This document shows positions 1 to 64,000 of a stretch of 64,000 bases of DNA, piece by piece. Both the position numbers and the translations under genes were made by a program. Within the stretch, counting starts at the first letter, position 1. Each line of letters begins with the position of its first letter. Origin of the DNA: a gamma proteobacterium symbiont of Ctena orbiculata (GTDB lineage Bacteria > Pseudomonadota > Gammaproteobacteria > Chromatiales > Chromatiaceae). The stretch covers positions 1-64,000 of the forward strand of contig QBVC01000019.1 of NCBI GenBank assembly GCA_003058495.1, written 5' to 3'. The notes beneath the pieces are model-generated. The model saw nothing but the letters and a program-made list of their open reading frames with translations. It searched no databases and had not been told where the DNA came from.

Positions 1-67
1 ATTGATCGAGGTAGTTGATAGCAACCATGCTGTTTTGGTTGTAGTCGTAAGGAATGAATTTAGGCAT
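1..67 (-). CDS. IS1182-family transposase, N-terminal fragment
   Basis: Only the first 22 codons are in the window. They begin MPKFIPYDYNQNSMVAINYL, which matches my memory of the conserved N-terminus of IS1182-family DDE transposases. A good Shine-Dalgarno (GGGAG, plus-strand ctccc at about 76-80) precedes the ATG at 67. The gene continues beyond position 1, so intactness cannot be judged. The family assignment comes from a very short stretch. Confidence 0.6.
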   Translation of the reverse strand, partial: MPKFIPYDYNQNSMVAINYLDQ

Positions 68-138
68 TAAATAACTCCCTTTCCTTTGTCTCTATTCTAT
101 CATTCCTTAGGTGAAAATAGGGGTTTTTCTACAGCCTC
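1..138 (-). mobile_element. End of an IS1182-like insertion sequence (runs off the left edge)
   Basis: The segment reads right to left into a transposase start. Its outer end, about 120-138, is a likely terminal inverted repeat (GAGGCTGTAGAAAAACCCC on the minus strand). The flank immediately outside it is the interrupted attC of an integron cassette, so the element appears inserted into, or right next to, an attC core site. The other end lies outside the window, so the repeat cannot be confirmed by pairing. The family call rests on the transposase N-terminus. Confidence 0.6.
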
Positions 139-197
139 AACGACCTGGCTCAGTGGGGCGAGCGATAGCGAGTGTCCACTGGAGCCCATGGTTAGAT
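139..197 (-). repeat. attC site of the distal cassette, interrupted on its outer side
   Basis: On the minus strand the site starts with ATCTAAC (197-191), an RYYYAAC-type R'' core. It continues as a short imperfect palindrome (GGGCTCCAGTGG ... CCACTGAGCC) and ends at GTT (141-139), where the IS-like end begins. ATCTAAC is the exact inverse complement of GTTAGAT, the core at the start of the same cassette (1230-1224). That match is expected for a cassette with its own attC. The IS end replaces the rest of the R' consensus GTTRRRY. Confidence 0.75.
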
Positions 198-200
198 GCT

Positions 201-1202
201 TTATTCACTAAGCTTCATCGTTGTTTTTGGCAATAACTCAACTATAGATTTATTACTACCAGCGGATTCATTTTTAATGTATCCGGTTTCTTGTGGCGAA
301 AATATACAAGATGCCGCGTGATTAAGCACAATATCTTTTGATTCTTCTGAAGATGCCGCATCCGCTAACGCACTATAAGTCATTAAAGCATTCTGTCTGT
401 GTTTGTTGATGATTGAGTTATGCTTATGAGAAAGAAAGTTTTTAGCTGATAGAAATAGCATATAAGCAATAACTGCAAATATTAGAATTTTGCTCGTAAT
501 AAGCTGAAAATTTTGAAATGCGTCTTCAGGCTTAAGCCAAGGTGCCTTATGTAAGAATATGCTAAGAAAAGCAAAGCAACCAAGACCAACAGATAGCCAT
601 ATGGTTCTTACTCTCCATATATCAGCTTGCTCTTCATGTTTTTCTGATTCCTCTTTGAAATATATTGCCTGCTGAGATACGCCTTGCTCAGCTGCTACTT
701 TACGAATATCAGTAAGAACTTGGTCAGCTTGAGTTTGATTTTCTTCCAGTTGCTCTGTGAGCTTCTTCGCATGATCATTTATTGACTGGATAGTTGACCT
801 AGCTTCAGTTTCAAGACGCTGGAAATCAACTGATTTACTTACTCCGTATGATATATACGGATACAGCTTCTGAAAAGCAGTGTCATAGGCAGTTGATATT
901 TGATTTATTATGTTATCTCTCGTCTGTGTTGCAGATTCTTGCTTAGGGTCGAAGTCCAGTATTTGCTGAAACCTATTATAATCTGCATCTACTTGCTGCT
1001 TTATTTGAGTGGTAATATTGTCTGGAAAGTCTTCAAGTACAGTAGAAGAGATTTGCCCATAAAGCCTCACAAGCTTTTTTGATGGGGACACGGCATCGAT
1101 GAAATTGAAGTGCTGACCCAGGTCTTTATCTCGGCTAAGTGACTCACAGTCAAAGTTTTGCATCCTTTCCAAGGATTCCTTTGCTTCTTCTAATATACTC
1201 AT
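201..1202 (-). CDS. Integron cassette protein: coiled-coil membrane protein of unknown function
   Basis: This 333-residue protein is not recognised. Residues about 130-195 are rich in E, Q and K and look coiled coil. Two hydrophobic segments follow (about 200-217 and 236-253), so both ends are probably cytoplasmic with a short loop between. There is no signal peptide and no catalytic motif that I can see. It is the second cassette of the integron, flanked by attC sites at 139-197 and 1224-1332, and is clearly AT-rich compared with the chromosome to the right. That composition fits acquisition by cassette capture. Membrane-anchored coiled-coil proteins are common among accessory defence and stress genes, but no such role is shown here. 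Confidence 0.75.
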   Translation of the reverse strand: MSILEEAKESLERMQNFDCESLSRDKDLGQHFNFIDAVSPSKKLVRLYGQISSTVLEDFPDNITTQIKQQVDADYNRFQQILDFDPKQESATQTRDNIINQISTAYDTAFQKLYPYISYGVSKSVDFQRLETEARSTIQSINDHAKKLTEQLEENQTQADQVLTDIRKVAAEQGVSQQAIYFKEESEKHEEQADIWRVRTIWLSVGLGCFAFLSIFLHKAPWLKPEDAFQNFQLITSKILIFAVIAYMLFLSAKNFLSHKHNSIINKHRQNALMTYSALADAASSEESKDIVLNHAASCIFSPQETGYIKNESAGSNKSIVELLPKTTMKLSE

Positions 1203-1223
1203 TTCAAATTTCCTATCTTTTTC

Positions 1224-1332
1224 ATCTAACGCCCTGCGTGACCGGCACGCCGTAGCGGTGTTAATTTTTGTGCTATTTTAAGCACAAAATTAGCGCCGCG
1301 GAGGTGTGTCCGACTCAACGCGATTGTTATAC
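1224..1332 (-). repeat. attC recombination site between the two cassettes
   Basis: On the minus strand this 109-bp site begins at R'' GTATAAC (1332-1326) and ends at R' GTTAGAT (1230-1224), the first bases of the next cassette. Between them lie imperfect inverted repeats and a central AT hairpin (TTTTGTGCT ... AGCACAAAA). The sequence layout resembles Vibrio-type attC sites (TAACAA...GCG at one end, GGGCGTTA at the other). GTATAAC is the exact inverse complement of GTTATAC, which starts the upstream cassette at 1911-1905. Confidence 0.85.
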
Positions 1333-1890
1333 CTAAATTTCATAGGTATGCTTCCAAATTATTTCTCTATTATTTTTTACTGCAATTTGATGTACTGTAT
1401 TTTTATGTTTTAGAGTAAAAAAAAATGCTTTTTCAATGCTAGTTCCATATCGCTTGTCCGGTATAGGAAATTCATCATCTAAGCTAATTAACTCCAAGTC
1501 ATTTGCATCAACACCCAACTCCACCTCAAACCATTCGAGTAAATCAAAGAACAGTAGCTCTTTTGGGTAAGCCGCTACTGGATACTTAGAAGCTATCCAT
1601 GAAAGGAGAGATGCCATCTCATCCCCAATTCTTTTCCATTCTTCGCAAGACTCCCTTATCCTCTTATGTGCTTCCGGAATAACAAACAAAGCTCCGATCG
1701 CTCCGGTTATAGTAATCGTTATAGTGGGCCAATCTGCGGCAGTGCCATGATTTGTTTCTTCCAAGGAGAAGTTAAAGGCTTCGTTTTTCTCACTGAGATA
1801 CAGATTCATCTCATTTATAATTCTTGGTGTCTGCTCGTCCCAATCTAATCCTCTACCGGGATCTTCGTAAGGGTTAACAATTATCTCCAT
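1333..1890 (-). CDS. Integron cassette protein of unknown function (first cassette)
   Basis: This 185-residue acidic protein belongs to no family I can name. One hydrophobic stretch at about 53-70 (ITITITGAIGALFVI) could be a membrane segment or a buried helix. The C-terminal third has a beta-rich pattern. The ATG at 1890 has a clear Shine-Dalgarno (AGGAGAATC). Its first core site (1905-1911) lies only 15 bp upstream, as is usual for a cassette with almost no 5' leader. As the first cassette after attI it is the one most likely expressed from an integron promoter. It is AT-rich against the rest of the window, consistent with recent capture. Confidence 0.75.
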   Translation of the reverse strand: MEIIVNPYEDPGRGLDWDEQTPRIINEMNLYLSEKNEAFNFSLEETNHGTAADWPTITITITGAIGALFVIPEAHKRIRESCEEWKRIGDEMASLLSWIASKYPVAAYPKELLFFDLLEWFEVELGVDANDLELISLDDEFPIPDKRYGTSIEKAFFFTLKHKNTVHQIAVKNNREIIWKHTYEI

Positions 1891-1904
1891 GATTCTCCTT
1901 TTAG

Positions 1905-2033
1905 GTATAACAGGTGATTATATTGCTGGCTCTTATTATCGTGTTATGCCGCCAGCTCTAAATATTGTGTTATGCCGCCTAATGTTCTATATTTGTTCTC
2001 TAAAGAGTTTAATCGCATGGAGCGACCCATCTC
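1905..2033 (-). other. attI integration region and intI/cassette divergent leader
   Basis: The region lies between the integrase start (2034, +) and the first cassette (-). The recombination core is GTTATAC (minus strand, 1911-1905). Two direct copies of gtgttatgccgcc (plus strand, 1941-1953 and 1967-1979), 26 bp apart, contain GTT-type cores and could be accessory integrase-binding repeats like those of characterised attI sites. An inverted repeat gctggc/gccagc brackets the first copy. Cassette and integrase promoters must lie here, but no clear -35/-10 pair stands out. The boundaries are approximate. Confidence 0.65.
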
Positions 2034-3416
2034 ATGGAAAAAAGAGAACCTCCCCCTGACCCCAGAATAGAGATTTTCTGGAACAAATACAGTGACATAC
2101 TGAAACGCTTTCGCATTCCCGAACGGTCGATTACCTGGTATCGGCGGCATGTCGAGTTCTTCATTGACAACCATCCCAATACGCGACTCAAGGAGCATTC
2201 CATTGCCTCTGTCGATGCTTGGCTGGGTAAATTGGGGAGAAACCCTAATGTCAATGAATGGCAATTCAGGCAAAAAGTTGACGCGCTTAGACTCCTTTTT
2301 TGTCACTGCCTGAAAATGCCTTGGGCCGACCGGATTGAGTGGGATCAATGGATTTCCGGTTCCAAAACCCTTGGGAAGGATCATCCTACCGTGGCAAGAC
2401 GCTCTGAAATGATCGAGAAGGCAGTAAAGGATTCTAACAACAGATTGGGCAGGAAATTTCCGGATATTTACCGGAAATATCTGATTTTCATGAGAGTTTC
2501 CGATTATTCTCCGAACACCGAGAAAAGCTACCTTGCCTGGATCAACCGTTTTCTTCTGTTCCATTCCGGAAAGCATCCCTGTGACTGTGGAGAAATTGAA
2601 CTCGCTTCTTTTTTAGAACATTTAGCGATAAACCGCAAGGTATCCGGTGCTACCCAAGGACTTGCTCTCAATGCCCTGGTCTTTTTCTTCTCGCGTGTTC
2701 TTGAGCGTCCACTGGGCCGAATCGGGCCCTATCAGCTCCCCAAAAAACCGAAACGGCTGCCGACCATCCTCAGTCCTGATGAAATTCAACGTTTGTTGGG
2801 GGCTCTGGAACCAACCAACAGGCTGATGATTCGTCTCATGTATGGGACCGGGATGCGTGTCATGGAATGCGTCAGCGTCAGACTCAAGGATCTGGATTTT
2901 GCCTACCATCAGATTACCGTACGCTCCGGCAAGGGCAAGAAGGACAGGTGCGTCCCCATGCCGAAAGCACTGGCAAGTGATTTACGGAAACAGGTTGAAG
3001 TTGTCAGGCAACTGCATCTGAAGGACATCGAAGCGGGATATGGTTCGGTCTATCTGCCTGAGGCCCTGGCGAGAAAATACCCGAATGCAGAATTTGAGTT
3101 AGGTTGGCAATATCTATTTCCAGCCAGCAGGATCTCCCAGGACCCGAGAAGCGGCATTGTACGTCGCCATCATATCCACCAGACAGTGATTCAAAAAAGC
3201 ATCAAGCAGGCAGCTAAGGAATCAGGGCTGCTCAAGCGAGTCACCAGTCACACCCTAAGGCACTCTTTTGCCACCCATCTGCTGGAGTCGGGTTCGGATA
3301 TACGTACTGTTCAGGAGCTACTGGGCCATGCTGATGTATCGACTACGATGATCTATACCCATGTGGCGGGATTAGGCAGCCAAGGAGTAAAAAGCCCACT
3401 GGACAAAATTGAGTAG
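2034..3416 (+). CDS. intI: Integron integrase (tyrosine recombinase) with an extra N-terminal domain
   Basis: This protein recombines gene-cassette attC sites with attI. The C-terminal catalytic domain (about 243-445) has the tyrosine recombinase residues R275, H406-x-x-R409, H432 and nucleophile Y441. The integron-specific insertion (about 334-363, AGYGSVYLPEALARKYPNAE) separates it from XerC/XerD. The core-binding SAM-like domain is about 143-225. At 460 residues it is some 120 longer than typical IntI proteins. The extra N-terminal part (about 12-95) looks like a second SAM-like helical domain. All catalytic residues are present, so it is probably active. It is transcribed away from the cassettes, the usual integron arrangement. 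It converges with nirD. Confidence 0.93.
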   Translation: MEKREPPPDPRIEIFWNKYSDILKRFRIPERSITWYRRHVEFFIDNHPNTRLKEHSIASVDAWLGKLGRNPNVNEWQFRQKVDALRLLFCHCLKMPWADRIEWDQWISGSKTLGKDHPTVARRSEMIEKAVKDSNNRLGRKFPDIYRKYLIFMRVSDYSPNTEKSYLAWINRFLLFHSGKHPCDCGEIELASFLEHLAINRKVSGATQGLALNALVFFFSRVLERPLGRIGPYQLPKKPKRLPTILSPDEIQRLLGALEPTNRLMIRLMYGTGMRVMECVSVRLKDLDFAYHQITVRSGKGKKDRCVPMPKALASDLRKQVEVVRQLHLKDIEAGYGSVYLPEALARKYPNAEFELGWQYLFPASRISQDPRSGIVRRHHIHQTVIQKSIKQAAKESGLLKRVTSHTLRHSFATHLLESGSDIRTVQELLGHADVSTTMIYTHVAGLGSQGVKSPLDKIE

Positions 3417-3471
3417 AGCGGTGCAATAATTGCCGAGACTCTCTTTTCCACTATCGAGTCCTTTCCGCCGT

Positions 3472-3801
3472 TCAGGCCGCCGCCACCTGGTCGTTCAGTC
3501 CCAGATAGATCCGGCCATCGACCACCTTGATGGGATAACTGCGCGTACAACCTTCGTCCGGCGCCCTGGCCTCGCCGCTGGCGAGATCGATCTTCCAGTT
3601 GTGCAGCGGACAGGTGACGGTGTTGTCGTGGACGATGCCCTGGGACAAAGGGCCCTTGCGATGGGGGCACTCGTCCTTCAAGGCGAACACCTCGTCACTG
3701 GCGGTGCGGAATACCGCGATCTCCACGGTATCGGTCTTCACCACCCGCGCGCCCAGGCGGGGGATGTCATCGAGGGATGCAATCTCTATCCAGTTACTCA
3801 T
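3472..3801 (-). CDS. nirD: Nitrite reductase [NAD(P)H] small subunit NirD, Rieske type
   Basis: This is the small partner of NirB, which reduces nitrite to ammonium in the cytoplasm. The 109-residue protein has a complete Rieske pattern, CPH at about 46-48 and CPLH at about 65-68, so it should bind a 2Fe-2S cluster. Some enterobacterial NirD proteins have lost these ligands. It lies 32 bp downstream of nirB on the same strand and is surely co-transcribed. Intact Rieske ligands fit an assimilatory role, which agrees with the nitrogen-type promoter and leader found upstream of nirB. Confidence 0.93.
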   Translation of the reverse strand: MSNWIEIASLDDIPRLGARVVKTDTVEIAVFRTASDEVFALKDECPHRKGPLSQGIVHDNTVTCPLHNWKIDLASGEARAPDEGCTRSYPIKVVDGRIYLGLNDQVAAA

Positions 3802-3833
3802 GGTTTGAACCTCGTTGCGCTACTTGACGACAC

Positions 3834-6272
3834 TCAGGCCGCGCATATCTCGATCTTGCGGAACTCGTGGGCCTCGTCGCCTTCGGCGCGGGCCTTCCAG
3901 GGATCGATCTGGGAAAATTTCTGGGAATGGAGGAAGCGCTCGGCCAGGGCCCTGCGCTGTTTCTCGTCGAACAGCGCATCCTTGATCGTCTGCAGTCCGA
4001 CCCGCTCCACCCAGGGTGCGGTGCGCTCCAGGTAATGCGCCTGTTCACGGTATTTCTGGACGAAGGCGGCGCTGTATTCGAGCACCTGCTCCTCGGTCTC
4101 GACCTTGCACAGCAGATCGGTGACACGCACCTTGATGCCGCCGTTGCCGCCGATGTGGAGTTCGTAACCCGAGTCGACGCAGACCACGCCGAAGTCCTTG
4201 ATCGTCGCCTCGGCGCAGTTGCGCGGACAGCCCGAGACCGCCATCTTGAATTTATGGGGCATCCAGGAGCCCCAGGTCATCTCCTCCAGCTTCACCCCGA
4301 GTCCGGTGGAGTCCTGGGTGCCGAAGCGGCACCAGTTCTTGCCGGCGCAGGTCTTCACCGTGCGCAGCGCCTTGCCGTAGGCGTGGCCGGAGACCATGCC
4401 GGCGGCGGAGAGGTCCTTCCAGATCGCCGGCAGGTCCTCCTTCCTGACCCCGAAGAGGTCGATGCGCTGGCCGCCGGTGACCTTCATCTCCGGCACCTTG
4501 TATTTGTCACAGGCGTCGGCGATGGCGCGCAGATCCGACGGCGTACAGAGGCCGCCGAACATGCGCGGCACCACCGAATAGGTGCCGTCCTTCTGGATAT
4601 TGCCGTGGGCGCGTTCGTTGATGAAGCGGGATTGGGCATCGTCCTCGTACTCGCCCGGCCAATTGGCCAGCAGGTAGTAGTTGAGCGCCGGCCGGCAGCT
4701 GGCGCAGCCGTCCGCCTGTTTCCACTCGAAGAACGCCCGTACCGCATCCATCTCCTTGAGCTTGTACTCCCTGATGCCGGCGATCACATCGTCATGACTG
4801 AATTCGGTGCAGCCGCACATGGGCTTTTTGCTGGGGGCTGCGCTGTAGCCCTCGCCCACGGTGCTGGCGAGGATCGACTCCACAAGGCCGGTGCAGGAGC
4901 CGCAGGAACTCGATGCCTTGGTATGGGCCCGTACATCCTCCAGGGTGAAGAGCCCCTTCTTCACGATGGCATCGACGATCTCCCCCTTGCAGACACCGTT
5001 GCAGCCGCAGATCTCCGCCTCGGCGCCGAGGGAGGCGATGCGTGTCTCATCCCCGTGCCCCGCGTCCCCGAGATCGTGCTGGCCGAAGAGGATGGTGCCG
5101 CGGAAGGCGCTGATGTCGGTGCCTTCGCGCAGCAGCTGGAAGTACCAGCTGCCGTCCAGGGTGTCGCCATACATCACCGCGCCCTTGACCCGGTTGTCGC
5201 GCAGCACCAGCTTTTTGTAGACACCGGCCCCCGGATCCTGCAGCACCAGGGTCTCGTCGCCCTCCCCTTCGTTGAATTCTCCCGCGGAGAAGAGGTCGAT
5301 GCCGGTCACCTTCAGCTTGGTCGAGGTGATCGAGCCCTGGTAGCGGGCGATACCGTGATTGGCGAGGTGATTGGCGGCGACCTTTGCCTGTTCGAAGAGC
5401 GGGGCGACCAGGCCGTAGCAGACGTTGCGATGCTGTACGCACTCGCCCACGGCATAGATGCGCGGATCGAAGGTCTGCATGGTATCGTTGACCACGATGC
5501 CCCGGTCGCAATGGATACCGGCATCCTGGGCCAAGGCCATGTTGGGACGTATACCCACCGCCATCACCACCAGGTCGGCCTCGATCTCGCTGCCGTCCGC
5601 GAACCTTATGCCCTCAACACGTTCACTGCCGGTAATCTCCGTGGTCTGCGCCTCCATCAGGAACTTCAGGCCGCGGCTCTCCAGGGATGACTTGAGCAGG
5701 TCGGCCGCCGGTCTGTCCAGCTGGCGCTCCATCAGGCTGTCCATGAGGTGGACCACGGTGACCTCCATGCCGTTCTTGAGCAGCCCGTTGGCCGCCTCGA
5801 GCCCGAGCAGGCCGCCGCCGATGACCACCGCCTTTTTGTAGCGTCCCGCCGCTTCGAGCATCCGCTCCACGTCGGCGATATCGCGGAAGCCGATCACCCC
5901 GCGCTTGTCGTGTCCCGGCACGGGAATGATGAATGGATTGGAGCCGGTGGCGATCAGCAGGCGGTCGTAGTCGATCGCTGCTCCGCTTTCGCTGATCACC
6001 CTGCGCCCTACCCGGTCGATTGTTGTGACCGCATCGCCGGTTTTCAGGGTGATGCCGTTCTCCGCATACCAATCGCGTTCGTTGAGGATGATGTCGGAGA
6101 CACTCTTCTCGCCGGCCAATACCGGCGAGAGCATAATGCGGTTGTAGTTGGGGTGAGGTTCGGCACCGAACACCGTGATCGCATAGTGCTCCGGCGCCAG
6201 CTTGAGTAGTTCTTCCAGGGTGCGTATCCCGGCCATGCCGTTACCGATCAGCACGAGTCTCTCTTTCTGCAT
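3834..6272 (-). CDS. nirB: Nitrite reductase [NAD(P)H] large subunit NirB
   Basis: This 812-residue protein catalyses six-electron reduction of nitrite to ammonium. The N-terminal half is an FAD/NAD(P)H oxidoreductase (FAD motif GNGMAGIRTLEELL at about 10-23, NAD motif GGGLLGLEAANGLL at about 152-165). It is followed by a BFD-like 2Fe-2S domain (CGCNGVC ... CGSC at about 418-460). The C-terminal sulfite/nitrite reductase domain has the 4Fe-4S/siroheme cysteines (TCAGKNWCRFG and CPRNCAEA). Length is normal for the family. It is the first gene of nirBD. Upstream lie a leader terminator, two hairpins, a sigma-54 promoter and an NtrC-like site. Confidence 0.96.
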   Translation of the reverse strand: MQKERLVLIGNGMAGIRTLEELLKLAPEHYAITVFGAEPHPNYNRIMLSPVLAGEKSVSDIILNERDWYAENGITLKTGDAVTTIDRVGRRVISESGAAIDYDRLLIATGSNPFIIPVPGHDKRGVIGFRDIADVERMLEAAGRYKKAVVIGGGLLGLEAANGLLKNGMEVTVVHLMDSLMERQLDRPAADLLKSSLESRGLKFLMEAQTTEITGSERVEGIRFADGSEIEADLVVMAVGIRPNMALAQDAGIHCDRGIVVNDTMQTFDPRIYAVGECVQHRNVCYGLVAPLFEQAKVAANHLANHGIARYQGSITSTKLKVTGIDLFSAGEFNEGEGDETLVLQDPGAGVYKKLVLRDNRVKGAVMYGDTLDGSWYFQLLREGTDISAFRGTILFGQHDLGDAGHGDETRIASLGAEAEICGCNGVCKGEIVDAIVKKGLFTLEDVRAHTKASSSCGSCTGLVESILASTVGEGYSAAPSKKPMCGCTEFSHDDVIAGIREYKLKEMDAVRAFFEWKQADGCASCRPALNYYLLANWPGEYEDDAQSRFINERAHGNIQKDGTYSVVPRMFGGLCTPSDLRAIADACDKYKVPEMKVTGGQRIDLFGVRKEDLPAIWKDLSAAGMVSGHAYGKALRTVKTCAGKNWCRFGTQDSTGLGVKLEEMTWGSWMPHKFKMAVSGCPRNCAEATIKDFGVVCVDSGYELHIGGNGGIKVRVTDLLCKVETEEQVLEYSAAFVQKYREQAHYLERTAPWVERVGLQTIKDALFDEKQRRALAERFLHSQKFSQIDPWKARAEGDEAHEFRKIEICAA

Positions 6273-6290
6273 CAGGTCTCTACCTCAAAC

Positions 6291-6343
6291 AATAAAAAAG
6301 CCCTAAGCGCTCGGACCGTATGGATCTGAGACACTTAGGGCTT
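6291..6343 (-). terminator. Leader intrinsic terminator upstream of nirB (attenuator)
   Basis: A perfect 10-bp stem (AAGCCCTAAG, 6343-6334, with CTTAGGGCTT, 6307-6298, minus strand) has an internal loop that can pair further and is followed by a T-rich run. It lies 18 bp upstream of the nirB start, so it would stop transcription before the gene unless antitermination occurs. This is the position of the terminator in ANTAR-controlled nitrate and nitrite assimilation leaders. Confidence 0.8.
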
Positions 6344-6353
6344 CGTTACCCTT

Positions 6354-6409
6354 GCCAACCGTCGTGTTGGCTATCTTGTCAAGCGGAACCGCAGCACCAT
6401 TACCACGGT
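6354..6409 (-). promoter_or_regulatory. Two-hairpin leader RNA, candidate ANTAR (NasR/NasT-type) antitermination target
   Basis: On the minus-strand RNA, hairpin P1 (6409-6388) has an 8-bp stem with wobbles and hexaloop AAUGGU, which carries the A1 and G4 known for ANTAR targets. Hairpin P2 (6371-6354) has stem GCCAAC/GUUGGC and hexaloop ACGACG, with A1 but A rather than G at position 4. They precede the terminator at 6291-6343. The order P1, P2, terminator matches the known architecture. The imperfect P2 loop is the main reason for caution. No ANTAR protein gene is in the window. Confidence 0.6.
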
Positions 6410-6433
6410 CTTCGAATCAGCTGCTAATCAGAT

Positions 6434-6449
6434 AGCAAGGCATGTGCCA
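6434..6449 (-). promoter_or_regulatory. Sigma-54 promoter of nirBD
   Basis: The minus strand reads TGGCAC-ATGCC-TTGCT, an exact match to the sigma-54 consensus TGGCAC-N5-TTGCW. It would start transcription near 6423, giving a leader of about 150 nt that contains both hairpins and the terminator. The combination of nitrogen-controlled initiation with leader attenuation is the scheme known from the Klebsiella nas operon. Confidence 0.85.
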
Positions 6450-6512
6450 AACATGATAGTTGTTATTTTTCAATGGCTTATAAGAATCGGGAGGGGAATA
6501 GTGGGCGACTTA

Positions 6513-6531
6513 CCGCACTGCTTGAGTGCGG
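6513..6531 (-). promoter_or_regulatory. NtrC-like binding palindrome upstream of nirBD
   Basis: CCGCACT-GCTTG-AGTGCGG is a perfect 7-bp inverted repeat with a 5-bp spacer. It contains GCAC-N7-GTGC, the core of the NtrC site. It lies about 100 bp upstream of the predicted start of the sigma-54 promoter at 6434-6449, a usual enhancer distance. Confidence 0.65.
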
Positions 6532-6638
6532 GCCGCGCACCAATCCGAGGCAACGGCAGATAAAGAGAGTGGCGAACAGCCTGCAGGATGTCCGGGTTTT
6601 ATTCGCTGTTCGCTCGGTCTGTCCTGCCCCCTATCGGG

Positions 6639-7724
6639 TCATAGATCGGGGCAGGGTTCGCCACGCTTGATGCGACTGGTGTTCACCACCGGTATATTCG
6701 CCTGGTTGTCGTGATAACCCTCGATGTTGGGGGGGTCGTAATCGCACTTCGCATGCTGCATGCGATCCAGCACCGATTGATGGATCGCCTCGCCATCGTT
6801 TACCCGTTTACCGATCTGCCGTTCGTAGGGGCCCATCACCTGGTAGGCAATGGTCATCGAGTCATTCAGGACCGAGTTGAAGCAGGGCCAGAAGTGGTCG
6901 AGGTACTCCTTGTCGCACTCGAGTCCCAGCGCCTCCGCCTTTTCCACCATCCAGTGAAGCGCTTCGTTGGCCAGTCCGTCGGGAGAGTAGCTGCCGCCCA
7001 CATTGCTGTGGACGCCGGCAAACCAGGCCTGCTGCAGTTCACCCTGCCAGGACATGGGGCGGCCCCAGAAAGAAGGCTTGAAGGGCTTGCGGCGTTCATC
7101 GATCGCGACCGCATGCATGGCGTTCTCGATATTCGGATTGAGATCGATATCGTGGTATTGGTATTTGTTCTTGTTGAAGATCTGGCCAATGACCCCAGGC
7201 GCGCCTAGCGCGCCCACGGTATCCCAAACACCGATCAGTTTGATCGGCGGGCATGGGCGGTTCCCCTTGACGTTGTGAAACGCCTTTTCCCACTCCGGCG
7301 AACCGGGTCCCTTGCTCTTTTCATAGCAGTGGTACATCTCCGGCACATAGTAGTCGTCGTCTTTTTCGATCAGGCCGATCAGGTTCATGAAACCGGCGAG
7401 GCTTCTGACCGTGAAGGCGCCGCGGCTGAAGCCGAAAAGGAAGATCTCGTCCCCGGGCTCGTAGTTGTAGACGATGAATCGGTACATGTTGCGGATGTTC
7501 TCCTCCATGCCCTTGCCGAAGGCCCCGCCGGTGACTTTGTCCAATGGACCGTTGGTACCGACCCCCTCGTGGTAATAGACGATCTGATCCGTCCCGTCGC
7601 TGCTCTGCGGGCGTATCGCCCGTGCAATCTTGGTGACATTGGTTGGATGACGACGCCCAGTTTTTTTATCGACCTGGTCCCTGATGTTCCAAGTTCCGTC
7701 GGCGCATATAACGATTCTTTTCAT
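6639..7724 (-). CDS. DUF2235 family alpha/beta hydrolase
   Basis: Residues from the chosen start read MKRIVICADGTWN, the typical N-terminus of DUF2235. The nucleophile elbow GFSRGAFTVRSLAG (about 102-115) has the GxSxG serine. DUF2235 domains include type VI secretion phospholipase effectors (Tle1) but also many uncharacterised stand-alone hydrolases. No VgrG, PAAR or immunity gene is next to it, so an effector role is not supported here. The start at 7724 has GGAG 8 bp upstream. The longer open frame to 7847 adds residues with no family resemblance. The gene stands alone between nirBD and a small lipoprotein gene. Confidence 0.85.
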   Translation of the reverse strand: MKRIVICADGTWNIRDQVDKKTGRRHPTNVTKIARAIRPQSSDGTDQIVYYHEGVGTNGPLDKVTGGAFGKGMEENIRNMYRFIVYNYEPGDEIFLFGFSRGAFTVRSLAGFMNLIGLIEKDDDYYVPEMYHCYEKSKGPGSPEWEKAFHNVKGNRPCPPIKLIGVWDTVGALGAPGVIGQIFNKNKYQYHDIDLNPNIENAMHAVAIDERRKPFKPSFWGRPMSWQGELQQAWFAGVHSNVGGSYSPDGLANEALHWMVEKAEALGLECDKEYLDHFWPCFNSVLNDSMTIAYQVMGPYERQIGKRVNDGEAIHQSVLDRMQHAKCDYDPPNIEGYHDNQANIPVVNTSRIKRGEPCPDL

Positions 7725-8053
7725 TTGAATAACTCCATATGCCAAGGATTCGAAAACAGATCCGTGAATCAAGTGTAGTGATCGGGGGATGGGTAATTCA
7801 AGCGAAAAAAGGCGGCCGTAGCGGTAGGGGCTGGGCCACCGGACCATCCCCTGTTACATATAAGCAAATACTTAATATCGCAGATGGCCGCTCACGACAC
7901 GGCAAAATCCGAGGCAGCGATTGGATCTGTTTGGCGTTTACCTCAATAACGTCGCCCAGGTCACAGCCTGGGAGGCAGAAAGATTGTATATCGGAGTAGC
8001 CATGGATCAGCCAAGGCGTTCAACCCAAAATCATGGAACAGAGGATCGAAGCA

Positions 8054-8296
8054 ATGAAACAGATAACCATCATCATCGCCATCAGCACAACCCTGGCTCT
8101 GGCGGCCTGCGGAAAATCGAACGATGCGGATATGTCAAAAACGACTGACGCCGGGGATGCGACAAGCGAGCAGAACATGCCATCCGATCAGGCCGCGTTC
8201 GAAGCAGGCAGTGTCACCGGGCCAAAAAGCGAAGAGAGCGCAATTACCATCGACAACATGGGTGGCGAGTCGACCCAGGGAACGGCCAAGGAGTAA
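8054..8296 (+). CDS. Small predicted lipoprotein
   Basis: This 80-residue protein starts MKQITIIIAISTTLALAACGKS, a clear lipoprotein signal with lipobox LAAC. The mature part of about 61 residues is hydrophilic and low in complexity (rich in S, D, E, T and G) and has no recognisable domain. GAGG lies 9 bp upstream of the ATG at 8054; the in-frame ATG at 8033 has no better site. The product is probably anchored in the outer membrane facing the periplasm. Function is unknown. Confidence 0.7.
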   Translation: MKQITIIIAISTTLALAACGKSNDADMSKTTDAGDATSEQNMPSDQAAFEAGSVTGPKSEESAITIDNMGGESTQGTAKE

Positions 8297-8333
8297 CCCG
8301 ACACAGACCCGCAATCCACTGGAGTGCCCCTAC

Positions 8334-8356
8334 CCTATCCCCCTGCGGGGGATAGG
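8334..8356. repeat. Perfect GC hairpin downstream of the lipoprotein gene
   Basis: CCTATCCCCC-TGC-GGGGGATAGG forms a perfect 10-bp stem with a 3-nt loop, 38 bp after the lipoprotein stop codon. No T-run follows directly, so it may be a bidirectional or Rho-assisted terminator, or a REP-like palindrome. The gap 8297-8761 also holds the AT hairpin at 8613-8650 and otherwise nothing I can identify. Confidence 0.5.
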
Positions 8357-8612
8357 AGGGGGTTTGACAAAACGTTGGCCATAAACTCTGCTTATTATAA
8401 TTTATCCAATATTTACAGAGGACTATGGCTTCATCCTTAATGGATTTATCAACTGCCCAGGGTATTCGCCCATCCCGCATCGAACCAAGCCTTGCAAACG
8501 CCCGGACCGGCTCCGCTGTAGCGGGTCGAGGCACACTATTTCACGCTGCCCTCCCCTAGCGAGGGTGGTAATGCTTCCAAGTTTGCTGGATATGACTATA
8601 ATTTAGATTAAT

Positions 8613-8650
8613 TAAATATAATAAGTTATTGTTTATACTTATTATATTTA
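8613..8650. repeat. Long AT-rich inverted repeat upstream of the OGT-like gene
   Basis: Thirteen bases (8613-8625, taaatataataag) are perfectly inverted at 8638-8650 with a 12-bp loop. The arms contain only one G or C each. The repeat lies about 110 bp upstream of the OGT-like gene start in a markedly AT-rich patch. It could be an operator, a replication-type bent DNA element or an RNA hairpin in the leader. Confidence 0.4.
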
Positions 8651-8761
8651 GTAGCATAGCCTACCAGACCTAAAGTAATCATCCCCATTACCGCCTGATA
8701 CACTAATCATCCCGGTCAAAATCGCTTATAACAGAGCTGTGATGAAAAACTAAAGCAAAAC

Positions 8762-10642
8762 ATGTCAAATCTCCTCATCAACGCGGAAAAGAAACTACGC
8801 AAGGGCAAGCTCAGCGAGGCCTACAAGCTCATAGAACGGGCGTTGAAAAAGGATCCCCGCAATCCTGAGCTGCAATACCTGATTGGCGAAACGCTTCTGC
8901 TTCAGGGCCATGTGGATCATGCCCTCGATTATCTGAAACAGGCGGTTTCCAGTGGCCGGGCCAAGCCTTGCTGGTATGTGATTTGCGGCATGGCGCTCGA
9001 GCAAAAGGGTCTGTTCGAAGACGCCGAAAAATCCTACAAAATGGCGGAAATGTCAGGCTGTGACGATGACCGCATGTACTACATGATCGGCAACTTCCAC
9101 ACCAACATAACGCAGAACTTCTCCAAGGCGGAACTCTACTACGCCAACCTGATCGAGAGAAATCCGCGAGCATTTGTCGCCTATCTGGGTTTGAGCGGAC
9201 TCTATATACTGCAAAAGCGATACGAGGAAGCGATCCAGGCGTTGGACTACTGCCTGACGAATGGCTATGAAACGGTTGAGGTTTATATCAACCTGTGCAA
9301 CGCCCTATCCAATCAAGGCAGGCAGAGCGATGCGCTTAACTGCATCAAAAAGGCGGTAGAGATAGACCCAAAGCACAACATCGCCAAACAAAACTATATC
9401 GCGCAGCTGGTCTATACGATCGACGACCAGTCCGTGCTGTTCAACGAAATAAAAACCATAACCCAGTCGCTGAACAAACAGGCCAGGAAGCGGTATCAAG
9501 GCGCGATCGACAGGACAGTCGACAGAAAACTGCGCCTCGGGTTCGTCTCGGCGGATCTGCGCCATCACGCCATCGCCTTCTACTTCAAGCCGATCCTGGA
9601 CGAGATCGACCGAAACAGGTTTTCCATACATTTCTATTACAACAACTTTTTGTATGACGATATTACCCGCGAGATCAAGGCTCGGTCCGATAGCTGGTGC
9701 GAATGCCAGACATTGAACGATGAACAACTCTGCAATCAGATACGCTCGGATAAGATCGATATCCTGATCGATCTCTCCAACCACTCACTCGGTAATCGAC
9801 TGACCGCGTTCAATCTGAGGCCCGCTCCAATGCAGGTATCATGGCTGGGGCTTCCGGTAACGACAGGCATGAACTGCATCGATTTTTCCCTTAAGGACAG
9901 ATCGCTGATCGATTTATGCGAGCTTGAAAGGAATTCCAGCGAAAAGATCCTGCCGGTTGATGGATTGACTTTCTTTAAGTCGCTTTTCGAACTCCCGCCC
10001 TTGACCGAACCGCCCTGCGTGAACAACGGTTTCGTCACTTTTGGTTCCTTCAACGTATTGCGAAAGGTCGACAGCGACACCCTGGAGACCTGGGCCACGC
10101 TGCTGCAGAGGTCACCCGGCTCCAGGATTCGCATGGTCATCGATGATTACGGAAACCAGTTGATGCGGGATCATATTCATGAGATTTTCGCGCGCCACGA
10201 TGTCGAAAAATCATCCGTCTATCTTCATCCCAGGCTACCCATCAAGGAGTATCTGCAATCCCACGGGGAAGTCGACATTGCACTGGACCCCTACCCCTAT
10301 CATGGTCAGACGACATCCTTCAATTCGTTGCTGATGGGCCTGCCGCTGGTATCGCGGGCGGGCAGATCGACAGCCAGCAATATCTCCACGAGAATTCTTT
10401 CGGCAATCAACAGACAGCAATGGATTGCCAGGGATTTCGATGAATATATCGGGATCGCGCTGGCCCTGGCGCAAGACAGGGAAGGGCTGGTATCGATTCG
10501 GAAGAACTTGCGCATGGAAGTGGAAAACTCGTCTATCATGGACTATAGGCGGCATGCTGAAAATATAGAAGCGGCCCTGATAAAAGGTTGGCAAATGCTG
10601 TATGGAGCCGGCGGCGATAACACCAATAATAAAGGCTCATAA
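8762..10642 (+). CDS. TPR-containing O-GlcNAc transferase-like protein (SPINDLY/OGT family)
   Basis: This 626-residue protein has tetratricopeptide repeats in residues 1-235 and a glycosyltransferase family 41 catalytic region in about 255-610. Recognisable blocks are GFVSADLRHHAIAFYF, DILIDLSNHSLGNRL, TFGSFNVLRKVDSDTLETW and DPYPYHGQTTSFNSLLMGLP. Family members transfer a sugar from a nucleotide donor to Ser/Thr of proteins; bacterial ones often glycosylate flagellin or adhesins. The target cannot be read from sequence. It lies upstream of tailoring genes (methyltransferases, acyltransferase, sulfotransferase, aminotransferase). These might build or decorate the sugar it transfers. Confidence 0.85.
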   Translation: MSNLLINAEKKLRKGKLSEAYKLIERALKKDPRNPELQYLIGETLLLQGHVDHALDYLKQAVSSGRAKPCWYVICGMALEQKGLFEDAEKSYKMAEMSGCDDDRMYYMIGNFHTNITQNFSKAELYYANLIERNPRAFVAYLGLSGLYILQKRYEEAIQALDYCLTNGYETVEVYINLCNALSNQGRQSDALNCIKKAVEIDPKHNIAKQNYIAQLVYTIDDQSVLFNEIKTITQSLNKQARKRYQGAIDRTVDRKLRLGFVSADLRHHAIAFYFKPILDEIDRNRFSIHFYYNNFLYDDITREIKARSDSWCECQTLNDEQLCNQIRSDKIDILIDLSNHSLGNRLTAFNLRPAPMQVSWLGLPVTTGMNCIDFSLKDRSLIDLCELERNSSEKILPVDGLTFFKSLFELPPLTEPPCVNNGFVTFGSFNVLRKVDSDTLETWATLLQRSPGSRIRMVIDDYGNQLMRDHIHEIFARHDVEKSSVYLHPRLPIKEYLQSHGEVDIALDPYPYHGQTTSFNSLLMGLPLVSRAGRSTASNISTRILSAINRQQWIARDFDEYIGIALALAQDREGLVSIRKNLRMEVENSSIMDYRRHAENIEAALIKGWQMLYGAGGDNTNNKGS

Positions 10643-10690
10643 ACGATCACCTCGAGAAGTGGTTGTTCAATTAGGAGTACCCAAGTAACT

Positions 10691-12151
10691 ATGAAGATGT
10701 CAGAAAATGCAGAATCAATCGAGGCGACAATTCCTGAAATCGATATCGTGACCCGACTGCGGCGATGGGCCAACGCCGAAGATCGTGCCAAGGCCGGCAG
10801 CGAGGTCCAGGCCTACACCGAGCAGTTGATTCAACGGACGGGCCGCGGCATGGTGCTGCGCGAAGCCGATCTGAGAGGGCTCGACCTCTCCGGGTTCGAC
10901 CTGCGGCTCTCGGTTTTGAACCGCGCGGTGCTCCACGGCACCGATCTCAGCGGCGCCGATCTTTCCGGCGCCACCATCGTCTGCGCCGGCATGGAGAGGA
11001 CCCTGCTCAAGGGCGCCAACATGCGCGGCGTCTATATGCACGCGTTCGCCGCCCAGGTCTGCGATTTCAGCGGCGCCGATATGCGCGATCTCACCGATGC
11101 CACCGGCAGTCTTTTCCACGGCTGTTTCATGACCGGGGTGGACTTCTCGGGTTCGGCCATTGCCGGTACCACCTTCTACCAATGCATCATGGATGAAACC
11201 CGCTTCGTGCGCAGCAACCTGCAGGGCTCGACCATCAACGAGTGCCATTTGGGGAGCGCGGACTTCACCGCCGCCCAGGTTTCCCAGTTGGCGATAACAA
11301 AGTGCGACATGCGCGGCGCCTCGCTCTACGAGGCGAGCGGCGAAGGTTTTACCCTGCAGCGTCTCCTCGACGCCGAAGGACTGACCCTGTCGCAGGCCAA
11401 CCTGCCGGGATTGAGGATTCGCGGCTGCACCCTCTCCCGCCTCAATGCGAAAAGCCTTGCCGCCAGGGAAGCCGACATATCCGCCGTCTCCATGCCCTCC
11501 TCCGACTTCACCACGGCGGATCTCGAACATGCCAGGCTGATCAATGTCACCCTTGAAAATGCCCGCTTCAGCGGTTGCAAACTCGATGGTGCCCTGCTCA
11601 CAAACTGCATGGCTGACCATGGCGACTTCAGCGGCGCCACCGGCGAGAACATCGCGGTGAGAGAATCCTCATTCCAACATGCGAACATGGCCCGCTTTAC
11701 CGCCAGGTGCGCCCATTTCAGGGACTGCAATCTCTCCCATGCCAGTCTGCGCAATGCCTATCTCTACCGCGCCATGATTACCGGTGATCCGCCAAAATCG
11801 ATGTCGATGATGGAGACCGATCTCTCTGAGACAACCCTGGTTCAATCCTATATTGCCGGCAATCTGAGCGGCGCCAATCTGCGCGGCGCCCTGATGGTCT
11901 ACGCGCGGCTGAACCAGGCGGTGCTCGTGGGCGCTGACCTGACCGGTTCCACTCTGTTTGGCGCCAGCCTGGTAAAGACCATCTTCGACGGCGCCAGGCT
12001 CGACAGCGTGACCGGCCCTGTCTTCAGTGACCGCAGCAGCGGCTTGCAACAGGCATTGGCCGTCGCAAGCGGCGAGAACAGCAGTGACCTGGCGGCCTTC
12101 GTCGACGGTCTTGAGGGCCTGTTGCGGGATCAACAGCGAGGATCGACTTGA
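10691..12151 (+). CDS. Pentapeptide repeat protein
   Basis: This 486-residue protein is largely A(D/N)LXX-type repeats from about residue 55 to 450 (ADLRGLDLSGFDLRLSVLNR, GANLRGALMVYARLNQAVL), predicting a right-handed quadrilateral beta-helix. The first 50 residues are helical. Pentapeptide proteins act as scaffolds or DNA mimics, and function cannot be inferred from the fold. The stop codon overlaps the TTG start of the next gene (TTGA), so the two are translationally coupled. No signal peptide is present. Confidence 0.85.
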   Translation: MKMSENAESIEATIPEIDIVTRLRRWANAEDRAKAGSEVQAYTEQLIQRTGRGMVLREADLRGLDLSGFDLRLSVLNRAVLHGTDLSGADLSGATIVCAGMERTLLKGANMRGVYMHAFAAQVCDFSGADMRDLTDATGSLFHGCFMTGVDFSGSAIAGTTFYQCIMDETRFVRSNLQGSTINECHLGSADFTAAQVSQLAITKCDMRGASLYEASGEGFTLQRLLDAEGLTLSQANLPGLRIRGCTLSRLNAKSLAAREADISAVSMPSSDFTTADLEHARLINVTLENARFSGCKLDGALLTNCMADHGDFSGATGENIAVRESSFQHANMARFTARCAHFRDCNLSHASLRNAYLYRAMITGDPPKSMSMMETDLSETTLVQSYIAGNLSGANLRGALMVYARLNQAVLVGADLTGSTLFGASLVKTIFDGARLDSVTGPVFSDRSSGLQQALAVASGENSSDLAAFVDGLEGLLRDQQRGST

Positions 12152-13191
12152 CTGTTGAGACACAGCCCCAGTCAATGGTCGAGCCATCCCTGCCGGAGGT
12201 CGAACGCATCTGCCGTCAGGCCCTCTCCGGGTTTATCGAACCCGCGGCGGCTGTGGACGAAGTCACCGCGCAGCTGCTGGATGCCGAACTCAGGGGAAAG
12301 CACTCTCACGGTGTCGTGCGCATTCCCTGGTTGAAGCAGCGCCTGGGAGAGTTTCACCATCGGGCGCCGCAGGCATCGCGGGAGCTGCCCTGGCTACTCC
12401 AGCTCGGCTGCCGACAGAGCCTGGGTTATCTTGCGGCACGGGAGGCGCAACGACAGTTGCTGCGCATGCTGTCGGAGCAGGCCTTCGCGGTGGCGGTCTG
12501 CAAGGAGGCCTTCCCCACGGGCGTGCTGGGCGACTATTTGCGGCCGTTGGCCGAGTCGGGCCATGTCGCGATCGGCTTCGCCACCAGTCCGCCGCTCCTC
12601 TCCTTGCAGCGGGATGCTGAACCGTCGCTCGGCACGAATCCCATGGGGGTGGCCATGCCGGCAGGGGCGGAGAGACCGGCATTCGTCGCCGACATCTCGC
12701 CCGCATCCATAACCTTCGGCCAGCTGCTGGCCATGCTTTCAGGCTTCGACGGCGATCTCGGTGACGCCACCCTGGCGACGAGCGAAGGCAATCCACCCGC
12801 GGCGCTCGCCGAACTCTTCGATGATCAGGACCGCTTCAGCGGCAGAATCATCCAATCCCTCGAGAGCGCAACGGGCCGGCGCCAATATGCCTTGCTGATG
12901 GCAATCGAGTCGCTCACCGCTCTGTTCGCCGGTGGCACCACAACCGGCAGTCTGGTGTTGCTGGCCTTCGATCCCCAACGCATGCCGGGGCTGCATCCCG
13001 AGGCCGCCGCCGCGGTGATCGAGCGCATCGCCGGGCAGCTGGCGTGGCAAAACATCCCGGGCGGCCATGGCGAGACCAGACGGCGTGAAATCCTGGCCAA
13101 GGGCAGCCTGCCGCTACCCGAATCCCTTTGGGGCAGACTGAATGCCCTTGCCCAAGGGGAGATGGCCGCGGCTGCCTCGGCGGGCGATTGA
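12148..13191 (+). CDS. Divergent LDH2/malate-lactate dehydrogenase family oxidoreductase
   Basis: This 347-residue protein matches the Ldh_2 (malate/L-lactate/ureidoglycolate dehydrogenase) fold. It has the early catalytic segment AELRGKHSHGVVRIPWL (His in SHGV) and the GTNPMGVAMPAG block. The family uses NAD(P)H to reduce 2-oxo acids or imines. The C-terminal half is more divergent than in ordinary members, so the substrate is unknown. It overlaps the pentapeptide gene by 4 bp (TTG start; ATG alternative at 12175) and is followed 3 bp later by a methyltransferase gene, so all three form one operon. Confidence 0.75.
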   Translation: MTVETQPQSMVEPSLPEVERICRQALSGFIEPAAAVDEVTAQLLDAELRGKHSHGVVRIPWLKQRLGEFHHRAPQASRELPWLLQLGCRQSLGYLAAREAQRQLLRMLSEQAFAVAVCKEAFPTGVLGDYLRPLAESGHVAIGFATSPPLLSLQRDAEPSLGTNPMGVAMPAGAERPAFVADISPASITFGQLLAMLSGFDGDLGDATLATSEGNPPAALAELFDDQDRFSGRIIQSLESATGRRQYALLMAIESLTALFAGGTTTGSLVLLAFDPQRMPGLHPEAAAAVIERIAGQLAWQNIPGGHGETRRREILAKGSLPLPESLWGRLNALAQGEMAAAASAGD

Positions 13192-13194
13192 ACC

Positions 13195-14301
13195 TTGTAT
13201 AGAGGCACCGGGATCACGCTGCTTGCTTTTCCTGTCGATATGGATGCCTCTGGGCGATTTCTCGCGGTCGCCAGCGCCTTGGGTATCCGGATCATTGGCG
13301 CCAGTTCCGCTGCGGATCCCCCTGTCGATGCCCCAGTGGATGAGCTGATCCATCTGCCCTACATAACTGATCCCGATTTTATTCCCGCCTTCAAGACCTG
13401 CCTCGAGGCGTTCCGGATCAGCCATATCCATACCGCCCATCCCGGAGTGTGGACGGTGCTCAACGAGCTGTTGCGGAAGCAGGCCGGCGATTACCGTTTC
13501 ACCCTCTGCCAACCCTCCCCCTATCAATCGATCTGGCAGGACACCGGGGCAGGCTATGCCTGGGCCGATGCAATCCTCGCGGATCCCTTTTCGCAGCGCA
13601 TCCTGCCCGAGGCCGGCACGCTGAAGCCGGCGCTCAACCCGGCGCAATACGCCGGCCTCTATAAACAGTTTCTCCAGATACCGGGGCAATGCGATCTGCA
13701 GAAACTGACCGCCTTCGCCCATCTGGCGCGGATTCTGCCGGTGGGCGATTTGGTGGAGATCGGATCCCTCGCCGGTCGCTCCGCTTTCGCCCTTGCCTGG
13801 TTGGCTCAACGCTACGGGATCGGCACTCTGATCAGCATCGATCCCTGGTCAAATCAGGCGATAGCGGAGCAGGGCCGGGAGGCGGACATCCTCAACAGGG
13901 ATCTGGAGAGCATCGATTTCGAAAAGATATTCCTGGCCTATATCAGCAACCTCTCATTGCTGAGCAACGCGGCTTATATTCGCGCCGTTTCCACCGAGGC
14001 GATCGCAGGCTACAGACAGGCCGCTTCCGAGGGTGTCCTGCAGAGCCCCCAGCTGGGCTCTCTGCCAGTCGCGGGAGAGATCTCGCTGCTCCATGTCGAC
14101 GCCAATCACGAATACAACCATGTGCGCCAGGACCTGGAGACCTGGGAGCCCTATGTCAAGCCGGGCGGATGGGTCTTGCTGGACGACTACCACTGGGCCT
14201 TTGGCGACGGGCCGAAGCGGGCCGGCGACGAGCTGTTGGCCAGCGGAAGATTCGATCACACCTTTACCCTGGGCGATACGCTCTATCTGAGAAAGGGCTG
14301 A
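13195..14301 (+). CDS. Class I SAM-dependent methyltransferase with an N-terminal extra domain
   Basis: This 368-residue protein has residues 1-150 as a Rossmann-like region (FLAVASALGIRIIGAS) of unknown role and 165-365 as a Methyltransf_24-type domain. That domain has the SAM loop LVEIGSLAGRSAFALAW and the acidic block LLHVDANHEYNHVRQDL with WVLLDDYHW. An in-frame stop is the previous gene's own TGA (13189-13191), so translation must start after it. TTG at 13195 is the only start that keeps the whole N-terminal domain. It is the last gene of the operon with the pentapeptide and LDH2-like genes. Confidence 0.75.
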   Translation: MYRGTGITLLAFPVDMDASGRFLAVASALGIRIIGASSAADPPVDAPVDELIHLPYITDPDFIPAFKTCLEAFRISHIHTAHPGVWTVLNELLRKQAGDYRFTLCQPSPYQSIWQDTGAGYAWADAILADPFSQRILPEAGTLKPALNPAQYAGLYKQFLQIPGQCDLQKLTAFAHLARILPVGDLVEIGSLAGRSAFALAWLAQRYGIGTLISIDPWSNQAIAEQGREADILNRDLESIDFEKIFLAYISNLSLLSNAAYIRAVSTEAIAGYRQAASEGVLQSPQLGSLPVAGEISLLHVDANHEYNHVRQDLETWEPYVKPGGWVLLDDYHWAFGDGPKRAGDELLASGRFDHTFTLGDTLYLRKG

Positions 14302-14324
14302 GCGAGGCAGGCCGTTTCCCAGGC

Positions 14325-15008
14325 TCAGCTGCGATCCGGCCCCAGATCCGCCGGCGCTTGGTTGTGTTGCCGAATCACCTTGGCGGGGGAGCCTACCGCG
14401 ACCACATGATCGGGTATGTCGCGGGTGACGGTGGAGCCCGCACCGATAAGGCTGCCGCGACCGATCCTCACCTGCTCGATCACCTGGCAACCCAGCCCCA
14501 GGTAGCTGTCCCTGCCGCATACCACGTCGCCGGCGACCCGGCTCCCCGGCCCGGCAAACACCGCGCTGCCAAGGTGGGATCCATGACCGATGGTGACCTG
14601 CCAGTCCAGGGCAACGAAATCGTCGAGCCTTGCGCCATGGTTGATGGCGTTCATCCCCATCAACAACACCCCCCTTCCCAGGGTCGCATGGGGAGAGACG
14701 TAGCTGGATGGATTGACGATGGCCGGGCACTCGGCGCCCTTTTGCAACAGCAGCTCGCCGTAGCGCCGGCGTGCAACCGGACTGCCGATGCCGACCGCGA
14801 AACGGTGTTCGGCGGTAAAGGCGGCATCGAACAACAGCTCGTCCCCGCCCAAAACCGGCTCTCCATTGACCAGCTCCCCCGGGCTTCGGGTGCGGTCGAT
14901 GAAACCTGCAACGGTAAAAGCCGCGAGTTGGGCCACATCCAGCAGGCAGCCGGCGTGGCCGCCGCTGCCGATGATCACCAGGGGTTTGTCGTTTTCCGTT
15001 TTGCTCAT
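14325..15008 (-). CDS. NeuD-like sugar O-acyltransferase (left-handed beta-helix)
   Basis: This 227-residue protein has an N-terminal Rossmann-like segment PLVIIGSGGHAGCLLDV, typical of the NeuD/PglD group. It is followed by hexapeptide repeats (about 95-215) forming a left-handed beta-helix with a catalytic His (INHGARLDD). Members acetylate sugars such as sialic acid or UDP-4-amino sugars. The start at 15008 overlaps the stop of the upstream PaaK-like gene (ATGA), so the two are coupled. The longer open frame has no family resemblance. The product probably acylates an intermediate of the surrounding cluster. Confidence 0.85.
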   Translation of the reverse strand: MSKTENDKPLVIIGSGGHAGCLLDVAQLAAFTVAGFIDRTRSPGELVNGEPVLGGDELLFDAAFTAEHRFAVGIGSPVARRRYGELLLQKGAECPAIVNPSSYVSPHATLGRGVLLMGMNAINHGARLDDFVALDWQVTIGHGSHLGSAVFAGPGSRVAGDVVCGRDSYLGLGCQVIEQVRIGRGSLIGAGSTVTRDIPDHVVAVGSPAKVIRQHNQAPADLGPDRS

Positions 15009-16339
15009 TGCTTTGGGGTTGGCCTGCGGTCTATTACCCGGCGCGCCTTGAATTGGGTGCGTGGAAAAGCCCCGGACGCCATTGGCACCAGGACGATGCG
15101 AAGGCCCAGTCCGCCGTTCAGGTGCTCTTCGGCCGCCAAGCGGAAACGCTCGGCATCCACGCTGCCATCGCATTCCGCTTCGATACGGACTTCATCCAGT
15201 TCACCCCTGCGCTCGAGGACGATCCTGAATTCGGTACCCATGCCATCGATCTCGCGCAGCAGCTTTTCCACATCGCTCGGATAGAATTTTACCCCGCGGA
15301 TAATGATCATATCGTCGAGCCGTCCGATAATGCCCCGCGGCATCCTCGGATAGGTGCGGCCGCAGCCGCAGGGCTCATCGCTGATGAGGGTTTCGTCACC
15401 GGGAAAATAGCGGATCATCGGTTGTGACTTGCGCCATAGATGGGTGTAGACGACCGCCCCTCTGCGGTTATAGCCGAGGGATTGGTGGGGATCTTGGGGA
15501 TTCACCACCTCGGTATAATCCACATCCTGGTAGACATGCATGCCGCTTCCCCGGGAACACTCCATGTTGGAGCAGGGATGGAGTTCGGCGACGTTGCCGA
15601 AATCGATGGCGCGGATGCCGAATCCCGATTCGAGCCTTTGCCTTACGCCTGGAATCGCCGCCCCTGGCTCACCGCCGAAAAAGCCCAGCCGCAGACTGCC
15701 CGATGCCATCGCTATCCCCTTGGCCCGGGCCGTCTCCAGGATATGCAGGCAAAAGGAGGGCGTGCCGCAGATCACCGTCGCCCCGACCTGCTGCAGCATG
15801 GCGATCTGGCGCTCCGTGTTGCCGCCCGCCATGGGCAGTACCTTTGCGCCGATACGTTCCGCCGCCTCGAGCAGGCCCCAGCCACCGACATAGAGGCTCA
15901 ACGGAAACACGATCTGAACGATATCCGAAGGCCTGAGCCCGGCAGCCCAGCACTGCATGGCCTGGGCCTCCGAGATATGTTCCCAATCCTCCCCGCTTAT
16001 CGCGAACAGGGTGGGATGTCCCGTGGTGCCGGAGGTGCCTTGAATGCGTTTGACCTCTGAAAAGTCCACACCCAGATAGTTGCCGAAGGGTGGATGGTCG
16101 CGCTGCGCCTGCTGCAGCATGGCCTTGGTGACAACAGGCACCTTGGTTGTGAAATCGTCGAGGTCCCTGATCTCATCCGGATGCACACCCTTGGCATCAT
16201 AGAGCTGGCGATAGAAGGGAATCCGCGCATAGGCGTAGTTCAATTGATGCTTGATACGATCGAAGATCAAGACCATCCGTTGCTCGGCGGGAAGCGTCTC
16301 CCGTTGCCGGTCCCAGAAAGGCTCACTGCCCGGATGCAT
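15005..16339 (-). CDS. Phenylacetate-CoA ligase-like adenylate-forming enzyme
   Basis: This 444-residue protein belongs to the PaaK branch of AMP-forming enzymes. It has the P-loop SGTTGHPTLFAIS at about 102-114, the FFGGEPG block, and the C-terminal hinge RLDDMIIIRGVKFYPSDVEKLL. Members activate a carboxylic acid as an acyl-adenylate or CoA thioester. The true substrate is not necessarily phenylacetate: such genes also occur in polysaccharide and natural-product clusters. It is coupled to the NeuD-like acyltransferase, suggesting that the ligase supplies the acyl group the transferase uses. Confidence 0.85.
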   Translation of the reverse strand: MHPGSEPFWDRQRETLPAEQRMVLIFDRIKHQLNYAYARIPFYRQLYDAKGVHPDEIRDLDDFTTKVPVVTKAMLQQAQRDHPPFGNYLGVDFSEVKRIQGTSGTTGHPTLFAISGEDWEHISEAQAMQCWAAGLRPSDIVQIVFPLSLYVGGWGLLEAAERIGAKVLPMAGGNTERQIAMLQQVGATVICGTPSFCLHILETARAKGIAMASGSLRLGFFGGEPGAAIPGVRQRLESGFGIRAIDFGNVAELHPCSNMECSRGSGMHVYQDVDYTEVVNPQDPHQSLGYNRRGAVVYTHLWRKSQPMIRYFPGDETLISDEPCGCGRTYPRMPRGIIGRLDDMIIIRGVKFYPSDVEKLLREIDGMGTEFRIVLERRGELDEVRIEAECDGSVDAERFRLAAEEHLNGGLGLRIVLVPMASGAFPRTQFKARRVIDRRPTPKQ

Positions 16340-16382
16340 CTATGTAGGCCAATTTATAAATCATAATGCTAGTATACCAACA

Positions 16383-17168
16383 ATGAATTGTTATATATGC
16401 AAGGCCCCGACCGACCACTATTTCCGCAAACGGTTCGACCGGTTCGGTCTCGATAGCGTGAACTACCGGCGTTGTATAGCCTGCGGTACCGTGTACGCGG
16501 AAACCCTGCTGCAACTACCTGAAGAGCGCTGGCGCGGGGTTTGCGAGGCCTACCACAACAGCTATCGCGGAAGTGGTGAAAACCCCGATGATCCCAACTG
16601 GCGGGTGCGGCTGAATCAGCAGGCGGAACTCCTGTTGAGGCTCGCGGAAAACGGCCTTCTGAATAGGGCCGGACCATGGCTCGACCACGGTTGTGGCGAG
16701 GGTGAGCTGGCCGCTATGCTTGCGGAGAGGATCGGGAAGATTTCCTGTTATGATCGGTATTGGAAGGGCGACGGTTATTTGCAGGAAGCGGAATTGATTC
16801 CACGCCACTACTCCCTGGTGATCTCCACATCAACCCTGGAGCATCTGCGCAGCCGGTCGAGCCTGGATGCAATCACCGGGCTGATCGCCGAAGACGGCAG
16901 CCTGGCCCTGCACACCCTGGTCCGCGGCGAGATTCCCCGCGATCCCGCCTGGTTCTATCTGCTGCCAGTACACACCATCTTCTATACCAACAAGGGAATG
17001 GCCAAGCTGTTCGATCAATGGGGTTTTCACTCCTCCATCTACGCCGTCGATGCAAGGTTATGGATAGGCTATCGCAAACCATTGGCAGAGGTGCTGAAAC
17101 AGAAACCGCAAATGCTCGCTTCGCCCGGGTTGCATGCAAGCGAGGGGTTCTTGGCTTATTGGCCTTAG
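16383..17168 (+). CDS. Class I methyltransferase with N-terminal zinc ribbon
   Basis: This 261-residue protein begins with a CxxC ... CxxC zinc-ribbon-like segment (CYICK ... CIACG), followed by a SAM-binding domain (WLDHGCGEGELAAML and YSLVISTSTLEHL). This architecture is common for methyltransferases in sugar or lipid decoration clusters. The ATG at 16383 gives the full zinc ribbon; the upstream open frame is antisense to the PaaK-like gene. It is followed 30 bp later by a sulfotransferase gene on the same strand. Confidence 0.8.
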   Translation: MNCYICKAPTDHYFRKRFDRFGLDSVNYRRCIACGTVYAETLLQLPEERWRGVCEAYHNSYRGSGENPDDPNWRVRLNQQAELLLRLAENGLLNRAGPWLDHGCGEGELAAMLAERIGKISCYDRYWKGDGYLQEAELIPRHYSLVISTSTLEHLRSRSSLDAITGLIAEDGSLALHTLVRGEIPRDPAWFYLLPVHTIFYTNKGMAKLFDQWGFHSSIYAVDARLWIGYRKPLAEVLKQKPQMLASPGLHASEGFLAYWP

Positions 17169-17198
17169 CCATCAATACCGATAACACGAGATCCAACT

Positions 17199-18209
17199 AT
17201 GTCGCAGGAAATGGGTAATGAAGCGCGGACCGATGCATTTCGCCGCAATCCCGATCTGGAGTCTCTGATCGAGCGCCTCAACAGTATGCTTCAAGGCAGC
17301 GCCGCGTCCGAGCTCGAACGCTTCGAGTCTCCGCAACTACCCCTGATACTGGTTATTGGCGGACCCCGATCGGGTACCACATTGATGATGCAGTGGCTGG
17401 CGGCCAGCGGTTGCTTCGGCTACCCCTCCAACTTGATGGCGCGCTTCTACAGGGCCCCCTATATCGGCGCCCTGATCCATGAAATGCTGATCAATCCGAA
17501 ATACCGGTATAAAGACGATTTCAAGGATATAGCCCCCTATACCATGGATAGCAGCTTCTCCTCGGATCTTGGCAAGACCGAGGGCCTGGCCGCGCCGAAC
17601 GTTTTCTGGTATTTCTGGCGCCGCTTCTTCGATTTCGATGACTGCACCTACCTCGACGAAGAGAAACAGCAGGCGGCGGATACGCTGAACTTTGTCAGGG
17701 AACTGGCGGCGGTGGAATCGGTTTTTGGCAAGCCGTTCGCGATGAAGGGTATCATCGTCAATTGGAACCTCGAGTTTATCGACCGGCTTTTCAGCAAGCT
17801 CCTGTTGATACATGTGCGCCGCAATCCCGCCTTTCAGATGCACTCCATTCTCAGGGCACGCGAACGCTTCAGAGGGGATCGGCGGTTGTGGTGGGGATTC
17901 AAACCGCCGCAATATGATGCGCTGGACCTGGACTCGCCGGAACAGGAGGTGGCCGCTCAGATCCACTACACCCGAAGCGCCATCGACAGCAGCTTTGAAT
18001 CACTGGCGGATGAGCGTCATATGACGATAGATTACGAGCGGTTCTGTGAGGATCCCGGCCGTTTCTACGAATTGATTGAAGAGAAGCTGCGCAGACAGGG
18101 ATACACCCTGCCTGGAAGCTATCAGGGACAAACGGAATTCGACAACAGCAACAGGACTGATACCGCAGCAATCAAAGCATTAGAGGCTGTCTACTCAGGG
18201 ATGGGTTGA
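17199..18209 (+). CDS. Sulfotransferase family protein
   Basis: This 336-residue protein has a PAPS-binding 5'-phosphosulfate loop (GGPRSGTTLMMQWL at about 52-65) and a 3'-phosphate motif (LLLIHVRRNPAFQMHSIL at about 202-219). The fold is that of cytosolic-type bacterial sulfotransferases, which add sulfate to hydroxyl or amino groups of sugars, lipids or small molecules. It has no signal peptide or membrane segment. It pairs with the preceding methyltransferase gene and belongs to the unassigned tailoring cluster. Confidence 0.85.
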   Translation: MSQEMGNEARTDAFRRNPDLESLIERLNSMLQGSAASELERFESPQLPLILVIGGPRSGTTLMMQWLAASGCFGYPSNLMARFYRAPYIGALIHEMLINPKYRYKDDFKDIAPYTMDSSFSSDLGKTEGLAAPNVFWYFWRRFFDFDDCTYLDEEKQQAADTLNFVRELAAVESVFGKPFAMKGIIVNWNLEFIDRLFSKLLLIHVRRNPAFQMHSILRARERFRGDRRLWWGFKPPQYDALDLDSPEQEVAAQIHYTRSAIDSSFESLADERHMTIDYERFCEDPGRFYELIEEKLRRQGYTLPGSYQGQTEFDNSNRTDTAAIKALEAVYSGMG

Positions 18210-18233
18210 ACCGCTGGCGATCACAACTAGTCA

Positions 18234-19403
18234 TCACCCGCCGGTGAGGACTCTGATGACAGAGATTACGGCATCCACTTTCTGCTCATCCATTGCGGGA
18301 CCTGTCGGCATCACGATCACCCGATCGGAGACCTTTTCACTGTTGACGAGGAAGCGGCCGGCGTTCGGATAGAGCTCCAGATAGGGTTTTAATCGGTGGC
18401 ACCCGGGCCAGAAATAGCGCCTGGCCAGAACATTTTCTGCTTGCAGGGCAGCCACGATCTCGTCCCGTGCCACCCCCGATTTTTCATCGACCTCAAGCAC
18501 GATGTACTGATAGTTGTTTGTTTCATTCTCGTCATACTCGAGCAGGCGCACTGATGCAACCCCTTCCAGGGATCTGCGATAGGCGTGGTAGATATGGCGA
18601 TTATGTTCGATTACATGTTCAATGGATTGCAGGTTGGCCAATCCCATGGCGGCCGATATCTCATTCATCTTTCCGTTGGTGCCTGGATGTATGACGTTGT
18701 CGACACCGCAAAAACCGAAGTTGCGCATCAATCTCATCGCTTCGGCAAGCTCATCGTCATTGGTCAGGACCGCGCCGCCCTCCAGGGTATGGAAAAACTT
18801 GGTGGCGTGAAAGCTCAATATTTCACAGCTGCCGAAACTACCGATCCTGGTTCCGCCCTGGCTGGCGCCGAATGCATGGGCCGCATCGAACATAAGCTTG
18901 AGGTTGTGCTCGTCGGCAATCGCCTGCAGTTCATCCACAGGCGCCGGGCGCCCCCATAGATGTACCCCGATAATACCCGTGGTGCGTGGCGTGATCATGC
19001 GTCGCACCGCATCGGGATCGAGGTTATGGGTACGGGGATCGATGTCGGCGAATACCGGGGTGATCGCCTGCCAATGGAGCGCATGGGCGGTGGCGACAAA
19101 GGTATACGAGGGAATGATTACCTCGCCCTGCAGCTGCAGTGCGCGAATTGCTATTTCCAGGGAGACCGTACCGCTGCACATCGCCACACAGTGGCTGACA
19201 TCATGGTATTCGGCGATACGCTGTTCGAGGGTCTGGACCAGCGGCCCGTTGTTGGTGAGCCACTGGCGGTCCAGGATCTCTTCCGTATAGTGTAGAAACA
19301 GCTCGCGATCACCGACCGTGGGAAGCCCGACATGGAGCGGCTCAGAAAACGCCGGCTCGGCACCATTGACGGCTAGATCACGGGAAGAGTTAATCTGTTT
19401 CAT
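18234..19403 (-). CDS. DegT/DnrJ/EryC1/StrS family aminotransferase
   Basis: This 389-residue PLP enzyme of the sugar aminotransferase family has the active-site lysine in SFHATKFFHTLEGGAV at about 188-203 and an upstream block VAMCSGTVSLEIAI. Family members aminate keto-sugars, mostly nucleotide-linked 4-keto or 3-keto hexoses, in surface glycan or antibiotic synthesis. No sugar epimerase or dehydratase gene is present in the window to name the substrate. It converges with the sulfotransferase gene (24 bp apart) and marks the right end of the tailoring cluster. Confidence 0.88.
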   Translation of the reverse strand: MKQINSSRDLAVNGAEPAFSEPLHVGLPTVGDRELFLHYTEEILDRQWLTNNGPLVQTLEQRIAEYHDVSHCVAMCSGTVSLEIAIRALQLQGEVIIPSYTFVATAHALHWQAITPVFADIDPRTHNLDPDAVRRMITPRTTGIIGVHLWGRPAPVDELQAIADEHNLKLMFDAAHAFGASQGGTRIGSFGSCEILSFHATKFFHTLEGGAVLTNDDELAEAMRLMRNFGFCGVDNVIHPGTNGKMNEISAAMGLANLQSIEHVIEHNRHIYHAYRRSLEGVASVRLLEYDENETNNYQYIVLEVDEKSGVARDEIVAALQAENVLARRYFWPGCHRLKPYLELYPNAGRFLVNSEKVSDRVIVMPTGPAMDEQKVDAVISVIRVLTGG

Positions 19404-19441
19404 TCATCGTAGATTAACAAACAACCCTGAAAAAAAATACA

Positions 19442-20008
19442 TTACTTGTTCATCATCTCTTCGAGGTCGCGCACCATGTATCTGGCGGCGCGCAGCCATG
19501 CCTGCTCATTGTCGCCTCTGAAGTCGTAAGCCTTGCTGATCAGCGTCTGCTCACTCGTCACATCCTTGACCTCGATGTGCATGGTCAACACGAGAATGCT
19601 CATCTTATAGATCCAACCGGTCATTACCTTGTCACCCTCCACCTGCTTGGCCAGATCATATTCACATCGATTGCAGGTGCGTATATAGGTGCCCAACTGT
19701 GCTGCATTGACCATGTCATTGACTTCGGTTTGCGCGACCACATCGAAAATGCCCTCTTCGTCGATCTTGTGAGAGATGAACTCGGTGAGCTTTTTGAGCA
19801 TTTCCTGATTGCGTTCGACGCCGCCGGGCACCGGTGTGTTATCGACAATCTCAAACGGAAGCACGACCAGTGTTTCATTTTGTATCGCAACTGCCGCCGC
19901 AGGCGAGGCCGCGAGCGTTGTTACGAGCATGAGTCTCATGAGGATTTCGAAGCGAAGATTGACAGCGCTGTCAATCGCTCTCAAAAGGTAAAACATATAC
20001 GCGCTCAC
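19442..20008 (-). CDS. DUF2380/DUF3280-like exported protein
   Basis: This 188-residue protein has an N-terminal hydrophobic segment (about residues 24-41, LMRLMLVTTLAASPAAAVA), so it is probably secreted or anchored. It is followed by a domain that reads NETLVVLPFEIVDN and ends in a helical tail. I recognise the pattern as DUF2380-like, a family often found near PQQ-dependent alcohol oxidation genes; this is from memory. The GTG start at 20008 has an excellent Shine-Dalgarno (GGAGG, 7 bp away), better than internal ATGs at 19939 or 19930. Two cysteines (RTCNRCEYD) could form a disulfide. Confidence 0.65.
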   Translation of the reverse strand: MSAYMFYLLRAIDSAVNLRFEILMRLMLVTTLAASPAAAVAIQNETLVVLPFEIVDNTPVPGGVERNQEMLKKLTEFISHKIDEEGIFDVVAQTEVNDMVNAAQLGTYIRTCNRCEYDLAKQVEGDKVMTGWIYKMSILVLTMHIEVKDVTSEQTLISKAYDFRGDNEQAWLRAARYMVRDLEEMMNK

Positions 20009-20216
20009 CGGCTGCCTCCAGGTAAGTATCTATGTCGATTGGGCGAAGGCCGACTGATTAGGCTTTCAGTTGACCGGATTTTCATACTCTTGGAATGGAG
20101 AGTATGGCCTGCATGGATATCAGTATAGCTGACACTCTTTTTTATTGGAGCATGCCAGGGGAAAAAGTGACACATGGCCTCTATATTCATCTTATATATG
20201 TGATAATGGAATCCCT

Positions 20217-20471
20217 GTGACTAAAACAGAGTCCGAGTTTATCCCTGCCTACCTGTCGCTGCACAAACGCGGTGAATTGAGTGCACATGCCGAAACCGCG
20301 CTGGCCCGTCTCGAGGCTTGCGACCTCTGTGCCCGCTACTGTCGTGTCAACCGGCGACAGACTGTCAAGGGAGTGGTTTGCCGCACCGGCGAGCAGGCCG
20401 TGGTGCACAGCTTCGGCCCCCATCACGGCGAGGAGGATCCACTACGGGATTGGCGCGGCGCCATGGCCTGA
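20217..20471 (+). pseudogene. Truncated radical SAM protein (PflA-like), N-terminal remnant
   Basis: The 84 residues match the N-terminal part of a radical SAM activase-like family (YLSLHKRGELSAHAETALAR, CDLCARYCRVNR, GVVCRTGEQAVV, GEEDPLRDWRG). The match stops at RG, just before the expected CxxxCxxC iron-sulfur motif, and a stop codon follows three codons later. No downstream frame continues the protein before the next gene at 20552. It is therefore a 3'-deleted remnant and cannot be a functional radical SAM enzyme. Start chosen: GTG at 20217. Confidence 0.7.
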
Positions 20472-20551
20472 CCCGTCTCGATCAGCGCGCAAGCCGATTT
20501 GCATACTGACCGTTCCGCATGGATCCCAAGCGGTCTTCAGGTAACGGGCAT

Positions 20552-21499
20552 TCAGGGTGGGCTATTGCTCTCTATCACCTTGATATACTCATCGGTCGCC
20601 TCCCGGTCGCTACCTATGACGATACGAAGATGGCCCAGAGCCGAGACCTCCAACTGGCCCCGAATCTCCACCTGCTCGCCCCGCTCCGCCTGACCCAGAT
20701 AGGTGGCGGTGTAGCTGACGGCCTCCTTGACTGAGGGGTGTCGCAACAGGTAACGGGCGGGATAGTCGAAGCTGTGCCCGTCATCGGCGATGCCGACCTG
20801 CAGGCTGCAGCTGTGAAGTTTCCGATAGTGCAACAGGTCTTGCCACTGTTCCGGGGTAATGAGCGAGATATCGAACTTCGTTCCCTCGATGGCGGCCTTG
20901 TTGTATTTACGCGCCTCATGCCAGCGATATTCATCCAATGTCAGGGAACAGCCGCGCCGCTCATAGGCATCATGCCAGAGGCTCTCATTCAAGGCTTGCA
21001 GCAGGTGTTGTTGCAGCAGGCGTTTGACTATCTCCCTGGCCATGCGGAAGCTATCGGGACAGTAGAAGAGCAGGTCGATATCGGATCCACTGTTTTGAGC
21101 CCCGACCAGCAGGGAGCCGGTGACGCCCAACACGCTTGTGTCGAGCCCCTGCGCGGCGAACAGGCCAACCAGGCGCTGCAGTTTCTCCTCGATCCCGTCG
21201 CATGGAGCGCGAACAAGGATCTCCTTCAATCGCTTGCGCGGTTGATGGTGAATCCTGACCAGATCACGGTGGACGCCATGCAGTGTCACATCCCTTGCCC
21301 GGGAGTAGTGGATGTAGTCTGGGTAGTGATTCTTCAGCAGCTCATCGGCATTCCGGGTGGAGAGCTTCTGACATCCCCCGGGGATTCGCCGATAGCGCAG
21401 GAACGAGAGTACCCGTTGATCTTCCGGGTCCGCCGCCACCACCGCAAAGATCAGGCCCTCGGCGGTTTCGATGAAATCCTTGGGCTGATAGCCGCTCAA
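20552..21499 (-). CDS. Nucleotidyltransferase-fold protein of the H4MPT island
   Basis: This 315-residue protein has an N-terminal segment YQPKDFIETAEGLIFAVV and a nucleotidyltransferase-fold core. The core motif GSLLVGAQNSGSDIDLLFY (about 150-168) has the G-S and paired aspartates that bind metal and nucleotide. The substrate is not known. TTG at 21499 overlaps the stop of the upstream decarboxylase gene (TTGA) and gives the expected N-terminus; a GTG at 21556 is a possible longer start. It is the last gene of the minus-strand operon running from the PTPS gene at 25953, so it is co-expressed with methylofuran and H4MPT synthesis genes. Confidence 0.7.
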   Translation of the reverse strand: MSGYQPKDFIETAEGLIFAVVAADPEDQRVLSFLRYRRIPGGCQKLSTRNADELLKNHYPDYIHYSRARDVTLHGVHRDLVRIHHQPRKRLKEILVRAPCDGIEEKLQRLVGLFAAQGLDTSVLGVTGSLLVGAQNSGSDIDLLFYCPDSFRMAREIVKRLLQQHLLQALNESLWHDAYERRGCSLTLDEYRWHEARKYNKAAIEGTKFDISLITPEQWQDLLHYRKLHSCSLQVGIADDGHSFDYPARYLLRHPSVKEAVSYTATYLGQAERGEQVEIRGQLEVSALGHLRIVIGSDREATDEYIKVIESNSPP

Positions 21500-22740
21500 T
21501 CCACCTGTCCCGCGCCAGGTTTCGGTTGCCGATGCCTGGTCCCGGACTCGCTCCACTGCCTGCGGTAGTCGTCATAGCCGTATGCCTTCAGCAGAATCGA
21601 GTCGCCGTTCCCATCGAGGCAGTAGATCGAGGGCAGGTTGTGTCCGTTGAAACGGGTGGCCTTTGCCAGCGTGTAGGCGCCGACGTTGGTGAACACCAGG
21701 CGGTCGTCGATCTCCAAAGGCCGTGAAAAACGGTATTCACCGAAGAGGTCGCCGCTGAGACAGGTTGAACCCGCGAGGATGGTGGCGTGGTTTCCATCGC
21801 CCTCTTCGTTCAGCAGCCGGGGTGGTCTCTGATACTCGAACACCTCCGGCAGGTGGTTGACCGAGGTGTCGAGCACGGCGATCGATTTGCCATCGCTTTC
21901 GAAGCGGTCGATCACGCTCGCCACGAGCATAACCGCATCGTCAACCACTGCACTGCCGGGCTCCAGATAGACCAGGGCGCCCCACTCTCTCCGGATATGA
22001 TCGATGACCCTGAAGAGCGTCCGCAGATCATCTGACGCTTGGAACAGGTAGCCGCCCCCCAGATTCACCCATTCGACTTCAGCGACCAACCCGGGCAGAT
22101 GGGCCTCCAGATGGGCCGTGGTCCGTTGCAGCGGCTCGAAGGAACTCGAGCCGAAATTGGTGTGCAGATGGAGGCCGCTGAGGCCCCTTGCCGCGAGCCG
22201 TCCCGAACGCCATTGGGCCGCCACCTGGGGCAGGGGCGCGCCAAGTTTGGAGTGGAAACGGCAGGGATCATATCGGGGATCCTCGAGGAAGGAGAGCTGG
22301 GGATTGATCCGCAACCCCGCCTTGGCCCGCCCCCCAAGCAGCGGTGCGAGGCGTTGCAGCTGGTTCAGGGAATTGAAGCTCACGGTTTCGCAGAGCCCGG
22401 CGATCTCCGCCATCTCTTCACGCCGCAGACCCGGGGTGGTGATATGCAGGCCGCCGGCCCCCGCCAACACCTCATGGGCCAATCTCGCCTCGAACAGGGA
22501 ACTGACCGAAAAGCCGTCCAGCAGGCCGGGCATCCGTTGCAGCAGGCCGGTGAAGGGACATGCCTTGATCGAATAGAGCATCCGGCAGCCGCTGACCGAT
22601 CCGATTTCGTTCATCAGATCGAGATTGTGCGCCAGCCGTTTCTCGTCAAGGATGAAACCGGGGGTTTCCGGAACCGCATCGAACCAGGCCTGCCGATCGG
22701 GCGATATCTGCTGCAGAACGGCACAGGGATTGAGTGACAT
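21496..22740 (-). CDS. Carboxynorspermidine decarboxylase-like PLP enzyme (fold type III)
   Basis: This 414-residue protein has the hallmarks of alanine racemase-fold decarboxylases: the PLP lysine in LYSIKACPF (about 60), HLHTNFG, the glycine loop NLGGGYLF, YLEPGSAVV, STCLSGDLFGEY with the active-site cysteine, and VGAYTLAKATRFNG. The closest known family is NspC, which makes norspermidine or spermidine from carboxylated precursors. The usual partner, carboxyspermidine synthase, is absent from the window. Instead the gene lies in an operon with mfnB, DUF447, DUF6513 and PTPS genes. A role in making the amine of methylofuran is therefore possible, but not shown. Confidence 0.8.
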   Translation of the reverse strand: MSLNPCAVLQQISPDRQAWFDAVPETPGFILDEKRLAHNLDLMNEIGSVSGCRMLYSIKACPFTGLLQRMPGLLDGFSVSSLFEARLAHEVLAGAGGLHITTPGLRREEMAEIAGLCETVSFNSLNQLQRLAPLLGGRAKAGLRINPQLSFLEDPRYDPCRFHSKLGAPLPQVAAQWRSGRLAARGLSGLHLHTNFGSSSFEPLQRTTAHLEAHLPGLVAEVEWVNLGGGYLFQASDDLRTLFRVIDHIRREWGALVYLEPGSAVVDDAVMLVASVIDRFESDGKSIAVLDTSVNHLPEVFEYQRPPRLLNEEGDGNHATILAGSTCLSGDLFGEYRFSRPLEIDDRLVFTNVGAYTLAKATRFNGHNLPSIYCLDGNGDSILLKAYGYDDYRRQWSESGTRHRQPKPGAGQVD

Positions 22741-22743
22741 GGA

Positions 22744-23454
22744 CTAGCCTCCCGCAGCCGCCCGCCCGGCCCGCTCCCTCGAGCGGGTGAGTGCTTCGCG
22801 CACTTCGAGCAGCCGATGGGGCGCGATTCGGGCGATTCGCTCGCTGCGTTCACACAGCGCGCCGCGGAATCCCAGGTAGTCGGGCGCCAATGGGACGAGC
22901 CGGGGGATATCCTCCTGCCGCAGGGAACCGGCAAGACCGTTGAGCATCCCCAGGGCCCTGGCTTGGGCAACGAAATCCCCGAGCCTCGACAACTCGATCC
23001 GCGTAAGCAGCCCTCCTCCACCCTTGGCGGCAGTGTCGAGCATGATGCCGCGAAAGCCGGCGTCTGCAAACTCGCCCAATCGCGCAAGGGGTGGATCGAG
23101 GTCCGCGAAAAGAACGGCGACAACGGCGCAATCCTCGCAAAGGCCGGCGATGGCCTGCAGGCAGGCGGTCAGGTTGTGGGTGGAGAAAAAGCCCACCTTG
23201 ATGTAGTCGACGCCGCTCTCCGCGGTCTGTCGAATGGCGCCTGCAAGCTGCAGCGGCTCGGCCGGCAGATCGCCCACCGTCGCGCTCACCGGGCAGCGTC
23301 CGGCGCAGCGCGCCACCAGGTTGTGAATCTGCGCCAGGGGCAGTGCCCCGAGGGCCCCTGTTCGGGGCTCTTTCAGATCGATGATATCCACCCCGGCTTC
23401 GACGGCGAGTTCCAGTTCCCGGTCATTGGTCACGCTGGCCAGCAGCTTGGTCAC
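22744..23454 (-). CDS. mfnB: (5-formylfuran-3-yl)methyl phosphate synthase MfnB (DUF556)
   Basis: MfnB makes the furan ring precursor of methanofuran or methylofuran from two glyceraldehyde 3-phosphates. The 236-residue TIM-barrel protein has the DUF556 pattern: LLASVTNDRELELAVEAGVD, IDLKEPRTGALGAL, CPVSATVGDLPAEP, DYIKVGFF and FRGIMLDTAAK. The lysines in DLKEP, YIKVG and TAAK match the family active-site positions. The GTG start at 23454 overlaps the DUF447 stop (GTGA), fixing the start. The C-terminus (GRAAAGG) lies 3 bp before the decarboxylase gene. Confidence 0.9.
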   Translation of the reverse strand: MTKLLASVTNDRELELAVEAGVDIIDLKEPRTGALGALPLAQIHNLVARCAGRCPVSATVGDLPAEPLQLAGAIRQTAESGVDYIKVGFFSTHNLTACLQAIAGLCEDCAVVAVLFADLDPPLARLGEFADAGFRGIMLDTAAKGGGGLLTRIELSRLGDFVAQARALGMLNGLAGSLRQEDIPRLVPLAPDYLGFRGALCERSERIARIAPHRLLEVREALTRSRERAGRAAAGG

Positions 23455-24026
23455 ACCGCGCCCTCCCTCGCCTGTTGCCTGCGGAAGTCGTCGACCCGCG
23501 CCATCAGCCACGCCCAGGCCTCCCGCTCGCGCTCCCCGGCCGTCTTGTCGACGGCGATGGTCAGGTAGGCGATTTCGCTTTCGATCTTCTCCGGCGGCAG
23601 CCGCCCGAGCCGGCTCACCAGAATCGCCAGCTCCAGCACCGCCGCCTGGGCCCGGTTGAATCCCCGGAATGGCCGGTGGTTGGCCTCGTGGATCGGCTGA
23701 CAGACAAGCCGGGGACGCAGCGGGTCCTCTTCCACTCGCCGCAGACGCACCTCGCAATGGGCGAGGGCCTCGGCGAGTCGCGGCGCGGCTACCTGATCCG
23801 CTTCGACCAGGGGCCAGTCGTAGCGTCCCGTGAGACAGCCGGCGAAAACCCGAACATCGTCGCAGTAGTTGATCACCGCGCACTCCCCGGCGAGGATGCT
23901 GTCCAGGGTCCGCGAGGGACGGAAGGGTGCGATCACCAGATCCCCTCCCCGCCAGACCACCCCCATGGGGGCGATCTGATTCTCCCCTTGCGGGTTGCGA
24001 CAGGTGACGATGACTTCGTGGATCAT
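23451..24026 (-). CDS. DUF447 family protein of the H4MPT-linked C1 pathway
   Basis: This 191-residue protein begins MIHEVIVTCRNPQGENQIAPMGV and continues with blocks FRPSRTLDSILAGECAVINYCDDVRVFAGCLTG, as in DUF447. The fold is expected to be a flavin-reductase-like split barrel. The family occurs almost only in methanogens and in bacteria with the H4MPT pathway. Its reaction is unknown. It overlaps both neighbours by 4 bp, so expression is tightly coupled to DUF6513 and mfnB. Confidence 0.85.
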   Translation of the reverse strand: MIHEVIVTCRNPQGENQIAPMGVVWRGGDLVIAPFRPSRTLDSILAGECAVINYCDDVRVFAGCLTGRYDWPLVEADQVAAPRLAEALAHCEVRLRRVEEDPLRPRLVCQPIHEANHRPFRGFNRAQAAVLELAILVSRLGRLPPEKIESEIAYLTIAVDKTAGEREREAWAWLMARVDDFRRQQAREGAV

Positions 24027-25414
24027 GGGCTTTTCCTTGTTTTCGTGGTGCCCGGCGCATCCTGGCGGTTCAAATCCTTCTCCGCCTCGGGCAGGGCCGA
24101 GCCCCAGCGCAGCGGCTGGTCCTGTACATAGCGTTTCCCCAACTGATGGGCGATCTGGGCACGGGCCAGTTCCACCCCCAGGTAGAAGGCGTGACCGCCG
24201 TCGTCCTCGACACCCAGTTCCGGGAAGAAATCGAAGGGATCGTCATGGCTGAGGAGACCATCCCGGTTGTAGAGGTGGATACCCTCGTCGCTGACCTGGA
24301 TCCTGAAATTGGGATCGCGGATCTCGGCGGCCAGCTCGCCGATCTCGGCAAGGCTATAGGGAAAGGGTTTTATCTCATGCAGGGCGGCGAGCCCGCTGTC
24401 GACCTGTTTCGGCAGGGTCTTCTCCCGGCGTGCCCAGTACATGATGCGGCGTGCCGCATCCGCCTCGCGTACGGCGCTGCGGCAGTGGCTGCTGACCTGG
24501 GTGGTGAGGATGTTGGTGATGCCAAGCTCCGAGATGACGCCCATCATCACCGCGTTGATGCCCGTGGTGTCCGCCTCGGTTAGCTCCGTGATATTGCCCA
24601 CACCCATCATGATCTCGGCCTGTGGCCGTTTTTTTCGCAGGGCCTGGTAGCGCAGTATGGAGTCGGTGAAACCGAAGTGGATGGGATCGAGGATGGGGTC
24701 GGCAATATAGCCGCGCCCCTTCTCCTCGAACGCCTCCATGCAACGAAGGAGCGAGTCCAGATCGCCCGGCGTGGCGGGTATCAACACCGGGGTTGACGCC
24801 ACCTCGTCCGCGATCCATAGGTTATCCTCGTGCAGGCTGAGGAGGTAATCCGCCCCGGCCCTGCCCCCGCTCAACAGCTCCTCGCTGTTCATCGAATCGA
24901 CGCTGACCCGATAGCCCGCCTCCCGGAGGGCGTTGACGCTCTGGGCAAGATGGGGGAAAGGGGTTTCCGGCAGACAGCCGAGATCGATGACGTCGGCGCC
25001 GTCGGCAGCGTAGGCCGCGGCACGCTCCAGGATCCCATCGACGCTGAGATTGGGGGCGTCGACGATCTCGGCGAATATCCGCACGTCGTAGCCGTCCAGG
25101 TCGGGCGCCATCCCCTCCTTGCCGAAAAAGCGCGGCAGATCCATCAGCTCCTCCGGGCCCCGCTCCACCGGGATACCGAAGTGTTGGCTGAGCCCATTCA
25201 GGTCGCCGCGGCAGCGGCCGGGTACCAGGATCCTTTCCGCATCGCCGTAGTCGTTGAGACGGCGCTTGATCATCTCGGCGGTCATCAGCGCCGCCACCTT
25301 GAGGCCGAGATTGTGCACCCGCCACTCGAACTCCTCGGCGGCCATCTCCTGCAGCACCCGGGTCAGCTGCTTTTCAGCCAGCGACCCGGTAAGGAAAAGG
25401 ATCTTTTCAACCAC
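24023..25414 (-). CDS. DUF6513 dihydropteroate synthase-like protein, H4MPT biosynthesis
   Basis: This 463-residue protein has an N-terminal domain beginning KILFLTGSLAEKQLTRVL. It is followed by a dihydropteroate synthase-like TIM barrel with blocks ADVIDLGCLPETPFPHL, SVDSMNSEELLSGGRAGADY and MMGVGNITELTEADTTGINA. The archaeal counterpart is proposed to couple the pterin and the aryl-amine ribose unit in methanopterin synthesis. The gene lies 26 bp after the PTPS gene and overlaps DUF447. The substrate would be the product of MptG, encoded at 38758-39771. Confidence 0.85.
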   Translation of the reverse strand: MVEKILFLTGSLAEKQLTRVLQEMAAEEFEWRVHNLGLKVAALMTAEMIKRRLNDYGDAERILVPGRCRGDLNGLSQHFGIPVERGPEELMDLPRFFGKEGMAPDLDGYDVRIFAEIVDAPNLSVDGILERAAAYAADGADVIDLGCLPETPFPHLAQSVNALREAGYRVSVDSMNSEELLSGGRAGADYLLSLHEDNLWIADEVASTPVLIPATPGDLDSLLRCMEAFEEKGRGYIADPILDPIHFGFTDSILRYQALRKKRPQAEIMMGVGNITELTEADTTGINAVMMGVISELGITNILTTQVSSHCRSAVREADAARRIMYWARREKTLPKQVDSGLAALHEIKPFPYSLAEIGELAAEIRDPNFRIQVSDEGIHLYNRDGLLSHDDPFDFFPELGVEDDGGHAFYLGVELARAQIAHQLGKRYVQDQPLRWGSALPEAEKDLNRQDAPGTTKTRKSP

Positions 25415-25440
25415 GACACGGCTTCCTCAACGGCGTCATT

Positions 25441-25953
25441 TCAATCCCCGCCGCTATCTATCTCTCGCCGGCAGATGCCCCATTGATGGTCTGCCTCCTC
25501 CACGGCCACCTCGAGGCTCTTCACATGGATAAGGGCCGAATCCGCTGCCAGCTTCGGCAGCAGGGATTCCATGACATACCAGGCCAGCATCTCCGCCGTG
25601 GTATTGGCCACCGGCAGCACCAGGCAGTTGCTCGCCGGGAGGGTGAAACGCTTGTCATAGCTCGAGACTTCCATCCGGTCACCTGCCTGCTCGATCGCCA
25701 CCTCCTCACTCTCGCCGGGTAAGAGTATCTTGTCGTGAAGCTCATGGCAGATCTCGGCGGCCAGCCGGTTCAGCAGCACGAAGTCGATCACGAAGGCGTC
25801 GCTGTTGTTGTCGCCGTAGGCCTGGATGCGGAGGTGAAAGTTGTGGCCGTGCAGATTCTCGCAGCTGTTGTCGAAGGTGATGAAATGCGCCGAGTTGAAA
25901 TGCAACTCCCCCGGGTAGACATTGACCGCGAATGTTTGAGCGTTGTTTTGCAA
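25441..25953 (-). CDS. 6-pyruvoyl-tetrahydropterin synthase/QueD-like protein with intact zinc site
   Basis: PTPS-fold enzymes make or cleave the side chain of dihydroneopterin-type substrates; here a step in the pterin half of H4MPT is likely. The protein (about 170 residues) has all three zinc histidines, in HFNSAHFITF and CENLHGHNFHL, with the catalytic cysteine in between. TTG at 25953 is preferred because GGAG lies 7 bp upstream. An ATG at 26052 extends the frame but has no ribosome site and adds residues unlike the family. It is the first gene of the minus-strand operon ending at the nucleotidyltransferase. Confidence 0.85.
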   Translation of the reverse strand: MQNNAQTFAVNVYPGELHFNSAHFITFDNSCENLHGHNFHLRIQAYGDNNSDAFVIDFVLLNRLAAEICHELHDKILLPGESEEVAIEQAGDRMEVSSYDKRFTLPASNCLVLPVANTTAEMLAWYVMESLLPKLAADSALIHVKSLEVAVEEADHQWGICRREIDSGGD

Positions 25954-26345
25954 GGAGTGGCTCCATCTGTTGTTGGTATCTGTATGCCATGATGCAGGTC
26001 CAGCAAGTATCCTGGGGCGTCCGCTGAGCGTCAACCCGCGCTTAATGTCCATGCAAATTTGGCTCCAACCCCTATTTCCACCGGTCTTCGGGGAGCGATG
26101 GTCGTTGAAGTCGTTTATAGAAGCCTGCTAATCGCGTCAAACAGGGCGATCAGATCATTCGTATTCATGAATCCCGCTGAGACAGGATCTGAACAAGGGA
26201 CATGTGTGTCAACAAAGTGTGACAGCGAAGGGGGTGTGATGTATGGATTGGCAGGCCCGGGATCAGAGATTGAAGGCTGGGATTTCCCGCGCCGGATCGT
26301 TGTGGCTGAGGCGGGGCCTAGGCCCCGCCATGGGATTACGCCTGA
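25954..26345. other. Upstream region of the PTPS-mfnB operon
   Basis: The 392-bp stretch has no convincing gene. It holds an imperfect inverted repeat, TGTCA-N8-TGACA, at 26207-26224, resembling the GTGTCA-type repeats seen in other intergenic regions of the island. No clear -35/-10 pair was identified. The operon promoter for the PTPS gene must lie here, or within the DUF6647-like gene upstream. Confidence 0.4.
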
Positions 26346-26753
26346 TCAGGTATGGTCATCGCACTGCAGCATCGGCAGCACCCGGCCTACCGGATAGTAG
26401 GTGCCGTATTCGACCAGAAAGCTGCTCTGTATCGCATAGGCTTCACGCTCCGCCTCGATGCTCTGTTCGCAGTTTTCCAGCACGGCGCCCTGCTTGCCCT
26501 GGAGCCAGTGAACCAATTCGTGGAGGGCGACCGAGGTGTGGAAGATGTTGTTCTCGAGATCCATGCGATCGTCGAGATAGACCACATCACCATCACCGGG
26601 ATACCAGCCCAACACCCTGCAGGAACGTCCGTTGCAGGCACGCTCTTCCAGCCAGCTGTGGGAAACCATCTCCATTTCGGGACATTCGTTATCGACAGGC
26701 TGGTAGTCTGACAGGGTGAAGATCCAAGAAAGCAGCACGGCACATAATTCCAT
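26346..26753 (-). CDS. DUF6647-like protein with an HExxH zinc-protease motif
   Basis: This 135-residue protein has a hydrophobic N-terminus (MELCAVLLSWIFTL) that could act as a signal or anchor. The motif HELVHWLQ at about 77-84 is the HExxH signature of metallopeptidases, followed by acidic residues (EAEREAY) that could supply the third ligand. Four cysteines suggest disulfides in an exported protein. It is transcribed in the same direction as the PTPS operon, but nearly 400 bp upstream, so it is probably a separate unit. Whether it is active is unknown. Confidence 0.65.
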   Translation of the reverse strand: MELCAVLLSWIFTLSDYQPVDNECPEMEMVSHSWLEERACNGRSCRVLGWYPGDGDVVYLDDRMDLENNIFHTSVALHELVHWLQGKQGAVLENCEQSIEAEREAYAIQSSFLVEYGTYYPVGRVLPMLQCDDHT

Positions 26754-27153
26754 AGTACAAACCTCAATTCAGTGGTCGCCATAAGCAACGAGCCAGAAAC
26801 GTGGACGACCTATCCAAGCGTGGAATCCATGCCGCATCTGCCAAGGCCATCAGTAGTCTGATGCTATATATATCGGTCTCCGGGGCGAGTACTTTAGAAA
26901 AGCCTAATGAACTCGTCTCGTGAACAATATTACATCAGATCCTACTAATATTCTGCATGACCCATGCCAGTGATTCATTGATATTTATTAATTGCATAAT
27001 ATTCAATGCATTAAATGGCATATTGAAAATCTGCCTAATCTTTATGAGGTTTTGATTTTACGAATTTGGTCAAAAATCTGTCAATTTGGTCCCTAAAGGG
27101 ACCCAGGCATGCCTCCTTTTTGTGCAGCGGATCGCTGATTGGGACTCCACTTC
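26754..27153. other. Non-coding gap between the amino-acid kinase and DUF6647-like genes
   Basis: The 400-bp stretch has a strongly AT-rich middle (about 26930-27080). A short GGTCCC-TAAA-GGGACC hairpin lies at 27088-27103, with two copies of aatttggtc 20 bp apart (near 27063 and 27083) before it. No open frame with a ribosome site was found. The hairpin is about 50 bp after the kinase stop codon and may be its terminator, although the T-run is poor. Confidence 0.4.
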
Positions 27154-27762
27154 CTAGGTTGTGACAATCTCGGTGGCAAGCGAGGCGTCGCCCTGATGCA
27201 GCGCCGGGAAACGGCCGTGTTCGCCGGCGGAGAGCACCCAGGCACGAATCGGGGTTTGTCGCAGGTAGGCGCCGAACTGACTGTCGATCATGCCGCTCTC
27301 TTCAAGCTCGGCAACAGCGATCCTGGCGCCCTGGAGGGGTGCCGATTTCACCAGCAGCAGTCTACCGATGCCGAGTTCGCCGCAGAGCCACACCGCCAGG
27401 GAGTCGGACGTCACCTCCCAGCTATGCTCGATTGCGGACTCGGCCATGACCATGGCTGACGGCAGCCACACCGGGGTTTCGCCCCTTGCCAGCACCTCGG
27501 CGACTTGGGATCGGCTGGCGACGGCACGCAATCCCGGCTGCACGCCACAGACCATTCTACCGAACTGCTCCATGGCTAGCAGCGCCATGTTATGGGCGGA
27601 TGATTGATCGAACCGCCAACGCCGCTGCGCCCTGCGGACCTGATCGGCGAACGGGCCGCCGCCGGGAACGATGACCGTCGAGCCGGCCTGAGCCAGGAGC
27701 GCCAGCCAGTTACTCAGGTGGTCCGAATCGAAGAGACTGCCACCGAGCTTGACTACCCACAT
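27154..27762 (-). CDS. Amino-acid-kinase-fold protein, MfnE-like
   Basis: This 202-residue protein has the amino acid kinase fold: the N-terminal VVKLGGSLFDS loop (phosphate binding), VIVPGGGPFADQVR, and a later DSLAVWLCGELGIGRLLLVK segment. In methanogens MfnE phosphorylates the aminomethyl-furan phosphate intermediate of methanofuran. Bacterial H4MPT clusters contain a homologue, proposed to do the same for methylofuran. It overlaps pabB by 10 bp at the end of the operon that starts with the MfnD-like ligase at 31187. The MfnE assignment is by context and fold. Confidence 0.75.
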   Translation of the reverse strand: MWVVKLGGSLFDSDHLSNWLALLAQAGSTVIVPGGGPFADQVRRAQRRWRFDQSSAHNMALLAMEQFGRMVCGVQPGLRAVASRSQVAEVLARGETPVWLPSAMVMAESAIEHSWEVTSDSLAVWLCGELGIGRLLLVKSAPLQGARIAVAELEESGMIDSQFGAYLRQTPIRAWVLSAGEHGRFPALHQGDASLATEIVTT

Positions 27763-29147
27763 CGCTCACTGTTCATCTGTTCCATCCGCTGCAGCAGATC
27801 GAGAAGGGCGGAGGCCTTGTGATAGGTCTCGCGATACTCCGCCTCGGGATCGGAATCGGCCACTATGCCCCCGCCCGCCCAGAGGCGGGTTATGCCGTCG
27901 GAGTGCACCAGGGTGCGTATGGCGATATTGCTGTCCATGTCGCCGTTAAAACCGATGTAGCCGATGGCGCCGCAGTAGATGCCTCGGCGATGGGGCTCGA
28001 GCTCCTCGATGATCTCCATCGAGCGCAGCTTCGGCGCCCCGGTGATCGATCCGCCGGGGAAGCAGGCACGCAGCAGAGAGAGCGCGTCCTTGCCCGGCGC
28101 CAGGGTCCCTTGTACCTTGCTTACCAGATGATGCACACGGGCGTAGCTCTCCAGTTTGAACAGCTCCGGCACCTCCACGCTGCCGGTGGCGCAGACCTTC
28201 CCCAGGTCGTTGCGCAGCAGATCGACGATCATCAGGTTCTCCGCCTGATCCTTGGGGCTGTTTTTCAGCATCTCGGCGAGCATCATGTCCTCCATCGGAT
28301 CCTCGCCCCGGGGTGCGGTTCCCTTGATCGGCCTGGTCTCCACCAAACCGTCGCGAACCTGGAGGAAGCGTTCAGGGGAAGTGCTCAACACCTGGCAGTG
28401 GGGTGTGTTCATGTAGGCGGCAAAGGGTGCCGCATTGAGCTGGCGCAGCAGGCTGTAGGCATGCCAGGGATCACCCTCGGCGACGGCGGAGAAACGTTGC
28501 GCGAAATTGACCTGGTAGCAGTCGCCATCGAGGATGTAGCGCTTTATCCTTGCGATGGATGCAAGATACTCCTCCTTGGTCATGTTCGAACAGACCTCGC
28601 CGAGGACCCGATAGCCGCCTGCCGGCCGGTTTTTGGCGGACCGGTCCGCGGCCCGCAGCAGGCGCCTGCGGTAGCGCTCGAGACGCGCGGGATTCTCGCC
28701 GACCAACCAGCTTCGCTGCGCCTGATGATCCACCACCAATGACCAGTCGTGGATGCCGATGGCCATATCCGGCAGTTGTTCCATGTCCTCGGCGAGACTG
28801 GGCAGGCGTTCGATACGCCGCCCCAGGTCATAGCCGAAATAGCCTATCGCGCCACCGCAAAAGGGAATCCCGTCGATGCCATCGGCGATCGGCCCAAGGG
28901 CCTCGCGCAGGAGCTGGAAGGGATCTTCCGCCGAGAGCCTCACGGTGCCGTCCCTTCGCTGGATCCGGGTCTGTTCGCCACGGGTGACAAGAACGCAGTC
29001 GGGGTCCGCGGAGATGATATCGTAGCGTCCCTGTTCGCTGTGGGGGCGGCCGCTGTCGAGAAAGGCCGCCCAGGGCTGATGGGCCAGGGCCTCGAATAGC
29101 TGCGCGCTGTCCTCCCGGTAGGGAAAATCGATCGCCACCGCACTCAT
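27753..29147 (-). CDS. pabB: Aminodeoxychorismate synthase component I (PabB)
   Basis: PabB converts chorismate and ammonia to 4-amino-4-deoxychorismate, the precursor of p-aminobenzoate for folate and for the aryl group of H4MPT. The 464-residue protein has the family blocks PIKGTAPRGEDPMED, LMIVDLLRNDLGKVC, GGSITGAPKLRSMEII and IYCGAIGYIGF. The start at 29147 overlaps the upstream stop (ATGA) and excludes a non-homologous extension. The amidotransferase (PabA) and lyase (PabC) are not in the window. The position inside the methylofuran/H4MPT operon suggests a copy dedicated to this cofactor. Confidence 0.93.
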   Translation of the reverse strand: MSAVAIDFPYREDSAQLFEALAHQPWAAFLDSGRPHSEQGRYDIISADPDCVLVTRGEQTRIQRRDGTVRLSAEDPFQLLREALGPIADGIDGIPFCGGAIGYFGYDLGRRIERLPSLAEDMEQLPDMAIGIHDWSLVVDHQAQRSWLVGENPARLERYRRRLLRAADRSAKNRPAGGYRVLGEVCSNMTKEEYLASIARIKRYILDGDCYQVNFAQRFSAVAEGDPWHAYSLLRQLNAAPFAAYMNTPHCQVLSTSPERFLQVRDGLVETRPIKGTAPRGEDPMEDMMLAEMLKNSPKDQAENLMIVDLLRNDLGKVCATGSVEVPELFKLESYARVHHLVSKVQGTLAPGKDALSLLRACFPGGSITGAPKLRSMEIIEELEPHRRGIYCGAIGYIGFNGDMDSNIAIRTLVHSDGITRLWAGGGIVADSDPEAEYRETYHKASALLDLLQRMEQMNSERCG

Positions 29148-30199
29148 CCCGCATGCTCCTTGGCCAGACTGGCTACCGCCACCGCCGGCGCACACTCGGC
29201 CGCTTTCGACCCCATGGGCCTGGCATACTCGAACAGGGTTTCGAATCCGACATAGGGCCTTCCCAGGCGGCGGCAGATGCGCTCCACCAGAAAACGCCCG
29301 ACACCGGCACCCACCAGCGGAGCGGCCTCCGAGAGCCCGGGCCTGCTCAGAACACGTTCACAGGCATCCATCACCAGGCGCAGCTGCTGTTCCGCGATAA
29401 AGCGCGAGACCCCTCGCCAGCCGCCGAGATCGGCGGCATCGAGATCCAGCCCCAGCATGCGCGCCAATCTGCGCGCGCTGCCGATCTGGCTCTTTTCGCC
29501 ATTGTCCGCGCTCGGCAGCAGATCGGCGCCATCGGGCAGGTCGCCGTTCAGCCGATAGATATCCGCGGTGGTTGCAAAATGCTCAGCCATCAAATAAACC
29601 CATTCTCCTGCAAAAGGGACCTTGTCGGTGATCGCCATCAACGGCGTACGTACAATACCTGTATAGATCAGGGATTGACCGCGCAAGCGCTGATGGTCGC
29701 TATAGTCGCATGTCAGCACCTGCTTGTCTGCGAAGGGTATCAGGTCGGTCGTGGTGCTTCCCACGTCGACCAGAAGCCCCTCCCGCAGGCATCCGGCGGC
29801 CCAGGATGCCGATGCAAGCCAGTTGGCCGACGCCACCCGGAACACCTGATTCGCCGCGCTGTGCGGATGCAGAAAACCCGCCGGGCCGCCGTAGATGGCC
29901 AGCTCCGCCCGGGGGAAACGGCGGCTCATCGCATCGATAAGCGCCCTCACCCCGGTGGCGCGGTCGGGAAACAGATCGACCAGCTCTCCCGTCATGGTGA
30001 CCGCATGCCTTAGACCGCTGTCGCCGCCGATTTTCTCCAGCACCGAATCGATGCCCGCATCGAGCCTATCGAGGCCCTGCCACAAGGGACAGGGTATCTG
30101 TACCACGGAACCCACCCTTCCACGGCTGTCGACCAGGGCCGCCTTGGTGTGGGCGCCGCCGAGATCCCATCCCAATATTGCATCATGCGGCACCGGCAT
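29144..30199 (-). CDS. Hydantoinase/oxoprolinase-like H4MPT-linked C1 pathway protein, MfnF-like
   Basis: This 351-residue protein has an ASKHA-type N-terminus (ILGWDLGGAHTKAALVD) and GLLVDVGSTTTDLIPF, both phosphate-binding loops of the hydantoinase/oxoprolinase-related family. The archaeal relative MfnF joins the aminomethylfuran unit to the glutamyl-tyramine part of methanofuran. It overlaps the ATP-grasp gene upstream by 17 bp and pabB downstream by 4 bp. The likely role is the coupling step of methylofuran synthesis; the exact acceptor in this organism is unknown. Confidence 0.85.
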   Translation of the reverse strand: MPVPHDAILGWDLGGAHTKAALVDSRGRVGSVVQIPCPLWQGLDRLDAGIDSVLEKIGGDSGLRHAVTMTGELVDLFPDRATGVRALIDAMSRRFPRAELAIYGGPAGFLHPHSAANQVFRVASANWLASASWAAGCLREGLLVDVGSTTTDLIPFADKQVLTCDYSDHQRLRGQSLIYTGIVRTPLMAITDKVPFAGEWVYLMAEHFATTADIYRLNGDLPDGADLLPSADNGEKSQIGSARRLARMLGLDLDAADLGGWRGVSRFIAEQQLRLVMDACERVLSRPGLSEAAPLVGAGVGRFLVERICRRLGRPYVGFETLFEYARPMGSKAAECAPAVAVASLAKEHAG

Positions 30200-31187
30200 A
30201 CTCCAGATTCACGTCCACCACCGATGCCTTCAGTATCTGCCGCGGCAGAGGCGCGCGCTCCTCAAGCAGATCGAGTACCAGGGCAGCGGGATTGATTCCG
30301 GTGGACTCCTTCAGACCGACATAGGAGGTGGTTATCCTGGGATTGACCTCCAGCACGCGCAAGCCATCCTTGGTATCGATGATATCCACGCCTATGATAC
30401 CCCAGAGGTCGGGCAGCGCGGCCACCACCTCACGGCCGATCTTAAGAAAGCGGGCCCGATGTTTCAAATGGCCGTTGACCACGCAGCCGAGCAGCACAAA
30501 TCCATAGTCGGTCATCGCGATTCGCTGATGGTTGACGCTCAACACCAGGGCCTCGCCGTTGCAGGCCAATATGTTCAGACTGGTCGGCGTGCCGTGAACG
30601 AAGGGTTGGATCACATACTCGCTATTCTTGGGCAATGCCTCAAATTGCTGACAGAGATCATCCCGGTCGCGGCAGATCCTTATCCCTTGACAGCCGACCC
30701 CGTCATCCGGTTTCACCACCCAGCTTCCGTTGTGATCGGGCACCCCATCCTCGAACCGGTAGGTCGGCACCACGGAGATACCCTGCGCCTGTAAGCGATT
30801 TGTCGTCGCCAGCTTGCTCGATGTGGTCTGCACCGCTCGAGGCGGGCTGTTCAGCAGCACCTTTCCCTGGCTGATCACCGCTTCGCTGATGTGCTGCAGC
30901 ACATTGGAAAACTCGGGGGCGACGGGCCAAACCGCATCCGCGGCTTCCATGCATGCCTGCCATGCGAGGGGAAAATCCTCCAGGTTGTGAAGCATATGAC
31001 ACACCACCGGCAGTTCAAGCTCGCTCAACCTTGCGTCGCGGGTTGTATGGACTTCAACCCCGTCGATCTCGGCAAGATCGGAAATCAACGCCTTGAGCAT
31101 AATATCCCCCTCTTCCGAGAGAGACGGAGGCAAGGGGCTGTCCAGCATCCCTCCCCCCGTAATATACTCAAACACAAAGATTCTCAT
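30183..31187 (-). CDS. ATP-grasp ligase of the H4MPT island, MfnD-like
   Basis: This 334-residue protein begins MRIFVFEYITGGGM and has an ATP-grasp domain (WVVKPDDGVGCQGIRI, YVIQPFVHGTPTSLNIL, IDTKDGLRVLEVNPRITTSY). Archaeal MfnD ligates glutamate to tyramine in methanofuran synthesis. Bacterial methylofuran is reported to contain tyrosine and glutamates, so a related amide ligation is likely. It heads the operon with mfnF-like, pabB and mfnE-like genes. Its start codon is only 18 bp from that of the divergent hisA-like gene. Confidence 0.82.
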   Translation of the reverse strand: MRIFVFEYITGGGMLDSPLPPSLSEEGDIMLKALISDLAEIDGVEVHTTRDARLSELELPVVCHMLHNLEDFPLAWQACMEAADAVWPVAPEFSNVLQHISEAVISQGKVLLNSPPRAVQTTSSKLATTNRLQAQGISVVPTYRFEDGVPDHNGSWVVKPDDGVGCQGIRICRDRDDLCQQFEALPKNSEYVIQPFVHGTPTSLNILACNGEALVLSVNHQRIAMTDYGFVLLGCVVNGHLKHRARFLKIGREVVAALPDLWGIIGVDIIDTKDGLRVLEVNPRITTSYVGLKESTGINPAALVLDLLEERAPLPRQILKASVVDVNLEYAGAA

Positions 31188-31205
31188 GTTTACCTGTCCG
31201 CGCTG

Positions 31206-31901
31206 ATGAAGCTCATACCCGTCATAGATCTAATGAACGCCCGAGTGGTGACGGCAGTAAGCGGCAAGCGGCACGCCTATGCACCATCCGATACGCCCTT
31301 GTGCCACTCCTGCCGACCGCGGGAGGTGTTGTCCGCATTGTTGAATATCTATCCATTCGATACCCTCTATATTGCCGATCTCGACGCGATCGGCGGAAAA
31401 GGTTCCAATCTGCAACTGATCCACACCCTTTGCCGTGACTACTCCGATATCACCTTTTGGGTCGATAACGGGCTCAGCGACCTTGAGCTGTTGTGCGAAT
31501 TCGCCCGTCCGGTCATCGGCACCGAGTCGCTCGTCAATTACCAACAGTTCGCCCATCTGATTGCCTCACTTCCCCTGCCTCTCCTTTCACTGGACTATCT
31601 CGACGAACGTTTCCAAGGCCCGGCCTCCCTCGAGCAACGGTTTGACCGCTGGCCCGAAGAGATCATCGTCATGACCCTGTCACGGGTCGGCGCCTCGGCC
31701 GGGCCCGACCTGACTCGGCTGAGGCGGCTGTCGAATCTGCAGCCCATGCGGCGATTCTATGCCGCCGGCGGTGTCCGTAGCCTGCTGGATCTGGAACGGC
31801 TGCGATCAATCGGCACAGCCGGCGCCCTGTTATCCACCGCCCTCCATCAGGGGGCTATCGGCGGCAGGGAGATCGATCGGTTCTTCAACCTTCGGCCTTA
31901 A
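31206..31901 (+). CDS. HisA/HisF-like TIM-barrel protein of the H4MPT island
   Basis: This 231-residue TIM barrel resembles the HisA/HisF family (LIPVIDLMNARVV, LYIADLDAIGG, FYAAGGVRSLLDLERL). The second-half phosphate-binding GGVRS loop is present. True histidine synthesis is unlikely because no other his genes are nearby; hisA-like genes are known in bacterial H4MPT clusters with unresolved function. The ATG at 31206 gives the expected N-terminus but has no Shine-Dalgarno. It is the only plus-strand gene between 20.5 and 40.5 kb and converges with the PTPS fusion gene. Confidence 0.8.
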   Translation: MKLIPVIDLMNARVVTAVSGKRHAYAPSDTPLCHSCRPREVLSALLNIYPFDTLYIADLDAIGGKGSNLQLIHTLCRDYSDITFWVDNGLSDLELLCEFARPVIGTESLVNYQQFAHLIASLPLPLLSLDYLDERFQGPASLEQRFDRWPEEIIVMTLSRVGASAGPDLTRLRRLSNLQPMRRFYAAGGVRSLLDLERLRSIGTAGALLSTALHQGAIGGREIDRFFNLRP

Positions 31902-31914
31902 CACTCCACGGTGC

Positions 31915-33150
31915 CTAGCGTCGTAATTTGGCCACCACTTCCAGGGCCGGCGGCCTGTTACGGATAAGATCACGCAGCTTCGACTCCCCCAGCTTTTGGT
32001 CGTTGAAGTGGGTCATGAGTCGATCGCTGCCGGATTGTTGGAACGCCTCCAGACTGGGACCGCTGTAGTTACACCAGGATTGGGTGGTTTCGTACAGCTG
32101 TAACTCCACCAAACCCGGGAGATACTCGATCAACTGCTCCCAGATAAAGATGCACAACATCTCGGTGCTTGAACGCCAGGCCAACTCGGTGGCGGCATAG
32201 TTCAGATTGTGATGATCGAATCTCTCTATCACCTGCCTGGTCGCCACCCGCTTCAGATAGCCGTAATCCACCACGCAGCCTGTTACCGGATCGACGCGGC
32301 CCTTGACCCTGACATTCAGCGTGTATCTGCCGCCGTGCAGGTTGGAGCACTTGGCCGGGTGATCGGTGATGAAATGGGCGGCGTCGAAAACCAGCTCCTT
32401 GGTTACCGTTATCTGCGGCGTCTGCTGCTCGAAGCGCTGCAGGGCGCCCGGGATATCGACCAGCCATTCCCTGATCAGGGCCAGCAGTTTTGCGGTATCC
32501 GCGCAGGTCCGGGTTCGCAGCAACAGGCCCTCGGGGTGGTCGGCCGCATCGAGTTCCTTGAAACGCAGGCCCTGACGGGAGGTCTCCGCCATGATGGTCT
32601 CCCCCACCGAGCGCTGGGGCAGCTGTAGAAAAAGGTAACCCGCCTGCAGCTCCCCGATATGGGCGATGAGTACCGCCAGACTCAAATCAAAGTCAGGCGG
32701 CGGTACCGGCGACAGGTGCACCTCGGCGCTCTGCGCCAGGTAGGCGGCGGGCACTTTCAGGCGATTCACCGCCACCACCCGGTGGGTGGCGTCAGCGTAT
32801 CTGTACTCTTGACGAAAGCGGAAGCCGTACTCCCGCAGCCAGTGCAGGTCCCACAGCAGCAGATCGAGTCGCCTGACCTCTCCGGGCACAAGGGCGAATC
32901 GATCCTCTCTTTGCAGCAGTCCAGCCCATTTCAACCCCATGAAGACGGCGCGCGCCTGTTCCGAGGGCAGAGCCTTGGGTGGTTGATAGCCTTCGATGCC
33001 ATCCGCCCTGTTCACCGCCTGCCGATCGAGAATAAGATCCAGCGGCAGATGGTGGCGGATGGCGTACTCCTGTAGTGTCAGCGAGCAGCAGTGAAGCAGA
33101 TGATCATTGTCCAGACTGGCCACTTCACTGCCACATTCAAGACATTGCAT
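31915..33150 (-). CDS. MucR-like zinc-finger/PTPS fusion with an altered zinc site
   Basis: In this 411-residue protein, residues 1-42 (CLECGSEVASLDND, HLLHC, LTLQEYAIRHHLPLD) resemble the zinc-finger start of MucR/Ros regulators. Residues 43-245 form an unassigned middle region. Residues 250-375 are a PTPS/QueD domain (VFDAAHFITDH, KCSNLHGGRY, FDHHNLN, YETTQSW). The usual HGH is HGG (H272, G273, G274), so one of the three zinc histidines is missing, while H259 and the catalytic C268 remain. The other PTPS at 25441-25953 is intact. This protein may have a changed reaction or a regulatory role. It lies downstream of fae. Confidence 0.75.
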   Translation of the reverse strand: MQCLECGSEVASLDNDHLLHCCSLTLQEYAIRHHLPLDLILDRQAVNRADGIEGYQPPKALPSEQARAVFMGLKWAGLLQREDRFALVPGEVRRLDLLLWDLHWLREYGFRFRQEYRYADATHRVVAVNRLKVPAAYLAQSAEVHLSPVPPPDFDLSLAVLIAHIGELQAGYLFLQLPQRSVGETIMAETSRQGLRFKELDAADHPEGLLLRTRTCADTAKLLALIREWLVDIPGALQRFEQQTPQITVTKELVFDAAHFITDHPAKCSNLHGGRYTLNVRVKGRVDPVTGCVVDYGYLKRVATRQVIERFDHHNLNYAATELAWRSSTEMLCIFIWEQLIEYLPGLVELQLYETTQSWCNYSGPSLEAFQQSGSDRLMTHFNDQKLGESKLRDLIRNRPPALEVVAKLRR

Positions 33151-33349
33151 ATTCAGCCTCCACTATCGTTTTGTAACTACTACTGGAAGCGCCTGTAAGG
33201 ATGTATCGGTTTTTATCTTTCCTTACTGGCTACTCGTGGTATTACAACCCATGTTTTCCAGTTACTGCCTGTCCCTTACCAAAGGCCGGGGAAGTCGTCC
33301 TGCCCAGCCGTCGACACATCCCTGTGATGACGACAGCATAATTGAACCC

Positions 33350-33862
33350 TCAATCGTGGGCAGCGAAGGGATGGGATACCGATCCCTTCTGGGCGACAAC
33401 GTCACTGGCCTTGGGTTCGCCGCTAACGGCGCGTTTGATCGACTCCTTGGTGGCCTGGTAGTTGTAGTCTTGAATCTTGGCATCGTCCTCGGCTTCCCAG
33501 TGAATGAAGACACCAACGCAGATAAAGACATCGTCGGCCTCGTCAGCCGGGATGGTGCCGTCTTCGACGCAATCCGCCACCGCCATGGCAACACCACGCT
33601 GTGCCGGGCCAAACATCTGTACCGCCTGCTTGGCGCCTTTGATGGTCACTTTGTTGAACATCATGGTGCTGGGCTTACAGGCAAGATTTGGCGCGACCAC
33701 GGCCAGCAGCGCGGTAAATCCGTCCTTATTGTTTACCAGGCCGTTGCAGAATGCGGTTTCCGCGGCAGATCCCCGGGGACCGATCAGCAGATCGATATGA
33801 GCGACTTCGTTGCCGTCTCCGACCAGCGATTCTCCGACCATCGTTCTATTGATAACTGGCAT
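33350..33862 (-). CDS. fae: Formaldehyde-activating enzyme Fae
   Basis: Fae condenses formaldehyde with H4MPT to methylene-H4MPT in the cytoplasm, the entry step of the pathway. The 170-residue protein has the family signature throughout ([77 protein letters not shown]). The length is normal. A strong ribosome site (AAGGAG) lies 8 bp upstream. The gene is last in the overlapping series mptG-mtdB-ATP-grasp-mch-RimK-like-CitG-like-fae. The gap 33151-33349 after it shows no gene. Confidence 0.96.
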
Positions 33863-33891
33863 TTCAGTTTCTCCTTACTTGTTATTGAAAG

Positions 33892-34833
33892 TTAGCTTTG
33901 TATCCCCACCTCTTCCGGGCGGGAATCGCGGACACGGGTATACCCCGTATTCAGTCCAAACGCGGGAAGAATCTGCTCCAGGTATGAGATAAACAGGGTG
34001 GCGACAGTCAAGTCCGCCGAAGTACCTGGATTGATGCCTTCTCGTTTGAATTCGTTGTCTGCCTGCAGCAAACGCAAATGGTAGTGTTCCGGCAACTCGG
34101 CCTTCTCCAGCTCTTTCAAGAGCTCGGCCCCGTGCAGGCTGGTTGCGACCGCCTTGTAGAGCCCGTTCTTACGCCGTATGTGGCTGTCGGGGTAGCGCGC
34201 GAGCAGACTGAGAAACAGGGCGGTGATCGCCCACTCGTTTTGCCACCGCGCCTGGTAGTCATGCAGCAGGGGCAGCGCAAAACCGAACAGATCAGCGAAA
34301 CCTGTCGCATATTGGCGAGCGACCAGATCCCGTTCAGCCGCATGTTCCATCACTTCGATCAAACTGGCGCGCGGGGCCTCGGCCACGTCGTACTTGTCGG
34401 ATTGCCCAAGCCCCCCCGGCGCTGCCAGCTGGATGGCGCGAAACAGCCAACCCACCTGATCAGAATCTGTCTTCAGCAACAGGTGACAGAGCCTGTCGTG
34501 GAGGGCATTATTGGGCCGGCTCTCCTCGAGCAGGGCCTGGATCAGCGGCGCACACAGCATCAGAATGCCCAGGTTGGTGTTGCAGCCCACCGCCTCGCGG
34601 GTGGCGGCCACTGCCCTGTAGATCCGCTCTCCCAAGCCCAGACCGGGCAGCGTCAGCGGCTCGGCAGTGACCGTTGCGCTGGTGATGAAATCCTCCAGGG
34701 TCATCCTGTGGCCATCCGAAAAACGGTGCACATTGCCCGGCTTCAGGGCATCCAGCTCGCACAGGCATGCCTGGCGGTAAGCCGTTGCGATCTGTGACCG
34801 CAACTCTTCATGTCGAGCGCGGGAATCAGTCAT
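33892..34833 (-). CDS. CitG/MdcB-like triphosphoribosyl-dephospho-CoA synthase family protein
   Basis: This 313-residue helical protein has the CitG-family block CLCELDALKPGNVHRFSDGHRMTLEDFITSA and GLGERIYRAVAATREAVGCNTNLGILMLCAPL. Canonical members make the 2'-(5''-triphosphoribosyl)-dephospho-CoA prosthetic group of citrate or malonate lyases. None of those lyases is encoded nearby. In bacterial H4MPT clusters a member of this family is recurrent and may build the ribose-phosphate side chain of H4MPT. It overlaps the upstream RimK-like gene by 1 bp and precedes fae by 29 bp. Confidence 0.85.
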   Translation of the reverse strand: MTDSRARHEELRSQIATAYRQACLCELDALKPGNVHRFSDGHRMTLEDFITSATVTAEPLTLPGLGLGERIYRAVAATREAVGCNTNLGILMLCAPLIQALLEESRPNNALHDRLCHLLLKTDSDQVGWLFRAIQLAAPGGLGQSDKYDVAEAPRASLIEVMEHAAERDLVARQYATGFADLFGFALPLLHDYQARWQNEWAITALFLSLLARYPDSHIRRKNGLYKAVATSLHGAELLKELEKAELPEHYHLRLLQADNEFKREGINPGTSADLTVATLFISYLEQILPAFGLNTGYTRVRDSRPEEVGIQS

Positions 34834-35738
34834 CAGATCACCTCCGTCAGTGGAGTGAAATGAGTGCAGGAGAGGAAATCGTCCACCAACATCCAGGTCA
34901 GATCCAGATGGGTGACCCGCTGCAGTCCTCTCCAGGCCGGAATGCTGTTTACCTCGATGACATAGGGCCGGCCCCTGTCGTCGCGAAGGATGTCGACCCC
35001 GGCATAGTTCATCTCCAGCACATCCGCGGCGGCTTCCGCCAGTTCCCGCAACTCCTTTTCGAGCACCGCCGGATGACAGCGTGCGCCCTGTGCGACGTTG
35101 CTGATCCAGCCCCTCCCCCGGCGCAACATGGTGGCCACTGCCCGGCCGTTGATCACGAAGACACGCCAGTCATGGGCATCCTCCGAGCCGGTGGAGATAA
35201 AGCGCTGCAGGTAGTAGATGCCGTTGTAGAGGGCCTGCGCCGGCAGGCTGTCGCCGTCAGCGATCCGCAGCAGTCCGTTACCCTGGGAACCGAACAGGGG
35301 TTTCACCACCAATTCATGACCCGCACTGAACTCCTGCATCAGTATCTGGGTGGGATCCTGCTCCCCCAGCACCCAGGTTGGGGGCGTTGGTATGCCGGCA
35401 TCGTGCAGCAGAAAACTGGTCATGCCTTTATCCACGCTGCGCTCGATGGCCCGCGCATCGTTGTAGACACAGACACCGAGATGCTTCAGGGCGTGCAGGA
35501 TATCCAGATAGTGCACTACCTGTTCGAGGGAGCCGCCAGGCACGCCGCGCACGAATGCGCCATCGGGAAGGGTATCGAATCCCGCAATCCTCAGGCCCCG
35601 GCCTTCACCGTTGATTTCAAATCCGCACTGCTGCAGCGAGACAAACTCGCTGCTGCAGCCATGGGCCTCGATGGCCTCTTGCAGGCGCGCGCCGTGCCAG
35701 CCGGGATCGTCGGTGAAGATGGCGATGCGTCTGCTCAT
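34833..35738 (-). CDS. RimK-like ATP-grasp glutamate ligase
   Basis: This 301-residue protein has the RimK/MptN ATP-grasp layout: [15 protein letters not shown] at the start, [16 protein letters not shown] for nucleotide binding, and IDVLRDDRG-like YAGVDILRD with [14 protein letters not shown] for metal binding. The archaeal relative MptN adds glutamate to H4MPT. Here it may extend the side chain of H4MPT or of methylofuran. The gene overlaps both neighbours (mch by 4 bp, CitG-like by 1 bp). Confidence 0.85.
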
Positions 35739-36709
35739 GGCCCGATTCCGAATGAGGTTGTCAGCAGCGCGGTGTCGAGGCCGCCAGCCGAGTAGCTGTT
35801 GCCGCTGTCGAGGGCGCTGACCATGACCCGTGCGGGACTGAAAAGCATGGGATCGATCTTGAAGAAGTCGTAGTCATAGGCCTTGAATATCTCGCCGAAG
35901 GGACGGCCATAGTCCCGGGAGGCGCTGCTCGGCAGATCCCCTGCCAGCTTCTGCGCCTGGGCATCCTCCCCGCTGACGAAGAGCTGTACCTGACCGGCGA
36001 AGAGGATGGCATCGTTGGTGCGCCCCATCGCGGCCAGGAGATCGGGGGCCGGCGGCGGCAGCGGCGCGCTGCCGATGCCGTCCCGGATCGAGTGGAGATC
36101 GAAACCCAGTTCATGGGCCTTGTGCATGGCGACTTCAAGTACCCGGGCGACAATCTGCACGGTACCGGCGAGACTGCTGGTGGGGGTAAGAATCAGGGTC
36201 AACTCCTTCAGGTCAACGGCGCAATCCCTGGCGATCTTCTCGCACAGGGGCGGCGGCGGAAGGCGATCGACCTCCAGTACCAGACAGGTCCGTCGGGCGC
36301 GGTCCTGATAGTCCAGCTCCTTGAACAGGGGCTCCTTCAGCGATAACGCCCGGCCGGGCCCGGACCCCAATGCGTTGAAGCCCTTTTTCCCCTCTTCCTT
36401 GTGGGACAGGCTCCAGCCCGCGTATTGACTGCCCAGGCAGGCGAGCACGGGATCGGCGGTATGCACATGGACCGAAAGCGGCCAACCGGCAACCGGTCCG
36501 CTGCCGCTCAGGCTGACGCTACCGAGTCCGCCGAGGCAGATCTCCGCAATGCGCCGCCCCGCCTCCAGCGAGCCTGGCGCCTGGATTCCCGCATCCACCA
36601 GAAGGCAGCCGTTCTCCAGGCGCTCCACCCCGAGGCGCAGCATCTCGGCGTCGGCGATCAGGGATTCCACCAGCGGGGCGGCCAGGGCGTTGACGCTGGG
36701 ACGACTCAT
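35735..36709 (-). CDS. mch: Methenyl-H4MPT cyclohydrolase Mch
   Basis: Mch hydrolyses methenyl-H4MPT to N5-formyl-H4MPT. The 324-residue protein has the family's N-terminal [19 protein letters not shown] and [20 protein letters not shown] blocks, and a C-terminal [21 protein letters not shown] segment. The length fits. It is coupled on both sides by 4-bp overlaps in the fae-mtdB operon. All pathway enzymes from formaldehyde to formate are thus encoded within 33-45 kb. Confidence 0.95.
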
Positions 36710-37866
36710 ACCGCCACCTTGCGGGCGTGGGGTTGACAGAGAGAGACGCCGAGCATCCGAAGGATTTCATCCTGGCGTTGCCGCAAAACGATTTCCACCT
36801 CCTCGACGCTGCTCCCCTCGGCATAGAGACTGCACAGGGGCTGCCCCTCGACAACCCTGCTGCCGGCCAATGGCCTGTCCTTGACCCAGGGCTGCCATGC
36901 CGGCTCGCGGGGCATTTCGAAGCTTCGCGGCGAGTAGACGATCTGCTGCCCGTGAATCACGGCGGATCCGACAAGCGGAAGCGACGGCAGTTCGCCGAGG
37001 CATGCCGCGATGTGATGCTTGATCCAGCCCTCTCCCGTCATGTGCTCGTAAAGCTCAAGGGTGGCGGCAGGCCTGGGATTGAGATCGATGACGAAGGGCC
37101 CGTCATCGGCGACAACGAAATCGAGGCTGTTGATGCCCCGCAGCTTTAGCTCGGATACAAGCCGGCTGACGATCAGTTCGATCTTCGCGCGATGGGCAGG
37201 GCTCAGTGAGGCCTGGCCTGTGGCCCCGCTATATAGAAAGGGTGCGGGTCTGGATGAAGCGCCCATCCCCAGCCTGTTGTAACCGATGGTGCGATGCCTG
37301 CCGCCGTCCGCGATGAACAGGATCGACATGGCCTGACCCGGCATATGCCTCTGGTAGTAGCAGGCTGCATCCGCCGCGGAGTGGGCGGCGTCGAAGTAGG
37401 CCACGCCCTGTCCGCCGCAGCTGCCCGCACGCTTGATCAACCAGCGCTTTGCGCCAGCCGAGTAGGGAGGGATGAAGCTCACCTGCGGATAGGGTATCTC
37501 CAACCGGTCGAGCAATGAAAAGTAGCGCCGGGGCCTGCGCAGCAACTCGAGCACGGAAGGATCGTTGCCGAACAGCTTGAAATCGGCGGAGAGGCGTCTC
37601 AACAGAGGCGTCGACTCCTCAAGTCCCGCGCCATAGATCACACCCTCGGGCTTTGCGGGAAACAGGGCGGCCATCTCTTCCACGAACATCTCCACTTCGA
37701 GGTTGCCAAAGCCTTGGGTGACAGGCCAGCAGTCGGCCGCCGCCAGGGTGTCCTGATCGCAATATCCGTCGAGCACCGTCACCCGGTAACCGCCGCGACG
37801 GGCCGACTCGGCAAGCGCGCGGCCGCTGTTGGCGAGGATCAAAAGGGTGGCGTTATCAGCCGACAT
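36706..37866 (-). CDS. ATP-grasp domain protein between mtdB and mch
   Basis: This 386-residue protein has an N-terminal Rossmann-like start [20 protein letters not shown] and an ATP-grasp core ([40 protein letters not shown]). It is one of three ATP-grasp proteins in the island, with those at 30183 and 34833. The three are dissimilar and probably add different acyl groups or amino acids. Proteins of this type recur between mtdB and mch in methylotroph clusters, but the reaction is not established. The start at 37866 overlaps mtdB by 11 bp. Confidence 0.82.
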
Positions 37867-38758
37867 AGTCGCGCGCCACCTGGAATGCACGATTGAAATC
37901 GAGATACTCGGGCTCTGCAAACTCATACATGCGTTTCAGCAACAGATGCTGAGTCTGGTATTTGACGTTGCCCACTGCCAGGGCGCCGATCCCGACCGCG
38001 CCGCCGGGCAGGCCCTCGATTTCCACCCCATCGTCCATCACACCCACACCTTCGATCCCCTCCGGGGGCACCGCGTTTACATCGCAGGCCACCTTGAGCC
38101 TCTCCGCTGCCATGAGCTGACTGCGATCCAAGACCTGTACGCCCTCGGTCGCCGCGTTGAAAACCACATCGGCTTCGCTTGCCAGCGCCGTGATCAGCTC
38201 ATCGCTGCTGCCATCCGCCGCTGAGAGATTCGTGCCGTAGCGCTGATTGCAGAGATCCGCGATTTTCTGTGCCTTGGCTTGAGAGACATGGCTGGCGATG
38301 ACCGCCTCGGCGCCCGCATCGGAGGCAAGCATGGCCGCGGTGGACCCAACCGGCCCGGTGCCGCCGATAACCACCACCCGCCTCTCTTCAAGCCCCTTGC
38401 CATCGCGCTTTTTCAGTTCACGCTCGACGCAGGCGACCATGCCTGCGGCGGTGGTGAAGGCGCCGCTGGGATCGGCAAACAGTGAGACCTCGAATGGCGG
38501 CACCATCGACTGCCTTGCCGCATCCATCATCTGCATGGCCAAATGGGTGTCCCGGCCGCCGAAGAAGATGCCTGTCCGCCGGACCCCTTTGGGGCCGCGG
38601 GAAAAGATCGCATCCTGCACCAGGTCGCGCACCTCGTCGATTTCCACTTGAATATAGGGGGTGCAGGCTGTCCAGCCGGCGTCGTAGGCCATGTTCACAT
38701 CGAACGGGCTGAGATTCTTGGTTGCGGTCAACATGTGCAGCAGATAGGGCTTTTCCAT
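37856..38758 (-). CDS. mtdB: Methylene-H4MPT dehydrogenase MtdB
   Basis: MtdB oxidises methylene-H4MPT to methenyl-H4MPT with NAD(P)+. The 300-residue protein has the N-terminal block YLLHMLTATKNLSPFDVNMAYDAGW and a nucleotide-binding motif VVVIGGTGPVGSTAAMLASD (about 126-145). Both agree with MtdA/MtdB family proteins, and the C-terminal sequence is closer to MtdB. The ATG at 38758 is the family start; it shares one base with the mptG stop. It follows mptG in the operon. Confidence 0.93.
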   Translation of the reverse strand: MEKPYLLHMLTATKNLSPFDVNMAYDAGWTACTPYIQVEIDEVRDLVQDAIFSRGPKGVRRTGIFFGGRDTHLAMQMMDAARQSMVPPFEVSLFADPSGAFTTAAGMVACVERELKKRDGKGLEERRVVVIGGTGPVGSTAAMLASDAGAEAVIASHVSQAKAQKIADLCNQRYGTNLSAADGSSDELITALASEADVVFNAATEGVQVLDRSQLMAAERLKVACDVNAVPPEGIEGVGVMDDGVEIEGLPGGAVGIGALAVGNVKYQTQHLLLKRMYEFAEPEYLDFNRAFQVARDYVG

Positions 38759-39771
38759 CAACGGGCTCGCTTCTCTTGTCTTAATCTTGTTGGTTGCTGT
38801 AACAGAGTTACCTCCGCACCCTGGTTGCGCGCCGCTACCAGCTGACAACGGAATGATGAGAACTCTCCAAAATGCTGTTTCATGGCCTGTGCAAGCCGCT
38901 GCGCCTGATCGGCGTCTTCGAGCAGCACAAAACCGGTCGGCCCCCAGGAGCTCTGGCCGATTCCGGGATAGCCCTCGGCCTCGGCCCACTTCAAGGCGGC
39001 GGAGATAACCGGACTGGTGAACCGTCCCCCCTGCGCCGGGGCGAAGTGATCCCCCACAACGCGCTGGATCTCGCCGATGGCCTGCGTCACCGGATCCAGG
39101 TGCGCCTCCAAGACGCCGGGCAACACCCGCATCAAGACCAGGCGGCAGAGATGTGCGGCCGCCTGTTCCGGGAACTCCGGCAGCTCGGAGAACGCCGTTA
39201 CCTCAGTTGCGCCGTGCAGGCCTTGGCCACGGGTGTCGAACAGCAGCAGCATCCGCCAATTCTCAGGGAAGGGTAATCTGACCGCGACCGGCGGCACCCC
39301 CCTCTCTACCCCCCGCCCGCTGTCGAGAATGAAGCCACCCTGTTCGAAGGCGCCTATGCCGATGCCTGAGCGCTTGCCCCGATTCAAGGTCCTGGCGATG
39401 GCGGCGCTGTCGCACCCGCCTCCGTAAAGGCGTTCAATCGCGGTACCCACCGCAAGTGCCATCTGTGTGCCGGAACCCAGTCCCACATGGTCGGGTATCA
39501 CCTGCATCAGGTTGATATCGACGCCGCCCTCGATACCCCGCGCGTCGATGTATGAGCGGGCATATCCGAGCGCTCTCTCCGCATCGGGACCGGTGGCGGT
39601 GATCTCGGCGGATCGCTCGGCACGCAGATGGGTCGTCAGGGAATCGATGGTCAAGCCAATACTGCCGAATCGTCTGCCCAGACCACCATGCAGATCGAGA
39701 AAACCGAGATGCAGCCGAGCAGGTGCCTCAACTTCAACGCTGTATCCGGTACGATTCGAAGGGTTTGTCAT
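38758..39771 (-). CDS. mptG: Beta-ribofuranosylaminobenzene 5'-phosphate synthase MptG
   Basis: MptG makes beta-RFA-P from p-aminobenzoate (or p-hydroxybenzoate) and PRPP, the first dedicated step of H4MPT synthesis. The 337-residue protein shows GHMP-kinase-type features: EAPARLHLGFLDLHGG, the glycine/serine loop QVIPDHVGLGSGTQMALAVG, and a C-terminal FTSPVISAALKWAEAEGYPGIGQSSWGPTGFVL. The start at 39771 has AAGG 7 bp upstream; two longer ATGs (39801, 39819) are less supported. It is the first gene of the main minus-strand pathway operon. Confidence 0.92.
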   Translation of the reverse strand: MTNPSNRTGYSVEVEAPARLHLGFLDLHGGLGRRFGSIGLTIDSLTTHLRAERSAEITATGPDAERALGYARSYIDARGIEGGVDINLMQVIPDHVGLGSGTQMALAVGTAIERLYGGGCDSAAIARTLNRGKRSGIGIGAFEQGGFILDSGRGVERGVPPVAVRLPFPENWRMLLLFDTRGQGLHGATEVTAFSELPEFPEQAAAHLCRLVLMRVLPGVLEAHLDPVTQAIGEIQRVVGDHFAPAQGGRFTSPVISAALKWAEAEGYPGIGQSSWGPTGFVLLEDADQAQRLAQAMKQHFGEFSSFRCQLVAARNQGAEVTLLQQPTRLRQEKRAR

Positions 39772-40501
39772 AGCAGACCTTGATCCATTTTCATATTCCA
39801 TCCTTACTGCAAATTGCATGCCTGGCGTGCCCAGGCAGTGGTTTTACATGCCGATCCTTTTCCTTATCAGCCCCGGCCATGAATCATGCCTCGAGATCGA
39901 GGAGCGCCGCTTTTCCTGAAAAGTGAACTTAAAGCGGCCTTTTTTGACCCAAGGCAGGGGATTTCCCGAACGGAGTCACCCTGTAATAGCAATCGCTCCG
40001 TGAACTATCATCCTAATAAGAAAGCATTATTCTGAATGCACCTGACTTGAACCAATGTGTCACCTGCCCTGCCCCAGCAGTTAACAGTTATCCGGGATGA
40101 CCGCGGAGACCCATCGCTACGGATAGCGCCACGGATTCCCGGATGGGCGCTTGGGTTATGAATATAGCAGCCGTGATAAAATGTAGATAACAATCTCGTT
40201 GATATCAGCACAATCCTTGTCGACGCATTAAACGAACACTACTCAATACAATGCCTGACAAGGCCATTCCGGGATAGCCTTGAATGCCAGTTACCGACGG
40301 CTCGGTTGGGTCGGGTCGATAGGGTTGAATAAAGTAGTTCAGCCTATTCCAAAGCTGTGAATTACAATGACGAGGATTGTCGATGCAACAGGTTTTGAAA
40401 TACGATTCAAACTCGCCTTTCGTCAGCTGGCACGCTTTCTGCACAATCCCGTGAATCAATTGGGTTCAGGCTTTGCGCATTGACGGGGTCATTCATCAGG
40501 C
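39772..40501. other. Divergent intergenic region between mptG and fhcB
   Basis: The 730-bp region must contain the promoters of both the mptG-fae operon (-) and the fhcBADC operon (+). It holds a GTGTCAC half-site at 40057-40063, similar to repeats in other island intergenic regions. No clear -35/-10 pair stands out. An 84-codon minus-strand open frame at 40205-40459 has no ribosome site and no recognisable features, so I do not call it a gene. Confidence 0.45.
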
Positions 40502-41818
40502 ATGTGGAACAACAAGATCGATCAGACAACAACTGCGGTTACCTGTCCCGGTTGCGGCTTGAGCTGCGATGACCTGAGAATAGAGACCGGCAATGGACGC
40601 CTGACATCGATGCACAACGGATGCGAACAGGCGCGCCGCTTTTACCACAGCGCCTTTGACAACATCGATCGGACACCGAGGATCGATGGCGCCCCAAGTT
40701 CACTGGATGAGGCAATCGACAAGGGCGCGGAGCTGCTGCTGCAGTCACGCTCCCCGCTCTTTGCCGGATTGGCGACGGATGTCAACGGCATGCGCGGCAT
40801 CCTCGGCCTGGCCGACCGCTGCGGCGCCACCCTGGATCATATGAATGGCGATGCCATACTGCGCAATCTTCGCGTCGTGCAAGACAACGGCTGGTTCACC
40901 ACCACCTTCACCGAGGTGCGCAACCGGGCCGATCTGATCCTTCTGGTGGGGAGCCAGTGTATCGAGCGCTTCCCACGCCTCGTGGAGCGTGTTATCCATC
41001 CTGCCGAGGGCCTCTTCAGCGGACCCGATGATCGCAAACTGGTACTGCTTGGACCCTGGGTCGGCAGCCGTTTACCGGATGAGCTGGCGCCCCTGAATCC
41101 AACCTTGATACCAATCGGGCTCGAGGCGCTGAGTGATGCTGTGGCAATGCTGCGCGCGCTCGTCGCCGGACAGCCGGTGAATACCGGCCGGCTTGACGAC
41201 AATCTTGGCGACGCCCTGAGAGGCCTGGCTGATGAGCTGAAGGCGGCAGCATACAGCGTCATCTGCTGGAGCGCGGCGGAACTCGATATCCCCCACAGCG
41301 AGCTCACCATCCTGGGATTGGCGGAGTTGGCAAAGGCGCTCAATCGGGAAAGCCGCAGCGCCGCCCTGCCCCTTGCGGGCACCCAGGGCGACATCACCTG
41401 CAACCAGGTCGCCACCTGGCAGCTCGGCTACCCCGTGCGCACCAGACTGCAGCGCGGTTATCCGGAGCACGATCCACTACTCAACCGTTGGCAGGATCTG
41501 ATCGAGCGCGGAGAGAACGATCTGTTGCTATGGATCGCCTCCCTGTCATCCGAGACCACCCCTCCCTCCTGCGATGTGCCCACCATCGTTTTGGGCCATC
41601 CCGGCATGGTCTTCAAAGCGCCGCCGGCACTCTATATACCCGTGGGCGTGCCGGGCATCGATCATCAGGGCCACTGGTATCGCAGTGATTCGGTCTGTTC
41701 GCTGCCGTTGGGAAAATTGAGAGAGATCGGTCTGCCCTCGGTCGGCCATCTCATCAACCGGTTGCATGAGAGGCTGCGGTCCGCCAGCGGCGAACCTGTC
41801 GGGGGCGCCCCATGCTGA
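40502..41818 (+). CDS. fhcB: Formyltransferase/hydrolase complex subunit FhcB (FmdB-like)
   Basis: FhcB is a structural subunit of the bacterial Fhc complex. It resembles the molybdenum or tungsten subunit of formylmethanofuran dehydrogenase but, in bacteria, does not carry the metal cofactor. The 438-residue protein has the family N-terminus TCPGCGLSCDDLRIE and an internal GNAILRN-like segment (NGDAILRNLRVVQDNGWFTTTFTEVRNRADLI). It begins the fhcBADC operon and overlaps fhcA by 7 bp. Methylofuran is the co-substrate of the complex. Confidence 0.92.
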   Translation: MWNNKIDQTTTAVTCPGCGLSCDDLRIETGNGRLTSMHNGCEQARRFYHSAFDNIDRTPRIDGAPSSLDEAIDKGAELLLQSRSPLFAGLATDVNGMRGILGLADRCGATLDHMNGDAILRNLRVVQDNGWFTTTFTEVRNRADLILLVGSQCIERFPRLVERVIHPAEGLFSGPDDRKLVLLGPWVGSRLPDELAPLNPTLIPIGLEALSDAVAMLRALVAGQPVNTGRLDDNLGDALRGLADELKAAAYSVICWSAAELDIPHSELTILGLAELAKALNRESRSAALPLAGTQGDITCNQVATWQLGYPVRTRLQRGYPEHDPLLNRWQDLIERGENDLLLWIASLSSETTPPSCDVPTIVLGHPGMVFKAPPALYIPVGVPGIDHQGHWYRSDSVCSLPLGKLREIGLPSVGHLINRLHERLRSASGEPVGGAPC

Positions 41819-43479
41819 TCAAGCTGGAAGGCGGCAGAATCTACGACCCTGCCAACAATATCAACGGTGAAATCGGGGATCTCTATGTCCGCGACAATGA
41901 GATCGTCGCCGCCCCCGGCGATAACGAGACCGTCCATCGAACCTATGCCCTGGCGGGCAAGATCGTGATGGCCGGCGCCATCGATCTGCATACCCATATC
42001 GGTGGCGGCAAGGTCAACATCGCGCGCACCATGCTGCCGGAGGATCAGCGCGGCAACGTCATGGCGAAGGGCGGCCTGACCCGCTCCGGCGGCGGCCACG
42101 CCGCACCCTCCACCCTGGCGGCGGGCTATCGCTACGCGGAGATGGGTTATACGAGCTGTTTCGAACCCGCCGTGCTTCCGGCCAACGCGCGCCAGGCGCA
42201 CATGGAGATGGCGGATACGCCGATGATCGATACCGGCGGTTACGCCATGCTGGGCAATGACGACCTGCTGTTGCAGTTGATCGCCGATGGAGCCGAACAG
42301 CAGACCGTCAACGACTATGTCGCCTGGACTCTGCAGGCCACCCAGTGCATCGGCATCAAGGTGGTCAATCCCGGCGGCATCAATGCCTTCAAGTTCAATC
42401 AGCGGGCGCTGGACGTGGACGATGCCCATCCCCACTACCGGATTACGCCGCGGGAGATCGTGAGCAAACTGAGCCGCGCCCTGTATGAACTGAATGTGCC
42501 CCATCCGCTGCATGTCCATGCGAGCAACCTGGGTGTGCCGGGCAACTACCTCTCCACCCTGGCCACGATGGAAGCGGCGGAGGGCCTGCCGATCCATCTC
42601 ACCCACATCCAGTTCCACAGCTACGGCACCGAGGGCGACAGGAAGTTCTCCTCGTCGGCGGCGGTGATCGCCGAGGCGGTCAACAGACAGGCCAATGTCT
42701 CCATCGACGTGGGGCAGATCATGTTCGGGCAGACCGTCACCGTCTCCGGCGACACCATGGCGCAGCATGCCAACCACAACCATGCCCATCCCCACAAGTG
42801 GACCTGCATGGATATCGAATGCGAGGCCGGTTGCGGCGTGGTCCCCTTTCGCTACCGCGACAAGAACTTCGTCAACGCCCTGCAGTGGGCGATCGGCCTG
42901 GAGCTGTTTCTGATGGTGGATGATCCCTGGCGGGTATTTCTCACCACCGACCATCCCAACGGCGCCCCCTTCACCAGCTACCCCCACCTGATCCGGTTGT
43001 TGATGGACCGCAGTTTCCGCAACGATCTCCTGGGGGAGATCAATCCCGATGCCGCCTCGGCAAGCCACCTGGGCTCATTGCAACGGGAGTATTCTCTCTA
43101 CGAGATCGCGATCATGACCCGGGCGGCGCCGGCGCGGATTCTCGGTCTTACGGACCGCGGACACCTGGCGCCAGGCGCCTTGGCGGATATCACCGTCTAC
43201 CATCAACATGAGGATCCCGAACAGATGTTCGCCAATCCCATGCTGGTCTTCAAGGCCGGCGATCTGGTCGTCGAGGAGGGGCGGATCAGTAAGCCCGTCA
43301 AAGGCACCACCCAGGTGGTGCGGCCCGAGTATGATCCTGCTATCGAGAAGGAGATAGGTCGCTGGTTCGAGCGCTATCACAGCATCTCGCTGCACAACTT
43401 TGGCATCTCCGACGACGAGATGGCGGAGGGCATCGGCAGCCGGGTCACCGTTCACCCCTGCAGGGAAGGCCGCCCATGA
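41812..43479 (+). CDS. fhcA: Formyltransferase/hydrolase complex subunit FhcA
   Basis: FhcA is the hydrolytic subunit that releases formate from formyl-methylofuran. The 555-residue amidohydrolase-fold protein has the metal-binding HTHIGGGKVNIAR (about 57-69), a second-metal region GIKVVNPGGINAFKF (lysine), HVHASNLG, HLTHIQFHSYG and TDHPNGAPFTSYP. These match FmdA/FhcA with its binuclear zinc site. It overlaps fhcB by 7 bp and fhcD by 4 bp. The length is normal. Confidence 0.95.
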   Translation: MLIKLEGGRIYDPANNINGEIGDLYVRDNEIVAAPGDNETVHRTYALAGKIVMAGAIDLHTHIGGGKVNIARTMLPEDQRGNVMAKGGLTRSGGGHAAPSTLAAGYRYAEMGYTSCFEPAVLPANARQAHMEMADTPMIDTGGYAMLGNDDLLLQLIADGAEQQTVNDYVAWTLQATQCIGIKVVNPGGINAFKFNQRALDVDDAHPHYRITPREIVSKLSRALYELNVPHPLHVHASNLGVPGNYLSTLATMEAAEGLPIHLTHIQFHSYGTEGDRKFSSSAAVIAEAVNRQANVSIDVGQIMFGQTVTVSGDTMAQHANHNHAHPHKWTCMDIECEAGCGVVPFRYRDKNFVNALQWAIGLELFLMVDDPWRVFLTTDHPNGAPFTSYPHLIRLLMDRSFRNDLLGEINPDAASASHLGSLQREYSLYEIAIMTRAAPARILGLTDRGHLAPGALADITVYHQHEDPEQMFANPMLVFKAGDLVVEEGRISKPVKGTTQVVRPEYDPAIEKEIGRWFERYHSISLHNFGISDDEMAEGIGSRVTVHPCREGRP

Positions 43480-44372
43480 TCATCAACGGCACCGAGATCG
43501 AGGAGACCTTCGCCGAGGCCTTCGGCATGAGCGCGACCCGGGTCATCATTACCGCCGTCAACCTCCACTGGGCGCGCACTGCCGGCGAGACCATGACCGG
43601 CTTCGCCACCTCGGTAATCGGCTGCGGCGTGGAGGCGGGCATCGAACGTGAGATCCCTCCCGGGGAGACCCCCGACGGCCGCCCCGGAGTGAGCGTGCTG
43701 CTCTTCGGCATGTCGGGGAAGGCCCTGGCCAAGCAGCTGGAGACCCGGGTGGGCCAGTGTGTCCTGACCTGCCCCACCACGGCCGTCTTTGCCGGCATCG
43801 AGGGGGAGAAGCGGATCCCCCTGGGGAAGAATCTGCGCTTCTTCGGCGACGGTTACCAGATCTCCAAGCAGATCGGCGGCCGGCGCTACTGGCGGATTCC
43901 GGTGATGGACGGAGAGTTCCTCTGCGAGGAGTCGGTGGCCCGGGTCCCCGCCGTCGGCGGCGGCAATTTCCTGGTCCTCGCCGAAACCCAGGAGCAGGCT
44001 TTGATCGCCTGCGAACGGGCGATCCAGGCGATGCGCAGGCTGCCCAACGTGATCATGCCCTTCCCCGGCGGCATCGTGCGATCCGGCTCCAAGGTCGGTT
44101 CGAAATACAAGGCGCTGATGGCCTCCACCAACGACGCCTACTGCCCCACCCTCAGGGGCCTGGTCGAATCCAACCTGGATGACGGCGTCGGGGCGGTGCT
44201 GGAGATCGTCATCAACGGCTTGAGCGACCAAGATGTCGCCAACGCAACCCGCACCGGCGTCAGCGCAGTCTGCGAGCTGGGCGCGGCGGCCGGCATCAGG
44301 CGCATCTCCGCGGGCAACTACGGCGGAAAACTGGGTCAGTTCCATTTTCACCTGCGGGAGGTGATGGCATGA
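43476..44372 (+). CDS. fhcD: Formylmethanofuran:H4MPT formyltransferase FhcD (Ftr)
   Basis: FhcD transfers the formyl group from formyl-H4MPT to methylofuran. The 298-residue protein follows Ftr across its length (IINGTEIEETFAEAFGMSATR, TCPTTAVFAGI, RIPVMDGEFLCEE, MPFPGGIVRSGSKVGSKYK, STNDAYCPTLRG). It is coupled to fhcA upstream and fhcC downstream by 4-bp overlaps. The cluster order fhcBADC is the usual bacterial order. Confidence 0.96.
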   Translation: MIINGTEIEETFAEAFGMSATRVIITAVNLHWARTAGETMTGFATSVIGCGVEAGIEREIPPGETPDGRPGVSVLLFGMSGKALAKQLETRVGQCVLTCPTTAVFAGIEGEKRIPLGKNLRFFGDGYQISKQIGGRRYWRIPVMDGEFLCEESVARVPAVGGGNFLVLAETQEQALIACERAIQAMRRLPNVIMPFPGGIVRSGSKVGSKYKALMASTNDAYCPTLRGLVESNLDDGVGAVLEIVINGLSDQDVANATRTGVSAVCELGAAAGIRRISAGNYGGKLGQFHFHLREVMA

Positions 44373-45193
44373 GCACCCTGACCCTGCGCCTGAGATCGCC
44401 CCTGTCGCAGCGCATCGACATGAGTCCATTCACCCCCGAGCTTGTTGCCGGCAGACAAGCGGATGAGGTTGCACGCATCCTTCTATGGCTGGGCAACCGA
44501 CAGGTGGATGCGGGAGAGCTGTTCGCCATCAACGGGAATTCCACCGAGCAGATCGTCATTCAATCTGACAGCGACAGACTCGACCGCATCGGCGCCGACA
44601 TGAGCGGCGGCAGTATCAGGGTTGAGGGTAACGCCGGCGCCTACCTCGGCTGTGGCATGCGGGATGGCGCCATCCACGTCAGTGGCGACGTGGGTCTGGC
44701 CGCAGGCTGCGCAATGCGGGGAGGTCGCCTGGCGCTGGACGGCAACGCGGGGGATTTTCTCGGCGGCGCACTTCCCGGGGAACGCCAGGGCATGCGTGGA
44801 GGCAGCATCGTTGTCAAAGGCAGTGCGGGTGACAGGGCCGGCGACTCGATGCGTCGCGGCATGATACTTATCGCGGGTGACTGCGGTGATTACTCTGCAT
44901 CACGCATGGTAGCGGGAACCATGGTTGTACTGGGCCAGTGCGGCGCGCATACCGGTACGGCTATGCGCAGAGGCAGTCTGATTCTGACCAACGCGCCAAA
45001 ATCGCTGCCTGTCACCTTTAACGACAACGGCAGGCACAATCTCAACTTCCTGACCCTGCTTTCCCGGGGCTTTAAGGATCTCCCGGCCTTTGCCTCCCTT
45101 GCGGACAAAGGCAACCTGGTGCAACGCTGGCTTGGTGATCTGAGCTGCGGCGGCAAGGGAGAGATATTGATAACGACACCTGATCTTGCTTAA
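44369..45193 (+). CDS. fhcC: Formyltransferase/hydrolase complex subunit FhcC
   Basis: FhcC is the beta-helix subunit of Fhc, related to the C-terminal domain of glutamate synthase. The 274-residue protein consists largely of glycine-rich repeats (GGSIRVEGNAGAYLGCGMRDG, GGSIVVKGSAGDRAGDSMRRG, GTMVVLGQCGAHTGTAMRRG). It closes the operon. The following gap 45194-45593 contains no gene. Confidence 0.94.
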   Translation: MSTLTLRLRSPLSQRIDMSPFTPELVAGRQADEVARILLWLGNRQVDAGELFAINGNSTEQIVIQSDSDRLDRIGADMSGGSIRVEGNAGAYLGCGMRDGAIHVSGDVGLAAGCAMRGGRLALDGNAGDFLGGALPGERQGMRGGSIVVKGSAGDRAGDSMRRGMILIAGDCGDYSASRMVAGTMVVLGQCGAHTGTAMRRGSLILTNAPKSLPVTFNDNGRHNLNFLTLLSRGFKDLPAFASLADKGNLVQRWLGDLSCGGKGEILITTPDLA

Positions 45194-45593
45194 GTTGCCA
45201 CACCCTCATTAAACCCAAAATTTTTTCATCCTTTATCATTTCGGGCTCATCACTGTTTTACCTATCTTTGGCTGGTTTGCTTCATTTGGTATTTACTATC
45301 ATGTTGATAGCCAATCCGTATCAATTCCCTGCTCCCCACCTATGTTCGTTTATTTGTTCTGTAATTATTTATTACGAATAATCAATTACTTGTGTAAATC
45401 TCTTGACGTATTCTCGAGATAGTGAAAAGCAGAGTGTCACCCCCATAGCACAGTTGCTGTGAAACAGACTGTTCCGGGGTCACAGGGATCGGGAAAAATT
45501 CCCGAGGGTTCTTTGCCATTATTCCTAACGAGCCCCGATGCATGGCTCTGAAATTTCCCCAAGACTAGCGTTAACCAAGCAGGAGTGACAGTC
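45194..45593. promoter_or_regulatory. Upstream region of pqqA
   Basis: The 400-bp region separates fhcC from pqqA. The left part (to about 45390) is AT-rich with no identifiable feature. The right part holds a GTGTCAC half-site at 45434-45440 and GGGTCACAGGG about 40 bp later (45477-45487). A good ribosome site (AGGAG) lies 8-12 bp upstream of pqqA. The exact promoter could not be defined. Confidence 0.45.
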
Positions 45594-45668
45594 ATGAAAT
45601 GGTCCACACCAAGCTACGAAGATCTACGTTACGGTTTTGAGATCAATCTCTACATCAACAACCGTTAA
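45594..45668 (+). CDS. pqqA: PQQ precursor peptide PqqA
   Basis: This 24-residue peptide supplies the glutamate and tyrosine that are cross-linked into pyrroloquinoline quinone. It reads MKWSTPSYEDLRY through to EINLYINNR, with Glu16 and Tyr20 in the conserved ExxxY spacing. The length is exactly that of many PqqA peptides. It has its own ribosome site (AGGAGTGACAGTC before the ATG). It is followed by a strong hairpin and then pqqB. Confidence 0.95.
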   Translation: MKWSTPSYEDLRYGFEINLYINNR

Positions 45669-45679
45669 CGGACAGTCGC

Positions 45680-45705
45680 TGGAACCACCTTACGGGGTGG
45701 TTCCA
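45680..45705 (+). repeat. Hairpin between pqqA and pqqB
   Basis: TGGAACCACC-TTACGG-GGTGGTTCCA is a perfect 10-bp stem with a 6-nt loop, in the 56-bp gap after pqqA. There is no T-run, so it would be an mRNA stabiliser or partial terminator. Its likely effect is to give more pqqA than pqqBCDE message, as reported for several pqq operons. Confidence 0.7.
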
Positions 45706-45724
45706 GAGAGAATAATAACGATAC

Positions 45725-46639
45725 ATGCTCATACATATCCTGGGTTCCGGAGCGGGCGGCGGCTTTCCCCAGTGGAACTGCAATTGCACAAACTGCCTGG
45801 GAGTACGGGCAGGAACCATCAACGCAACACCCCGGACGCAATCCTCCATAACACTCAGTGCCGACGGTGAGGATTGGGTGCTGTTCAATGCCTCACCCGA
45901 CATTCGCCAACAACTGGCATCGTTTCCCCCGTTACAGCCAGGCAGGCGCATTCGCGACACGGCGATCAGGGCAATCGTGCTGGTGGATGCACAGATCGAT
46001 CACACCACCGGGCTGTTGATGTTACGGGAGCACACGGAACCTTGGGATGTCTACTGCACCCGTGCCGTGCATGACGACCTGACCAGCGGCTATCCGATTT
46101 TCAACATCCTCAGCCATTTTCGGGGAGTCAACTGGCATGAGATCGGAACCGACCAGGCGCGTTTCACCATCCCGGGCATCGAAGGCATCACTTTCAACGC
46201 GGTGCCTTTGAAGAGCGAGGCGCCCCCCTACTCGCCCCATCGTCACAATACGGTTCCCGGCGACAATATCGGTCTGCGGGTGGACAATCTCGAGAGTGGA
46301 AAAAACCTCTTCTACGCGCCGGGACTCGGCGAACTTGAGCCCCACGTCATCCCCTTCATGGAAGATGCGGACTGCCTGCTGGTGGATGGCACCCTGTGGA
46401 CCGACAACGAGATGATCAGCGCCGGGATCAGCGATAAGCACGGCAAGGAGATGGGGCACCTCGACCAATCGGGCGCAGGGGGCATCATCGAGATTCTGAG
46501 CGGCTTGTCAAAGCCCAGAAAGATACTGATCCACATCAACAACACCAATCCCATCCTGTTGCAGGACTCCCCCCAACGCCAGGCGCTCGACAGGGCCGGC
46601 ATCGAGGTCTCCTACGACGGCATGGAGATCGAATTATGA
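45725..46639 (+). CDS. pqqB: PqqB, metallo-beta-lactamase-fold PQQ biosynthesis protein
   Basis: PqqB is a metal-dependent hydroxylase acting on the Glu-Tyr dipeptide intermediate. The 304-residue protein begins [18 protein letters not shown], the PqqB signature with its zinc cysteines (CNCTNC). It shows the beta-lactamase-fold core [18 protein letters not shown] and [11 protein letters not shown] near the C-terminus. It overlaps pqqC by 4 bp. Confidence 0.96.
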
Positions 46640-47391
46640 ACAGAGGAGCGAACATGGGCAGCGCGATTCAAATTGACACTCCCTGGTCGAGAGAGGAGTT
46701 CGAGCGGAAGCTTCGCGACAAGGAGAAGTATTACCACATTCATCACGAGTTCCATATCCTGATGAACAGCGGCAAGCTCGACAAGCCGGCGATCCAGGGC
46801 TGGGTCGCCAATCGGTTCTACTACCAGGTAATGATTCCGGTGAAGGACGCGGCGATCATGGCCAACTGCCCCGATCGGGATGTGCGCCGTCACTGGATAC
46901 AGCGCATCATCGATCACGACGGCACTGAAGGCGACGAGGGCGGCATCGAGGCCTGGCTGCTGCTGGGCGAGGCCGTCGGACTGCCGCGGGAGGATCTGCT
47001 GAGCCACAAGCATCTGCTGCCCGGGGTGAGGTTCGCCATCGACGCCTATGTCAATTTCGCCCGCCAGCAGCCCTGGGAGATAGCGGCGAGCTCTTCGTTG
47101 ACGGAACTCTTCGCCCCCACCATTCACCAGAAGCGGCTGGACAACTGGCCGGAGTACTATCCCTGGATCGACGAGCGGGGCTACCGCTACTTCCGCAAGC
47201 GTCTGACCGAGGCGCGGCGGGATGTGGTCCATGGCCTGAACATCACCCTGGATTATTACAAGACCCGCGAGCAGCAGGAGAAGATGCTGGAGGTGCTGCA
47301 GTTCAAGCTCGATATCCTCTGGACCATGCTCGACTGCATGTGGATGGCCTATGTTGAGAACAGACCGCCCTATCACAACATCACGGCCTGA
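46636..47391 (+). CDS. pqqC: PqqC, pyrroloquinoline-quinone synthase
   Basis: PqqC catalyses the final ring closure and eight-electron oxidation to PQQ without a metal cofactor. The 251-residue helical protein shows [43 protein letters not shown] and [20 protein letters not shown]. The annotated start overlaps pqqB (ATGA); ATG at 46654 also has a strong GAGG site and could be the real one. It is followed 3 bp later by pqqD. Confidence 0.96.
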
Positions 47392-47394
47392 GCC

Positions 47395-47679
47395 ATGAGC
47401 AGCCGATTCAACGCCGATGATGTCCCGCAGATCTCACCCACCTTCCGCTTGCAGTGGGAGGAGGCGCAGGGCTGCCATGTGATTCTCTATCCAGAGGGCA
47501 TGGTCAAGCTCAACCCCGCCGCCGGCGAGATCCTCAAGCGCTGCGACGGCGAGGCGAGTGTCGCCCGCATCATCGATCAGCTGAAGGCGGCCTTTCCCGG
47601 TGCGGAGCTGGAGGCCGACGTCTATCAATTTCTGGATACCGCCTATGAAAACCAATGGATCCGACACAGGCGCGCCTAA
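47395..47679 (+). CDS. pqqD: PqqD, PqqA-binding chaperone
   Basis: PqqD binds PqqA and presents it to the radical SAM enzyme PqqE. The 94-residue protein reads [31 protein letters not shown] and [14 protein letters not shown], as in the family. It overlaps pqqE by 35 bp. Confidence 0.94.
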
Positions 47680-48802
47680 GCCGCTCTGGCTGCTGGCGGA
47701 GCTGACCTACAAGTGCCCGTTGCAGTGCCCCTACTGCTCCAATCCCCTCGACATCGCGCGTTATAGAAACGAGCTTTCGACCGAGGAGTGGATCGGGGTC
47801 TTCCGCGAGGCCCGCGCCCTGGGTGCGGTGCAGCTCGGCTTTTCCGGGGGCGAGGCACTGGTGCGCAAGGATCTGGAGATCCTCATCGCGGAGGCCCACG
47901 AGCTGGGCTACTACACCAATCTGCTCACCTCCGGCGTCGGCATGGACGAGGCCCGGATCAAGGCCTTCAAGGCGGCGGGACTGGACCATATCCAGGTCAG
48001 CTTCCAGGCCAGCAGCGAAGAGCTCAACGACTTCATCGCCGGCAACAACTCCTTCCAGCACAAGCTGGAGATGGCGCGCCTGGTGAAGAAATACGACTAC
48101 CCGATGGTGCTCTGTTTCGTCCTCCACCGCCACAACGAGGACCAGGTGGAGCAGATCCTGGAGATGGCCCACGCCCTGGAGGCCGACTATGTGGAACTGG
48201 CCACCACCCAGTACTACGGCTGGGCCCTGCACAACCGGGATCAGCTGATACCGAGCCGCGCCCAGGTGGAGGCCGCGGAAGCGGTGGCCCACCGCTATCA
48301 GGAGAAACTCAAGGGCAAGATGCGCATCTTCTATGTGGTCCCCGACTACCATGAAGAGCGGCCCAAGGCGTGCATGAGCGGTTGGGGTTCTGTATTCCTC
48401 ACCATCGCGCCGGACGGCACCGCCCTGCCCTGCCATGCCGCCGGCGAACTCCCCGGACTCACATTTCCCAATGTGCGCGACCACAGCATCGAGTGGATCT
48501 GGAACGACTCCCCCGATTTCAACAAATTCCGCGGCTATGGCTGGATGAAGGAGCCCTGCCGCAGTTGCGACGAAAAAGAGAAGGACTTCGGCGGCTGCCG
48601 CTGTCAGGCCTATTTGCTCACCGGCGATGCCGCCAACGCGGATCCGGTATGCGGCAAATCACCCCATCACCGGCAGATCGTGGAGCTGGTCGAGCAGGCG
48701 GATATCCTGTCCGAACCCGGCGCCGCGCCCCTGGTGTTCCGCAACATGCGCAACTCAAAAAGGCTGACCGCCGACAAATGGCCAAAGGCGAGCGGTCAGT
48801 GA
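47645..48802 (+). CDS. pqqE: PqqE, radical SAM enzyme of PQQ synthesis
   Basis: PqqE forms the carbon-carbon bond between Glu and Tyr of PqqA. The 385-residue protein has the radical SAM motif CPLQCPYC near residue 24 and a C-terminal SPASM region with cysteines ([34 protein letters not shown]). The start at 47645 is inside pqqD and gives the normal N-terminus [10 protein letters not shown]. No pqqF or pqqG protease gene is in the window. Confidence 0.96.
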
Positions 48803-48832
48803 ACAAAGCTATTCATGCCGCGAATGATTATA

Positions 48833-49027
48833 AGTCCGCAAATGAAAGCAAATTTTTTAATTGACTGCGATGGCCTGTATTGAGCAGTGCGAATTACTGG
48901 AGTTGTAGTTAGGTTGACCGATGAATATTCAAGTTTCTGAGTTAAGTGTTAACAATCGTCAGATTTAACTGCACTTTATCAATCATCAAAGAAAACATTT
49001 GCGTTTATTTGCGTTCATTTGCGGACT
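48833..49027. repeat. MITE-like element bounded by 20-bp inverted repeats
   Basis: AGTCCGCAAATGAAAGCAAA (48833-48852) is repeated inverted at 49008-49027 with one mismatch. The inner part carries further copies of an atttgcgtt unit (near 48998-49020). The 195-bp element lies between pqqE and the proline iminopeptidase gene. Its right arm encodes the last codons of that protein (KSANERK-stop), so it altered the gene's 3' end. No target duplication was identified with certainty. Confidence 0.6.
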
Positions 49028-50000
49028 TCTTTCCCCACAACAACTCCCGCATTCGATCGGTCTCCTCCACCAGGGCCGAGATCATGGCGGGATCGTCTAT
49101 GAGATGTCCGGCGTCGGCCACCTCGACCAGCCGTGATCCGGGGATGGCCCGGTGCAGCAACCAGGCCGACTCCATGATGCAGGTAAGATCGTAGCGGCCA
49201 TGGATGATTGAAACGGGCATCCCGGGCAGCGAATCGATACGATCCAGGATCTCGTTTTCACGGATGAAATAGCGATGCTGGGCATAGTGGGTCTCGATCC
49301 TCGCCTTGGCCAGCAGATGGCCCAGCTGCTCTACCGACTCATCTCCCCGACCACCGTTCTCCCTGCTTCCCGGTTTATGCCAGTTGACCACCTGGCCGCC
49401 CCACTCGGTCCAGCGGCGGGCGGCATCCAGCGAGGGTTGCCGATCTTCACCATGGAGCGCGGCATGATACCAGTCGATGAGTGGCCCCAACACCCCGCAA
49501 CCGGCTATCCCACCTGTCAGCTGCTCCCAGGCCCTCGGCAAGAGGCGTCTGAGACCGACGAGGAACCAAGTCAGATCCTCCTCCCGGGCGAGAAAGCTCC
49601 CTCTGAGAACCATGCCCAGGGTATGGTCAGGATGGGTCAAGGCATAGACCAGCGCCAAGGTGGCGCCCCAGGATCCGCCAAACAGCATCCAGCGTTCGAT
49701 CTCCAGCTGGCGGCGGATCGATTCCAGGTCGGCGACAAGGTCCCAGGTGGTGTTCGCGGCCGTCTCACCCAGTGGTCGTGAGCGCCCCGCTCCGCGCTGA
49801 TCGACGAGGATGATGCTGAAGAAATCGGGATCGAAATAGCGCCGATGGTCCGGCGTGCAACCCGAGCCCGGGCCGCCATGGAGGAATACCACGGGAACGC
49901 CCCGGGGATTACCGCAGGCTTCAACATAGAGCCGATGGGGTTCGTCGACCGCTATCTGGTGTACCGCATAGGGTTCGACAGGGGGATAGAGAACTCTCAT
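49005..50000 (-). CDS. pip: Proline iminopeptidase
   Basis: This enzyme cleaves N-terminal proline from peptides. The 331-residue alpha/beta hydrolase has the oxyanion block HGGPGSGCTPDHRRYFDP, the nucleophile elbow GGSWGATLAL, HGRYDLT (Asp) and ADAGHL (His), a complete triad. ATG at 50000 gives the usual N-terminus LYPPVEPYAVHQIAV; 50030 is a longer alternative. The C-terminal residues come from the repeat at 48833-49027. The gene converges with pqqE. A role in removing PQQ precursor peptides is conceivable but unsupported. Confidence 0.9.
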   Translation of the reverse strand: MRVLYPPVEPYAVHQIAVDEPHRLYVEACGNPRGVPVVFLHGGPGSGCTPDHRRYFDPDFFSIILVDQRGAGRSRPLGETAANTTWDLVADLESIRRQLEIERWMLFGGSWGATLALVYALTHPDHTLGMVLRGSFLAREEDLTWFLVGLRRLLPRAWEQLTGGIAGCGVLGPLIDWYHAALHGEDRQPSLDAARRWTEWGGQVVNWHKPGSRENGGRGDESVEQLGHLLAKARIETHYAQHRYFIRENEILDRIDSLPGMPVSIIHGRYDLTCIMESAWLLHRAIPGSRLVEVADAGHLIDDPAMISALVEETDRMRELLWGKKSANERK

Positions 50001-50827
50001 TTTTATCTGGCCTGGGTTATCGACACGCAATGACCGGCTTTTTTCGATTCACAGGAGAAACTGCAACCAGGTCGCCTGAAATAAAGTGTCACGGCGGTGA
50101 CACACAACATAATTCCACACTATAAAAAATGAATCACATCTTTTTCCCTGACGAAAATGATCTCCGCTAACGCCGCGGACTGGGTTGACAACCGTCTCCG
50201 AGCCTTCCGCTCACCATTACCCTGCCCTGCCGCCGCCCAGGTCTTAGTAATATCCCTTAGTTGCGGAGTAACTTATTGAAGATATTGAAAAATCGGTGGA
50301 TGACCTTCTGCATGTACAGGATTCCACGGGATCGAGTGAAGCCGCATGCATGTTCCACTCGTCTTGGTCACTATACACAATAAAACAATAAGTTAGATTG
50401 ATTATCCACAATAACCGTAAATGTTGGCCATATAACTGCAGTAAAAGTAAGGGTGGGCTTGTTTGTGGCGAATTTTTAATCCTGGCGGGATCTAACCTAG
50501 AGAGTAGCAAACCGGTCGTTTGCGACTGTAACGGCCAGGGACTGTCCCCATCCATGACCCTCACTCAGCAATGGAAGCAGCAGGTGCATCACCGTCTTTT
50601 CGTTTGGCACACAAGTTGCTCTCTTGTCATTGTCGCTCAAGAAGACTGCCTGTAACCATGCGACAAGATCGACTTAAGATGCCAAATGAGAGGAGTTTTT
50701 TTATAGCAATGGAAGAGCTGTATCGAGTGTTTCGATTTGCTCTCAACCGATTCAAGCGGTTTTTTAGAATCGATTTTTTTCCTGTTTGAGGCAGTCCCAT
50801 TAACAAATAAACCCCGAGGATACAATT
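50001..50827. promoter_or_regulatory. Long upstream region of xoxF, with GTGTCAC inverted repeat
   Basis: The 827-bp gap between divergent pip and xoxF contains no supported gene. At 50086-50103 there is a perfect repeat GTGTCAC-GGCG-GTGACAC, about 85 bp upstream of the pip start. A terminator-like hairpin with T-run lies at 50745-50767, 60 bp before xoxF. The remainder is AT-rich. A length of 0.8 kb is large for the window, so unrecognised regulation or an RNA is possible. Confidence 0.5.
50745..50767 (+). terminator. Attenuator-like hairpin just upstream of xoxF
   Basis: AACCG-ATTCAAG-CGGTT is followed directly by TTTTAG (total T-run of six). It lies about 60 bp upstream of the xoxF ATG, so it could attenuate xoxF transcription or end an upstream RNA. 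The stem is only 5 bp, so support is weak. Confidence 0.4.
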
Positions 50828-52630
50828 ATGGTAAAAGCAAAGCGCAAAGTTCTAGCGATATGCTTCACTGCCTCTGCCATGCTTTCTGCAGCAGGTGCTG
50901 TGTCAGCAAATTCAGAACTTTTGAAGATGCAGATGAACGCCAATGACTGGGTGATGCCTAACGGCAACTATGCAAGCACCCGTTATAGCGAGCTTGACCA
51001 GATAAATGCCAAAAATGTCAAAGATCTGAAGGTTGCCTGGACCTTCTCAACCGGCGTTCTGCGTGGTCACGAGGGCGGCCCCCTGGTAATCGGCGACACG
51101 ATGTATATCCACAGCCCGTTTCCCAACAAGGTCTTCGCGCTCGACCTCAACGACGATGGCAGGATCATCTGGAAGTACGAGCCGAGACAGGACACCAGCG
51201 TCATCCCCGTGATGTGCTGTGATACCGTCAACCGCGGCCTGGCCTATGGCGACGGCAAGATCATTCTCTCCCAGGCCGATACCACCCTGGTGGCCCTGGA
51301 CGCCAAGACCGGCAAGAAGGTCTGGTCCGTGAAGAACGGCGATCCGTCCAAGGGCGAGACCTCTACCGCCGCACCGATGGTGGTGAAAGACAAGGTCTTC
51401 ATCGGCATCTCCGGTGGTGAGTTCGGTGTGCGCGGCTCGATGACCGCCTACAACCTGAAGGACGGCAAACTGGCGTGGCGTGCCTACTCCATGGGACCGG
51501 ACAGCGATACCCTGCTCGATCCGAAGAAGACCACCCATCTCGGCAAGCCGGTGGGCAAGGACTCCGGCATCAGCACCTGGAAAGGCGACCAGTGGAAGAT
51601 CGGCGGCGGCGCCACCTGGGGCTGGTACTCCTACGATCCCGACCTCAACCTGATGTACTATGGCTCCGGTAACCCCAGTACCTGGAACCCGGTGCAGCGT
51701 CCCGGCGACAACCGTTGGTCGATGACCGTCTTCGCCCGTGATGTCGACACCGGCATCGCCAAGTGGGTCTACCAGATGACCCCGCATGACGAGTGGGATT
51801 ATGACGGCATCAACGAGATGATCCTGGTTGATCAGAAGATCAACGGCAAGATGCGCAAGGCCCTGGTGCACTTCGACCGTAACGGTTTCGGTTACACAAT
51901 GGATCGCGCTTCCGGCGAGCTGCTGGTCGCAGAGAAGTATGATCCCGCGGTCAACTGGGCAACCCATGTCGACATGAAGACCGGTCGTCCCCAGGTCGTC
52001 GATAAGTACTCGACGCAGCATAACGGGGAAGACTTCAACACAACCGGTATCTGCCCCGCGGCCCTGGGTACCAAGGATCAGCAACCCGCATCCTACTCGC
52101 CGCGCACCGGGCTCTTCTATGTGCCGACCAACCATGTCTGCATGGACTATGAGCCCTTCCAGGTCTCCTACACAGCGGGTCAACCCTATGTGGGCGCAAC
52201 CCTCTCCATGTATCCGGCGCCCGGTGGCAATAATCTGGGCAACTTCATCGCCTGGGATGCCGACAAGGGCAAGATCGTCTGGTCCAACCCCGAGCCTTTC
52301 TCGGTATGGAGCGGCGCTCTCTCCACCGCCGGTGACGTGGTCTTCTACGGTACCCTGGAGGGTTACCTGAAGGCGGTGGATGCCAAGTCGGGTAAAGAGC
52401 TGTTCAAGTTCAAGACCCCCTCCGGCATCATCGGCAACGTCAATACCTACATGCACAACGGCAAGCAGTATATCGCGGTCCTTTCGGGACTCGGTGGCTG
52501 GGCCGGCATCGGCATGGCGGCAGGCCTGACCGATCCGACAGCCGGTCTGGGCGCGGTTGGCGCCTATGCATCGCTCAGCAACTACACCCAGCTGGGCGGC
52601 ACGCTGACCGTATTCGAGCTGCCTAATTGA
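50828..52630 (+). CDS. xoxF: Lanthanide-dependent methanol dehydrogenase XoxF
   Basis: XoxF oxidises methanol to formaldehyde or formate in the periplasm with PQQ and a lanthanide. The 600-residue beta-propeller has a signal peptide (residues 1-27) and the vicinal disulfide C130-C131. Metal and PQQ residues are E198 (SGGEFG), N282 (GNPSTWNP) and the catalytic D324. D326 in PHDEWDYDG is the extra aspartate that distinguishes lanthanide-type XoxF from calcium-type MxaF, which has Ala there. The next genes are xoxG and xoxJ. No mxaF, mxaI or lanthanide transporter gene is in the window. Confidence 0.97.
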
Positions 52631-52645
52631 TGACTTGACCCCAAC

Positions 52646-52676
52646 GCCGCCACTCGCACCCCGTGCGGGTGGCGGC
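52646..52676 (+). terminator. Strong hairpin between xoxF and xoxG
   Basis: GCCGCCAC-T-CGCAC with loop CCC and the inverse GTGCG-G-GTGGCGGC form a 14-bp stem with one wobble. It begins 16 bp after the xoxF stop and lacks a T-run. Partial termination here would give more XoxF than XoxG and XoxJ message, as expected for a major enzyme and its partner. Confidence 0.65.
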
Positions 52677-52723
52677 AAACCTATAATCGACACTCTTTTC
52701 CATTGGTTTCCATGAGGCTAGAC

Positions 52724-53194
52724 ATGCAGCATTCCAAATTCAGTAAATCTATAATATTGGCCAGTATCGCCCTAACCTACTCAATCTCAGGCTACTCAGC
52801 TGCATCCAAAGCCGATTACAGAGATTTTGTGCCTTCTCCCGAACAGCCCTACTACTTCCAGGACGGCAAGGTCGACTTCGGCACCTATAACGGCTTTCGC
52901 CGCTATCATGCCGACTGCCATGTCTGCCATGGTCCGGCCGGCATGGGAAGCTCCTACGCGCCGGCCCTGCTTGAGTCGCTAAAGGTGATGTCCTACGGTG
53001 ACTTCGTCAACGCAGTCGTTACCGGCAGGGAGGGAATGGACAACATGATCATGCCCTCGTTCGCGCAGAACGTCGATGTCATCAAGTACATCGCCGACAT
53101 CTACGCCTATCTGAAGGCCCGCGCGGACGGCGTCATCGGGCCGACCAGACCCGACAAGTTTCCGAAGGTCAAGAAACTGATTGCAGACAACTAG
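52724..53194 (+). CDS. xoxG: Cytochrome c XoxG, electron acceptor of XoxF
   Basis: XoxG takes electrons from XoxF in the periplasm. The 156-residue protein has a signal peptide (KSIILASIALTYSISGYSAA) and a single heme c site C65-H-V-C68-H69. Methionines in MIMPSF further on may provide the axial ligand. ATG at 52724 has GAGG 6 bp upstream, better than the ATG at 52712. It is the usual neighbour of xoxF. Confidence 0.93.
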   Translation: MQHSKFSKSIILASIALTYSISGYSAASKADYRDFVPSPEQPYYFQDGKVDFGTYNGFRRYHADCHVCHGPAGMGSSYAPALLESLKVMSYGDFVNAVVTGREGMDNMIMPSFAQNVDVIKYIADIYAYLKARADGVIGPTRPDKFPKVKKLIADN

Positions 53195-53212
53195 TCAGAC
53201 ATCGGTCACAAT

Positions 53213-53230
53213 TCATCACCGAGGTGATGA
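53213..53230. repeat. Palindrome between xoxG and xoxJ
   Basis: TCATCACC-GA-GGTGATGA is a perfect 8-bp inverted repeat in the 87-bp gap before xoxJ. It has no T-run. It may be an operator or an mRNA hairpin. Confidence 0.4.
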
Positions 53231-53281
53231 GATGTAAAATCGGACATCCGCCAACCCAATGAACAGCCGAGGTCCAGCAAG

Positions 53282-54130
53282 ATGCCAAAAACAGGTTCAA
53301 CGGTTTACTGTAAAGCGCTGAACCTGTTTTTTTGCATTCTCATCCTGTTGCTTGCCCCGCTAACCGCCTCGGCCATAACCACCAACGAAGCCAGAAACAA
53401 GGAATACCTGACGGTATGCGGCGACCCCAATCACCTGCCCTTCTCCAACAAGGAGATGGAGGGATTCGAAAACAAGATCGCCCAGCTGATCGCCGATGAC
53501 CTGAATCGAACCCTGCGTTACCACTGGTGGCCGCAGACCATCGGATTCGTACGCAACACCCTGCGGGTGCGCCTCTGCGACCTGGTGATGGGGGTCACCT
53601 CGGTCAACGAACTGCTGCAGAACACCAATCCCTATTACCGATCCGTCTACACCCTGGTATACCGAAAGGATGCCGGGTTCGATATCCGCAGCCTCGACAA
53701 TCCTGCGCTGAAGCAACTCAGGCTCGGGGTTGTCGCGGGCACACCGCCAGCCACCCTGTTGACCAAATATGGCCTGATGGCGCAGGTCCGCCCCTATCAA
53801 CGCACCGTAGACACCCGCCTCTTCTCGCCCGCCACAATGGCAATTGAGGATGTGGCGATGGGGAATATCGACCTCGCCGTGATCTGGGGCCCCATCGCGG
53901 GCTATGCCGCCACCCGGCAGAAGGTCCCGCTGACGGTCATTCCCCTACCGGCGAAAATCGATTCCGTACCCCTGGCGTTCAATGTCTCGATGGGTATTCG
54001 GCGACGCGAAACCAACTGGAAACACCAGTTGAACCTGGAGCTGGAGAAGCTCGCGCCGCGGATAGAGGAGATTCTGCTCGACTACAACATTCCGCTGCTG
54101 GATACAGATGACAGACTGATAAAACATTGA
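53282..54130 (+). CDS. xoxJ: XoxJ, periplasmic binding protein-like partner of XoxF
   Basis: XoxJ (MxaJ family) is a periplasmic protein linked to XoxF activation or assembly. The 282-residue protein has a signal peptide (FFCILILLLAPLTASA) and an SBP_bac_3-like fold with blocks LTVCGDPNHLPFSNKEMEGFENKIAQLIADDL and LGVVAGTPPATLLTKYGLM. Its genomic position and sequence fit quinoprotein-dehydrogenase-associated solute-binding proteins. It overlaps the next gene by 4 bp (TTGA). Confidence 0.9.
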   Translation: MPKTGSTVYCKALNLFFCILILLLAPLTASAITTNEARNKEYLTVCGDPNHLPFSNKEMEGFENKIAQLIADDLNRTLRYHWWPQTIGFVRNTLRVRLCDLVMGVTSVNELLQNTNPYYRSVYTLVYRKDAGFDIRSLDNPALKQLRLGVVAGTPPATLLTKYGLMAQVRPYQRTVDTRLFSPATMAIEDVAMGNIDLAVIWGPIAGYAATRQKVPLTVIPLPAKIDSVPLAFNVSMGIRRRETNWKHQLNLELEKLAPRIEEILLDYNIPLLDTDDRLIKH

Positions 54131-54726
54131 AACCCGCAAGCAAACCGCGATCGGCTGTCAAACTGCGCTATGGCTTTGCCTCGCTGCTGTTGTCGTTTCT
54201 GTTTGCATCGGCATCCAGCGCTTCCACGGCGGCGGAGTCCTCGCTCTTCTCTTCCGACGGTTATCGCATAGATCAATTCCGCGCACCCGTTCCCGATTCG
54301 GTTCCATCAGGCACCACCATCACCACGGAGCAGCTGCAGACCCTGCACAGGGAACGGGACCTGCTGCTGATCGATGTGATGCCGGCCCCGGTCAAACCCA
54401 AGGACCGCCCCGATACCCTGCTGTGGCTGCCCCCCGCGAGAGACAACATTCCGGGATCCCACTGGCTGCCCAACGTGGGTTACGGCGCCCTCTCCGACCA
54501 ATTGGAGCGCTATTTCAAGGACAACCTGGAGAGGCTCTCGAGCGGCGACAAAAGCAGAGAGATCGTACTCTACTGCCTCGCCGACTGCTGGATGTCGTGG
54601 AATGCGGCAAGACGGGCGGCAACGGAGTATGGCTACACAAACATCTACTGGTATCCCGATGGGACAACGGGGTGGGAGGCGGCGGGGCTGCCGGTGGAGC
54701 AGAGTGCGCCTATTCCAATGGATTAG
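54127..54726 (+). CDS. Quinoprotein-associated rhodanese-like protein (CXXCW family)
   Basis: This 199-residue exported protein (signal segment LLLSFLFASASSASTAA) has a rhodanese-like fold and a conserved YCLADCWMSWNAARRA segment. That segment is the hallmark of the PQQ-dependent catabolism-associated CXXCW family. The two cysteines here are separated by three residues (C-L-A-D-C-W). The TTG start overlaps the xoxJ stop. The likely role is in thiol or heme handling for the XoxF/XoxG system; not proven. Confidence 0.85.
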   Translation: MKPASKPRSAVKLRYGFASLLLSFLFASASSASTAAESSLFSSDGYRIDQFRAPVPDSVPSGTTITTEQLQTLHRERDLLLIDVMPAPVKPKDRPDTLLWLPPARDNIPGSHWLPNVGYGALSDQLERYFKDNLERLSSGDKSREIVLYCLADCWMSWNAARRAATEYGYTNIYWYPDGTTGWEAAGLPVEQSAPIPMD

Positions 54727-54744
54727 GTATTTAATTTTGAATTA

Positions 54745-54887
54745 TTAATTTTGAATTTTGAATTGATGTGGTTCGCTTTGCTCACGTTTTTTATGTTCGA
54801 TTTATAAGTTTCTTAAATTATTTATAGAGGATAAGAAGAAACCTGTGCGGCAAAGCCGCACTCACTCAATTCAAAATTCAAAATTAA
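54745..54887. repeat. 143-bp element with perfect 22-bp inverted ends
   Basis: The left end at 54745-54766 (ttaattttgaattttgaatt + ga) is perfectly inverted at 54866-54887. The internal sequence has a short GC-rich hairpin (TGCGGCAAAGCCGCA, near 54846-54860). The arms are made of tandem TTTGAA units. It lies between convergent genes and resembles a miniature mobile element or a bidirectional terminator. No transposase is present. Confidence 0.6.
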
Positions 54888-54895
54888 ATTGTGTA

Positions 54896-55537
54896 TCAGT
54901 CGAGATAATAAGCAATCGTCCTCGCCAGTATCCCCAGCCTCTCCTCAATCACCCTCGGGCGTGTACAGAGGTGCTGGATGAAGGACTCGCGCTCATCGAA
55001 CATGCGCTGCTTGATCTCCATCTCCTGTTGCATCAATGCCAGGCGCTCCCGGGCGGCCTGGGAGGGGTCGTCCTGGAGACGCACCATTTCATCGAGCTCC
55101 TCGCTCAGCCTGTTGGCCCGCGCCGACTGGCCCTGGGCATAGCGTATGATGCCGTCGAGCTCCTTGCGGCGCCGTTCGTTCAACGACTGGATGACACCCG
55201 CAAACAGCAGGGTCAGTCTTTGATCCTTCTCCGCTGCTTGCTGTTTCGAGGAGAAGGCGGCAATCTCCCCATCGGCGGCATCCACATCATAATCGGGTGA
55301 GGTGATGTGTCTGACCAGACTCTCCACCTCCCTGTCCTGCTCCCAGGCCTGCTCCATTCCCTTGATCGACGGGCCGGCCCAGACCACCGCCGCGGGCACT
55401 TCGGCTACCAGGACCTGCTCGCATGGCCAGTCCGGATTCGGCTGCCGCGGCGACTCGCCCGCCTGCAGCGTCAAGGCAAGGGTGCAACCACAAACCAGAG
55501 ATACAACAAAGCCTCTTTTCTTCATCGAATCAATCAT
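54896..55537 (-). CDS. Exported coiled-coil protein of the quinoprotein ABC cluster
   Basis: This 213-residue protein has an N-terminal signal (GFVVSLVCGCTLALTLQAGES, possibly lipid-modified) and a long helical, charged region (about 70-190) likely to be coiled coil. There are cysteines at PWPCEQVL and HLCTRPR. It is the last gene of the minus-strand cluster (substrate-binding protein, propeller, ATPase, permease, this protein). It may bridge the exporter to the cell envelope. The family is not named by me. Confidence 0.65.
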   Translation of the reverse strand: MIDSMKKRGFVVSLVCGCTLALTLQAGESPRQPNPDWPCEQVLVAEVPAAVVWAGPSIKGMEQAWEQDREVESLVRHITSPDYDVDAADGEIAAFSSKQQAAEKDQRLTLLFAGVIQSLNERRRKELDGIIRYAQGQSARANRLSEELDEMVRLQDDPSQAARERLALMQQEMEIKQRMFDERESFIQHLCTRPRVIEERLGILARTIAYYLD

Positions 55538-55540
55538 CCT

Positions 55541-56347
55541 CTAACCTCCGCCCTGTTTGCGTGTCATCAATCCCCGTGCCGGATCATAGCCATAGATCGC
55601 CCCGCCAAGGAACAGCAGAAGAGAGGCTGCAACTGCCAGAAAGGCGATCCAACTCACCCCTCCGTAGAGTGAAAAGCGGATCAGCTCCACCGCATGGGTA
55701 AAGGGATTGAAGCGACAGATCTCATAAAGCACCAGGCTGGAATCCTTGATGCGCCACAAGGGATAGAGCGCGGAGGAAGCAAAAAACATGGGGAAGATGA
55801 CGAAGTTCATCACCCCGGCGAAATTCTCCAGCTGCTTGATCGCCGATGATAGCAGCAATCCCAGCGCACCCAGCATCAGTCCAGAGAGGAACAGGGCGGG
55901 AAATACCAGCAGATAGCCCATCAGCGGCGGCTGCACGTCCCACCACCAGGATATCGCCAGAAACAGATAGACCTGGGCAATGGATACCAGGGTGCCGGCG
56001 ATAAGCTTGCTCAGCAGCAGGTACCAGCGCGGGAATGGGCTGACCATCAACATGCGCATGCTGCCCATCTCGCGATCGTAGACCATGGAGAGCGAACTCT
56101 GCATGCCGCTGAAGAGCAGGATCATCGCCGCCAGCCCCGGCACGATATACTCCTCGTAAAGAATATAGGTCTCATAGGGCGGGATGATGGAGACGCCCAG
56201 TACCGAGCGGAATCCGGCGGCAAAGATGAAGAGCCAGACCAGGGGTCGCACCAGGGCGCCGAAGAAGCGCTCCCGCTGATGCAGAAATCGCAGCGACTCG
56301 CGAATCACGATTCCCCACAGGCAACGAAGATACTGCAACAGGGTCAT
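55541..56347 (-). CDS. ABC-2 type transporter permease (quinoprotein-associated)
   Basis: This 268-residue integral membrane protein has six likely helices and the ABC-2 profile (REMGSMRMLMVSPFPRWYLLLSKL and ENFAGVMNFVIFPMFFASSALYPL). It pairs with the ATPase encoded upstream (4-bp overlap). ABC-2 permeases are usually exporters. The cargo is unknown; quinoprotein clusters often contain this system. Confidence 0.88.
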   Translation of the reverse strand: MTLLQYLRCLWGIVIRESLRFLHQRERFFGALVRPLVWLFIFAAGFRSVLGVSIIPPYETYILYEEYIVPGLAAMILLFSGMQSSLSMVYDREMGSMRMLMVSPFPRWYLLLSKLIAGTLVSIAQVYLFLAISWWWDVQPPLMGYLLVFPALFLSGLMLGALGLLLSSAIKQLENFAGVMNFVIFPMFFASSALYPLWRIKDSSLVLYEICRFNPFTHAVELIRFSLYGGVSWIAFLAVAASLLLFLGGAIYGYDPARGLMTRKQGGG

Positions 56348-57081
56348 GAATCATCGCTCCGGGTCAGGCTGTTGAAGGCCTCTTTTACGCTATCGGTACC
56401 AGTCTGCCCCATGATCTCCCGGGCGCTGCCCCGGGCGAGCACCTTGCCGCCGTGCAACACCACCAGTCGATCCTCCGGTTCCACCTCGTCCACCAGATGA
56501 GTGGCCCACAGCACGCCTATGCCCTCCCCGCGGCAGCGATCGCGCACCTGCTGCAGAATCGCCTGGCGGCTGTGGATATCGAGCCCCACGGTCGGCTCGT
56601 CGGCCAGCAGCAGGCGGGGTTGATGCAACAGCGCCCTGACCAGCTCCAGACGGCGGCGCTGGCCGCCGCTCAGCGCCCTCACCTTCTCATCGGCTCGCTC
56701 GCCCAGCCCGATCTCATCCAGCACCGTCTGCATGCGCTGCCGCAAGGCGTCGGCGTTCAATCCCTGCAGCGTACAGTGGTAGCGCAGGTTCTGCAGCAAG
56801 CTCAGATCCAGATCGAGGGTGGGTTGCTGAAACACCACCCCCAGCTGCGCCAGCGCCTTGCGGGTTTGGCGCTGCAGATTGTAGCCATAGATCTCGATGC
56901 TGCCGCCACGACTGACGAAGAGCCTTGTGATCAAGGAGAAAAGGGTTGTCTTGCCGGCGCCGTTGATGCCCAACAGGACACAGAATTCGCCAGGCTCGAG
57001 GACAAAACTGACATCATCCAACACCTGGCGCTTGGTGTAGGAGAAACTGACGCCTTGCAATGCGAGAGCGGCTGCACTCAT
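56344..57081 (-). CDS. ABC transporter ATP-binding protein (quinoprotein-associated)
   Basis: This 245-residue nucleotide-binding protein has Walker A (GINGAGKTT), signature LSGGQRRRLEL and Walker B (LLLADEPTVGLD). The family was described as associated with PQQ-dependent catabolism. It overlaps the permease and the propeller genes by 4 bp each and is co-expressed with them. Confidence 0.92.
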   Translation of the reverse strand: MSAAALALQGVSFSYTKRQVLDDVSFVLEPGEFCVLLGINGAGKTTLFSLITRLFVSRGGSIEIYGYNLQRQTRKALAQLGVVFQQPTLDLDLSLLQNLRYHCTLQGLNADALRQRMQTVLDEIGLGERADEKVRALSGGQRRRLELVRALLHQPRLLLADEPTVGLDIHSRQAILQQVRDRCRGEGIGVLWATHLVDEVEPEDRLVVLHGGKVLARGSAREIMGQTGTDSVKEAFNSLTRSDDS

Positions 57082-58079
57082 GGACGCACCACGACCCCCC
57101 AGGGCAGGCGCCCCACCTGGATCGACTTTTTGACCTTCAGCCGCTCGACGTCGATCACCGAGACATCGTTGCTCACGCCGTTGGTGGTGAAGATGCGCTT
57201 TTCATCGGGGGAGAAGGCGAGATTCCAGACCCGCTGACCGACCAGAAGATATTTTTCGACCTCCAGCTTCGCGGTATCGACCACCGCCACCCTGGCGGCG
57301 GGACCGAGGGCGATGAAGGCCTTTGTGCCGTCCCTGCTGAGCTGGATGCCCACCGGTTGTATCGACTCTTTGTGGATGCCGGGAATCTCGAAGCCGATCT
57401 TCTTGATGATCTTGCGGGTTGCCGAATCGATCACGCTCACCGTGCCCCCAATCTCCGAAGAGACCCAGACCTGCTTGCCGTCATTGCTGAATTGAGCCAC
57501 CCGGGGACGCTGGTCGACCAGCACGTTGTCCTCTACCTTCAAGGTCTCGAGGTTGATGAAGTGGGCCATGTTGGTGGTCTCGGAGGTATTCACCAGCCAC
57601 TTGCCGTCGGGGCTGATTCCCATCCCCTCGGGTTCCACGCCGACCTGGATCTCGATCACCTTTTGCCGCTTCTCCACATCGACCACGGTCACCATGTTGT
57701 CGTCCTCGTTGGCGGCATAGAGATACTTGCCCTCCGGTCCGAGCACCAGCAGTTCAGGGTCGGGTCCGGATGGCAGGACATGGGTCACTTTCAAGGTCTC
57801 CAGATCCAGTACTTCGATATGATCGGCATCGCTGGTACAGACGTAGAGTATCTTGCCGTCCTTGCTCAAGGCGATGCCCCGGGGACGCTCCCCAACCGCC
57901 ACCTTCTGCAGCACCTTGAGACTCTCTCCATCGATCACGGTGATGGTGTTGTCCTTCTCGCTGCTGACGTAGACGGTATAGGCCTGAACCGCTTCGGCCG
58001 CCAGCATGGCGATGATAAAGGCCATTGTGATCAATCGCGGACGGATGCTGGAACAGCATCGCGAAGACATGAATAGCAT
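57078..58079 (-). CDS. YVTN beta-propeller protein, PQQ-catabolism associated
   Basis: This 333-residue exported protein (N-terminal hydrophobic segment LITMAFIIAMLAAEAVQA) consists of seven YVTN-type repeats, for example YTVYVSSEKDNTITVID, GIALSKDGKILYVCTSD and ILYVCTSDADHIEVLDLETL. The family occurs beside the same ABC system in PQQ-dependent organisms. Probably periplasmic or surface bound. It overlaps the ATPase gene by 4 bp. Confidence 0.88.
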   Translation of the reverse strand: MLFMSSRCCSSIRPRLITMAFIIAMLAAEAVQAYTVYVSSEKDNTITVIDGESLKVLQKVAVGERPRGIALSKDGKILYVCTSDADHIEVLDLETLKVTHVLPSGPDPELLVLGPEGKYLYAANEDDNMVTVVDVEKRQKVIEIQVGVEPEGMGISPDGKWLVNTSETTNMAHFINLETLKVEDNVLVDQRPRVAQFSNDGKQVWVSSEIGGTVSVIDSATRKIIKKIGFEIPGIHKESIQPVGIQLSRDGTKAFIALGPAARVAVVDTAKLEVEKYLLVGQRVWNLAFSPDEKRIFTTNGVSNDVSVIDVERLKVKKSIQVGRLPWGVVVRP

Positions 58080-58157
58080 AGTAAGACTCCTCCGTCATTT
58101 ATAGCCTGAGCGACGGCCTGACTTGTTATCGGCCTGATGTGAGTTTCCGACCGCTGC

Positions 58158-59456
58158 TCACCCGGGTTGCTGTTTTTTGCAACGGCTTTCCGCCCGGTCG
58201 AAGCCCAGCGTATCCAGTGTGGTGTGCTGATGCAGAAAGCCTTTCTGCGGCGACACGGAGATCATCAACCGGGGCGAGGTGAGCAGCAGCGGCTGACGCA
58301 GCTGACCGTTCCAATCCCGATAGGTAACCGGCCTGCCCTTGAACGCCGCCAGATTGAAATCCTCACTGCTGATATAACGCTTCAGCTGCTCCGCCCGGTC
58401 ACTGGCGGTGCGGGTTGCCGCCTCGCCGATGGTGCGTACGGCCAACCAGGCCGAATAGTCCCGGTCGCTCATCCAGCGGCCGTTCTTTTCATGAAAGCGG
58501 CGCTGAAACTGGGTCGCGCCCCACTGTTCGTGGACAGCGCTCCAGGCTGCCGGCGAGAGGCCATGGGAGCCGCCCACAGGTCGCGGCAGATAGCTGCGAT
58601 AGTTCAGAAACTCACCGAACTCGTCCCGTTCATCGGCCACGATGAGGATGTCGTAATCCCCCACCTGGGTAAAGGCGTTGACCTCCTCCTGCTCCCGGGT
58701 ATGACCCGAGTCCGTGCGTCGCGCACCCGGTACGAAGGTCCACTCCCTGGTTTCGACAATTTTATGGCCGAAGCGTTTGGCCGCCCGTTTCAGGGCCTCT
58801 GCATAGGCCTTGTCCTGGGGATGACGCCCGATGACGAGAAACCACTCGTTCCAACGCTTCCAGGTCAGGTATTGCGCCAGGGCATCAGCCAGCATGGCCC
58901 TGCTGGGGATGGTGTGCAGCAGATTCGGGCGGCAGAGGCGGGTTCTCAGTTCATCGTCCCTGGCGGCGATATTGAACAGCAGGCTCTCCTTGGCCTGGGG
59001 CAGATCCGCGATCTCAATCAGCCTGTCAGCCGGGAGATTGACAAGAAACAGCCTGACACCCTGTTCATGCAGCTTGACGAAGGCCTCGAGCGGAGAGGCA
59101 TCCGAGTCGATTTTTGTCGCCACGAGGGTGAAGGACTGGCCGGTGAATTGGCCGGTGGTGTTGTTGTCCCTTATCCCCTGTTCAGCCCCCATCTGCCCCG
59201 TATCATCGATGACAGGCTCCAGCAGCGAGAGCGGGATATGTCTCTCCTCCTCCATCGACAGCAGCGCGATCTGGATATTCAGGGCGGCCGCGGCGCTGGC
59301 GGCGCCGTGGAGTAAAAGCCCGCCGAGGAGGGCAAAGAGGATAACCGGAAATCGATGGAATCTCTTTTTCTTATCGTCGGGTTCCAAGCTAGGCAAGACA
59401 GCTCCTTGAACAAGGTCTGGGAAATTCAATTTGGGTTTAGTAATTGCAAATTCCAT
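58158..59456 (-). CDS. Periplasmic-binding-protein-like component of the quinoprotein ABC system
   Basis: This 432-residue protein has an N-terminal hydrophobic anchor (VILFALLGGLLLHGAASAAA at about 38-57) and a type I periplasmic binding fold (LNIQIALLSMEEERHIPLSLLEP, LFLVNLPADRLIEI). Members of this family are found with the ABC exporter and beta-propeller of PQQ-dependent alcohol oxidation. The substrate is unknown. It is the first gene of its minus-strand operon. Confidence 0.8.
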   Translation of the reverse strand: MEFAITKPKLNFPDLVQGAVLPSLEPDDKKKRFHRFPVILFALLGGLLLHGAASAAAALNIQIALLSMEEERHIPLSLLEPVIDDTGQMGAEQGIRDNNTTGQFTGQSFTLVATKIDSDASPLEAFVKLHEQGVRLFLVNLPADRLIEIADLPQAKESLLFNIAARDDELRTRLCRPNLLHTIPSRAMLADALAQYLTWKRWNEWFLVIGRHPQDKAYAEALKRAAKRFGHKIVETREWTFVPGARRTDSGHTREQEEVNAFTQVGDYDILIVADERDEFGEFLNYRSYLPRPVGGSHGLSPAAWSAVHEQWGATQFQRRFHEKNGRWMSDRDYSAWLAVRTIGEAATRTASDRAEQLKRYISSEDFNLAAFKGRPVTYRDWNGQLRQPLLLTSPRLMISVSPQKGFLHQHTTLDTLGFDRAESRCKKQQPG

Positions 59457-59532
59457 ACCATTGGACGGAAATCGGGGAGACCGCCAAACGAGTGCAGAAT
59501 CGGCTCATCAACCGCTGTGCCTGACTCACTAA

Positions 59533-59548
59533 GTGTCAATGGTGACAC
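59533..59548. promoter_or_regulatory. GTGTCA inverted repeat between the ABC operon and the mxaD-like gene
   Basis: GTGTCA-ATGG-TGACAC lies in the 380-bp divergent gap (59457-59836), 77 bp upstream of the ABC operon start. The half-sites match those at 50086-50103. The rest of the gap shows no gene and no clear promoter. Confidence 0.55.
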
Positions 59549-59836
59549 AGTCTATCGTTTCAGGTCTCTCACAGTATGTAGAATTTGACCGCAAGCGATA
59601 TCCCCGGTTTTCCATCATAGTCTAGTTCGAAATGTCCGCATAACGGCTTTTCCACACGCTTCTTGCGGTTCAGTTGTCCGGTGAGTGGAAAATCGGGCCT
59701 GCTCACCAGCCCCATCAGGCTTTTTTGACATGGGACAGGCATGATTATTGCTCTTGTGGTACCAGATATCGAGGCACGTTGCGCCAGGGCTTAGAGTCTG
59801 GCGTGTGCCCATGCGAAGAACCCCGTGGAGGTACCA

Positions 59837-60370
59837 GTGAAAAAAGCCATCCTTCTCCTCTCCTCGATCCTGCTGCTGTTTGCCGCAGTCGCCCAGGCCC
59901 ATGGCCCGACCCGACAGAAGGTGGTGATCAAGCAACAGATCGCGGCGTCACCGCAGGCGGTCTGGGAGGTGGTAAAGAATTTTAACGACATGAGCTGGCA
60001 CCCTGCGGTGACGGAGACCAAAGGGGACGGCGGTAATGCCGCCGGCGCCACCCGTACCCTGACCCTGGCCAATGGCGGCCGGATCCACGAGAAGCTGGAG
60101 AAATACGACGAAACCAAGCACACCTTCTTCTATCGTATTGAGTCGGTGGATGTGCAGGTATTGCCGGTGACCAACTACTCCTCCTGGTTCAACATCAAAC
60201 CCAACGGCGAAGGCGGGAGTCTGGTCACCTGGAAAGGGGCCTTCTACCGGGGCTATCCAAACAACGATCCCCCGCCTGAGCTGAGCGATCAGGCTGCCAG
60301 GGATGCGGTAACGGGGGTCTATGAAAGCGGACTCGCCAATCTGAAAAAAATAGTGGAAAAGGACACTTGA
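59837..60370 (+). CDS. MxaD-like SRPBCC protein
   Basis: This 177-residue protein has a signal peptide (KKAILLLSSILLLFAAVAQA) and a START-like SRPBCC domain (KQQIAASPQAVWEVVKNFNDMSWHPAV, LTLANGGRIHEKLEKYD). MxaD is a periplasmic protein that helps methanol dehydrogenase interact with its cytochrome, and a related job with XoxF/XoxG is likely. GTG at 59837 has GGAGG 6 bp upstream. It is followed 13 bp later by a second propeller gene. Confidence 0.82.
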   Translation: MKKAILLLSSILLLFAAVAQAHGPTRQKVVIKQQIAASPQAVWEVVKNFNDMSWHPAVTETKGDGGNAAGATRTLTLANGGRIHEKLEKYDETKHTFFYRIESVDVQVLPVTNYSSWFNIKPNGEGGSLVTWKGAFYRGYPNNDPPPELSDQAARDAVTGVYESGLANLKKIVEKDT

Positions 60371-60383
60371 TCATTGCCTGGCC

Positions 60384-61376
60384 ATGAAGAGGGATACGGC
60401 ACCAATTCGTTTTCTCATGGAACGGGCGGCAGCCTATCTGGTCGCCTTCTCAATCGCCGCTGCAGGTCAGGGAGTCTCGGCCGCTCCCTTTGCATTCGTC
60501 ACCAACCAGGGCGATGATTCGGTTTCGGTGATCGATCTTTCAAGCCTGCGCAGGACGGCGAGCATAAAGGTCGGCTCAAAACCTGCCGGCATCGCCGTCT
60601 CGAGCAACGGCAGACGCATCTACGTCACCAACCCGGAGAGTCGCGATGTCTATCTGCTCGATGGCGTCGAGTTCAAGGCGCTCACCCGCAAGGCGCTTGG
60701 AAAGGGCCCGTTGGGAATAGCCCTGAGCCCTGACGATACCCGGGTCTATGTTGCCGACTGGTACGAAGACAGGGTCTACGTGCTCGATGCGGACGATCTC
60801 TCGATACTCGAGCGAATAGCCGTGGGTGATTCACCTTCAGGCCTGGAGGTCAGCAGGGACGGCAAAAGGCTGTTTGTGGCGGACAGGGATGACAACATGA
60901 TCTCAATCGTGGATACCGGTGAGTACCGGGTGATCAGACGCATAGCGGTCGGCAAACGCCCCTTCGGCATCCGACTCGATCCCGACGGCAAGCGGTTATA
61001 CGTCGCCAACGTGGCAAGCGATGATCTCAGTGTGGTCGATCTAGACAGCTTGTCGGTGATTGCCACCATTGCGGTCGGCAGTACGCCCTACGGTGTCGCG
61101 GTCGCACCCGACAGCCGCCGGGTCTTTGTGACAAATCAGCATGAGAATACCCTATCTGTTATCGACCCGGAAAAACTGGAGGAGACCCACAGGCTGGCCA
61201 TCGGTGAATTCCCCGAAGGGATAATCGCCCACCCCGACGACGGGCGGGTCTACATCGCCAACTGGTTCGACAACGAATTGGTTGTGCTCGATGTCGAGAG
61301 CCTGCAAATCATCAAACAGATACCGACCGGCGAAAGCCCCCGTGCTTTCGGTGTCTTCGTGGCTGGCGGCTCGTAA
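60384..61376 (+). CDS. Second YVTN beta-propeller protein
   Basis: This 330-residue exported protein is made of seven YVTN repeats (FVTNQGDDSVSVIDL, IYVTNPESRDVYLLD, VYVADWYEDRVYVLD, VFVTNQHENTLSVID). It is a paralogue of the one at 57078-58079 on the other strand. The hydrophobic start (YLVAFSIAAAGQGVSA) indicates export. Function is unknown, but its position after the mxaD-like gene suggests a role in the XoxF system. Confidence 0.85.
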   Translation: MKRDTAPIRFLMERAAAYLVAFSIAAAGQGVSAAPFAFVTNQGDDSVSVIDLSSLRRTASIKVGSKPAGIAVSSNGRRIYVTNPESRDVYLLDGVEFKALTRKALGKGPLGIALSPDDTRVYVADWYEDRVYVLDADDLSILERIAVGDSPSGLEVSRDGKRLFVADRDDNMISIVDTGEYRVIRRIAVGKRPFGIRLDPDGKRLYVANVASDDLSVVDLDSLSVIATIAVGSTPYGVAVAPDSRRVFVTNQHENTLSVIDPEKLEETHRLAIGEFPEGIIAHPDDGRVYIANWFDNELVVLDVESLQIIKQIPTGESPRAFGVFVAGGS

Positions 61377-61504
61377 GGCCGGTCTGCTTGTCAACCGATT
61401 TTAATGGATTAAATCGTATGCCTCGACGGAGCGAAGCAACTTACGGAAGAGCCTGGAATCGACATTAAAACGATGGAAAAATCAAAGTGAAGGAGGAGTG
61501 ATCC

Positions 61505-61798
61505 ATGAATCTCCCAACATTTCCTGAGGATTCAGTGCTCAAGCGTCATTTCGAGGCAACAGTCGAGATGAAACGGCAAACCTGGCTGCAGCGGCCGCCA
61601 AGTGACTCGATCCTGAACCGTCATGCCTCGAGCATGGACATCCAGTCTCTATCCCGATCGGCCGGGAGCACGAAAAGAGCAAGACCCACCACGTCGTCGG
61701 CGGCCGCATCCTCGTCAGCCCCACGGGCGCCACGGACCGAGACGGAAGAAAAGGGCTTCTTCGCCTGGTTGATGGGCCTGTTTTCGAGCAAGGCCTGA
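61505..61798 (+). CDS. Small protein with two DSxLxRH motifs
   Basis: This 97-residue cytoplasmic protein contains the similar segments PEDSVLKRHFEAT (about 7-19) and PSDSILNRHASSM (about 31-43). They are followed by a basic, Ser/Ala-rich linker and a C-terminal amphipathic helix GFFAWLMGLFSSKA that could bind the membrane. The ribosome site (GGAGGAG) is excellent. I do not recognise the family. It lies between the propeller and secreted-protein genes. Confidence 0.7.
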   Translation: MNLPTFPEDSVLKRHFEATVEMKRQTWLQRPPSDSILNRHASSMDIQSLSRSAGSTKRARPTTSSAAASSSAPRAPRTETEEKGFFAWLMGLFSSKA

Positions 61799-61916
61799 TC
61801 GGAACAGGGTAACAGTCGATTAGTACCAAGTTATAAAAAAAGATCTCGTGTCAGTGAAATGAGCATCACGGCCGCATACGCTGACCTGATATCTGCCCAG
61901 TTAGGAGTTCTTGAAC

Positions 61917-62606
61917 ATGCGCATAAGCTGTATCATCGCTATGGTCGCAGTGGCCCTGCTCGACCCGTCCGTATTGTCGGCGGGAACCAGCATTCTGCCG
62001 CCACCCAATCTAAACCAGGCGCAAAAGCTGGTCTTCTTCAAAGACCATCTTAAAGGCGTGCCCAAGGGCAGCCGACTCGATTACGAGTTCACCAACGCAA
62101 CCCAGGGTGAAGAGGGATTCAGAGACAGCATAGAGATCGATGTCGTCAACGTGGTCGCTGAAGACAAGCGGGACCTTGAGTTCAATTTCCTAAGCGGTGA
62201 GAACCATATCGATTTTTCACCTGCCAAGGCCTACACCGGCAACCCGGTAATCATCCATTTCCTGGAGCGGGATATCTCCATGATGGCGAAGGACACAGGC
62301 GGTTCGAGCGGCTATTTTCGCAATCGTATTCGCGACTCATTCAAGAATCCAAGCCTGGTTCGTGAGATCAAGTTCCATTACGGCGGCAAAGAACTGGCTG
62401 GCACGGAGGTGGTCATAACACCCTTCGTCGCAGACCCCAATACGGACAATTTCAAATTCTATGTCAATAAACGGTACCAGTTCATATTCTCCGATCAGGT
62501 TCCAGGCGGCGTCTATCGCATCCATACCCAGGTGCCGAATGAAAAGGAAGGCGGCATTCTGATCGATGAAGATATGACATTCCGTAAAATCACGCCGGCT
62601 ATATAA
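61917..62606 (+). CDS. Secreted protein of unknown function
   Basis: This 229-residue protein has a signal peptide (MRISCIIAMVAVALLDPSVLSAG) and a beta-rich mature part (GSRLDYEFTNATQGEEGFRDSIEIDVVNVV, FHYGGKELAGTEVVITPFV). No domain is recognised. AGGAG lies 9 bp upstream of the ATG at 61917; the TTG at 61911 is too close to that site. Its neighbours are XoxF-accessory-type genes. Confidence 0.7.
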   Translation: MRISCIIAMVAVALLDPSVLSAGTSILPPPNLNQAQKLVFFKDHLKGVPKGSRLDYEFTNATQGEEGFRDSIEIDVVNVVAEDKRDLEFNFLSGENHIDFSPAKAYTGNPVIIHFLERDISMMAKDTGGSSGYFRNRIRDSFKNPSLVREIKFHYGGKELAGTEVVITPFVADPNTDNFKFYVNKRYQFIFSDQVPGGVYRIHTQVPNEKEGGILIDEDMTFRKITPAI

Positions 62607-62656
62607 TGTATAGATCGACATACAATCGGGAAGAAAAACGGAGGTCCAGACCAACC

Positions 62657-63031
62657 ATGAAAATGGCCAAGTTTTCCTCAACAATCATCTCCGTTGCACT
62701 CGCCTGCTGCTCAATGGCCTGGGCGGAAGAGGAGTGCGACAAGGCTTCAAGCAGCAACGACTACCCGACCTCCGCCAGAGTCGATTATGTGATTGGCTGC
62801 ATGGCATCGAATGGGCAGACACATGAGATGATGCTGAAGTGCTCCTGCAGTATCGATCTAATCGCCAAGGCGATCCCATATGAAGAGTATGTGCATATAT
62901 CGACGCTCCTGAGCCTGCAGCAGATGGCCGCGGCCGGCAGGAACGCCGTCTATAAGAGCTCTACCTGGTCGCAGAAGGCGGTCGCCAAACTGAGAGACGT
63001 TCAGGCCGACTCCACCCTGCGCTGTTTTTAA
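62657..63031 (+). CDS. Small secreted cysteine-containing protein
   Basis: This 124-residue protein has a signal peptide (AKFSSTIISVALACCSMAWA). The mature part carries five cysteines (EEECDK, IGCMASN, KCSCS, LRCF) and would form disulfides or bind a metal. No family is recognised. ATG at 62657 follows a GAGG site. It is the third unknown gene in a row before the SoxYZ-like carrier. Confidence 0.7.
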   Translation: MKMAKFSSTIISVALACCSMAWAEEECDKASSSNDYPTSARVDYVIGCMASNGQTHEMMLKCSCSIDLIAKAIPYEEYVHISTLLSLQQMAAAGRNAVYKSSTWSQKAVAKLRDVQADSTLRCF

Positions 63032-63068
63032 CCCTCGGCAGCCCCGGCCCTTATGAGGCCGTCGGGTG

Positions 63069-63926
63069 TCAGCCCTTGCCCTGCGAAGGCAGATCCATGC
63101 TGTGGCTAAAAGTCCTCCCCTTGGAATCCTTCACATGAACCTCCAGCACCCCGCTCTCCTGCGGGATGAAACCGAAACGGATGCTGGGATCCTCGCTGAT
63201 GGAGATATCGGTATCGGCGGTGAACACCTCTTCACCGTTGTAGGTGACCTGGATGGTTCTGACGAAATCCGCGGGTATGTAGAAGCGGGATACCTGATCA
63301 AACTGCAGCCCGGAATTGTTCGGGTGCTTGATCAGCAGCTGGGTCGGCAGCAGGTCGCCCTGACTGTAATCCTCGGGCATACGGAACTTTATCTTGCCCA
63401 ATTGCGCCATCGCGGCCGCAGGGTCCTTGAGCGAGGGCGCGGAACATCCTCCCGACGCCTTGACATAGTTATTCACCATGTAGAGTTTACCGTCACTCAG
63501 TTCTGCGATGGCGCGAAGGTCGGTGTAGGCATTGATACGCACCCTGGTGGAAAGGGTCTCCCAGCTGTGCTTGCCGGGAAAGTGGAACACGGCAGCCACC
63601 GGTGAAGGATTGTTGTCGATCACCAGATAGAGGCTTTTGATATAGCGATCCGGTGTCTGTTCGAGCTTCGAGTCGATGGTAATGGGGACGATTGCCGCGT
63701 CCATTGCCCTCGCGGGTGATTCCAACCCGAGAATCTGCTCTCCACTCTGGATCTGTTTGTCTCCAAACAGAGAGCTCTTTATCTGAAACCAGCGATTCCC
63801 ATCGTCCTTGGCCCAGGCAGTGCCCGCGATCAGACACAGGCATAACAGGATCAGTGTGTATTGAAGGCAGGTGTTCCATCTCCGGCCCTTGTGGTTCATC
63901 GTTGAGACAGCTGTCATAGCAATCAT
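63069..63926 (-). CDS. Quinoprotein-associated SoxYZ-like carrier
   Basis: This 285-residue exported protein (signal LILLCLCLIAGTAWA) fuses a SoxY-like half and a SoxZ-like half (FRMPEDYSQGD, LIKHPNNSGLQFD). The conserved cysteine is in KASGGCSAPS, internal rather than at a SoxY C-terminus. This fused family is associated with quinoprotein dehydrogenases rather than thiosulfate oxidation. It may carry a sulfur or thiol intermediate for the XoxF system. Bases 63927-64000 after it show no gene. Confidence 0.88.
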   Translation of the reverse strand: MIAMTAVSTMNHKGRRWNTCLQYTLILLCLCLIAGTAWAKDDGNRWFQIKSSLFGDKQIQSGEQILGLESPARAMDAAIVPITIDSKLEQTPDRYIKSLYLVIDNNPSPVAAVFHFPGKHSWETLSTRVRINAYTDLRAIAELSDGKLYMVNNYVKASGGCSAPSLKDPAAAMAQLGKIKFRMPEDYSQGDLLPTQLLIKHPNNSGLQFDQVSRFYIPADFVRTIQVTYNGEEVFTADTDISISEDPSIRFGFIPQESGVLEVHVKDSKGRTFSHSMDLPSQGKG

Positions 63927-64000
63927 CCTCTAGCTGAGAAAACAAATTGCCGGCACCCGCAAAACATCGCCATGCATTCCTAATTAGATCGAGATTTCGT

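Follow-up and report, generated by a model that had tools for sequence, protein, structure and literature searches.

The window analysed here is a stretch of 64,000 nucleotides (contig QBVC01000019.1) from a gammaproteobacterial symbiont of Ctena orbiculata. It contains genes for a PLP-dependent decarboxylase and a Pol-beta-type nucleotidyltransferase, which overlap by 4 nt on the minus strand (Table 1). The decarboxylase gene lies 3 nt behind mfnB, and every junction from DUF6513 to the nucleotidyltransferase is a gap or overlap of 3-4 nt (4-nt overlaps for MfnB-DUF447 and DUF447-DUF6513, with the MfnB start chosen by us). A preliminary description of this DNA had reported the two genes as an overlapping pair that runs together with mfnB, DUF447, DUF6513 and PTPS. 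Both reading frames were found where it had placed them, and the common strand and tight junctions agree with that arrangement.

Table 1 Predicted genes of the decarboxylase operon and the mch marker gene in the window
Feature	Position	Strand	Basis or remark
Pol-beta-type nucleotidyltransferase, 315 aa	20552..21499	-	behind MfnB with or without the decarboxylase
Decarboxylase, 414 aa	21496..22740	-	predicted fold III PLP decarboxylase of group A (see text)
MfnB, 4-HFC-P synthase	22744..23454	-	PF04476; start chosen by us
DUF447 protein	23451..24026	-	Pfam
DUF6513 protein	24023..25414	-	TIGR00284-like, 195 bits (cut-off 257)
PTPS-family protein	25441..26052	-	profile match
DUF6647-like protein, 135 aa	26346..26753	-	between PTPS and MfnE
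MfnE-like kinase	27154..27762	-	78 bits (cut-off 300)
PabB, aminodeoxychorismate synthase component I	27753..29147	-	TIGR00553, above cut-off
MfnF-like, H4MPT-linked C1 protein	29144..30199	-	TIGR03123, above cut-off
MfnD-like ATP-grasp ligase	30183..31187	-	70 bits (cut-off 400)
Mch, methenyl-H4MPT cyclohydrolase	35735..36709	-	TIGR03120, 403 bits (cut-off 229); co-occurrence marker

Upstream of the decarboxylase, the genes follow in the order of Table 1 from MfnB to the MfnD-like ligase. Beyond the ligase, genes that scored above their curated cut-offs encode Mch, a beta-RFAP synthase family protein, FhcA, FhcD, FhcC and a PQQ alcohol dehydrogenase. Further genes of the cluster are presumably those for MtdB, FhcB, PQQ synthesis and XoxF. 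The 135-aa DUF6647-like protein was seen in eight other genomes of the genus, at 84-97% identity. Downstream of the nucleotidyltransferase is a PF11684 (DUF2380/DUF3280) protein (19442-20008, minus strand), which is also found downstream in the 11 other genus genomes that have the nucleotidyltransferase (in G012 on a separate contig piece). A sugar-type aminotransferase (18234-19403, minus strand; DesI-like, 478 bits, cut-off 650) is near the operon in six other genus genomes. Bacterial MfnC has no assigned gene, but the neighbours of this aminotransferase resemble surface sugar genes. Genes for XoxF, PQQ and H4MPT have been reported together in some Thiodiazotropha species, which are lucinid-clam symbionts, in the consulted parts of two studies (PMC8307296, PMC6712303).

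Judged by its Pfam matches and conserved residues, the decarboxylase is an alanine-racemase-fold (AR-fold, fold III) PLP decarboxylase. PF00278 (44 bits) and PF02784 (23.7 bits, cut-off 23.4) both matched above cut-off. K59, E260, C327 and Y356 were invariant across 35 aligned rows; we take these to be residues of the PLP chemistry, including the PLP lysine and the catalytic Cys. The gene is under purifying selection, with dN/dS of 0.16-0.19 in three of six pairs (the remaining three were saturated). PF00282, the MfnA-type family, was not among the Pfam matches of the protein, and a search at E 0.001 found no PF00282 match in any of the 22 genus genomes, that of the window included. The nucleotidyltransferase matched PF01909 weakly (18.3 bits, cut-off 21). 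All 12 orthologues scanned matched this family at E up to 1 (best 3.4e-5) and share an invariant GS...DxD motif, and a profile of the nucleotidyltransferase matched no solved structure at E 1.

Twelve of the 22 genus genomes, the window genome among them, encode the nucleotidyltransferase. In all 12 it lies beside MfnB-DUF447-DUF6513-PTPS, leaving aside an intact or lost decarboxylase, and mch was found in all six of those tested (G000, G006, G010, G011, G016 and G021). The MfnE-to-MfnD part lay outside the fetched stretch in G001, G003 and G012. An intact decarboxylase stands between MfnB and the nucleotidyltransferase in four of the 12 (G000, G011, G016 and G021). G006 retains approximately the first 48 codons of the gene, and a stretch of G013 matches the end of the G011 decarboxylase (85% over 81 nt) and extends slightly beyond it into the following gene. 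Matches at the junction were weak in G004 and G020 (36 nt) and shorter in G010. The G006 and G013 remnants look like deletion relics. Because of these relics and the junction matches, the decarboxylase was probably present in an ancestor and lost several times, with the nucleotidyltransferase kept.

The preliminary description had proposed that the nucleotidyltransferase could activate the product of the decarboxylase. Since it is kept without an intact decarboxylase in eight of 12 genomes, it is probably not a partner of that enzyme, and such a role is unlikely. We also rejected a fusion of the two proteins in G016 and G021, suggested by a 764-aa open frame: the two matches lie 9 nt apart and belong to separate genes. 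G036, an mch genome from a different family, likewise encodes the nucleotidyltransferase (43% identity), on another contig than its mfn cluster. The gene may itself be linked to H4MPT.

We searched 369 genomes of the class with a profile of eight group-A and related sequences (E 1e-40). The matches fell into two clear score groups, namely group A, which comprises 15 genomes at 467-648 bits, and an NspC-like group of 22 genomes at 272-323 bits. The genomes are a sample drawn from a larger group, taken to be the same set in the group-A, mch and MfnA-like searches (equal settings, size and handles), and three of the 15 group-A genomes had contributed to the profile. As the sole H4MPT marker we used mch. 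The marker was present in 14 of the 15 group-A genomes, as against 48 of 369 overall (Fisher p 8.5e-13, with kinship not fully corrected), and the sole miss is a genome that is 75% complete (G042). Counted by genus, it was present in 10 of 11 (p 2.7e-9, kinship again not fully corrected). The 14 positive genomes are spread over eight families, and the count rises to 18 of 19 when the relic G006 and three additional genus genomes are included. Of the genomes classed as NspC-like by score, only 1/22 carried mch. A family-level test assumed 182 families, which is an upper bound, and we relied on the genome and genus tests.

Class-wide co-occurrence and location together support the link of group A to the methylofuran/H4MPT genes that the preliminary description had drawn from the operon. 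It had also proposed a search for the gene pair in other H4MPT bacteria: the decarboxylase tracks mch there, and in the genus its pairing with the nucleotidyltransferase holds in four of the 12 genomes that have the latter gene.

Outside the genus, only one of the 14 group-A loci adjoins C1 genes. In this genome of another family (G282, L088:7431-12481), group A comes directly after a 5-FTHF cyclo-ligase gene. On the other strand, it adjoins two tandem genes of what we take to be the MtdB family, with 53-54% identity to that of the window. In stretches of 3-20 kb at the other 13 loci, the only matches to the window's H4MPT genes were weak ones, to PTPS at two loci and to radical-SAM at two. 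Relatives of the decarboxylase in Rhodospirillaceae and SAR202 MAGs directly adjoin a DUF3326 gene (L063:9956-12497 and L064:9482-11939), possibly as part of a separate pathway.

The top NCBIfam model of the decarboxylase was nspC (TIGR01047), at 262 bits under a cut-off of 409, and its closest solved structures belong to the carboxy(nor)spermidine decarboxylase family (PDB 9eaf, 3n29, 3mt1 and 36gy). It shares with NspC the fold, the PLP residues and a Cys-x-x-Gly-Asp loop, and is approximately 31-36% identical to NspC types. A plasmid collection gave 97 records, all below 60% identity to the decarboxylase, and the 20 rows listed fell at 31-36%, in the NspC range. Three other group-A members scored 253-280 bits with TIGR01047, whereas the NspC of G008 reached 502 bits and adjoins a gene with carboxynorspermidine synthase as its top model (418 bits, cut-off 800). 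With this G008 gene as query, itself under the synthase cut-off, no carboxynorspermidine synthase was matched at E 0.001 in the window genome (a 99% complete assembly), in keeping with the earlier remark that the NspC partner is missing. The window genome also gave no second match to the nspC model. Among 19 group-A or relic genomes, the synthase query matched four, strongly only in the congener G011 (923 bits, against 21-37 in the others). G011 has both a group-A gene and a separate NspC-like gene, which adjoins the synthase-like gene.

Phylogenetic analysis (40 rows, at least 60 bits each, duplicates dropped) joined the 18 NspC-like sequences into a single group with a long branch (100/100). 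On the other side lay every one of the 18 group-A rows, together with the two MAG relatives and two outgroup rows. The outgroup rows were too long, which leaves the tree effectively unrooted, and group A requires three changes on the tree as drawn. Our claim is therefore limited to the separation of group A from the NspC rows that the alignment-based tree shows, and does not extend to monophyly.

We compared residues across 17 of the 18 group-A rows (G021, a near copy of G016, was dropped), the two MAG rows and 16 of the 18 NspC-like rows (L012 and L060 dropped). Fifteen alignment columns split the two groups nearly cleanly. Tyr231 (16 of 17 group-A rows) takes the place of a His found in all 16 NspC-like rows, and Glu299 (16 of 17) that of an Asp found in all 16. 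Every group-A row has a one-residue deletion before His296. Group A further has Tyr303 for Met, Gln304 (15/17) for Pro, and Ala355 for the His of 15 of the 16 NspC-like rows. Read from the alignment, the differing sites appear to line the active-site pocket. Glu299 would correspond to D272 of the C. jejuni carboxyspermidine decarboxylase if our inferred 36-residue offset of the solved chain is correct; D272 is named for substrate binding in the consulted part of PMC7857480. The sub-cut-off score, the synthase not found in the genome, the H4MPT link and the Glu at the predicted substrate-binding Asp all bear out the earlier view of an NspC-like enzyme that is not a typical polyamine NspC.

MfnA (TIGR03812, PF00282) resembles the window decarboxylase in the reaction and pathway that we propose below, and an MfnA-like gene stands in the mfn operon of one family. 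The two enzymes have unrelated folds, fold I for MfnA and fold III for the window decarboxylase. In that family (f3: G036, G193 and G396, all mch genomes), MfnD-MfnF-PabB-MfnE is followed directly by the MfnA-like PF00282 gene, and group A is absent. Its top model was MfnA in G036 and G396 and diaminobutyrate decarboxylase in G193, always under cut-off; G193 also has an NspC-like gene. The MfnA-like query had no match in the mch/mfn clusters of six of the 14 mch-positive group-A genomes, those whose clusters were examined (one stretch ends before mfnE). Four of the 14 do match it, at 55-68 bits.

Thirty-four of the 48 mch genomes have no group A. At E 1e-5, the MfnA-like query matched 14 of these 34 and did not match the other 20; in these 20, therefore, decarboxylation is either not required or done otherwise. 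G274 and G089, from two families, have a PF00282 gene near the H4MPT cluster, approximately 15 and 20 kb from mch, where it adjoins a dihydropteroate synthase gene (L149:17098-19531 and L151:2487-4916). The synthase passed its model cut-off in G274, and we take the neighbour in G089 to be the same gene. The best model of both PF00282 proteins was diaminobutyrate decarboxylase, far under cut-off. Strict complementarity between group A and PF00282 was not found: it fits the MfnA-like genes of f3, G274 and G089. The pattern is compatible with alternative decarboxylases and does not form a clean either-or.

As a point of general enzymology, PLP decarboxylases need a free alpha-amino group; in glutamyl-tyrosine the tyrosine amine is acylated, and this compound is therefore an unlikely substrate. 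To our knowledge, no fold III decarboxylase acts on aromatic amino acids. Methylofuran with tyrosine has been reported from M. extorquens, M. radiotolerans and M. album (PMC8141765, in the consulted parts, as for all statements taken from it). The tyramine form, MYFR-tyramine, was found in six of nine strains in that study, so the premise of the preliminary description that bacterial methylofuran contains only tyrosine is not supported. BLAST searches by the authors found no MfnA in three of these six strains, for which they suggest tyrosine decarboxylases not yet known or a different precursor (PMC8141765). M. extorquens, a producer of MYFR-tyrosine, incorporates tyramine that is supplied to it (PMC8141765). 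Loss of the carboxyl is not expected to matter much for methylofuran function (PMC8141765), and the repeated loss of the decarboxylase in the genus fits that expectation.

We infer the substrate, product and step of the enzyme as follows. H4MPT-linked group A would remove the carboxyl of free L-tyrosine to give tyramine for incorporation into methylofuran by the MfnD-like ligase and MfnF, which would yield MYFR-tyramine. Group A would thus be a non-homologous, fold III replacement of the fold I MfnA. We hold this reading tentatively, at a little short of an even chance. Group A is a natural candidate for the tyramine source because it lies behind mfnB in a genus without MfnA and the set tracks H4MPT. 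The position behind mfnB in four genus genomes (at 3 nt in the window) supports this, with mfn neighbours not seen in the other group-A stretches. Free tyrosine is the simplest substrate, and a furan-tyrosine core the bolder option. The earlier idea of a new methylofuran variant stands in part: the decarboxylase is a candidate for the amine supply, but the predicted product is probably an already known form, and the enzyme that makes it new.

Several observations run against tyramine formation by group A. The acidic specificity residue, as placed by alignment, could point to a basic substrate, and M. album, the gammaproteobacterial methanotroph tested, makes MYFR-tyrosine (PMC8141765). Group A is absent from those 34 mch genomes, and no intact copy remains in the eight nucleotidyltransferase genomes of the genus noted above. 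The 13 outside loci without H4MPT neighbours, the four group-A genomes that match the MfnA-like query, and the DUF3326 neighbours of the MAG relatives, which fall on the group-A side of the tree, also weigh against it.

It is rather unlikely that the enzyme instead makes an amine for another molecule of H4MPT methylotrophs, such as a lanthanide chelator or a pterin side product. Such a role would suit a co-occurrence scored with mch in place of methylofuran genes, as well as the position of most copies outside the genus, away from mfn genes. The AR-fold enzymes FigC/FslC, SbnH, AcsE, MccE and BtrK act outside polyamine metabolism, some AR-fold enzymes serving siderophores, and set a precedent for special substrates; in the consulted part of PMC7857480, they cluster with diaminopimelate decarboxylases and apart from NspC types, and their substrates differ. 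The location behind mfnB in the window genus argues for methylofuran, as does the MfnA-like gene in a matching operon where group A is absent.

Decarboxylation could also follow furan joining, with O-(aminomethylfuranylmethyl)-tyrosine (MYFR-Glu0) as substrate before the first glutamate, which we consider quite unlikely. Like carboxynorspermidine, this molecule combines a free alpha-amine with a primary amine at its distal end, and Glu299 would keep an acidic residue at the D272 site of carboxyspermidine decarboxylase (PMC7857480, consulted part). MYFR-Glu0 has been detected in a mutant, and the authors do not decide whether furan addition comes first (PMC8141765). Archaeal MfnD, however, takes only tyramine in vitro, and the pathway they propose adds the first glutamate before the furan (PMC8141765); the pocket argument itself comes from sequence comparison. 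A wider version of this idea, which we find decidedly improbable, is that group A would be a second, independently evolved methylofuran decarboxylase acting on the furan-tyrosine core. An NspC-like ancestor would have been recruited because the distal amine of the core mimics carboxynorspermidine, and repeated loss would switch between tyramine- and tyrosine-methylofuran.

We regard as very doubtful a decarboxylase of a basic amino acid, serving polyamine metabolism and merely located in the operon. Many fold III decarboxylases use basic amino acids and the acidic specificity residue is kept, but the position following the catalytic Cys is occupied by Leu in 14 of 17 group-A rows and by Lys in three, not by the Asp of ODC, ADC and DAPDC, and co-occurrence with mch is strong. 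A true carboxynorspermidine/carboxyspermidine decarboxylase is extremely improbable: the nearest solved structures belong to that family, but group A lies under the model cut-off that the synthase-linked G008 NspC passes, G011 keeps a separate NspC-like gene beside its strong synthase match, and both tree side and specificity residues differ.

Among the matches listed, we found no published account of a group-A enzyme in the open literature. Our results suggest that group-A genes would be misnamed if called carboxynorspermidine decarboxylase. The three strains that make tyramine-methylofuran without MfnA are unexplained in the consulted parts of PMC8141765, and the tyramine-forming role proposed for group A makes it a concrete candidate that can be tested in some of the H4MPT bacteria. 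Group A also offers a case in which gaining or losing a single gene may change the structure of a coenzyme.
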